The translations under genes were made by a program, and so were the position numbers. From Planctomycetota bacterium (lineage in GTDB: Bacteria > Planctomycetota > Planctomycetia > Pirellulales > Lacipirellulaceae), in contig JAJRWS010000183.1 in NCBI GenBank assembly GCA_024276705.1, positions 1 to 34,330 on the forward strand: a stretch of 34,330 bases of DNA. Direction: 5' to 3'. The notes under the pieces were generated by a model, which saw nothing but the letters and a program-made list of their open reading frames with translations, searched no databases and had not been told where the DNA came from. The number at the start of each line of letters is the position of its first letter. Positions within the stretch are counted from its first letter, which is position 1. Of the stretch, positions 1-34,330 are shown one piece after another.

Positions 1-501
1 CGCACCCAGTCGAACCTGCCGGTCATGATTTCACCCTATTTCGGTAAAAATCCTGATGTCGAGGCGTATGCTGCCTGGTGGGATCAGGTGGCCTTGCCTG
101 CGTTGGGGATCGATATTTTGGCGTTGCAGGATGGTGTGGGGACCCGGCGGACAACCATCGCCCAGTCGCGTCCTCCTTTTGCCGCTCTGGCCCCTGTGGT
201 GAAACGGCATGGAGTGGCCTTTTGGGCCAATAATGAGTCTTTTTATCAGATAGCCGGCTGGCCGGTCGACGAAGATGAGGACAATTTTCGGGCCGAACCG
301 ACCGAATTCGATCGGTTTTTGCGCCAACTGCAATCGACCTCTCCCTTTGTGGAGAAAATCGTCACTTTTGAATTCACCACGTACATGAATCCGGCGATTC
401 CTGGCAGATCGCGGCGGCTTTATCAAGCTTACCAAAGCTATTACCAGACAACCCAACCGAGAGAGCCCGTGTTGAGCGGGCCAGAGGCAAACCTCCGTTA
501 A
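1..501 (+). CDS. DUF4434 domain protein, C-terminal part (5' cut by window edge)
   Basis: The frame is open from base 1, so the gene starts left of the window; the ATG at 25 is probably internal. The visible part reads like the C-terminal half of DUF4434, a TIM-barrel family resembling glycoside hydrolases. Seen are a strand ending in SPYFGK, the segment ILALQDGVG, FWANNESF (an acidic barrel-strand end) and FEFTTYMNP near the end. In such barrels acidic residues at strand ends are the usual catalytic candidates, but I cannot assign them here. It stops one base before the next start codon, so it is very likely co-transcribed with the oxidoreductases and symporter that follow, which fits a role in sugar handling. 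Function beyond the family name is inferred. Confidence 0.72.
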   Translation, partial: RTQSNLPVMISPYFGKNPDVEAYAAWWDQVALPALGIDILALQDGVGTRRTTIAQSRPPFAALAPVVKRHGVAFWANNESFYQIAGWPVDEDEDNFRAEPTEFDRFLRQLQSTSPFVEKIVTFEFTTYMNPAIPGRSRRLYQAYQSYYQTTQPREPVLSGPEANLR

Positions 502-502
502 T

Positions 503-1465
503 ATGTTTCATTCAAGCCAGCATGGCAAAGCAGACGGCCGTATCGGGTTGGTCGATGAGTGCCTAGGCAATTTCCATAGTGATGTCTATCTCGATGCCAT
601 TCGTGGCCCGCTTGCCGAGCGCGGGTTAACCATTTCAGGTGCCACGGCCCTCGAACGGGATTCTGGCCGCGCCTGGGCAAAAAAAAATCAAGTGCCTTTT
701 TTCGAGGATGTCGACGCACTCGATTCGGCAGTCGATTATTACATGATCCTGGCACCATCGAACCCGGCTTGTCATCTTTCCTTGTGCGAGCAGGTTTTCC
801 CTCATGGCAAGACGACCTATGTTGATAAGACCTTTGCCCCCGACCTGGCCACGGCAAAAAAAATATTTCAGTTGGCGGACCACTATCAGGTAGCCGTGCA
901 AACCTCGTCCGCTTTGCGCTACACCGAAGTGCAGGCCGTCGTCCGAAAACGAATGCTTTCCAGCAAATCTCCGGTATGCCATCTGGCGGTCTGGGGAGGC
1001 GGTACTTCGCTGGAGGAATACGCGATCCATCCGCTTGAATTGGCTGTAAGCTGCCTGGGCGCGGGCGCAGATGCACTGTTGGCCCTTGGCGATGCCGAAC
1101 ATCCGCACTGGGTGCTCCGTTACGGTGACGGGCATCTGGCATCGATCGATTTCAACGCCCACGCGCATGTCCCTTACGCGGCCGCCGTGACGACCGCCCA
1201 GGGAACTGAATGGATCAGCGTGGACGATTCGCATCTGTTTATCGATGCGGCTTCGGCCATCCTCGATTTTTTTACCCAGGGCGAAGCTCAGATTGACCGA
1301 CAGGAATCGCTATTGATTCGCAGTATTCTCGATCGGATTCAAGCTCACGGTGCCCAAGGCGAGTTCGTGCCGATCGGCCTCCGACGATCGGGGGTCCCCA
1401 AGCCTCACGGCCATGCCGAGGCAGCGCAGGGAACTGGAGTCATGAGGCGTGCGGACGCCCGTTAG
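503..1465 (+). CDS. Gfo/Idh/MocA-family oxidoreductase (divergent member)
   Basis: A 320-residue protein with an N-terminal Rossmann-like half and a C-terminal alpha/beta half, as in NAD(P)-dependent sugar dehydrogenases of the Gfo/Idh/MocA family. Visible signs are the opening RIGLVDECLGNFHSDVYL, the segment YYMILAPSNP, and YVDKTFAPD, which sits where the family normally has the EKP motif (the lysine is kept, here as DKT). The classic GxGxxG loop is not present at the N-terminus, so cofactor binding may differ, and a non-catalytic role is possible. The start follows the upstream stop by one base; the nearest purine-rich site (AGAGG) is about 14 bases upstream. It pairs with the canonical Gfo/Idh/MocA gene downstream. 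The substrate is not predictable from sequence. Confidence 0.8.
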   Translation: MFHSSQHGKADGRIGLVDECLGNFHSDVYLDAIRGPLAERGLTISGATALERDSGRAWAKKNQVPFFEDVDALDSAVDYYMILAPSNPACHLSLCEQVFPHGKTTYVDKTFAPDLATAKKIFQLADHYQVAVQTSSALRYTEVQAVVRKRMLSSKSPVCHLAVWGGGTSLEEYAIHPLELAVSCLGAGADALLALGDAEHPHWVLRYGDGHLASIDFNAHAHVPYAAAVTTAQGTEWISVDDSHLFIDAASAILDFFTQGEAQIDRQESLLIRSILDRIQAHGAQGEFVPIGLRRSGVPKPHGHAEAAQGTGVMRRADAR

Positions 1466-1521
1466 CCCCTATGGGAAGTACAGAATAAGCCGGAACAGGA
1501 AACGAAAAGATTGGTTCGAAG

Positions 1522-2601
1522 ATGAGCATTCGTTTAGGAATTGTCGGGGCTGGAACAATAGGGAGTGTGCATGCTGCGGGGATCACCGCGGCGGGCCATG
1601 AGGTTGCCGCCGTTGCGGATGTGGATAGGGCTAAAGCGAACTTGTTAGCCGCCAGGCATGCGCGGGCTCATGCGACCGATCGCATTGAAGTGCTGTTGGC
1701 CGATGAATCGATTGCCGCAGTGGTCATTGCGGTTCCCAACCGGTGGCATAAGGACCTGGCCGTTGCCGCGATGCGAGCAGGTAAGGATGTGTTGCTGGAA
1801 AAACCGATGGGGCTCGATGCGGCCGAATGCCGGGAACTCAACGAAGTTGCCGCAGCGACCGGGCGAGTGCTGCAAATTGGCATGGCGAATCGGTTCACGG
1901 CCGTGGGGCAGGAGGCCAAGAAGATAGCCGAAAGTGGCGATCTGGGGCATGTCTACCATGCCAAGGCTCACCTTGTCAGCCGCCGTGGTGTACCGGGATT
2001 GGGAGGATGGTTCACGACCCGATCGCTTTCGGGAGGGGGAGTGCTCATCGATACGGGAGTCCATCTAGTCGACCTGTTGCTTTGGCTTATGGATTTTCCC
2101 CGAGTGGAACGAATCAGCGGGCGGGTCTACTCCATCTTCGGCAAGCGGATGGAAGACTATGTGTACGAAAGCATGTGGGCCGGACCTCCCCGGTTCGATG
2201 GCGTTTGCGATGTGGAGGACTCCGCCCATGCGATGCTCCATTTTGCCGGGGGGGGGACCCTTGACCTGAACGTTTCATGGGCCATCAACATGCCGGCTTG
2301 CAACATTCAAGGCGGCGGAATGATGGGGCTTTTTGGCGATCGGGGGGGCGTTACGTTTGAATTGTTTGGCGATCATCTGGATGTGGCGACCCAGCGTTAC
2401 GGACGAAATGTCGACACACGCGTCATGTTGCCAGAGGTCGACCAATTCAAGGAGCAAGTGGTTGCATTCGTTCGTTGTGTGGAAACACGGGAAGAACCGT
2501 GCGCCCATGGCCAACAAGGGCAGTGTGTGCAGTCGATTCTAGATGCGATTTATCAATCCAGTGAGAAACAACAAGAAGTCACTCTTGAGAGGAAGAAATA
2601 A
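1522..2601 (+). CDS. Gfo/Idh/MocA-family NAD(P)-dependent oxidoreductase
   Basis: A 359-residue member of the family with all main motifs visible. The dinucleotide loop is GIVGAGTIGSVHA at the N-terminus, the nicotinamide/catalytic lysine motif is LLEKPMGLD near residue 95, and the C-terminal half has GGVLIDTGVHLVDLLLWL, which matches the DxGxHxxD active-site helix. Such enzymes oxidise or reduce a hydroxyl of sugars, inositols or related polyols in the cytoplasm. It lies 56 bases after another Gfo/Idh/MocA gene and upstream of a sodium:solute symporter, suggesting uptake and oxidation of one carbohydrate. A purine-rich stretch precedes the ATG, but there is no perfect Shine-Dalgarno. A run of nine G at about 2248-2256 within the gene is a possible slippage site. 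Confidence 0.93.
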   Translation: MSIRLGIVGAGTIGSVHAAGITAAGHEVAAVADVDRAKANLLAARHARAHATDRIEVLLADESIAAVVIAVPNRWHKDLAVAAMRAGKDVLLEKPMGLDAAECRELNEVAAATGRVLQIGMANRFTAVGQEAKKIAESGDLGHVYHAKAHLVSRRGVPGLGGWFTTRSLSGGGVLIDTGVHLVDLLLWLMDFPRVERISGRVYSIFGKRMEDYVYESMWAGPPRFDGVCDVEDSAHAMLHFAGGGTLDLNVSWAINMPACNIQGGGMMGLFGDRGGVTFELFGDHLDVATQRYGRNVDTRVMLPEVDQFKEQVVAFVRCVETREEPCAHGQQGQCVQSILDAIYQSSEKQQEVTLERKK

Positions 2602-2712
2602 GTGGAATAGGGTAGCGATCATTAACAAGAATACGCATTGCCTCAGGGTATGGTTAGGTTCGATGGGGGCAGTGGCTCTTCCTCCCAGTACTGCAACTTT
2701 ATACCTTCAAGG

Positions 2713-2740
2713 ATTCGCGTCCATTCGTGTCCATTCGCGG
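2713..2740. repeat. 10-bp tandem repeat, ATTCGYGTCC type, about 2.8 copies
   Basis: The unit ATTCGCGTCC / ATTCGTGTCC / ATTCGCGG repeats every 10 bases and is followed by a T-rich run. Similar ATTCGTGTCC-type repeats are known to me as common intergenic elements in planctomycetes and related phyla. No coding role is visible. Confidence 0.7.
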
Positions 2741-2954
2741 TTTTTTCTTTGTTCCTTGTCAGATTTACCTAGCGCTGTGGGGTTAGGCGGCAGAGGCTAC
2801 TCGGTCAAAGAAGATTCCGTTCCTTATGCATTCGCGGACTTCGATAGCGAGTCCCGATCCCGAGTCCCGATGAGTAAGTACTCGTAATCGAGAAAGGTCA
2901 CCTCGTTTTTCCGAAAATGCCGGATGTTGATAAACGCTAGTAAAAAGGGCTGCC

Positions 2955-3014
<60 letters not shown>

Positions 3015-3035
3015 TTTTCGACCCCCCTTTCTGGA

Positions 3036-4859
3036 ATGCTCTCCAATCTGTCTCATCCGGTCGATGCTGCGATCGTCGCGATCTATCTGTTTGCCAGTTT
3101 TGGCGTCGGTCTGTTGGCAACTCGAGTATTGCGCTCGAAGCGAAAAAGTGAAGAAGACTACTACCTTGCCGGTCGCAAGGTCCCTGGGTGGGTCAATGGT
3201 ATCTCCTACGCCGTCACCCTGATGAATTCGGACGTTGCCCCTGCCTACTGTGGGATGGCGGTCGTGGTCGGATTGCCAGTTGCCTGGTTCTATCTTTCAC
3301 GCTTTGGGCCGGGGTTGATGCTAGCTGCCATGCTATTTGCAGTCCGGTGGCGGCAGCTTGGCATCCGGACCGGCCCGGAATTTTTTTCACTAAGGTTTGG
3401 TGGCAGGTTGGGCCGCACGGTTCGTGTCTATTCGTCCCTCATGAGTGTTGGCATTGGCATGATCCCATGGATTGGGGCCGGCATGCTCGGCGTGCACATG
3501 ATTTTTGGGCCGGTCTTCGGGATCGATGATAAGGCCGTCACGCTCGCGATCGTGTTACCGATTCTTGTCATCTATATCTGGATTTCCGGATTCGCGGGTG
3601 TGCTGGTCACGGATGTTCTACAAGCTGCGATCATTGTTGCCGCCAACCTGATTGTACTCATTTTGGTACTATGGCAATTTGGTGGACCGACCGGGCTCGC
3701 AACTGCCGTCCAGACGGCCTTGCCGGATCGGTCGGCGGATATCCTGTCTGTTATGCCCGTTCCGGGGCATGCGGTCATGGGACCCTGGGTGGTCCTTGCC
3801 TGGATGATCGTCGCCACGATCGGCATGGGCGGCAATGTGGCGACCGAGGGTCAACGCATCTTCTCTTGCCGCACGACTCGCGATGCCGCGAAAGTGGGTG
3901 TTTGGGGAGAAGCGGCCCTTTTTCTCATGCTTCTGCTGTTGACCTTGCCTGCGCTGGGGGTGCTCGCCAATCATCCGGACCTGTACGGCGCCGATCCCGA
4001 AATACGGGAGACGGCCTACGGGTTGATGTTGCATGACTACCTGCCCGTTGGTCTTCTGGGCATCGCCCTGGCGGCTTTACTCGCAAGTGTAATGTCCACC
4101 ATAGACAGCCACTTGAATTACGGTTCACAGACACTGGTCAACGATGTGGTGCGACAATTCATGCCTGCCATGAGCGATCGCCAAGGTATCTGGACGGGAC
4201 GCCTGTTGATGCTGGTGATCCTGGCGTGTGCGGTGGTGGTGACCTATGCGTCCGATTCTTTGGTGGGGATCGCCATTGTTGTGTCAGGGATGTTTGGCTC
4301 CACGCTTACGTTCAGTTGGGGCCAATGGTGGTGGTGGCGAGTGAATATCTGGTCGTGGTTTGCCGCCATGGTCGGTGGTCCGATGGTGTACTTCGCGCTC
4401 GGCTGGCTGTTGCCGCATTGGCCTTGGTGGCAACAGCAGATCGAGATCAGCGCCGCCGCGGAGCAGGGGATGGCGATGATGCAGGCGGTCATTGCGATGA
4501 CGGCCACTTCGACAATCTGGGTTATTGTCACACTGTTGACTCCGCCCGAAGAGATGGCGGTCCTGAAACAATTCTACCGTAAAGCTCAGCCGATGGGTTT
4601 GTGGAACCCGGTACGTCGAGCCATCGAGCGTGAGATGCCCAACCAAATTCAGTCTGAACAACCGCGAGGATTGATCCTGGGCGGCATGGCAACGGCCCTG
4701 CTTGGCACCCTGTGGGTTACTCTTGGCGTATTGGGAATCTCCGCGTTGGTAGTTGGCCGATATGGAGAAGCGGTAGGCCAAATTATCGCCGCAGCCTTGC
4801 TCGCCCTGCTGTTTCAGAGAATGTTCCGCTGGCATCTGGCTCGGCTTGAAAAAGGGTAG
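3036..4859 (+). CDS. Sodium:solute symporter (SSS family) permease
   Basis: A 607-residue integral membrane protein with more than a dozen hydrophobic segments along its whole length. Near the N-terminus it has EEDYYLAGRKVPGW, the typical SSS-family signature before the second helix; the middle holds EGQRIFSCRTTRDA and LLASVMSTIDSHLNYGSQ, both matching conserved SSS loops (the Ser/Thr-rich helix that binds sodium in relatives). It should import a small solute, often a sugar, with sodium across the inner membrane. The C-terminal 90 residues add a soluble loop (PEEMAVLKQFYRK) and a further hydrophobic pair, as in longer SSS members. Placement after two Gfo/Idh/MocA dehydrogenases favours a carbohydrate substrate, which is inference. 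No Shine-Dalgarno is obvious before the ATG; the 5' region is a heptamer array. Confidence 0.92.
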   Translation: MLSNLSHPVDAAIVAIYLFASFGVGLLATRVLRSKRKSEEDYYLAGRKVPGWVNGISYAVTLMNSDVAPAYCGMAVVVGLPVAWFYLSRFGPGLMLAAMLFAVRWRQLGIRTGPEFFSLRFGGRLGRTVRVYSSLMSVGIGMIPWIGAGMLGVHMIFGPVFGIDDKAVTLAIVLPILVIYIWISGFAGVLVTDVLQAAIIVAANLIVLILVLWQFGGPTGLATAVQTALPDRSADILSVMPVPGHAVMGPWVVLAWMIVATIGMGGNVATEGQRIFSCRTTRDAAKVGVWGEAALFLMLLLLTLPALGVLANHPDLYGADPEIRETAYGLMLHDYLPVGLLGIALAALLASVMSTIDSHLNYGSQTLVNDVVRQFMPAMSDRQGIWTGRLLMLVILACAVVVTYASDSLVGIAIVVSGMFGSTLTFSWGQWWWWRVNIWSWFAAMVGGPMVYFALGWLLPHWPWWQQQIEISAAAEQGMAMMQAVIAMTATSTIWVIVTLLTPPEEMAVLKQFYRKAQPMGLWNPVRRAIEREMPNQIQSEQPRGLILGGMATALLGTLWVTLGVLGISALVVGRYGEAVGQIIAAALLALLFQRMFRWHLARLEKG

Positions 4860-4925
4860 CCGATTCGCGTCTGAAGAAAGCAGTCGTCACGGCCAATACA
4901 AAGGAAAAGGCTGGAGCGCACTCTG

Positions 4926-4958
4926 AAAAACGGCGGGCCCCCAGCGAGGGCCCGCCGT
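4926..4958 (-). terminator. Rho-independent terminator for the small secreted-protein gene
   Basis: An 11-bp perfect GC-rich stem (ACGGCGGGCCC at 4930-4940 pairing with 4948-4958) has a 7-base loop. On the minus strand it is followed by five T (4926-4930). It lies 33 bases past the stop of the minus-strand gene ending at 4991 and may also serve the symporter gene from the other side. Confidence 0.88.
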
Positions 4959-4990
4959 GAACAGGATAAGTTTCTCGTACCCGCCGCGAA

Positions 4991-5320
4991 TCAAAACACA
5001 TCAAGGATGAAGTGATGGCCGCTGTGGAAACGCCGGCGGTTTGGGTAATAATTATGCCAGCGTCGATTGTAGACCGGGATCCGCATTTCGGGCGGATACC
5101 GATGGTAAAGGCTGTCGGCACTGCGGTAGTACTCATTCCCCCAATAGTTTTGCGGGTAATAGACATACGGATAGTGGTAAAACCGCTCCCAGTCCTGAGT
5201 GGTGTAGGTGGAGCCCCAGGAACGGCCATAGGCCTGTTGGGCTCGAGCCTGTTCGGCAGTGGACCAACAGCCCAACAGGGCTGCGCTGCAGCACGTCGCA
5301 AATAAGATCCGACGGATCAT
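4991..5320 (-). CDS. Small secreted Tyr-rich protein (planctomycete type, function unknown)
   Basis: A 109-residue protein. The N-terminus MIRRILFATCCSAALLGCWS is a signal sequence with a possible lipobox (LLGC); a cleavage after ARA near residue 25 is the alternative. The mature part is rich in Tyr, Trp, Arg and His, with WERFYHYPYVYYPQN, a repeated-looking aromatic pattern, and HSGHHFILDVF at the end. I recall similar planctomycete proteins annotated as calmodulin-binding, a label with little support. The frame extends upstream to 5521, but the start at 5320 is chosen because it begins a signal peptide and is preceded by GGGGGGAAAAC. It is monocistronic, with a strong terminator downstream. 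Probably exported to periplasm or envelope; function unknown. Confidence 0.72.
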   Translation of the reverse strand: MIRRILFATCCSAALLGCWSTAEQARAQQAYGRSWGSTYTTQDWERFYHYPYVYYPQNYWGNEYYRSADSLYHRYPPEMRIPVYNRRWHNYYPNRRRFHSGHHFILDVF

Positions 5321-5677
5321 AAGTTTTCCCCCCACGGCAAATTGCCTGTCCCCGCACGGTCCATTGTCCGTGCGAGTGAATATGTTACTTGTCCATACAT
5401 CGACCCCAGCCGGGCTGAGGTTGAGGGAATAATCGGTACAACTGCTACAATAGGGAACATAAGTAGTTCCAGGCATAGACCGCAATTCGTTGTCCGAGCT
5501 TGGTAAATATCGCCCCCCCATTATGGTGGTATAGCTGCCTGCTGTTTTCCCACAGGGTCTCCTGCAGTGGACGTTTCATGCCATTTCTTGAAATACCATT
5601 TTCTGTCTGCAAATGGAACTCGGTTTTACCTGGATTAAAATCGCGCAAACTTGCCAATTGCGTAAAACCAGCATATT
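5321..5677. other. Intergenic region between divergent genes
   Basis: No supported gene is seen. The half next to 5320 must hold the promoter of the small secreted-protein gene. It includes a hairpin, CGCACGG and CCGTGCG around an 8-base loop near 5352-5373, and the short palindrome CAGCCGGGCTG near 5407. The other half might once have encoded the missing N-terminus of the PEP-CTERM gene that follows, but none of the three frames shows a signal peptide or recognisable LamG sequence. Confidence 0.5.
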
Positions 5678-6358
5678 TTGCGTAAATATCCTATTCTTGT
5701 CCTAGGCGGTGTGGATGCAGCAGTTGCAGGTAGTGGCGGGCCAGACACGGGAGCTGCTGCTCTAGACAATTTCGAGAATGGTGGTGGGTACTACACAGTC
5801 CCCAGCCCAATCGGTGACAATGGCGGAGGCACACGCACCAATGCCTTTACGTTGCTAATGGATATCAAAATCCCCGGTGGCGTGGTTGGGTATAATGCAC
5901 TGGCTGAGTTCGATGCCGATCTCGACCCAGGTTCTGACTCCGATTATTTTCTTGATACAGATACCGCGACTCAGGACCGAATCGGTGTTGCGAATCAAGG
6001 ATACGTGAACACCACCAGTCTGCTCGGCGAAGAGTGGCATCGAATCGTGCTAAGCATTGAAAACTCGGTTAAGAGAACAACCTACATCGATGGTATTTCT
6101 CTTGGCGATCATGACCTGGGCGATATCGATGGCCGCTGGTCGTTGGATGGTGAATTCGAGGTCTTCTTGGACGGCGACGGTGGGGAGGAATATCTCACCT
6201 ATGTTTCGAACTTGGCGTTTTACAACGGTGCATTAGATGCCAGCCAGGTTGCTGCCCTTGGTGGGGCTGGTCGGCAAATTGTGCCCGAACCTAGTTCGAT
6301 CGTGTTGCTCACAATTTTTGGCCTTGGTATGTCTGTCTCTGGCAGACGGAAACGCTAA
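5678..6358 (+). pseudogene. PEP-CTERM LamG-like protein, probably 5'-truncated
   Basis: The 226-codon frame begins at a TTG; an in-frame stop at 5663-5665 prevents a longer start. The middle resembles LamG/concanavalin-like domains: the segments GGGTRTNAFTLLMDIKIP and HRIVLSIEN, DGISLGDHDL and NLAFYNGALDASQVAALGG. The C-terminus is a PEP-CTERM sorting tail: VPEPSS, a short hydrophobic helix, then SGRRKR. PEP-CTERM proteins need an N-terminal signal peptide for export, and none is present: the frame starts inside what should be the domain. This suggests loss of the 5' end, though a frameshift upstream cannot be excluded. If expressed as it stands the protein would stay in the cytoplasm. Two hairpins follow the stop. 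Confidence 0.7.
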
Positions 6359-6365
6359 TCTCATG

Positions 6366-6388
6366 CTTCAGCAGTTGCAACTGTGAAG
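6366..6388 (+). other. Hairpin after the PEP-CTERM gene
   Basis: CTTCAGCAGTT and AACTGTGAAG form an imperfect inverted repeat with a tight centre. It lies a few bases after the stop codon and just ahead of the stronger terminator hairpin. Confidence 0.5.
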
Positions 6389-6405
6389 CGTGACAATTAT
6401 TAGAT

Positions 6406-6453
6406 GGGTACGGCGGGTCATGAATCCGCCCGCCGTACCCAAATATATTTTTG
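6406..6453 (+). terminator. Rho-independent terminator
   Basis: A perfect 12-bp stem, GGGTACGGCGGG (6406-6417) with its complement at 6429-6440, has an 11-base loop. It is followed on the plus strand by AAATATATTTTTG. It ends the PEP-CTERM transcript. It lies downstream of the minus-strand gene ending at 6574 as well, but without a good T-run for that strand. Confidence 0.82.
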
Positions 6454-6573
6454 TAATGCCTGTAGAAAGGGCGTGAATGGCCTGCCTCTTCCTCACGGAG
6501 GTTACATCCTCACCCTGTCTGGCGTGGGGCTGACGAGCAATTTGGAAGCACGGAACTGGTGTCTCCGATCGAC

Positions 6574-7356
6574 TTATTTCGGCAATTTGCCTTCCACCAG
6601 CTCTCGCTCCCACTGGTCTAATAAGGGCCAGTCGACCGCACAGGTGCCAAAATCGGCCATGTGCAGGTAGCCTTCCAGGCGTGCCAGGGTACGGTCGATC
6701 AAGCGGTTGTCTTTGCGAAAGATAGGCCCATGGCTAGGCAGCAGCCACTCGACGTCGCTGGCACGGATGCGTTCGAGCGAGCGAATAAAGTCCGGGATAT
6801 TGCTCCCATGGTGAGCATCGATGGCACCCACGCAGCCATCGCGAAACAGGTTGTCTCCCGAGAAAAGCAAGTCGTCCAGGCGGAGCGACAATTGCCCATC
6901 GGTATGGCCAGGGGTGTGCCAGACCTCCAGCTCCAGATTGCCAACTCGAATGCAATCGCCGTCATCGACCTGGTGGTCGACCGAAACGGGGGGCATGTCG
7001 AGATGGATATTCTGGGCAGCGATTTCAGCGAATGTGGTAAGCCGATCGCCGGCTTCCAGCGGCTTGGCAGTCTTGGGATGGCAGGTGACCGTTGTTTTGA
7101 GGATTTGCCGAGCTGCCGCCAGACCTTGGATGTGGTCGACGTCCGCATGCGACGCAATGATTGTTTTGCACTTACTGAAGGGAAAGTCGAGTTGCCGGAT
7201 AACCTCAACGCATTCCTCGACTGCATCGTCGTAGCCAATGTCGATCAGCGCCCACTCATGATCGTCGTATACCAGGTAAACGCAGCAACTAATCCGGCGC
7301 CGTACCTGGTGGTTCAGTTCGATAACATGTGGAAACAGGGGGGTTCGTTCGAGCAT
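6574..7356 (-). CDS. MBL-fold metallohydrolase
   Basis: A roughly 260-residue metallo-beta-lactamase-fold hydrolase. The metal-binding motif SHADVDH (HxDxDH) is followed by HTPGHTDGQ, then FSGDNLF with the bridging Asp, and LLPSHGP with the last His, so a two-metal site is complete. It belongs to the general glyoxalase-II/hydrolase type; the substrate is unknown. The ATG at 7356 is chosen because [14 protein letters not shown] opens the conserved part. A GTG at 7413 in the same frame would add 19 residues, with AGAGG only two bases before it. It is the last gene of a four-gene minus-strand cluster and may share its transcript, since the gap to the preceding gene is about 100 bases with this start and 44 with the longer one. 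Confidence 0.86.
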
Positions 7357-7457
7357 GGCGCTGAGTGCGATTGAGGGAAGCGGTGAGGTATTCACCAGAT
7401 TGTAGGTGTTCACAGCCTCTGGCGTAATCGGTTGTGACCTGACTTAGCGCAAGCGGA

Positions 7458-8411
7458 CTAAGGCCCCAGAATGGCTGCCAGCCCCTCGCGATAGGAGGGG
7501 TGGGTGAATTTTACCTTGAGCAGGTGCCGCAGCTTCTCATTGCTGATTCGTTTGCTGGAGCTTGCTCGTGCCGTGGCCGGTAGACTGGCATCGGGCGTGG
7601 TAAAGCGGGGAGGAGGCGCGCCGATTCGCCGGGCCACTTCGCGATAGTAGTCGCCGCGCAGGACGGGGTTGCCGTCGGCCACATTGATGATTTCTGGGCC
7701 TTGGGAGATGCGGGCAGGCCACTCGCCGGCGGCAAGTACCGTGGCCGCCGCATCGTCGACATGGACAAGATTGAGCCAGCCTTGGTGCGGCACGGCCAGG
7801 GGCAAGCCGGCGCGGAGTTCTTTCTGGTAAGGGATTCGGCCCGGTCCATAGAGACCGGCCATCCGCAGGATTACGGCCTGTTGTCCCAATGCGTGAGAGT
7901 CAAGCTGTCGTTCGGCGGCCAGCGAAGCCTGGGCACTAACCCGATGTGGATGGGTCGGCTGCTGCTCGTCGATCCAATCACTCAAGGGCCAATCACTCAA
8001 GGGCCACGCTTTCTGGGGCTGCGTTTCTTCGGTTCCTGAGCTTTCGGCGGGGCTATAAACGCCGGTCGTGCTGATGTAGATCAGTCGAGTGGAAGCGGGA
8101 GTGGGCAAATGGGAGAGTAGATAGCCCATTCCCTCGGCGAAAGCCTGGTGTATGGTGTTGCCTGACGTGCGGTCGAAGCCCACGCTGTAAAGGACGATAT
8201 CCGCCTCCGGCAGAGCCCTCAAGGTTTCAGGGCACGCCAGATCGGCAACCAGGGTCTGATACCCGTGGTTACGAAATTGGTCGGATTTGGTCGTGGATCG
8301 CGTGAGGATGGTCACATGAGCCCCAGCGTCCTGCCAGCAGCGAGCGACACGAGACCCCAGATACCCGCAGCCGACGATCAAGCATCTTCGGTTGGCGTAC
8401 TGCTCGGACAT
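7458..8411 (-). CDS. SDR-family NAD(P)-dependent epimerase/reductase-like protein
   Basis: A protein of about 317 residues with an extended short-chain dehydrogenase fold. The N-terminal dinucleotide motif CLIVGCGYLGSRVA matches the YeeZ-like branch (GxGYxG). YISTTGVYSP provides the Ser/Thr of the active site; the usual YxxxK is not clearly visible (the equivalent region reads HPHRVSAQASLAAERQL), so catalysis is doubtful. Substrate-binding parts are LRMAGLYGPGR and NLVHVDDAA. The start at 8411 is chosen because it lies just past the RuvX stop; an ATG at 8429 is also in frame and would overlap ruvX. A perfect 15-bp duplication (7974-8003) repeats the residues WPLSD twice. Operon context gives no clear function. 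Confidence 0.85.
   Translation of the reverse strand: MSEQYANRRCLIVGCGYLGSRVARCWQDAGAHVTILTRSTTKSDQFRNHGYQTLVADLACPETLRALPEADIVLYSVGFDRTSGNTIHQAFAEGMGYLLSHLPTPASTRLIYISTTGVYSPAESSGTEETQPQKAWPLSDWPLSDWIDEQQPTHPHRVSAQASLAAERQLDSHALGQQAVILRMAGLYGPGRIPYQKELRAGLPLAVPHQGWLNLVHVDDAAATVLAAGEWPARISQGPEIINVADGNPVLRGDYYREVARRIGAPPPRFTTPDASLPATARASSSKRISNEKLRHLLKVKFTHPSYREGLAAILGP
7974..8003 (-). repeat. In-frame 15-bp tandem duplication in the SDR gene
   Basis: The unit CCAATCACTCAAGGG occurs twice without mismatch and continues for a few bases into a third copy. It is a multiple of three and adds five residues (WPLSD) in a surface-like region before the substrate-binding half, so the frame is preserved. 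Confidence 0.9.
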
Positions 8412-8415
8412 GCTG

Positions 8416-8880
8416 CTATTCCAGTCCATCGAGTGCGTTTTGCGAATGGGCGCCCGATTCGAGGTAGGCGGTCAACATGATCTGTGCCGCCAATTTGTCC
8501 AGCCGCGCTTTGCGTTGTTTTTTGGTCAAGCGGGCGTTTTCCAGGAAAGATTCCGCTTCGGCCGAGGTGTAACGCTCGTCAAAGTAGTCAATTCTCAAGC
8601 CGGTTACCTTGCCTAGCCACACACCAAACTCACGTGCTTCCCGCGATTTCTGACTTTCGTGACCATCCAGATGCACAGGCAAGCCAACGACCAGACGAGT
8701 CAGCTTTTCCTGCTGGGCAAGTTGCTTGAAGTAGCGTGTATCCGCAACTTCCCCTTGGCGCGTGTAATTGTCATAAGGCCCAGCGATCCCCACCGACAGA
8801 TCGGCCATCGCAATGCCGATCCGCACTGTGCCGTAGTCGATGCCGGCGATCCGGCTTGTCGGGGTGTTACAAGTGCTCAT
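8416..8880 (-). CDS. ruvX: RuvX/YqgF-family putative Holliday junction resolvase
   Basis: A 154-residue RNase-H-fold protein. RIAGIDYGTVRIGIAMAD carries the first catalytic Asp, VVGLPVHLDG is the second conserved strand, and DERYTSAEAE with ARLDKLAAQIML carries the later acidic residues, so the family motifs are complete. YqgF/RuvX proteins are linked to Holliday junction resolution and to 16S rRNA 5' processing. The frame extends to 8949, but the ATG at 8880 gives the usual family length. It overlaps the end of the upstream guanylyltransferase gene by 14 bases, which suggests translational coupling. The gene lies inside a minus-strand operon. Confidence 0.92.
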   Translation of the reverse strand: MSTCNTPTSRIAGIDYGTVRIGIAMADLSVGIAGPYDNYTRQGEVADTRYFKQLAQQEKLTRLVVGLPVHLDGHESQKSREAREFGVWLGKVTGLRIDYFDERYTSAEAESFLENARLTKKQRKARLDKLAAQIMLTAYLESGAHSQNALDGLE

Positions 8881-9982
8881 GCCAGCCGCGGGAATGGAGC
8901 TCTTTGACCACGGCCCGGATCGACTCTTCGTCATGTTTGTTGGCGACAAGCGTTGCGTCGTCTGTATGGACGATGATGCAATCGGTCATCCCCAATGCGA
9001 CCACCAGGTGGTCGTCGGTCGAACGTACGATAGTGCCTGAACTGTTCATGGCCAACTGCTTGCCGACCAGCGTGTTGCCCTGTGCATCGCTACCCAAAAG
9101 CCGGGCCAGCGATTGCCAGCCTCCCAGGTCGTCCCAGTCGAAAGGCGCTTCCATCACAACCACATCGGTGGCATGCTCCATTATGGCATAATCGATCGAG
9201 ATTCCGTCGATTGCGGTGAATTCCTCGTCGAACACAGCCTGTTGTTGGTCGCTGTCCCAGGCCTCGACAATGGTTTTCAAATGGCCAAGCATTTTCGGTT
9301 GCCACTGGGCCAGCGCTGCCAAAATGGTGCGCGCTTTCCAGACGAAAATGCCCGAGTTCCAGTAGTATTCGCCGGAAGTCAAGTACTGGGCGGCCGTTTC
9401 GGCATCTGGCTTTTCTCGAAATTGCTCCACCCTGTAGGTCGGGTAGGTGAGCCGTGACGCGGTGATTTCGTCAGGCGTTTGGGGTCGTGTCGGCTCCAGG
9501 AGAGGACCACGCTGGATATAGCCAAAAATCTCAGCTGCATAGCTGGGGCGGATGCCAAAAGTAACAATTCGTCCGGGTGCCTGGTCGACCAATCGGGCAC
9601 CTTGACGGATCGCTGCCTGAAATTGATCGGTGGGACGAATGACATGGTCGGCGGGCATGACGGCCATGGTGGCATCCGCATCTCCGCGACTGACGACCAA
9701 TGCCGCCAGGCCGATGCAGGGGGCTGTGTCTCTCTTGCAGGGTTCCCCCAGGATCGAGGAGGGAGGCAATTCGGGCAATTGCTCGGCAATCTGGCCAGTC
9801 AATCGTCTGTTGGTGACGATCAAGGTTCGCTCTGGAGCGGCCAGGTCGCCCAGTCGGTCGACGGTTTGGCGAATCATCGATGCATTGCCCACCAGAGGCA
9901 GCAACTGTTTTGGGGCGTTCGTCCGACTGGCAGGCCAAAATCGTGTGCCCGTCCCGCCGGCCATAATAATTGCGTGAAGCAT
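8867..9982 (-). CDS. manC: Mannose-1-phosphate guanylyltransferase
   Basis: A 371-residue nucleotidyltransferase that should make GDP-mannose from mannose-1-phosphate and GTP in the cytoplasm, feeding glycan and exopolysaccharide synthesis. The N-terminal signature AIIMAGGTGTRFWPASR and PKQLLPL is followed by EPCKRDTAPCIGLAAL and MPADHVI, then FREKPDAETA and YYWNSGIFVWKA. The C-terminal phosphomannose-isomerase half found in bifunctional enzymes is absent, so this is the monofunctional short type. It is the first gene of a minus-strand operon with ruvX. No Shine-Dalgarno is seen: the ATG is preceded within seven bases by a heptamer array, so leader or promoter may be shaped by that repeat. 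Confidence 0.94.
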   Translation of the reverse strand: MLHAIIMAGGTGTRFWPASRTNAPKQLLPLVGNASMIRQTVDRLGDLAAPERTLIVTNRRLTGQIAEQLPELPPSSILGEPCKRDTAPCIGLAALVVSRGDADATMAVMPADHVIRPTDQFQAAIRQGARLVDQAPGRIVTFGIRPSYAAEIFGYIQRGPLLEPTRPQTPDEITASRLTYPTYRVEQFREKPDAETAAQYLTSGEYYWNSGIFVWKARTILAALAQWQPKMLGHLKTIVEAWDSDQQQAVFDEEFTAIDGISIDYAIMEHATDVVVMEAPFDWDDLGGWQSLARLLGSDAQGNTLVGKQLAMNSSGTIVRSTDDHLVVALGMTDCIIVHTDDATLVANKHDEESIRAVVKELHSRGWHEHL

Positions 9983-9988
9983 GGTGAA

Positions 9989-10026
9989 AGGTGTCGGGTG
10001 TCAGGTGTCGGGTTTCAGGTGTCAGG
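9989..10026. repeat. Heptamer array (reverse orientation)
   Basis: On the minus strand the sequence is a chain of 7-bp units of the ACCCGAC / ACCTGAC kind. It begins seven bases upstream of the manC start codon, so it sits in the manC leader. Confidence 0.82.
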
Positions 10027-10198
10027 AAAAGGGAAGCAGGGGGGACTTGTTGCCTGGTTCCGGCCATCATAACCCAATCCAGGGCTGATCGTTAGTGTGG
10101 AAAAACGGCAGAATGCTTGCTGACGCCCCACTCACCGCCCCGACCCTCGCCCCCTGAGTCCTGACCTCCAGGGCTTTTTACTAGCACCATTAAAACTA

Positions 10199-10231
10199 TC
10201 GGGATCGGGATCGCTATCGGGATCGGGATCG
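10199..10231. repeat. ATCGGG repeat ahead of the gene relic
   Basis: ATCGGG units interrupted by CTATCGGG form a 33-base array just before the ATG at 10239. In my memory similar GATCGGGATCGCTATCGGG runs often precede four-helix-bundle genes in planctomycetes. Confidence 0.75.
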
Positions 10232-10238
10232 AAACAAC

Positions 10239-10346
10239 ATGGGTCTGAGCCACGAAAAGCTGGGTGTTTACCGCCTCTCGATGAAGCAGAAAGTCAACAA
10301 AGAAAAACGGGATGGGACCGTATTGTCGACCCTAGGTACCAATTGA
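10239..10346 (+). pseudogene. Relic of a four-helix-bundle (23S intervening-sequence/Avd-like) protein gene
   Basis: A 35-codon frame begins MGLSHEKLGVYRLSMK, which is very like the start of four-helix-bundle proteins (HEKLxVYRLSI), then departs into unrelated sequence and ends at a TGA. The family is normally about 110-130 residues, so more than three quarters is missing. These proteins were first described from intervening sequences in 23S rRNA genes and are related to the Avd proteins of diversity-generating retroelements. The repeat just upstream supports the identification. It is probably not functional. Confidence 0.6.
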
Positions 10347-10388
10347 CAATTTCCAGACCCCGCCCGGCGGATCACGGCCTCTTTTTTA

Positions 10389-10464
10389 CCTGAACCCTGA
10401 ACACCCGACACCCGACACCCGACACCCGACACCTCAACCCTTAACCCTCAACCCTCAACCCTCA
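10389..10464. repeat. Heptamer array (forward orientation), overlapping the thiE 3' end
   Basis: 7-bp units of the ACCCGAC kind (10400-10425), then ACCCTCA/ACCCTTA units. The array runs into the last codons of the minus-strand thiE gene, which stops at 10455. Together with the array at 9989-10026 it forms a pair in opposite orientation around the gene relic. Confidence 0.8.
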
Positions 10465-11681
10465 GCATATTCATGGACGATTTTAAGTAGCTTGCCAGCT
10501 TCGACACCCGGATTGGCGGCCTGAATGACCGCTCCACTCACGGCGAAGTGGTGGCTGCCGGTTGCCAGTACGGCGTGCAGATTTTCAGCATCGATTCCGC
10601 CAATGGCATAGGCTGTCAGGCCAATTTCCCTGGCTACCTGCTCCAGCAGTTCCAAGCCCGGGTAGGTTGCGAAGGCCTTGGTCGTTGATGGGAAGGTTGG
10701 GCCAACTCCCAGGTAGTTGGCCCCATCGAGCACGGCCTGCCGGGCTTGGTCGATGGAATGTGCGGAGACGCCAATGAGTGCTCGGGGGCCAATGAGCATT
10801 CTTGCATCCTTCACGGGCAGGTCTCCCTGGCCCAGATGGACTCCGTCGGCGTGCGCGACGGCAGCTATGTCAGGTCGATCGTTGATGATTGCTAGCGTTT
10901 GTAGTCCATTTTGTTTGACTGTTTGTGGTACCAGACGCGTCAATTCAACCAACGATCGAGCTCGGGCTACCAGCGTGGTGTCGTCCAAACGTTTGTCGCG
11001 CAGTTGAATCATGCCGACTCCAGCCGCAATTAACCCGGATACGAGTGTGGCAAACCACTTTGGGTCACTGCCCCCATCGACCAGTACGCAGAGTCGTGCT
11101 GCCTGCAGTCGATCACGGCTTGCAGCGGCTAGCGTAACGCATCGCTCCAGTGTGTAGATGCGATAGCGCAGGGCTTCCAATGGGGCAGCCTGGTGGGGGG
11201 TCGCCAGTTTGCTGTATTCCTCGAGGCTGCGCAGTGCCTGTTTGACTCGTTGAAAGCTGGCGGCACAGACGTTCAACGGGGTGTCGCGGCAGTTTTCGGC
11301 TGTCGTGGTAATTTGTGTACCCACATCACGAACCGTCTCACGAGCTCCATGCAGGCTGATAGCAGCCCAGGGAGCTTCCTGCGGATTGTCCAACGGATTG
11401 GTTGAGGGTGATGGGAATAATGTTTTTTTTTCTTCAAGGCCTTCTTCTGGAGTAAATTCTTGCGGCGAATCGTTTAGCGAGGTTTGAGCCGATACCAGCC
11501 GAGCCAGGTCATGGCGCACCGTCTTGGTCAGTTGGGACAAGAGACCATCGTCCTGGACAAACCGGACAAAATCTTCGATGACTCGCAGTCCTTCTGTAGC
11601 CCGGTTGATCGAGGCGTCGATCAATCGGAGTGTGGCGGTCTCATGGAGAGGTAAAGGAGGCTGTTTGGGGCTATTGGGCAT
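10455..11681 (-). CDS. thiE: ThiD2-ThiE fusion: thiamine phosphate synthase with N-terminal HMP-P kinase-type domain
   Basis: The C-terminal ~210 residues are thiamine phosphate synthase (ThiE), which joins HMP-PP and HET-P in the cytoplasm. Motifs: MIQLRDKRLDD, INDRPDIAAVAHADGVHLGQ, GVGPTFPSTTK (phosphate loop) and YAIGGIDAEN. The N-terminal ~190 residues match ThiD2, the monofunctional HMP-phosphate kinase type: RLIDASINRATEGLRVIEDF at its start and RVKQALRSLEEYSKL at its end. One chain would thus phosphorylate HMP-P and use the product. A low-complexity insert of about 40 residues (PQEFTPEEGLEEKK and following) splits the ThiD2 part. The start is uncertain: ATG at 11681 leaves 12 residues before the domain; a TTG at 11777 would add 32 low-complexity residues. 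Neither has a good ribosome site. Confidence 0.9.
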   Translation of the reverse strand: MPNSPKQPPLPLHETATLRLIDASINRATEGLRVIEDFVRFVQDDGLLSQLTKTVRHDLARLVSAQTSLNDSPQEFTPEEGLEEKKTLFPSPSTNPLDNPQEAPWAAISLHGARETVRDVGTQITTTAENCRDTPLNVCAASFQRVKQALRSLEEYSKLATPHQAAPLEALRYRIYTLERCVTLAAASRDRLQAARLCVLVDGGSDPKWFATLVSGLIAAGVGMIQLRDKRLDDTTLVARARSLVELTRLVPQTVKQNGLQTLAIINDRPDIAAVAHADGVHLGQGDLPVKDARMLIGPRALIGVSAHSIDQARQAVLDGANYLGVGPTFPSTTKAFATYPGLELLEQVAREIGLTAYAIGGIDAENLHAVLATGSHHFAVSGAVIQAANPGVEAGKLLKIVHEYAEG

Positions 11682-12360
11682 TTGTTGATTGGGTGCTGGC
11701 AGTGTGGTCACCGGGGAGGATCTTCGGGTGGCGTTGGGTTTGGTTATTGGGTTCAGGTCTCTTTTAGGTTGTTCCAAGTATAAACTCTTGCCCTGTCAGT
11801 ACTTGCTGATGAAAAAAGTACAGGGCAAGGCTTGCATCCTTTACTTGGTCCCAAGCCAATCGCAATGGCTTTAAGGCCTTATTATCGTTATCTTTCCCTT
11901 CTTCCCACAATGGCTGAAATGTCCCTCGAACTGCTAAACAGAGTTGGAATTGGTATCGGTCGGCTGGAAATAGTGTCGCAGACAGCACTTGGAGAGTGCC
12001 AGAGAGTAAATGAGGGGCTTCCTGGAGCTTGAATTGAGTCCCTTGTCAGCATAGATATTCTAAGGACGCTCAAGCAGATCGTAACGGTATTTCCAGGATC
12101 TCAGACGCGGGTAACCCGAAAAGGGAGAGTTGTCATAGGGCGATTGCGGGCTAAACTTTTGCAGCCCACTGTAGGATGCAGCGATCCTGGATCGCGCCGG
12201 TCAGATATTGGCACAAACACACCCATTGAATACTTCCGATTTCACCGGGTGGCAAACCACCCAGTGGCAGGTGGATAAGCCGCCTGCCAGGCAGGTTGCC
12301 ACTGGAAAGACATTGCCAGGTCGGCTTCATCCGCCAAATTGAGAACTCGTGACATTAATT
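11682..12360. other. Long intergenic region between thiE and the TPR gene
   Basis: No supported gene is seen apart from a possible 5' extension of thiE up to 11777. It should hold the promoters of both divergent genes. The half near 12180-12305 contains several inverted repeats, the best being a nested palindrome cluster at 12247-12305. Short frames on both strands show no recognisable protein. Confidence 0.5.
12247..12305. other. Cluster of overlapping inverted repeats
   Basis: Three perfect inverted repeats overlap here: GGGTGG-CAAA-CCACCC (12247-12262), CCAGTGGCA (12261-12269) with TGCCACTGG (12297-12305), and CCTGCC-A-GGCAGG (12283-12295) inside the latter. The first two share bases 12261-12262 and so partly compete. 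It lies 55 bases upstream of the TPR gene start and could be a leader structure, an operator or a terminator-like element without a T-run. Confidence 0.6.
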
Positions 12361-13287
12361 ATGGGCATATCTCAGCAGCCAAAAATGTACTGGTTGACTT
12401 GGCTTTGGCCAGGATTTCCTCACTTGTGGAATCGGGGGTCTTGGGCAGGACTCGCTCTGGCGGTAGGATTTACGGTGCTGCTGAACGTACTCTTGGTTGC
12501 GACGTTGGTCTGGACCGAGTGGATGAGCCTTGGGGCCCGTCAAATTGGTTTTGCGGTGCTGGCGGCTATTTGGTTTCTAGCCTGGTTGGAGAGTCGTGCG
12601 GATTGGAGGCGTTATCTTGCCGAGTGGAGAGTTTCGGATCAGATTGAGCAGTTGACAGCAGGGACCGTGGGGACTGCTGTACCTATGGAAGAAAAGAGGC
12701 GCATGGAAGAAAAGGCGACCGAGGGGCAAGAAAACGAAAGAGTTGAAAACGAAGAACCCGAAGAGCAATGCAACCGGTTGTATCGAGCGGCGCAGCAGCA
12801 ATACTTGGCTGGCGACTGGCTCCGTTGCGAACAATTGCTGCGGCAGTTGTTGAAACTCGATAAAAGAGATATTGAGGCAGGACTTTTACTGGCCACCCTT
12901 TGGCGGCATCAGGACCGTATGGAAGAAGCGATTCGGCAGTTACGCCGATTGGAGAAACTCGAAGCATCTGCTCCCTGGAGCTATGAGATCGGGCAAGAAC
13001 TCGCCGTCATTGCCAACCAAACCAACGGGGCCAACCAAACCAACGGGGCCAACCAAACCAACGGGGCCAACCAAACCAACGGGGCCAACCAAACCAAAGA
13101 GGCCAACCAAACCAAAGAGGCCCAAACCAAAGAAGCCAGTCAGTCCGATCGGGGCACGGCGGATTGCACTAGCCCTGAGATGTCGGGGATGGCAGGCCGC
13201 GATGTGTTGCCGAACGGAACGATGAGAGAACAACTGGCTCAAGGCGAGCAGCAGCCATTGGCTGGCCAGTCGCCAATGGCCGCCTGA
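12361..13287 (+). CDS. Membrane-anchored TPR-like protein with low-complexity C-terminus
   Basis: About 308 residues. Two hydrophobic helices lie near the N-terminus (GLALAVGFTVLLNVLLVATLVW and IGFAVLAAIWFLAWL). A charged linker follows (EEKRRMEEKATEGQENERVENEE), then a TPR-like pair of helices (RLYRAAQQQYLAGDWLRCEQLLRQLL and so on), and a tail with a repeated NQTNGA pattern encoded by an 18-bp minisatellite. The N-terminus after residue 8 (MYWLTWLWPG) looks conserved. A GTG at 12349 and an ATG at 12385 are alternative starts; none has a clear ribosome site. TPR regions bind proteins, so a scaffold at the inner membrane is a guess. The clpC gene follows 166 bases later, with a weak hairpin between (TGCG-CCTTA-CGCA plus a T-run). 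Confidence 0.72.
   Translation: MGISQQPKMYWLTWLWPGFPHLWNRGSWAGLALAVGFTVLLNVLLVATLVWTEWMSLGARQIGFAVLAAIWFLAWLESRADWRRYLAEWRVSDQIEQLTAGTVGTAVPMEEKRRMEEKATEGQENERVENEEPEEQCNRLYRAAQQQYLAGDWLRCEQLLRQLLKLDKRDIEAGLLLATLWRHQDRMEEAIRQLRRLEKLEASAPWSYEIGQELAVIANQTNGANQTNGANQTNGANQTNGANQTKEANQTKEAQTKEASQSDRGTADCTSPEMSGMAGRDVLPNGTMREQLAQGEQQPLAGQSPMAA
13012..13134 (+). repeat. 18-bp in-frame minisatellite (GCCAACCAAACCAACGGG)
   Basis: Four identical units (13012-13083) are followed by two with AAAGAG at the end (13084-13119) and a 15-base partial unit. Every unit is a multiple of three and encodes ANQTNG or ANQTKE, so copy number can change without breaking the frame. Confidence 0.95.
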
Positions 13288-13288
13288 A

Positions 13289-13312
13289 ATGCGCCTTACG
13301 CAATTTTTTAGT
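13289..13312 (+). terminator. Possible weak terminator between the TPR gene and clpC
   Basis: A short stem, TGCG with CGCA around CCTTA, precedes a run of T (ATTTTTTAG). It is placed directly after the TPR stop codon. The stem is only 4-5 bp, so read-through into clpC is likely. Confidence 0.4.
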
Positions 13313-13453
13313 TTGTGGCATCCGTGCGCGTACGGCGAGGCGAGAGTGGACGGATGGGCGCGACAACCCTGAAATAATAAATTTGACAAACGACTCGATG
13401 AGACCATGACCGACAGATTTGTTGGTTTTGAATAACCCCGAGGGGAGTGAGGC

Positions 13454-16024
13454 ATGTACGAACGATTTACCGATCGTGCTCGTAAAGTAATGCAGTTGGC
13501 CAATCAAGAGGCCCAGCGATTCAATCACGAATATATCGGCACCGAGCATGTGCTCCTGGGGTTGATTAAAGAAGGTAGCGGTGTGGCTGCCAACGTGTTG
13601 AAAAACCTCGATGTCGATCTGCGTAAGATCCGTTTGGAGGTAGAAAAACTTGTCCAAAGTGGCCCCGATATGGTCACCATGGGTAAGCTGCCACAGACAC
13701 CGCGGGCCAAAAAGGTGATTGAATATTCGATGGAGGAGGCTCGCCATCTGAGCCACAACTACGTGGGGACCGAGCACATTCTGCTTGGTCTGTTGCGTGA
13801 GCAGGAAGGGGTTGCCGCTCAGGTGTTGATGAACCTGGGGCTGAAATTGGAGGAGGTTCGCGAGGAGGTGCTGAACCTGTTGGGGCACGGCCTGGAAGGC
13901 GAAGAAGTCGGCCGTGGTGGTCGGGGTGGCGATGGGGGGGAAGAACGAGAGAGTCGCAAGGGTGGTAAGAGTAAGACTCCCGCGCTCGATAGTTTTGGCC
14001 GCGACCTCACCGAGCTGGCCAGGCAGGGTAAACTCGATCCGGTCATTGGCCGGGAAAAGGAGATCGAGCGGACGATCCAGGTCCTCTGTCGTCGAACGAA
14101 AAACAACCCTGTTTTGTTGGGAGAAGCGGGGGTTGGCAAGACGGCGATTGTGGAAGGGTTTGCGCAACTCGTGGTCGAAGACAATGTGCCCGAGCTGTTG
14201 TTGGAGCGCCGCATTGTGGTGTTGGATTTGGCTATGATGGTGGCGGGCACCAAGTACCGCGGTCAGTTTGAAGAGCGGATCAAGGCGGTCATGAACGAAG
14301 TGCGCCGGGCGAAAAACACCATTTTGTTCATCGATGAGCTGCACACGCTGGTGGGAGCGGGAGGTGCCGAGGGAGCGATCGACGCATCGAATGTGCTCAA
14401 GCCGGCATTGGCGCGTGGTGAAATACAATGCATCGGGGCCACCACCCTCGATGAATATCGAAAGTACATCGAGAAGGATTCCGCCCTGGCGCGTCGCTTC
14501 CAAGAAGTTTTGGTCGACCCTACGTCGCCGGCGGATACCATCGAGATTCTCAAAGGGTTACGGGACCGATACGAAGAGCATCATCGAGTGCAGATTACCG
14601 ACGATGCCGTCAAGGCGGCCGTGGAACTTTCCGACCGCTATATCACCGGACGCTGCCTGCCCGACAAGGCGATCGATGTGATTGACGAGTCTGGAGCACG
14701 GGTGCGACTCAAGACGATGTCCAAACCGCCCAACCTGAAAGAAATCGATAGCGAAGTCGAAGGGCTCAATCGAGAGAAGGAAGAAGCAGTCGCCAATCAG
14801 GATTTTGAGAAGGCCGCGGCCTTGCGAGACCAGGCGGACCGCTTGAAGAAGAAAAAACAACAGATTACCAAGGAGTGGCGCGAGAAGTCGCGCGAGAATG
14901 GCGGTGTTGTGGATGAGGAGGTGATTGCCGAGGTGGTTTCCAAGATGACAGGCATCCCACTCACGCGCATGACGACGGAGGACACCATGCGGCTGATGAA
15001 CATGGAGAGCGAATTGCACGATCGGGTCATCAGCCAGGATGAGGCGATCAAAGCCATCGCGAAGGCGGTTCGCCGTAGCCGCAGCGGGCTGCAGGACCCC
15101 AAGCGGCCCACGGGCTGTTTTGTGTTTGCGGGGCCCACGGGAGTGGGTAAGACGCTGCTTGCGAAAGCCCTGGCAGAGTTAATGTTTGGGGATGAGGAGG
15201 CGCTTATCCAAATCGACATGAGCGAATACATGGAGAAGCATAATGTCAGTCGTCTGATTGGAGCGCCTCCCGGCTATGTCGGTTATGAGGAGGGAGGCCA
15301 GCTCACCGAGCAGATCCGTCGCCGACCCTACGCGGTGGTGCTCCTCGATGAAATCGAGAAAGCCCATCCGGAGGTTTTCAACATGCTTCTGCAACTTATG
15401 GAAGAGGGGCGGCTGACCGATAGCTTTGGCCGTAGCGTCGATTTTCGCAATGTCATTGTTATCATGACCACCAACGCGGGTGCGGATGCGATCAAGAACG
15501 AGGCGGCATTCGGTTTCACCAAACCGGACGAAGATGCGTCGTACCAGAGCATGAAAACGCGAGTCACCGAGGAAATTGAAAAGGTATTTCGGCCTGAATT
15601 CATCAATCGCGTCAACGACATCATCGTTTTCCGTCATTTGACGGTGGACGATCTGAAGGATGTGGTCGATTTGGAGCTGGGTAAGATACGGGGTCGTCTG
15701 GTCCAACGCGGGTTGACCTTGGAACTTTCCGATGAGGCCAAGGAGTTGCTGATCAAGAAGGGCTCCAACATGGACTACGGGGCACGGCCACTCCGACGAT
15801 CGATTGAATCGTTCGTCGAAGATCCGCTGGCCGAGGAGCTCCTAAAGGGCCAGTTAAGTGGCAAAGACACGATTCGTGTTGAAGTGAAAATAGTTGGTGG
15901 TAAAAAACAGCTTGATTTCGAAGGCCTGGTGACCAAAACGGCAGAGCCGCCCGAGCCGGTGGGTGCCGTCGCGGAAGGTAGCGGCGAGGAAGAATTGCCC
16001 GCGGATTCAAGCGGTGGCGAATAG
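13454..16024 (+). CDS. clpC: ATP-dependent Clp protease ATP-binding subunit ClpC
   Basis: An 856-residue AAA+ unfoldase that feeds substrates to ClpP. Order of domains: two Clp_N repeats (residues 1-150; TEHVLLGLI and TEHILLGLL), first AAA+ module with Walker A GEAGVGKT at 223-230 and Walker B LFIDE near 291, a UVR-type coiled coil with [20 protein letters not shown] near 440-465, the second AAA+ module with GPTGVGKT, and the C-terminal D2-small domain. FGFTKPDED matches the site of the ClpP-binding loop, with FGF in place of the usual LGF/VGF/IGF. A glycine- and charge-rich linker sits near residues 152-172. A good ribosome site (GAGGGGAG) precedes the ATG. TTGACA is present at 13383 but without a convincing -10 box. 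Confidence 0.97.
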
Positions 16025-16103
16025 AAAACTCTAAGGACATAAACCTTCTCGGCCTTTTCATTAGATTGCCTGGTGTGCCCAGTCTGACAATCCGCAATTA
16101 TCC

Positions 16104-16124
16104 GGCGACTTTACTCAAGTCGCC
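16104..16124. other. 8-bp hairpin between clpC and mlaE
   Basis: GGCGACTT and AAGTCGCC pair perfectly around TACTC. No T-run follows on either strand, so it is not a standard terminator. It could be a Rho-linked or RNA-stability element between the two transcripts. Confidence 0.6.
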
Positions 16125-16207
16125 AGGTCGCCCTGACGAACTTTAGCAGAGACGTACCACGCTGCGCGGATGGTCCGTCACGATTCTGACAAGCCAGCAC
16201 GGATGTG

Positions 16208-17092
16208 ATGAATATGGCCACCGAATCCGACATTCCCACCCAGCGGCAGCCCAGACGTGGAGGTATCGTTCGGGCCTTCAACGAATCGATTACCGATTTA
16301 GGCAGCTTTGCCATCGATGTGATCGTGTCGTTGGGCGATATGACACGATTTGCCTGGCGTACGATCGTTTGGATGTTCACGCGGCTGCCGCGACGCGATA
16401 CCATGTTTGCCAGCATGTACCAAATTGGCGTTTTGAGCTTGCCGGTGATTGCCATCACGGGAACCTTCATCGGCATGGTGTTGGCAGTGCAGTCATACAA
16501 CCAATTTCGAGCGTTTGGCCTGGAAACCCAACTGGGTGGTGCGATCAATAAATCGATGTTCCGAGAATTGGGCCCAGTCCTGGCGGCAACCATGTTGGCG
16601 GGTCGGGTCGGTAGCGCCATGGCCGCGGAACTCGGTACGATGCGGGTGACGGAGCAGATTGATGCCTTGGCCAGCATGGGGACCAACCCGATCCAGCATC
16701 TGGTCGTTCCCCGATTCCTGAGTTGCCTGCTGATGATTCCCTCGCTGACGATCATGGCGGTGTTCATGGGCGTGATGGGAGGGTTCCTTTACTGTACCAC
16801 CGTTCTGAACATCGACTACTATCACTACTGGGACAATGCGAAAAAGTATGCGGAAAATTGGGATTTGTTTTATGGGGTGATCAAAAGTGTTTTCTTTGGG
16901 GCGACGATTGGCATGGTCAGTTGCTATCGGGGCTTTCATTGTCAGCCGGGTGCGGAAGGAGTCGGTCAGGCCGCGACCAAGGCATTTGTTCTCTCCTTTG
17001 TGATTATCATTGCTCTCGACTTGTTCCTGAGTATTATGTTGGATGCTGTCTACCAGGCCATTTGGCCGATAAGCCCGGTGACGTTGATGTGA
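16208..17092 (+). CDS. mlaE: MlaE-family lipid ABC transporter permease
   Basis: A 294-residue inner-membrane permease of the MlaE type, which with the MlaF ATPase and an MCE protein moves phospholipids between the membranes. It has five or six hydrophobic segments. The conserved core is present: FRELGPVLAATMLAGRVGSAMAAELGTMRVTEQIDAL, typical of MlaE, and the segment FFGATIGMVSCYRGFHCQPGAEGVG with its cytoplasmic coupling loop. GTG at 16205, ATG at 16208 and ATG at 16214 are possible starts; no Shine-Dalgarno is visible. The gene ends TGA at 17092, three bases before the MlaF ATG, so the three genes are one operon. MlaB, MlaC and MlaA are not seen here. Confidence 0.94.
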   Translation: MNMATESDIPTQRQPRRGGIVRAFNESITDLGSFAIDVIVSLGDMTRFAWRTIVWMFTRLPRRDTMFASMYQIGVLSLPVIAITGTFIGMVLAVQSYNQFRAFGLETQLGGAINKSMFRELGPVLAATMLAGRVGSAMAAELGTMRVTEQIDALASMGTNPIQHLVVPRFLSCLLMIPSLTIMAVFMGVMGGFLYCTTVLNIDYYHYWDNAKKYAENWDLFYGVIKSVFFGATIGMVSCYRGFHCQPGAEGVGQAATKAFVLSFVIIIALDLFLSIMLDAVYQAIWPISPVTLM

Positions 17093-17094
17093 GC

Positions 17095-17913
17095 ATGGCC
17101 ACCGAACCGATTCTTCAGGTTGAAGCATTGCACGTCCAGTTCGGTCGGCAGGTGGTGCTGCGGAATATCAGCATGGACATCCCGCGGGGGCAGACGTTGG
17201 CGATTATTGGTGAAAGTGGGTGCGGGAAGACCGTTTTGCTCAAGACGATCATTGGGCTGATTCAGCCACAGCAGGGACATGTAACCTTTGATGGCCAGGT
17301 CATGGAGAAGTTGGCACCCAAAGAGCTGGCCAGAGAGCGGCTGCGGTTTGGCTTTGTGTTTCAAAATGCGGCCCTGTTCGACAGCATGACCGTTGCCCAG
17401 AACATTATGTTTCCGTTGCGGCAGCATCGTACCAATTCCCGAGGGCAGCAAGAGCAAGAGATGCTGGCCCATCTTGCCGAAGTGGGGTTGCCGACCAGTG
17501 TGCTGGAGAAGCGCCCGGCGGAACTATCGGGCGGGATGCGAAAACGGGTGGGCCTGGCCAGGGCCTTGGTGATGCAGCCCGAAGTGCTCCTTTACGATGA
17601 ACCGACGACCGGACTCGATCCCATTGTCAGTGATGTGATCAACGAATTAATGATTCGTACTCGTGACCGATATTCCGTGACCAGTATCATCGTGACGCAC
17701 GACATGAAGACCGCGCGCAAAGTCGCGGATCGGGTGGTCATGCTCTACCCGATCTCCCGCCTGGACGCGGACGAACCGCAGATTATTTTTGATGGATCTC
17801 CAGCAGAAATTGATGTGACGCGTGACCGCCGCGTGTCGCAGTTTGTGCGTGGAGAAGCGGGTGACCGTTTGATGGAAACACGCCAGTCGCAAGCGATCGA
17901 GGAAATATCATGA
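17095..17913 (+). CDS. mlaF: MlaF-family lipid ABC transporter ATPase
   Basis: A 272-residue ABC ATPase. Walker A GESGCGKT at residues 39-46, a Q-loop glutamine in FVFQNAALFDSM, the signature LSGGMRKRV near residue 146, Walker B LLYDEPTTGLDP and the switch His in IVTHD are all present. The FDSMTV stretch and the LSGGM signature are typical of MlaF rather than importers. The frame extends far upstream inside the permease gene; the start at 17095 is chosen because MATEPILQVEAL opens the domain and it fits the operon spacing. It ends overlapping the MCE start by the ATGA motif, so translation is probably coupled. Confidence 0.95.
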   Translation: MATEPILQVEALHVQFGRQVVLRNISMDIPRGQTLAIIGESGCGKTVLLKTIIGLIQPQQGHVTFDGQVMEKLAPKELARERLRFGFVFQNAALFDSMTVAQNIMFPLRQHRTNSRGQQEQEMLAHLAEVGLPTSVLEKRPAELSGGMRKRVGLARALVMQPEVLLYDEPTTGLDPIVSDVINELMIRTRDRYSVTSIIVTHDMKTARKVADRVVMLYPISRLDADEPQIIFDGSPAEIDVTRDRRVSQFVRGEAGDRLMETRQSQAIEEIS

Positions 17914-19019
17914 ATGACCGTACCGTTTCATTCCGTGTGGGGTTGGTGCTTTTCGCCACGATTTGCATTACTTCCATTTTGACGGTCATCAATAGCCGTT
18001 CTTCATTTTTGCCATTCAAAAAACAATACCAAATAAAAATCCTGGTCGATCAAGCGCCGGGAGTGGCGCCTGGCACGCCCGTGCGGCGGCGTGGGGTGCT
18101 GATAGGCCGCGTCGCGGATGTCGTGGATGTGGATGAAGGAGCCCTGATCACCGCCAACATTGATGAAGGCAAGACCATCCGTATCAACGAAGTGGCTCGC
18201 GTCCAGGCTTCACTGATTGGCGATGCGGTGATTGAATTTGTTCCCGGCCAGAAGCCGGACCCCAAAGCGGAAACGGTGGCGCCTGGCGCGACGGTCCATG
18301 GAATCCATAACCCCAATCCCCTGGACCTGCTGGCAAATATCCAGGGTGACTTGAAACAAACCATTGCTTCCTTGGGTAGCGCGGGCGAGGAAGTGGCCGC
18401 GCTTGCCGGTCAGGTCAATGCAATCCTCGGCAGCCAGGATACGAACCGAATCAAACGATTATTGGAATCGACCGAGAACGCCATGCAGGGATTCGATCGG
18501 ACCGTGGCGCATATCGATGACTTGCTGGGAGATGAGAAATTTCGCCAGAACCTCAAGGATGGCATTGCCCAAATTCCAGGCGCTGTCACCGATGCTCGAT
18601 CCCTGATCGGCGGACTGGAGGGAGCCATTGGTTCGGCGGATGACAACCTGAAGAATTTACAGGGTTTGACCGGCCCCCTGGGCGAAAGGGGTGACAAAAT
18701 CGTCGCTTCGCTGGAGCAGAGTGCGTTGAATCTGCAGGAGCTGTTAGCACAGGTGGCCGAATTCACCCGCAGTATCAACAACAGCAATGGTACCGTGGGC
18801 TTGCTGATTCATGATCGAAAAATCTACGACCAGGCCATGACGATTGTCACTCAGTTATCGGCGACGGTGCGGGATGTACGGATGTTGATCAACGATCCGG
18901 CGATCTATCACCGGATTGAACAAATCCTGTCCAATGCGCGAATCTTCACCGACAAGATCGCACGTGACCCGGCCCGTGTTGTCCGGGGAGTCGTACAGCC
19001 GGAAACGCGGCTCAAGTAG
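17910..19019 (+). CDS. mlaD: MlaD-family MCE-domain lipid transport protein
   Basis: A 369-residue protein with one N-terminal transmembrane helix (GLVLFATICITSILTVI) followed by an MCE domain that starts near QIKILVDQAPGVAPGTPVRRRGVLIG and includes VQASLIGDAVIEFVPG. MCE proteins form periplasmic rings that hold lipid and dock on MlaE. The rest (residues ~150-350) is helical, with repeated hydrophobic heptads, and may form the needle-like coiled coil of longer MCE proteins; E. coli MlaD is only about 180 residues, so this one is closer to PqiB/YebT-like or Mce-type lengths. The start overlaps the ATPase stop by four bases. The end is four bases from the convergent PEGA lipoprotein gene. Confidence 0.92.
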   Translation: MNDRTVSFRVGLVLFATICITSILTVINSRSSFLPFKKQYQIKILVDQAPGVAPGTPVRRRGVLIGRVADVVDVDEGALITANIDEGKTIRINEVARVQASLIGDAVIEFVPGQKPDPKAETVAPGATVHGIHNPNPLDLLANIQGDLKQTIASLGSAGEEVAALAGQVNAILGSQDTNRIKRLLESTENAMQGFDRTVAHIDDLLGDEKFRQNLKDGIAQIPGAVTDARSLIGGLEGAIGSADDNLKNLQGLTGPLGERGDKIVASLEQSALNLQELLAQVAEFTRSINNSNGTVGLLIHDRKIYDQAMTIVTQLSATVRDVRMLINDPAIYHRIEQILSNARIFTDKIARDPARVVRGVVQPETRLK

Positions 19020-19023
19020 CAGA

Positions 19024-19641
19024 TCACTGAGCTGGAGCCGGCATCGGTTCCAGCGGTTGCCCGCCGGGCGGGATGGCACCGTCGCCATAGGTCTGGGGGC
19101 CCAGGACAGTCGGTGCTGCAGGGGCTGGGGCAGGAACTGTTTCGGCTCCAGCAGATGTGCCTGGAGCGATGGGAGTACCTGGGGGAATGGGTTCCACGGG
19201 CATTCCCAGCGATGGAGATGGGGAGGAGATGGTCCCGGGAGTCTGGTTGGTTGCCAGCCGGAGTTGCTGTGCGCGCCCTAAGAGCTGGTTGGTCGGTACG
19301 ATTGCCTGAGGGGTCAAATTGTAAGTAAGCGTCCGGTAGTCCTGGATTTCCCGTGGCACCATGTTTTCGCTCACGAAGTCGAGTGGAGGGATTTCGTACC
19401 AGGGTGCGGGAATGGGTTGGTCCACGGTTAACGTTTCATAGCCCGGTTTGACCATGCGAATTTCGCGTGTCCCATAGTAAATAAATCCGGTCGAGCAGGG
19501 GGTTGTGCCGATCGGCTGATTGTCGACATAGACCATCGCTCCAGGGGGATTGCTCCGCAGCATCATCCGGCGGCGCAAGCAGCCAGGCAGGAGCAGCATG
19601 GTGAGCAGCAAGCCCATGGTGATTTTCGACGAGCAAGACAT
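19024..19641 (-). CDS. PEGA-domain lipoprotein
   Basis: About 205 residues. A lipoprotein signal is visible (MGLLLTMLLLPGC, with LPGC as lipobox), then RRRMMLRSNPPGAMVYVDNQPIGTTPC, which is a PEGA domain (a small beta-sheet with the PEGA-like PPGAMVYVDNQPIG core). The PEGA part continues to KPGYETLTVDQPIPAPWYEIPPLDF. The tail is Pro-, Ala- and Thr-rich (PAPAPAAPT). It is likely anchored in the outer or inner membrane. The start at 19641 is chosen for the signal sequence; 19695 would add 18 unlikely residues. The gene is convergent with the MlaEFD operon with a 4-base gap; whether it acts with that system is inference from position only. Confidence 0.83.
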   Translation of the reverse strand: MSCSSKITMGLLLTMLLLPGCLRRRMMLRSNPPGAMVYVDNQPIGTTPCSTGFIYYGTREIRMVKPGYETLTVDQPIPAPWYEIPPLDFVSENMVPREIQDYRTLTYNLTPQAIVPTNQLLGRAQQLRLATNQTPGTISSPSPSLGMPVEPIPPGTPIAPGTSAGAETVPAPAPAAPTVLGPQTYGDGAIPPGGQPLEPMPAPAQ

Positions 19642-20053
19642 GGTCGCGGATGAGGCCTCCACCCGTTTCGGGTTTCCACCAATTGGTAAATGCAACCGGC
19701 AGAGAGAATGCGAGCCTGTCTCGGAGCCGGTTGAATCGCCAGGATAGCAATGTGACCCATGGGCTCCGAAATTATCGCACAGGGCGGGAAGTGTAGGGAA
19801 GTGGCCATTGAAAGGCCAGCCCGATTTAAAGGGCTGTAAGTTGGCCTCTCCCTGTTATCACAGGTCGGATTCCGTTAGAATAAACAGTTCCTGGCCTTTA
19901 AATACTGCTAGCAAGCTTCAGGCATCAACGGCTGCCTGCTCGAGCATGCTTTAAGGATTGCCGCATCAATAAGTACTGGCATGGCAACGGTTTGCATGTG
20001 TGTCAGTCCTGGAAGATGAGGTTGACAAAGCATTACGTGGAAACGAGCCACTC
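19642..20053. other. Intergenic region between the divergent lipoprotein and PP2C genes
   Basis: This 412-base stretch should carry both promoters. A nested inverted repeat lies at 19813-19847 (AGGCC outside, AGCCC-GATTTAAA-GGGCT inside). No gene is seen, apart from a possible 54-base 5' extension of the PP2C gene from a GTG at 20000. Confidence 0.5.
19813..19847. other. Nested inverted repeat upstream of the PP2C gene
   Basis: AGGCC (19813-19817) pairs with GGCCT (19843-19847), and inside it AGCCC (19818-19822) pairs with GGGCT (19831-19835) around GATTTAAA. There is no T-run, so it is more likely a leader or operator structure than a terminator. Confidence 0.5.
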
Positions 20054-21439
20054 ATGAGCCGCAACAGGAGCCAAGAAGAACATTGCACCGCGAGTGTTCG
20101 CTGCGCGGCGAGTAGCGATATTGGCATGCGACGAGCTAGTAACCAGGATGCCTACGCGATTTCGCTGGAGAACAGCAGCCCAGCGAATGGAGCCGGACAC
20201 GATGAAACGGGGTTAGTTGGCCAAGGCTTCGGGCATTTGTTGGTGGTGGCCGATGGCATGGGAGCTCATGCCGCGGGTGAACTGGCCAGCAAGCTGGCGG
20301 CTGACACCATCCCTCATAGCTACTCGAAACGACGAGAAGGGTCGCGGGTTCAGGCCTTGGTGGATGCCATGCGTGATGCCAACCATGTTATTTTTACCAA
20401 AGGGCAGGATAGTGTCGATTTTCATGGGATGGGCACGACTTGCAGTTGTTTGCTGATGCTCCCCGCGGGGGCATTTGCCGTCCATGTTGGCGATAGTCGT
20501 ATTTATCGGCAGCGTGGGCACATGTTGGAACAGCTTACCTTTGACCACAGTCTGGTGTGGGAATTGGCGGCTGCTGGCAATGCCACCGAAGAGACCGTGC
20601 CAGCTTATGTGCCTAAAAATGTGATTACCCGATCGCTGGGTCCCAATGCCACGGTCAACATCGATGTTGAAGGTCCTTTTCCTCTGCAGAAGAACGATCG
20701 TTTTTTGCTCTGCAGCGATGGCTTGACTGGTCCGCTGAGCAATGAGTTGATTGGCATGGTGCTGGCCACGCTGCCAGCCGGTAAAGCCGCACAGACGCTG
20801 GTCGATTTGGCCAACCTGCTGGGAGGGCCTGACAATATTACCGTCATTGTTGCGGAGGTACTCGAGCCTCGGCTACGGATTCAAGCGGGGGAACGAGGAG
20901 CTGCGGACCTCGCTGTCGGCAAAGCCTCGGCCAGCCTGGAAATTTCGACTCCTCCGCGAGTTTCGGACCATCGGCTTTCGGAGTCTGGAGGGGCGGAGTC
21001 TGGAGGGGCGGAGTCTGGAGGGGCGGAGTCTGGGCGGGGAATTTTTGCTTCCCTGTTGGCCTGGCTGCCATGGTGGCGTAAGGATCGGGTAGAAGGAGAA
21101 TCCACGCCGGATCCAGGTGCCACGCACTTGCACGGTGAGGGACAAAGAGGCAGTCATGGCAAAGGTCCCTATCGGCGTTATCAATGCAAACCTCAGGCGG
21201 AAAACATCGAAATTCTCAGTGACATCGTCCGCCAGCTTGAAGATCTGGAAGATAGCGGTGATTGGCAACTCGATTGGCAGGAAATACAGAATGATCGTCA
21301 GTTGGCCCATCGGGCAATAGCCAAGGGAGAATTCGATCAAGCCGTGGTTGCCTACTGCAGCGCGGTACGGCGTTTGATGGCATCGCTACGAAAAATCGAG
21401 CCTCGGACAGCCAGCGACTCCGATATCGGCTTGTGCTGA
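20054..21439 (+). CDS. PP2C-type protein serine/threonine phosphatase with C-terminal extension
   Basis: About 461 residues. The PP2C domain covers roughly residues 15-275: SDIGMRRASNQDAYAI with the first metal Asp, VVADGMGAHAAGELAS with the second, MGTTCSCLLMLPAGAFAVHVGDSRIYR, LLCSDGLTGPLSN, and GGPDNITVIVAEV at the end. It should dephosphorylate Ser/Thr in proteins, opposing Hanks-type kinases. A linker with a 15-bp minisatellite (ESGGA repeats) leads to a basic segment and a helical region of about 80 residues (IEILSDIVRQLEDLEDSGDW and so on) that I do not recognise by name but which resembles the C-terminus of other planctomycete PP2C proteins. A GTG at 20000 is an alternative start; ATG at 20054 is preferred because the domain follows closely. 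Confidence 0.9.
   Translation: MSRNRSQEEHCTASVRCAASSDIGMRRASNQDAYAISLENSSPANGAGHDETGLVGQGFGHLLVVADGMGAHAAGELASKLAADTIPHSYSKRREGSRVQALVDAMRDANHVIFTKGQDSVDFHGMGTTCSCLLMLPAGAFAVHVGDSRIYRQRGHMLEQLTFDHSLVWELAAAGNATEETVPAYVPKNVITRSLGPNATVNIDVEGPFPLQKNDRFLLCSDGLTGPLSNELIGMVLATLPAGKAAQTLVDLANLLGGPDNITVIVAEVLEPRLRIQAGERGAADLAVGKASASLEISTPPRVSDHRLSESGGAESGGAESGGAESGRGIFASLLAWLPWWRKDRVEGESTPDPGATHLHGEGQRGSHGKGPYRRYQCKPQAENIEILSDIVRQLEDLEDSGDWQLDWQEIQNDRQLAHRAIAKGEFDQAVVAYCSAVRRLMASLRKIEPRTASDSDIGLC
20980..21034 (+). repeat. 15-bp in-frame minisatellite in the PP2C gene (GGAGTCTGGAGGGGC)
   Basis: Three perfect copies (20980-21024) and ten bases of a fourth. Each unit encodes ESGGA. It lies in the linker between the phosphatase and the C-terminal part, so copy-number change would lengthen the linker without a frameshift. 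Confidence 0.95.
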
Positions 21440-21617
21440 CGTTGACAGGGGGGCACAACGTGGGTAATTACACTTCCAGGTGATGTTCTCGGAACCAATT
21501 CCAGAACCGTCAGTACCTATCGAAAGCTAGTGCTAGCACATGGTTTTGGGATAGGTTCTTAATCCACCGCCAACCTCCTGGCGTTACCAGGCGAGCGGTT
21601 ATCACATGGGGAGTGGC

Positions 21618-24134
21618 ATGGAAGCCCAAGTATCGGACCTTCAGGCAGGTGCCCGCGCGAAGAGATCGTTGACTGCCAACGAGCCTGCCAACGAGACACC
21701 AAGTCTTTCGCTCGTTCTGCCAGCATACAACGAACAGGAAGTCATTTCGCAGGCGGTGCGTGAAGCAGATGAGGCCCTGGCCTCGTTGACGGCCGATTAT
21801 GAAATATTGGTGGTCGACGATGGTAGTACGGATGGCATGGCTGACGTCCTCGAACAGTTGGCTGGTCAGTTTGACCATCTTCAAGTGTTACGCCAGCCGA
21901 AAAATCTAGGCTATGGAGCTGCACTGCGGCGCGGGTTCGAGGCAGCTTCCAAAGAGCTGGTTGGATTTACCGATGCCGACTGCCAGTTTGAACTGAGTGA
22001 ACTCAAGCGATTGGTATTTCTTTCAGGTGACTACGATATCGTGTGTGGCTACCGTATTGACCGTCAAGACCCATTCTTGCGCTGCTTTTATTCCAATGTC
22101 TACAACACCCTGGTACGGACACTACTGGGGACCCGGGTTCGTGATTGCGATTGTGCTTTGAAGTTGTTTCACCGTGAGACATTGCGTTTGCTGCCAATTA
22201 CGACGGATGGTTTTCTGGTCAATGGAGAAATGCTGACCGAGGCACGGCAGCAAGATTTGTCCGTCGTTGAGGTGGGGGTAACACACCGGCCACGAGCCGC
22301 AGGGACGAGTAAGGTATCGATAACCCACATCCCGGTGGTCCTGGCTGCCTTGGTGCGATTTTGGTGGAATGCGGTTCTTTTCCCTCAGAGGGCTGCCAGC
22401 CGGGATTTGCAGCAGTGGCCCCCACGGCAGCGTTTGCAGATGGGGCTGTTGCTGCTTGCGTTCGCTTCGGTCCTGCTCTTTACCAATCTGAGCTACCCAC
22501 TGTTTGAGCCCGACGAAACTCGATACGCTCAGATTGGACTGGAAATGTTTGAAACGGGCGATTGGGTCGTGCCCAGACTCGGTGGCGAGCCGTATCTCGA
22601 CAAACCGCCCCTCCTGTACTGGTTGACTGCTTTTAGTTACTCTCTGTTTGGGGTCAGCCAGCAGAGTGCCCGGTTGCCAGGGGCGCTAGCCGCCTTGTTG
22701 ACGATCCTGGTCGTCTATGTCCTGGGCCGGCGCCTCGTGGGCGATCGCGCTGCCTGGATGGGCGCGCTGCTGTTGCTGTTGAGTTCAGCGTTCATCCTGT
22801 CGGGCCGTTTCCTCATGATGGATGGGCTGCTGACGTTGTTCACAACCGCCGGTCTGTTGTCCGCGGCCGTGGCACTCCATGCTCGGCAAGGCCCGGCTCT
22901 GGGCTGGTGGCTCGCCACGGGAATCGCATGTGGACTGGGAATACTCACCAAAGGCCCCATCGCGGCGGTCCTTTGTTTGCCACCCATGTTGGCGACTGCC
23001 TGGCTGGCGAAAAACAGACGTCCTCTATGCTGGCAGGTTGTCTTGGCGTTGGCGTTACCGATGCTGTTGATCGCCATTCCCTGGTTTATACTGGTGTCTT
23101 CAAGCCAGCACGACTTTTCCAATCACTTTTTCTGGACCCATCACATTCAGAGATTCTTGAGTGCGTTCAATCACAGTGAACCCTGGTGGTTTTATTTGCC
23201 CGTGCTGGCCATCGGCTTGCTGCCGGCTTCGCTCCTCTTTCCTGCTTTGGCCATCTACTTGTTTGCCCGAAGGAAAGAATTTCGCGGTGGAGTCCGTGGA
23301 GAAAATCTCGACGCGATGCGAACCCAGCAGTTGGGGACGTTGTTGCTCTCGGGGCTTTGGGTCGTTGCCTTCTTCTCGATGTCCAGCTGTAAATTACCCG
23401 CTTATGTCCTGCCTGCCATCCCCATGTTTTGTCTGGCCATCGGTAAAATGTTGCAAGATGTCCAGTGGCCTGACCCGACGATTCCAGCCCAGGCGATTCC
23501 AGCCTATGCGATTCCATCCATCGGGCGCTATGTCGGTCGGGCCCGGGAGCAAGCGGTTGTGCTCACTTCCTTGACGCTGATCGTTGCGGTGATTGGCGAT
23601 CTGGTACTCAACCCGAAGTCTCCGTTGGGGATCGCCCTGGCCTGCCTGCTCCTGGTGGGAGTGGCGTGGCTGGTAGCAACGAGGCGAGACAAAAAAATAT
23701 CAGCCCAACAAGCCTGGCTTGCCACCGCGGTGCTCTGCCTGGTTGTTTCCGCATACACGTTCGATCGCCTGGTCCCCCAAGTCGCAAACTGGCGGTCGCT
23801 GGCCCAGACGGCAGCGACCTTGCGGCATCAGTTGGGTGAGGAAGTGCCGGTCGTCTATTTTGGTCGCCAGCCGCACAGTGCTACGTTTTCGATTCCTCGA
23901 AGTCAGGTCGCGGAATTTTCGGCTGAGCAAATGGATGGTTTTCGTCGGTTCATGGACCAGCATGCGGTTGCGGTCGTGGTCACCACGCGCCACAGTGCAG
24001 ACCGAATCCGGGAAGACTGTGGCCAATCGGTCGACCTTACGAGGCCCGCCGCCCGCGGCAAGATTTACGTCGCCGAATCGATCGCCGCCAAGAGTCTGCG
24101 CGTAGGCCAGCGGACAGGAAATCTTTTAAAGTGA
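21618..24134 (+). CDS. Fused GT2 polyprenyl-phosphate glycosyltransferase and GT39/ArnT-like membrane glycosyltransferase
   Basis: About 838 residues. The N-terminal ~240 residues are a GT2 domain of the dolichol/undecaprenyl-phosphate type: LVLPAYNEQ, VVDDGSTDG, LGYGAALRRGF, TDADCQ (DxD-like) and VEVGVTHRPRAAGTSK. The rest is a multi-helix GT-C transferase like ArnT/PMT: FEPDETRYAQIGLEMFETGDW with the DE catalytic pair in the first periplasmic loop, and LDKPPLLYWL. One half could make a polyprenyl-phosphate sugar, the other transfer it to an acceptor outside. The membrane half has about 12 hydrophobic segments and a soluble C-terminus. The ATG at 21618 has GGGGAG four bases before it; an ATG at 21606 overlaps that site and is less likely. 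A diverged 15-bp repeat (23479-23523) encodes an AIPA(Q/Y) pattern. Confidence 0.9.
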   Translation: MEAQVSDLQAGARAKRSLTANEPANETPSLSLVLPAYNEQEVISQAVREADEALASLTADYEILVVDDGSTDGMADVLEQLAGQFDHLQVLRQPKNLGYGAALRRGFEAASKELVGFTDADCQFELSELKRLVFLSGDYDIVCGYRIDRQDPFLRCFYSNVYNTLVRTLLGTRVRDCDCALKLFHRETLRLLPITTDGFLVNGEMLTEARQQDLSVVEVGVTHRPRAAGTSKVSITHIPVVLAALVRFWWNAVLFPQRAASRDLQQWPPRQRLQMGLLLLAFASVLLFTNLSYPLFEPDETRYAQIGLEMFETGDWVVPRLGGEPYLDKPPLLYWLTAFSYSLFGVSQQSARLPGALAALLTILVVYVLGRRLVGDRAAWMGALLLLLSSAFILSGRFLMMDGLLTLFTTAGLLSAAVALHARQGPALGWWLATGIACGLGILTKGPIAAVLCLPPMLATAWLAKNRRPLCWQVVLALALPMLLIAIPWFILVSSSQHDFSNHFFWTHHIQRFLSAFNHSEPWWFYLPVLAIGLLPASLLFPALAIYLFARRKEFRGGVRGENLDAMRTQQLGTLLLSGLWVVAFFSMSSCKLPAYVLPAIPMFCLAIGKMLQDVQWPDPTIPAQAIPAYAIPSIGRYVGRAREQAVVLTSLTLIVAVIGDLVLNPKSPLGIALACLLLVGVAWLVATRRDKKISAQQAWLATAVLCLVVSAYTFDRLVPQVANWRSLAQTAATLRHQLGEEVPVVYFGRQPHSATFSIPRSQVAEFSAEQMDGFRRFMDQHAVAVVVTTRHSADRIREDCGQSVDLTRPAARGKIYVAESIAAKSLRVGQRTGNLLK
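23479..23523 (+). repeat. Diverged 15-bp repeat in the GT2-GT39 gene
   Basis: Three units starting CGATTCCA, at 23479, 23494 and 23509, the last more diverged. They encode AIPAQAIPAYAIPS in a loop of the membrane half, in frame. Confidence 0.8.
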
Positions 24135-24156
24135 CTGTCGTCCCCTCTCGGTACCG

Positions 24157-25344
24157 ATGCGAATTCTGACCCGCTATATTCTGGCCGACTTATTGAAGGT
24201 TTTCTTGCTCACATTGGTGAGTATGACCGCCTTCGTATTTCTCGTGCTGATTGCCAAGGAGGCAGTCGACAATGGCTTGGGGCTGGTGCCGATCATGCGC
24301 ATGGTCCCTTACATGCTACCGCAAGCCATGCAGTTCGCCGTGCCTGGAACCATGTTGCTGGCCACCACCAGCGTCTATGGGCGGATTGCCTCGTCGAACG
24401 AGATCGTTGCGGTCAAGTCGCTGGGGATCTCGCCGATGGCCATGGTCTGGCCAACACTCATCCTGGCGACGGTGGTAAGTCTGGGGGCCGTGGTACTGAA
24501 CGATGTGGCTGTTTCTTGGGGGTATGGTGGGGTCAAGCGGGTCGTGCTGGAATCGCTCGAAGAAATTGTCTACGGACGCCTGCAGACCACGCGATCCTTC
24601 AGCAATAAACAGTTGGATGTGACGGTCCAAGATGTGCAGGGCAAGAGATTGCTGCAACCGACCATCCTCTACCATCCGCCACACAGTCGTACGGCATGGA
24701 CCATAACCGCCGACGAGGCTTCGTTGCATGCGGATGTGCAAGGGGGAGCCGTGACGTTGACGTTGGTAAACGCGGATATTGATTTTGGTGTCAACGGCTC
24801 GGCGTCCCATCCGGGTAAATGGGAATTGACTCTGTCGCTGGCCGATTTTTCTGGCGGCCAGCGGCGGGCGCGAAGTCCGTCGAATTTTCCTCTGCGCGAG
24901 ATCGGCCCCAGCATCGTCGAGCAGCAGGCAAGCATCGAGCAGGCCAGGCATGAACTGGCGGCCCGAGTCGCCTACTCGCTGGCCACGGGGCGGTTGATTG
25001 AACTCTCCGAAGTCTTCTGGCGCCCCCACTTGCAGGGGATCGAGGGTGGGATGCGGCGATTGCATCGGCTTTACACGGAGCCTCATCGTCGCTGGGCTAA
25101 TGGATTCAGTTGTTTATGTTTTGTCATGATCGGTGCGCCGATGGCCATCCGGCGTCGGCAGGGTGAATTCTGGGGCAGCTTTTTTGCTTGTTTTCTGCCG
25201 ATCTTGATTGTCTACTATCCAATGCTCGTCGGTTGTGTCGATGCGGCCAAGGATGGTAGCTTACCTCCTCAAGCGGTATGGTTGGGCAATATCGTGCTAG
25301 CATGCTGGGGTGTCTGGCTCCTGCGGCGAGTGGTGCGGTTTTGA
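24157..25344 (+). CDS. LptF/LptG-family permease
   Basis: A 395-residue permease of the YjgP/YjgQ family. LptF and LptG form the membrane core of the LptB2FG ABC transporter that extracts lipopolysaccharide from the inner membrane. The N-terminus RILTRYILADLLKVFLLTLVSMTAF is the first helix; VPYMLPQAMQFAVPGTMLLATTSVYGRIASSNEIVAVKSLGISP is the typical family helix and coupling segment. The middle ~200 residues form the periplasmic beta-jellyroll-like part (DVTVQDVQGKRLLQPTILYH). The last three helices follow (APMAIRRRQGEFWGSFFACF). Which of LptF or LptG it is cannot be decided. The gene starts 22 bases after the GT2-GT39 gene, so both are probably in one envelope operon. No Shine-Dalgarno is visible. 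Confidence 0.9.
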   Translation: MRILTRYILADLLKVFLLTLVSMTAFVFLVLIAKEAVDNGLGLVPIMRMVPYMLPQAMQFAVPGTMLLATTSVYGRIASSNEIVAVKSLGISPMAMVWPTLILATVVSLGAVVLNDVAVSWGYGGVKRVVLESLEEIVYGRLQTTRSFSNKQLDVTVQDVQGKRLLQPTILYHPPHSRTAWTITADEASLHADVQGGAVTLTLVNADIDFGVNGSASHPGKWELTLSLADFSGGQRRARSPSNFPLREIGPSIVEQQASIEQARHELAARVAYSLATGRLIELSEVFWRPHLQGIEGGMRRLHRLYTEPHRRWANGFSCLCFVMIGAPMAIRRRQGEFWGSFFACFLPILIVYYPMLVGCVDAAKDGSLPPQAVWLGNIVLACWGVWLLRRVVRF

Positions 25345-25424
25345 CGATCTGCCTTGTGGTCCGATGGGATCTGGTGGTACACTCCGCACCGAACACGCTT
25401 CAGGAGGAAGTGTGCCGTTACGAC

Positions 25425-25432
25425 AAGGAGGT
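25425..25432 (+). promoter_or_regulatory. Strong ribosome binding site deciding the histidine kinase start
   Basis: AAGGAGGT ends five bases before a GTG at 25438, a near-perfect Shine-Dalgarno. Frame extension upstream to 25354 lacks such a site and would give a Trp/Arg-rich start without function. Such perfect sites are rare in this window. Confidence 0.85.
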
Positions 25433-25437
25433 CACTG

Positions 25438-27189
25438 GTGCCTACGTATTGGCCTATTCGCAGAAAATTGCAACTTGGCCTGGGATTGCTCTTGGTGACG
25501 GTCTTGGGGCTTTTTGGTAGCGCCCATTATGGTCTGTACGCGTATCGAGGGTTGGTGAAGAGCCTGAGTGCCCGATCGGCTGAGTTGCCACTGGCCAGTC
25601 TGATTCGCCAGCATGTGAGTGACTTACGCGTCACGCTGAGCCAGGCTCATGATCGACTGGAATTGCCCGGTGAGGTGAATGCGGCGGCTCTTTCCGGGAA
25701 CGATCCTTTGGCGAATACCGCGTCCCTGGCCAGTGGGGCGTCCGGGCCGAATGCCGCCAGCGAGGTGTTTCCCCTGGATCAGCAGTTGTTGCGTCAGCAA
25801 TATCAAACCCAGTTGAATATGCTGACCGAAGCACTGGACCGGTACCGGCGCCAACTCGATCATCGCAAGGCCGATGCCGACGCACGCCTGAGCGACGACC
25901 GGCCAGAGCGCGATACGCTCGCCAAGATCGACCAATTGCTCGACCGAATCGACCGTGATCACTACGACGATCCGCTCGAGGAGGATTGGCTGCTGGATCG
26001 TGTGCGGATTGGCAAACTGAGGGATGAAGTCGAGGAACTTCGCCACCTGGTCGCCGAGCTGCCAAGTCACTTGCACACCCGTCTGCGAGAGCTTTCCGGC
26101 GAGGTGAGTTCCCAGTACCGCACGGCGATTGTCACGGCATGGTTCACAACCATCCTGGCAACCATCCTGTTGGGAATCTCCACCCGCATGTTTTATCTGT
26201 GGATCGCGGATCCATTGCAGCAACTCGTCCAGGGGGCTCGTGAAGTGGCTGCCGGCAAGTTCGACTACCGTATCCAATTGCAAACGCGTGATGAGATGGG
26301 CGAGTTGGCTGAGGCGATGAATGCCATGATGCAGCGTTTCCAGGAAACGCGGGACGATCTGGATGCGCAAGTTCGCGAACGAACCAACCAGGTCGTGCGC
26401 AGCGAACAACTGGCCAGTGTCGGTTTCCTGGCTGCGGGGGTCGCCCATGAGATCAATAACCCCCTCGCATCGATTGCGCTCTGTAGCGAGTCGCTGGAAG
26501 GACGCATGTCCGATCTGCTCGATGCGGAGAGTTCGCCCGATGCGGAAGATGTGGAAGTTGCGTATCACTACATGAAGATGATTCAGCAAGAAGCATTTCG
26601 TTGCAAACAGATAACGGAGAAACTACTCGATTTTGCCCGCTTGGGCGATTCTCAACGTCATCACACCGATCTGCGTGAGCTTACTTCCGGGGTGATTGAA
26701 ATGGTGCAGCACCTGGGAAAATACCAGAATAAAGAACTGGTGTTGACCGAGGGAGATCCGGTCATTGTTCCGGTGAATGCGCAAGAAATTAAACAGGTGG
26801 TACTCAATCTCATCACCAATGGCCTGGAAAGCGTCGAAGCGGGGGGAACCGTGCATGTTTCGGTCCAGATGGCTCCAAGATCACCGGCGGGCAGTCAGGC
26901 CCAAATCGTTGTTCGAGACGATGGTTGCGGCATGTCGGACGAAGTTCGCAAGCATCTGTTCGAGCCTTTTTATACCCGCCGCCGTGCGGGCCAGGGAATC
27001 GGCTTGGGCCTTTCGATCACTTATCGCATCGTGGAAGAGCATCAAGGCCAGATTGAGGCGGAGAGTCAGGGAGTGGGAAAGGGATCTCGTTTTGTGGTCT
27101 CCTTGCCAGTCCATCAAGTAAACCCGCATGCCTCGAGGCATGGGAATCGAGGAGACAAGGAGGGGCAACATGGCTACCAAGCCGCCTAA
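25438..27189 (+). CDS. Membrane sensor histidine kinase (NtrB-like core)
   Basis: A 583-residue kinase starting at GTG 25438. Order: cytoplasmic N-terminus, TM1 (LGLGLLLVTVLGLFGSAHYG), a periplasmic sensor part of about 190 residues that is helical and charged, TM2 (TAWFTTILATILLGISTRMFYLWI, near residue 230), a HAMP domain (DPLQQLVQGAREVAAGKFDYRI), HisKA with the phospho-accepting His in AAGVAHEINNPLASI near residue 337, and HATPase with the N-box NLITNGLES and G boxes DDGCGMSD and GQGIGLGLSITYRIVEEHQG. It senses an unknown signal and phosphorylates the response regulator encoded next; the genes overlap by 20 bases. Confidence 0.94.
   Translation: MPTYWPIRRKLQLGLGLLLVTVLGLFGSAHYGLYAYRGLVKSLSARSAELPLASLIRQHVSDLRVTLSQAHDRLELPGEVNAAALSGNDPLANTASLASGASGPNAASEVFPLDQQLLRQQYQTQLNMLTEALDRYRRQLDHRKADADARLSDDRPERDTLAKIDQLLDRIDRDHYDDPLEEDWLLDRVRIGKLRDEVEELRHLVAELPSHLHTRLRELSGEVSSQYRTAIVTAWFTTILATILLGISTRMFYLWIADPLQQLVQGAREVAAGKFDYRIQLQTRDEMGELAEAMNAMMQRFQETRDDLDAQVRERTNQVVRSEQLASVGFLAAGVAHEINNPLASIALCSESLEGRMSDLLDAESSPDAEDVEVAYHYMKMIQQEAFRCKQITEKLLDFARLGDSQRHHTDLRELTSGVIEMVQHLGKYQNKELVLTEGDPVIVPVNAQEIKQVVLNLITNGLESVEAGGTVHVSVQMAPRSPAGSQAQIVVRDDGCGMSDEVRKHLFEPFYTRRRAGQGIGLGLSITYRIVEEHQGQIEAESQGVGKGSRFVVSLPVHQVNPHASRHGNRGDKEGQHGYQAA
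27157..27165 (+). promoter_or_regulatory. Ribosome binding site deciding the response regulator start
   Basis: AAGGAGGGG is four bases before the ATG at 27170 (the A of ATG at 27170). An upstream ATG at 27128 lacks a site and would add 14 unlikely residues. It lies inside the last codons of the kinase gene, which implies coupled translation. Confidence 0.85.
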
Positions 27190-28579
27190 GGACCAGGGTT
27201 TGGCATTGTTATTCGCGGATGACGAACGCTCGCTGCAAGAGCTGATGAAGCTGGAATTGCCTCGGTTGGGACATCGGGCCACGATTTGCCCCGATGGGCT
27301 GACCGCGGTTGCCGCCCTGGAAAAAAATACGTACGACTGCATTATTGTCGATTTGGATATGCCGGGTCTGGATGGGATTGGAGTGATTGCCAAGGCCAAA
27401 GAGCTGTCTCCCGAGACGGAGGCGGTGGTGCTGACCGGCAAATCATCGATGGAAACCGCGGTCGCGGCTCTGCGTCACGGTGCATTCGACTATTTGACCA
27501 AGCCATGCAAGTTGATCGAAATTGAAGCGCTGCTGAAACGAGTTACCGAGAAACGGCAGTTGCAGCAAAAATTTCGCGCTTTGCAGCACCAGGTGCATCG
27601 GTTGCAAGGCTCGCCGCGGCTGATCGGCAGTTCGCTCGTCATGGAGAAAGTGCGAATGCTGATAAGCAGGGTAGCGCCGACTCAGTCCACGGTATTGATT
27701 CTTGGCGAAACGGGCACGGGCAAGGAATTGGTGGCCCGCTCGTTGCACGAACAAAGTACCCGGGCGGAAATGCCCTTCGTGGCGATCAACTGCGGCGCTT
27801 TGCCCGAGACATTGATCGAAAGTGAGCTGTTTGGCCATCGCAAAGGCGCATTTACAGGGGCCGACGACCATCGTGTTGGTTTGTTCGAGGTTGCCAGCGG
27901 CGGGACAATTTTTCTGGATGAAATTGGCGAGCTTCCCAAGGCGATGCAAGCCAAGTTATTGCGGGTATTGGAAAGTGGTGAAATCCGCCGGGTGGGTGAG
28001 AACAAATCGACCACGGTGGATGTCCGAGTGATCTGTGCGACCCATCGCGATTTGCCCGCCATGGTGGCCGCCGAGGAATTTCGCGAGGACTTGATGTACC
28101 GCATCAACACTTTCGAGATCTATTTGCCCGCCCTGCGCGAACGGATTGAAGATGTCCCCTGCCTGGCCCGGCACCTGCTGGCCCGGCACCCGCGCTTTAC
28201 TCGGAAACTGAACGGTTCGAGTGGGATGCGAGACCAGATTTCCGAGGATGCGATCGGTGCCTTGTGTGGACATGTCTGGCCGGGCAATGTACGCGAACTG
28301 GCCAATGTGATAGAGCATGCGACCATATTGTGCGATGAAGGCCCAATCCGCGGAGAGCATCTCCCGCAGCGCTTTAATGCGCGTCAGCTTGTCGGCGCAG
28401 CCCGCCGGAAACGGGGGCCGATGACGTTGCGCGAACTGGAGGCCGAGGCCATCCAGGAGGCGCTCGAGCGTTGCGACGGCAGCAAGCCCAAAGCGGCCGA
28501 ACAGTTGGGCGTGAGTCTCAAAACCCTCTACAATCGCCTCAATCAGGCTCAGGTAAGCAATCTGGAAAGGTCGGCGTGA
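27170..28579 (+). CDS. Sigma-54-dependent response regulator (NtrC family)
   Basis: A 469-residue regulator. The receiver domain starts with FADDERSLQELM (acidic pocket), the phospho-accepting Asp is in IIVDLDMPGLDGIG near residue 61, Thr/Lys in VVLTGKSS and LTKPCK. The AAA+ domain follows with Walker A GETGTGKE near residue 178, the sigma-54 contact loop GAFTGA near residue 226, and DEIGELPKAMQAKLLRVLE. The C-terminus has a Fis-type helix-turn-helix (EALERCDGSKPKAAEQLGVSLKTLYNRLNQ). It should activate sigma-54 promoters after phosphorylation by the kinase encoded just upstream. The C-terminus of the gene is followed by a 102-bp tandem repeat. Its targets are not identified here. Confidence 0.95.
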   Translation: MATKPPKDQGLALLFADDERSLQELMKLELPRLGHRATICPDGLTAVAALEKNTYDCIIVDLDMPGLDGIGVIAKAKELSPETEAVVLTGKSSMETAVAALRHGAFDYLTKPCKLIEIEALLKRVTEKRQLQQKFRALQHQVHRLQGSPRLIGSSLVMEKVRMLISRVAPTQSTVLILGETGTGKELVARSLHEQSTRAEMPFVAINCGALPETLIESELFGHRKGAFTGADDHRVGLFEVASGGTIFLDEIGELPKAMQAKLLRVLESGEIRRVGENKSTTVDVRVICATHRDLPAMVAAEEFREDLMYRINTFEIYLPALRERIEDVPCLARHLLARHPRFTRKLNGSSGMRDQISEDAIGALCGHVWPGNVRELANVIEHATILCDEGPIRGEHLPQRFNARQLVGAARRKRGPMTLRELEAEAIQEALERCDGSKPKAAEQLGVSLKTLYNRLNQAQVSNLERSA

Positions 28580-28598
28580 GACAGGCCGATAAGCCAGC

Positions 28599-28817
28599 GC
28601 GGCTTGGCCAGATCCCCCCACTTGCCAAACGCATCTTGGAGCATCGACGCGTAGCAGGCATTGCAACCTGTACGGCTCTAGTCGCGTCGATGGTCCCAGT
28701 GCGGCTTGGCCAGATCCCCCCACTTGCCAAACGCATCTTGGAGCATCGACGCGTAGCAGGCATTGCAACCTGTACGGCTCTAGTCGCGTCGATGGTCCCA
28801 GTGCGGCTTGGCCAGAT
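28599..28817. repeat. 102-bp tandem repeat, 2.15 copies, with an internal 10-bp inverted repeat
   Basis: Units at 28599-28700 and 28701-28802 are identical over their length in my reading; a third starts at 28803 (GCGGCTTGGCCAGAT) and ends at the lexA stop codon (28817). Each unit holds the inverted repeat CATCGACGCG ... CGCGTCGATG (28642-28651 with 28683-28692 and +102 in copy two), giving a stem-loop with a 31-base loop that has a smaller CAGG/CCTG stem. The repeat fills almost the entire space between the convergent regulator and lexA genes. It may act as a bidirectional transcription barrier, or be a selfish REP-like element. 102 is a multiple of three, which makes a false frame of 156 codons stay open across it. 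Confidence 0.93.
28642..28692. terminator. Possible stem-loop terminator-like element (copy 1 of the 102-bp repeat)
   Basis: The 10-bp arms CATCGACGCG and CGCGTCGATG pair perfectly. There is no T-run, so it could at best block transcription with Rho, or be an RNA-stability element. An identical copy lies at 28744-28794. Confidence 0.4.
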
Positions 28818-29416
28818 TAAAGCTTCCGGATCACGCCCGATACGATTCCCAGCACCCGTACGTTGCGGGCGTAGATCGGTTTCATCGAGGAATTCGCCGG
28901 CTGGAGCCGAATCCGATTGGCTTCGGGAAACCAGTACTTGAGTGTTGCTTCGCCATCCTCAGTCAGCGCGACCACAATATCGCCTCGGCTCGCGGTGCGA
29001 CCGCGACGGCAGATTACCAGATCGCCATCGGCAATTTGGGCTTCGATCATCGAGTCGCCCTTGACTTTCAAAACGAATTGCGATTTTCGAGGTGGGAACC
29101 AATCTTCGAATTCAAAGCGTTCGGCCTGTTCAATGGCTTCGGTTAGGTTCCCTGCCGCGATTTCTCCAACCATGGGAATGCCACGGTCGGCCATCGCCGC
29201 TTCGGTTAACTGGATGGCCCGAGACATGTTCGGTTCGCGAGTAATCAGCCCTTTTTTTTCGAGCGCTTTCAGGTGACACATGACGCCATTGGGGGAACGG
29301 ATCTTAAAATGCGCGCCAATTTCCCTCACGGTGGGGCCATAGCCGCGATTTTCGATTTTATTGCGAATCAGATCGAAGACTTCACGTTGCCGTTGTGTCA
29401 GTTGTTCAAAGGCCAT
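28817..29416 (-). CDS. lexA: LexA repressor
   Basis: A 199-residue SOS repressor. The N-terminal winged helix-turn-helix reads LTQRQREVFDLIRNKIENRGYGPTVREIG, with the recognition helix in RSPNGVMCHLKALEKKG. The autocleavage site is Ala88-Gly89 in EIAAGN. The catalytic Ser is Ser122 in KGDSMIEAQIADGD and the Lys is Lys160 in GEATLKYWF, so autocleavage should work. DNA damage with RecA* would trigger cleavage and derepression. A good ribosome site (AGGAG, 29421-29425) precedes the ATG by four bases. Upstream lie three 11-bp direct repeats, and beyond them a foldable element. The gene is divergent from proB and convergent with the response regulator. Confidence 0.96.
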   Translation of the reverse strand: MAFEQLTQRQREVFDLIRNKIENRGYGPTVREIGAHFKIRSPNGVMCHLKALEKKGLITREPNMSRAIQLTEAAMADRGIPMVGEIAAGNLTEAIEQAERFEFEDWFPPRKSQFVLKVKGDSMIEAQIADGDLVICRRGRTASRGDIVVALTEDGEATLKYWFPEANRIRLQPANSSMKPIYARNVRVLGIVSGVIRKL

Positions 29417-29436
29417 AATACTCCTGCTCCCCCCAA

Positions 29437-29469
29437 GTGTTAAAATCGTGTTAAAATCGTGTTAAAATC
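29437..29469. promoter_or_regulatory. Three 11-bp direct repeats upstream of lexA (GTGTTAAAATC)
   Basis: GTGTTAAAATC is repeated three times without mismatch at 29437, 29448 and 29459. On the lexA strand the unit is GATTTTAACAC. The period of 11 bp is close to one helical turn, and the repeats lie 21-53 bases before the lexA ATG, where an operator or promoter is expected. It does not match the E. coli (CTGT-N8-ACAG) or Gram-positive (GAAC-N4-GTTC) LexA boxes. Role as an operator is inference. Confidence 0.75.
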
Positions 29470-29496
29470 GCGGAATGAAAACGATATGCCCGTGTA

Positions 29497-29587
29497 AGGC
29501 GAGCGGCAAGTGAAAATTTACCTGCCGCGAGGCTGTCAAGCATTACCAGCCGTTAAAACCTGGTAAGTTCTCATCTGCCGCTCGCCT
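29497..29587. other. Foldable inverted-repeat element between lexA and proB
   Basis: A perfect 12-bp pair, AGGCGAGCGGCA (29497-29508) with TGCCGCTCGCCT (29576-29587), encloses 67 bases. Inside is a second perfect stem, TTACCAG (29543-29549) with CTGGTAA (29560-29566). The GCGGCA of the left arm can alternatively pair with TGCCGC at 29523-29528, so two folds exclude each other. It could be a small RNA, an attenuator for proB, or a MITE-like remnant with 12-bp terminal inverted repeats. Confidence 0.75.
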
Positions 29588-29694
29588 AAGACTAGTCAAC
29601 CGGTGTATTCTAATATACGTGCGTACATGGTCAATGGCAATTGTACAGGGTTTTATACTTGACCTGTCGCCTTGGACCCGTGACGATATTTCCC

Positions 29695-30948
29695 ATGGAC
29701 ATTGTGCGTCAGGAAATCATGACCGCGGCCGACCTGATTGTCGTGAAGGTTGGTACCCGTGTATTGACCAACGGGGACGGAGTGCTGGACCTGCATCGAG
29801 TGGAGAGTATCGCCGGCCAGTTGGCTGCGTTGTGGCAGGAGGGTCGCCATATGGTGTTGGTCAGCAGCGGTGCGGTCGGGGCCGGTTTGGGCCGATTGGG
29901 GACCCGGCAGCGGCCGCAGGATCTGGCCGATTTACAGGCAGCGGCGGCCATCGGCCAGACCTATCTGATCGAATCTTACAATCGGGCTCTGGAACCCTAC
30001 CGCCTGCATGCGGCCCAGGTGCTGCTCACGGCCGACGGACTGCAGGATCGGGCACGCTATCTGAACGTGCGCAATACCCTGTTCGCCCTGTTTCGCCAAC
30101 GGGCCGTGCCGATCATCAATGAAAACGACACGGTCAGTACCGAGGAATTGGAGCTGAGCTTTGGTGACAACGACCGCCTGGCAGCCTTGGTGACTAATCT
30201 GATTCGTGCGCCCTTGTTGATTTTACTTTCCGATGTCGATGGCCTCTACGATGGCGATCCGGCCGACCCGGCTTCCCGAGTGGTGTCGACGATCACCGAT
30301 TTGCCATCGGCTCAGGCCCAATGGGTTTATGACGAAGAGGAGACCGAGGGCAGACCAGGAGGGCAGGGCGTTGCAGCTCGGCAGACGAAGACGAAAACTG
30401 GCAAGTGTGGGGCGACCAGTAAAATGGAGGCTAGCCGTTCCCATACGGATGATCGCCGCATGCAATTGAGTCTCGGTGGCATGGCCAGCAAACTGCAGGC
30501 AGCCAATATTGCCACGGTTGCTGGCGAAAACGTGATCATCGCCAATGGTCTCCGCGACCATGTGTTGCAAGATATTGTTGCCGGCAAAGATATGGGGACT
30601 TTGATCCTGGCCAAGGGGCGGTCCATCGATTCGCGCAAGCGCTGGATTGGCTGGAGTGCCCAGCCTTGTGGGCAGCTCACACTCGATGCGGGAGCGCTCC
30701 GGGCGATTCTGGCGGATGGCAGCAGTCTGTTGGCTGTTGGCGTGACGGCCGTCGAAGGGAGTTTCTGCAAAGGAGATGTGGTGGGCTTGTGCGGCCCCGA
30801 TGGGGGCGAAATCGCTCGTGGCCTGATCAATTACACCGACCAGGAAACGCGCGCGATCGCTGGGCATTCCACTCGCCGCATCGCCGAATTGCTGGGGCAT
30901 TGCCCTTACGATGAAGTGATCCATCGGGACAACCTGGTGCTATTGTAG
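29695..30948 (+). CDS. proB: Glutamate 5-kinase
   Basis: About 417 residues. Catalyses the first step of proline synthesis, glutamate to gamma-glutamyl phosphate, in the cytoplasm. Motifs: LIVVKVGTRVLT at the start, SSGAVGAGLGRLG, PIINENDTVST, FGDNDRLAALVTNLI and LSDVDGLYDGDP; the C-terminal ~100 residues form a PUA domain (GQLTLDAGALRAILADGSSLLAVGVTAVEGSFCKGDVV). An unusual low-complexity insert of about 45 residues (near residues 213-258, with EEETEGRPGGQG) precedes the GGMASKLQAA motif. The ATG at 29695 is preferred; ATG 29719 has a better ribosome site (AGGA) but loses part of the N-terminal helix, and 29641 would add unlikely residues. The DUF456 gene follows ten bases after its stop. 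Confidence 0.94.
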   Translation: MDIVRQEIMTAADLIVVKVGTRVLTNGDGVLDLHRVESIAGQLAALWQEGRHMVLVSSGAVGAGLGRLGTRQRPQDLADLQAAAAIGQTYLIESYNRALEPYRLHAAQVLLTADGLQDRARYLNVRNTLFALFRQRAVPIINENDTVSTEELELSFGDNDRLAALVTNLIRAPLLILLSDVDGLYDGDPADPASRVVSTITDLPSAQAQWVYDEEETEGRPGGQGVAARQTKTKTGKCGATSKMEASRSHTDDRRMQLSLGGMASKLQAANIATVAGENVIIANGLRDHVLQDIVAGKDMGTLILAKGRSIDSRKRWIGWSAQPCGQLTLDAGALRAILADGSSLLAVGVTAVEGSFCKGDVVGLCGPDGGEIARGLINYTDQETRAIAGHSTRRIAELLGHCPYDEVIHRDNLVLL

Positions 30949-30958
30949 GAATAGATCG

Positions 30959-31510
30959 ATGCAGTGGCTTTCCTATCTGGTTGCTTTTGCGTTTGTCCTG
31001 TCAGGCGCGGGCTGCCTGGTGTTGGTCGCCATCGGGCTGCCCGGCGGTTGGCTGCTGCTGGCAATGGCGGCATGCATCGAATTTTTCGTGGATCCGTTTT
31101 ACCTGCCGGACCTGGCCCAGCCGACTTTTCCTCCCTGGACTTTATGGGCGAGTTTGTTGCTGTTGCTGGTGGGCGAAGTCCTGGAATTCGGCGCTAGTGC
31201 TCTGGGGGCGAAACAGGGCGGCGCGACGCGCCGGGGGATGCTCGGTTCGCTGGCCGGTGGCCTGGCCGGCGCCATCCTGCTCACTCCGGTCATTCCCATC
31301 CCGATTGTAGGGACGCTGATCGGAGCGCTGGTCGGCACGTTTCTGGGAGCGGTGGCCGGGGAAACGACCGGCCGGAGTCCCAGTTCCTTGCCAGGCTCGA
31401 TCAAACCGGCGACGGGGGCGACCGTCGGCCGGGTGCTCGGCTCGATGAGCAAGCTGGGGATCGCGCTGGCCGTGTGGATCGTGCTGGGCGTCGCCGCCTT
31501 CTGGGGGTGA
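30959..31510 (+). CDS. DUF456 membrane protein
   Basis: A 183-residue hydrophobic protein with five or so helices. The N-terminal helix pair (GCLVLVAIGLPGGWLLLAMAACIEF) and the Gly-rich part (GGATRRGMLGSLAGGLAGAILLTPVIPIPIVGTLIGALVGTFLGAVAGE) are typical of DUF456, a family of unknown function. It starts ten bases after proB, with an AGGA ribosome site near 30948, so the two are likely co-transcribed. No direct link with proline synthesis is known to me. Confidence 0.88.
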   Translation: MQWLSYLVAFAFVLSGAGCLVLVAIGLPGGWLLLAMAACIEFFVDPFYLPDLAQPTFPPWTLWASLLLLLVGEVLEFGASALGAKQGGATRRGMLGSLAGGLAGAILLTPVIPIPIVGTLIGALVGTFLGAVAGETTGRSPSSLPGSIKPATGATVGRVLGSMSKLGIALAVWIVLGVAAFWG

Positions 31511-31588
31511 GAAATGTTTCAAAAATAACTTCCTGCTTTGGAATAGCCCTGGAGAAGCACGTCCTACCGATGTTTGAAGTGTGATCGA

Positions 31589-31634
31589 TGATTGTTGAAC
31601 TGCCCCAGGGCCCATCCCTTCCGATCAACAATCA
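31589..31634. other. 10-bp inverted repeat between convergent genes
   Basis: TGATTGTTGA (31589-31598) pairs with TCAACAATCA (31625-31634) around 26 bases. It lies between the ends of the DUF456 and MsrAB genes and may be a bidirectional terminator, though it lacks T-runs. Confidence 0.5.
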
Positions 31635-31645
31635 ACCATCTCACA

Positions 31646-32857
31646 TCACTCATTCTCTTCCTCAGCAGGATGAAGGTCAGCTTCCTTGAAATCGAGAGCG
31701 GCGGAGTTCATGCAGTATCGCAGGCCCGTGGGTTGAGGGCCATCGTCGAAGACATGACCCAGGTGGGCGCCACAGCGGTTACAGCGGACCTCGGTCCGAA
31801 CGCTCAGCAGGCCGCGGTCCTCGACTTCCTGGACGTTCTTCTTGTCGATCGGCTGGAAGTAGCTGGGCCAGCCGGTCCCCGACTTGTACTTGGCCGCCGC
31901 GTCGAACAGGGGCAAGCCGCAGCAGACACACTGGTAAATGCCCGGCCGCTTGTTGTCCCAGTATGCGCCGCTGAAGGCTCGTTCGGTACCCTGTTTTCGA
32001 GTGACGTAGTACTGCATTTTGGTGAGCTGTTTGCGCCAGTCGACATGCTGCCAGTCAGTCGGTTTTTCAGCGGCGGAACTTTTTTCCCCAAGGGCCGATT
32101 TCCCAGCGGCCGATTTCTCGGCGCCTTTTTTCCCCGCGGCTGATGAATCCTGCTGCGGTGAATCGTCGGGTTGAGTTGCTTTTTTGAGACGGTCGGCAAA
32201 CACGTGTCGAAATTTTTCCATTTTGGGCCCAATGACCTGTTGGCAATAGGGCTGACGCCCATGCAGACGGTAGTAGTCCTGGTGGTAATCCTCGGCCGGA
32301 TAAAAGTTGATCCGTGGGCTGATTTCGGTCACGATCGGCCGTGTGAATGCGCCGGAGAGCGACAGTTTTTTTTTGCTTGCCTCGGCTTGACGCTGCTGGT
32401 TCTCGTCGGCATAGAAGATCACCGATCGATATTGAGTGCCGACGTCGGCCCCTTGCCGGTTGAGGGTGGTCGGATCGTGCGTTTTCCAGAACACTTGCAA
32501 AAGTTGTTCGTAAGATATTTTTCCCGGGTCGAAAGTGATCTGAATCACTTCGGCATGCCCGGTCAATCCTGTGCAGATCTGCTCGTAAGTCGGGTCTTCT
32601 TTTTGTCCGCCACTGTAACCGGACACGACCTTCTCGACCCCGGCCAGTTCACGGTAGACCGCTTCGGTACACCAGAAGCAGCCTCCACCCAACGTGGCTT
32701 TTTCCCAGGGTGTTGTTGCCTGCTCCCGAGGTTGGCCGGCTTGCTGGTTGGACTCGGAAGCTTGTGACCTGCGGGCATGTTTTGACATGAGGTGGAGCCC
32801 TCCTGACAGGATGAGGATCGCGAGAAAAAAACCTGATATTCCGAGCAGTCGAGCCAT
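31646..32857 (-). CDS. msrAB: Bifunctional methionine sulfoxide reductase MsrA-MsrB, membrane-anchored
   Basis: A 403-residue fusion. An N-terminal hydrophobic helix ([20 protein letters not shown]) suggests an exported, anchored enzyme. MsrA (residues ~50-220) has the catalytic GCFWC and EDYHQDYY; it reduces the S-epimer of methionine sulfoxide. A Lys/Ala/Ser-rich linker of about 45 residues follows. MsrB (residues ~265-395) has the zinc cysteines CVCCG and CNRCG and the catalytic Cys in RYCMNSAAL; it reduces the R-epimer. The pair covers both epimers, so it can repair periplasmic proteins after oxidation. AAGGG seven bases before the ATG is a fair ribosome site. It is upstream of nothing in the same orientation except the NagB-like gene about 70 bases before it. 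Confidence 0.95.
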
Positions 32858-32931
32858 CGTACACCCTTGGGATCTACAGTGGGGGGCAGTCCAATGAAAA
32901 AAATCTTCCGTAAGCCAGCGGTTCTAAGTGC

Positions 32932-33858
32932 CTAAAGCATTTCGGACTCGACGGTGCCAATTCCACCTCGATAGTAGCTGAAACGGACATTGGGATGGTC
33001 GGCCAGCAACGACATGGGGACCGCACTGTCGGCCAACCGTTGGCTGATCATCCAGGCGGTGAGCCGCATGCCGAACGGATTGTCGTGGTAGCCTGGATGC
33101 CAGATCGATACGCAGTCGGCCAGCCAGGTTTCCGCCGGACCCACGGTGGCCGCCCGAGTGGGAACTTGCGGTACGTAGCCACCTCCGGACGTGCGCGCGT
33201 TCTGGATCACCGTCATCGGATGCAGGTCGGTGATCCGAGTTCCCAGTTGGCGGTATTCTGCTGGCGAGGGAGGGGCATTTTGATAGGCGCCTGTCCGTTT
33301 GGGTGGATCGTTGAAGGCCCAATGCTTGACTTCTCCCTGGCCGCCCTGCATCAGCAGGCAGCGTGCCTGGTGGTAGCTCTTGGCATAGGCTTCCAGGTCG
33401 GTTGGGAAATGGATGTTTTCTGCTGGCATGAGCAGCTCGGGTCGAATGCGATTGAAGCAAAGTTCCATATCGGCCCGGGCGAACGACAGCGGGTGATCGG
33501 TGGGTACCGGCACACCCTCCTCGATCCACTCATCCATGCCCCAGAAGTGGGCGTGGTGCAACTTCAGGTCCAGCCCGTTGACCATCTGGGCTACCAATGG
33601 CAACTGTTTGGTGGGGCCGATCGGTCCGCAGATGCCGACCGGGTTCGCGGGCGTCGCTTGCCGCCAGACCTGAATATATTCCAACGCCTCGGCACAGTAA
33701 AACTCTTCGATCGTGTCGTAGAGAGTCACCTTGAAACCATCCCGGGATAAGCCGATAAGATCATCCGCTGTCAGTCGGGCGGCAGCTTGCAAGATTTCCG
33801 GTTCCAGGGTCGTGTAATCCCACCATTCCGGGGCCACTTTGCTGATCGGTCGAGTCAT
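32932..33858 (-). CDS. NagB-like sugar-phosphate isomerase family protein (altered active site)
   Basis: About 308 residues, related to glucosamine-6-phosphate deaminase/isomerase. [17 protein letters not shown] matches the phosphate loop region, and [20 protein letters not shown] matches the NagB strand with the catalytic Asp (MDE). In NagB the catalytic part is DGHIAFNEP; here it reads [11 protein letters not shown], so the His is kept, but the Asp two before it is not, and Glu is replaced by Asp. The gene may therefore be inactive as a deaminase or act on another substrate. The start at 33858 (MTRPISK) has AAGGAG twelve bases before it; ATG 33897 would add 13 residues. No sugar genes are adjacent. 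Confidence 0.85.
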
Positions 33859-33908
33859 GACGCGGTTTGTCTCCTTGGAGTCTGGTTCACCATTCAAGGG
33901 CCTACCCT

Positions 33909-33938
33909 CTTAATCTTAATCTTAATCTTAATCTTAAT
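33909..33938. repeat. CTTAAT hexamer array, five copies
   Basis: Five perfect copies of CTTAAT lie about 50 bases upstream of the start of the NagB-like gene, so in its probable leader or promoter. Confidence 0.92.
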
Positions 33939-34070
33939 CCACTCTAAATCCACGGCCTCTGGCCGTGCGACCCTGACAGGCTCTGCCGGTCCGGCGAGAG
34001 TTTTTCAAGGTCATATCTCCTTAAACCACTTCTTTACACCCGCCATGGATTGAAAGTTAATGCCTCGAAT

Positions 34071-34253
34071 CGTACTCGTACTCAGGCGCCAGCCGGTACT
34101 CGTACTCGAAAGGGCTGGACAATAATCGAACCGATCTTTGCCACGATCGAGTGGATGTTTAACGCCTTCCGATCGATTGGTCGCTTCCTCGTTCTTCCGC
34201 CCAGTACCATGCAGACGGCGAGTACGAGTACCGCTCTGCTGAGTACGAGTACG
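34071..34253. repeat. Double inverted-repeat foldback element made of GTACTC units
   Basis: CGTACTCGTACTC (34071-34083) is the exact reverse complement of 34241-34253, and GTACTCGTACTCG (34096-34108) is the exact reverse complement of 34219-34231. The two stems are separated by short unpaired spacers (12 and 9 bases) and enclose 110 bases of unique sequence. As DNA it could form a cruciform; as RNA a long hairpin. No protein is encoded. Confidence 0.85.
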
Positions 34254-34307
34254 AAATCCAAACCAAAACGCAATGAAGCCAAAAACAAACGTTTCAACCG
34301 TTCCCAC

Positions 34308-34324
34308 GCCCCGCTTTGCGGGGC
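34308..34324. other. GC-rich hairpin near the window edge
   Basis: GCCCCGC-TTT-GCGGGGC forms a perfect 7-bp stem. The sequence after it is cut by the window edge, so terminator or repeat identity cannot be decided. Confidence 0.6.
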
Positions 34325-34330
34325 AAGCCA

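Follow-up and report, generated by a model that had tools for sequence, protein, structure and literature searches.

The window, i.e. the whole stretch of 34,330 nucleotides that was analysed, carries lexA on the minus strand (28817–29416; TIGR00498, 1.8e-59) and proB, encoding glutamate 5-kinase, on the plus strand (29695–30948; TIGR01027, 7.1e-112). The spacer between the two genes contains an 89-bp element (29498–29586), with which no open reading frame of at least 60 aa overlaps, as well as a predicted lexA promoter of the form TTGACC-N16-TAGAAT (29607–29634, minus strand) in a region that is conserved in relatives. A conserved motif preceding lexA, TGTACGCACGTATA (29614–29627, minus strand), lies inside the predicted promoter and is a candidate LexA operator. 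Two tandem repeats are also found around lexA: an 11-bp unit, GTGTTAAAATC, repeated perfectly 3.1 times just upstream of the lexA start (29437–29470), and a 102-bp unit (28594–28817; 2.2 copies, 99% matches) in the gap that separates the 3′ end of lexA from the end of an upstream regulator-like gene.

Inverted repeats and predicted fold

A preliminary description of the locus had reported a perfect 12-bp outer stem and a perfect 7-bp inner stem. The outer stem is present as claimed, since AGGCGAGCGGCA (29497–29508) and TGCCGCTCGCCT (29576–29587) can be read in the sequence as a perfect 12-bp inverted repeat. One of its 12 pairs (A29497/T29587) is supplied by the flanks, as part of the two TAA copies of a target-site duplication identified by flank comparison (29495–29497 and 29587–29589), and the element proper consequently spans 29498–29586. 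The left terminal inverted repeat (TIR; 29498–29522, plus strand) comprises 11 perfect bp and continues imperfectly to about 25 bp, and its right counterpart lies at 29562–29586 (minus strand). The left arm GCGGCA has, as described earlier, a second possible partner in TGCCGC (29523–29528), with which it forms a subterminal palindrome, GCGGCA...TGCCGC (29503–29528, plus strand).

Folding of the 89-nt element as RNA gave −43.5 kcal/mol (z = −6.7) for the plus strand and −45 kcal/mol (z = −6.5) for the minus strand, which is the lexA-sense strand, and none of 200 shuffled sequences folded as well. In the minimum-energy fold the outer stem is extended and the inner stem is unused. Thus, the complementary sequences of the inner stem, TTACCAG (29543–29549) and CTGGTAA (29560–29566), do exist, but the stem itself is absent from the predicted structure.

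Position relative to lexA and proB

The lexA gene was found in 39 of 43 genomes of the family, and 30 lexA loci were compared. The sequence GTACNNNCGTATA occurs upstream of lexA without mismatch at 23 of these loci, including the window; among the other seven it carries one mismatch (n = 1), two (n = 2) or three (n = 3), or is absent (n = 1). In the window this motif precedes the lexA ATG by 210 bp, as compared to 66–112 bp in the five aligned relatives in which proB is found beside lexA; the value becomes 118 bp when 92 bp (insertion plus duplication) are subtracted. Over all loci the distance varies more widely, and at some distant loci it amounts to 200 bp or more. All seven relatives whose lexA locus includes a proB match lack the terminal 10-mer, and hence the element; two of the seven, with spacers of 731 and 1000 bp, were excluded from the alignment. 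Among the remaining 22 relatives, four loci have a single exact copy of the 10-mer GGCGAGCGGC, unpaired, within about 3.6 kb.

The element has the lexA promoter/operator (29607–29640, minus strand) on one side and the lexA start codon on the other, and is therefore most likely transcribed as part of the lexA leader, as judged from the sequence, and not specifically as a proB leader. The earlier view that it occupies the only leader region of proB does not hold, as the conserved lexA promoter separates the element from proB.

Copies within and outside the genome

The genome from which the window derives is an 85% complete draft that comprises 698 contigs (6.36 Mb). A BLAST search of this draft with positions 29480–29610 returned 27 matches. 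Besides the window, six copies are near-complete (89–90 bp, 93–98% identical; contigs C77, C196, C301, C554, C296 and C286), while the remaining matches comprise the ends only. Eleven cousins with the ends in common and different interiors could be distinguished, of 123 bp (C328, C85, C69, C18 and C545), 102–103 bp (C407, C403, C91 and C319), 89 bp (C276) and 232 bp (C615). No match to proB or lexA was observed at any of the 17 copy loci. When 59 genomes were searched, this one included, end-matches only were found in 3 of the 58 others, and the interior of the 89-bp subfamily is consequently, so far, private to its own genome. A search for the TIR pattern allowing up to three mismatches found it in 11 of 43 family genomes, whereas the backwards control gave 0 in all 43. 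MITE (miniature inverted-repeat transposable element) groups of 102–187 bp with the same ends are abundant in several planctomycete drafts (loci L099–L199, among the matches listed); two of the records, L126 and L146, are labelled Kuenenia and Verrucomicrobia and are perhaps mis-binned.

Target-site duplication

The window element is flanked by TAA on both sides, and identical 3-bp flanks were observed for 15 of 18 elements in its own genome (14 of the 17 others plus the window). Taking own-genome elements and other contigs together, 66 of 91 distinct TIR-bounded elements among the matches listed have identical 3-bp flanks, and TAA or TTA accounts for 57 of these 66. Many of the 91 come from a scan sample of at least 101 stretches, and they include mutual relatives, so that they do not represent independent families; the insertion sites do, however, differ. 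In the subset with 12-bp flanks the 3-bp flanks are identical in 62 of 87 elements (again among the matches listed, as are the following counts). Shifting the comparison outward by 1–8 bp reduced the matches to 0, 0, 3, 1, 0, 2, 3 and 3 of 87, respectively, and comparing duplications of 2 or 4 bp instead gave 4/87 and 3/87. The 25 of 87 elements whose 3-bp flanks are not identical count against a MITE. The family displays a clear 3-bp TAA/TTA target preference.

Full-length relatives and the transposase family

A 1391-bp element with perfect 27-bp TIRs was located on contig JAGQQQ010000593.1 of Planctomycetaceae bacterium HKST-UBA70 (locus L121). Two of its open reading frames match PF07592 (DDE_Tnp_ISAZ013; 2.9e-32 and 4.3e-21), and the same two match the NCBIfam model transpos_ISAzo13 (4.6e-26 and 4.9e-23), with neither half reaching the 200-bit cut-off set for the whole protein. 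The L121 transposase is split between two frames, and the flanks of the element are unequal (TAA/TTG). A second such element (L051; 1342 bp), at a contig end in a relative, shares the outer ends and likewise encodes a transposase matching PF07592. At its left end the window element is identical to L121 at 30 of 32 positions (93.75% over 32 bp); for the right end the identity is 89% (28 bp). Likewise, the GCGGCA...TGCCGC palindrome is present in the left ends of both L121 and L051. The central ~26 bp of the MITE gave only short chance matches to L121 or L051. The transposase genes of L051 and L121 are 74% identical over 823 bp, and both change frame near a G run followed by A (L051, 1865–2010; L121, about 2404–2492), possibly by programmed frameshifting.

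Several other candidate parents were set aside. An IS630 parent was considered on account of a TIR in L031, ~120 bp before what by eye resembles the start of an IS630-like element; the contig ends there. PF13358 matches came from 7 of 10 genomes, and of the 14 loci examined for ends a convincing pair was found only in L051, for which PF07592 fits better; L045 ranked next, with a single match at 17 of 25. A 2591-bp end pair in L163 resolved into two separate 145-bp elements, one on each side of another gene. Of the loci with ISAzo13-type matches (n = 16), only those that include the L051 element reached a TIR match of at least 17 over 25 bp. Among the relatives of the L051 transposase, those at L073, L092 and L096 have diverged ends nearby, e.g. 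GGCGATCGGCAGGCTGAAG or GGCGAGCGGCGGCCTGAAA, and no such ends were found within the fetched stretch of a fourth (L072).

When the own draft genome was searched at 1e-10 for close relatives of the L051 transposase, none of 8 candidates gave a match, and its ISAzo13 gene on contig C451 lacks a matching TIR and contains a stop. An active parent can therefore only be inferred: no transposase bearing these ends was found in the own draft, and L121 has unequal flanks and a frame break. Judged by these sequence relationships, ISAzo13 is the likely family of the transposase that mobilises this planctomycete MITE family.

Nature of the element

In combination, the matched ends, the dispersed copies, the 3-bp duplications, the full-length relative with an ISAzo13 transposase and the absence of the element from the spacer of relatives leave little doubt that the element is an 89-bp non-autonomous MITE, which has kept only the two ends of an ISAzo13-family insertion sequence (IS) and was inserted at TAA with a 3-bp duplication. 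It represents one new MITE family of an already known kind, an ordinary though nicely traceable mobile element. A short mobile element with TIRs had been named in the preliminary description as the alternative to an RNA, and is borne out by the dispersed copies, unrelated to proB, and by their target duplications. To move the element, an ISAzo13-type transposase would have bound its ends in trans. In its present state the element would be a passive insertion, transcribed as a hairpin that starts roughly 14 nt downstream of the predicted start site of lexA.

The terminal repeats are held in common with ISAzo13 insertion sequences (PF07592, NF033519) via L121 and L051. Unlike these, the MITE has no coding sequence and retains only ~32 bp on the left side and 28 bp on the right. 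The bacterial MITEs Nezha, RUP and NEMIS, named in the available text of PMC3733652, probably differ from the 89-bp element in their termini. Bacterial MITEs in general are non-coding, multicopy sequences of 70–300 bp with TIRs, like the element reported here. Duplications of 3 bp, as observed for the MITE, are given for the ISAzo13 family and its eukaryotic kin Zator in the available text of PMC10045372. A description of ISAzo13 MITEs was not found in the literature searched, as far as its available text extends. Linking a MITE family to ISAzo13 and to a target preference is of help in annotating repeat-rich planctomycete drafts.

The MITE might in addition have been put to use, such that its leader hairpin alters lexA mRNA stability or translation and hence the SOS set-point. 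This is improbable. The location downstream of the conserved lexA promoter and ahead of the start of lexA, and the folding of the lexA-sense strand, far better than that of shuffles, are in line with such a role, but the terminal repeats alone account for the strong folding, and other copies have the same pairing at loci that match neither proB nor lexA. A wider model, in which ISAzo13-dependent MITEs were amplified within a single cluster of planctomycete genera and, in this genome, the lexA-leader copy re-tunes the SOS response via its transcribed hairpin, is similarly hard to credit. If true, it would link mobile-element load to DNA-damage control, and should lexA expression be affected by the insertion, the locus would allow MITEs to be tested as leader elements in a natural setting.

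The RNA reading proposed previously, in which two exclusive stems make up a proB attenuator or riboswitch-like RNA, is very unlikely. A plus-strand promoter-like site upstream (29440–29468, 9 of 12) would place the element inside a proB transcript, and GCGGCA indeed has two possible partners; the second of these, however, belongs to the IS left end. The copies lie elsewhere than near proB, and all seven relatives with proB beside lexA are devoid of the element. A search of positions 28500–30500 against Rfam gave a sole match, outside the element, of 17.7 bits compared to a gathering score of 112. In an alignment of seven copies 98.5% of cells pair and 0 of 28 pairs are changed on both sides, a result that weighs little either way as the copies are too similar. 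A false riboswitch candidate is thereby removed.

REPINs depend on a Y1 transposase and are not known to make a target duplication, in contrast to the 3-bp duplications and the DDE relative found here. Movement of a REP/REPIN-type palindrome by a RAYT (Y1) transposase is exceedingly improbable, despite the likeness of the element to these short extragenic palindromes in many copies and the occurrence of REPs in planctomycetes reported in the available text of PMC3733652, as 62 of the 87 elements among the matches listed carry the 3-bp duplication and the ends are those of a DDE element.

Candidate LexA operator

The conserved lexA promoter region (29607–29640, minus strand), compared across loci L200–L229, contains a palindrome-like sequence, TGTACGNNCGTATA, often with CTGTACA upstream. 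It is a candidate for the LexA operator of this planctomycete family. The E. coli LexA motif is not recognised by the LexA of Planctomycetes, according to the available text of PMC3108266. In the three genomes searched, the exact lexA motif occurs four times, and three of these occurrences are located before lexA.
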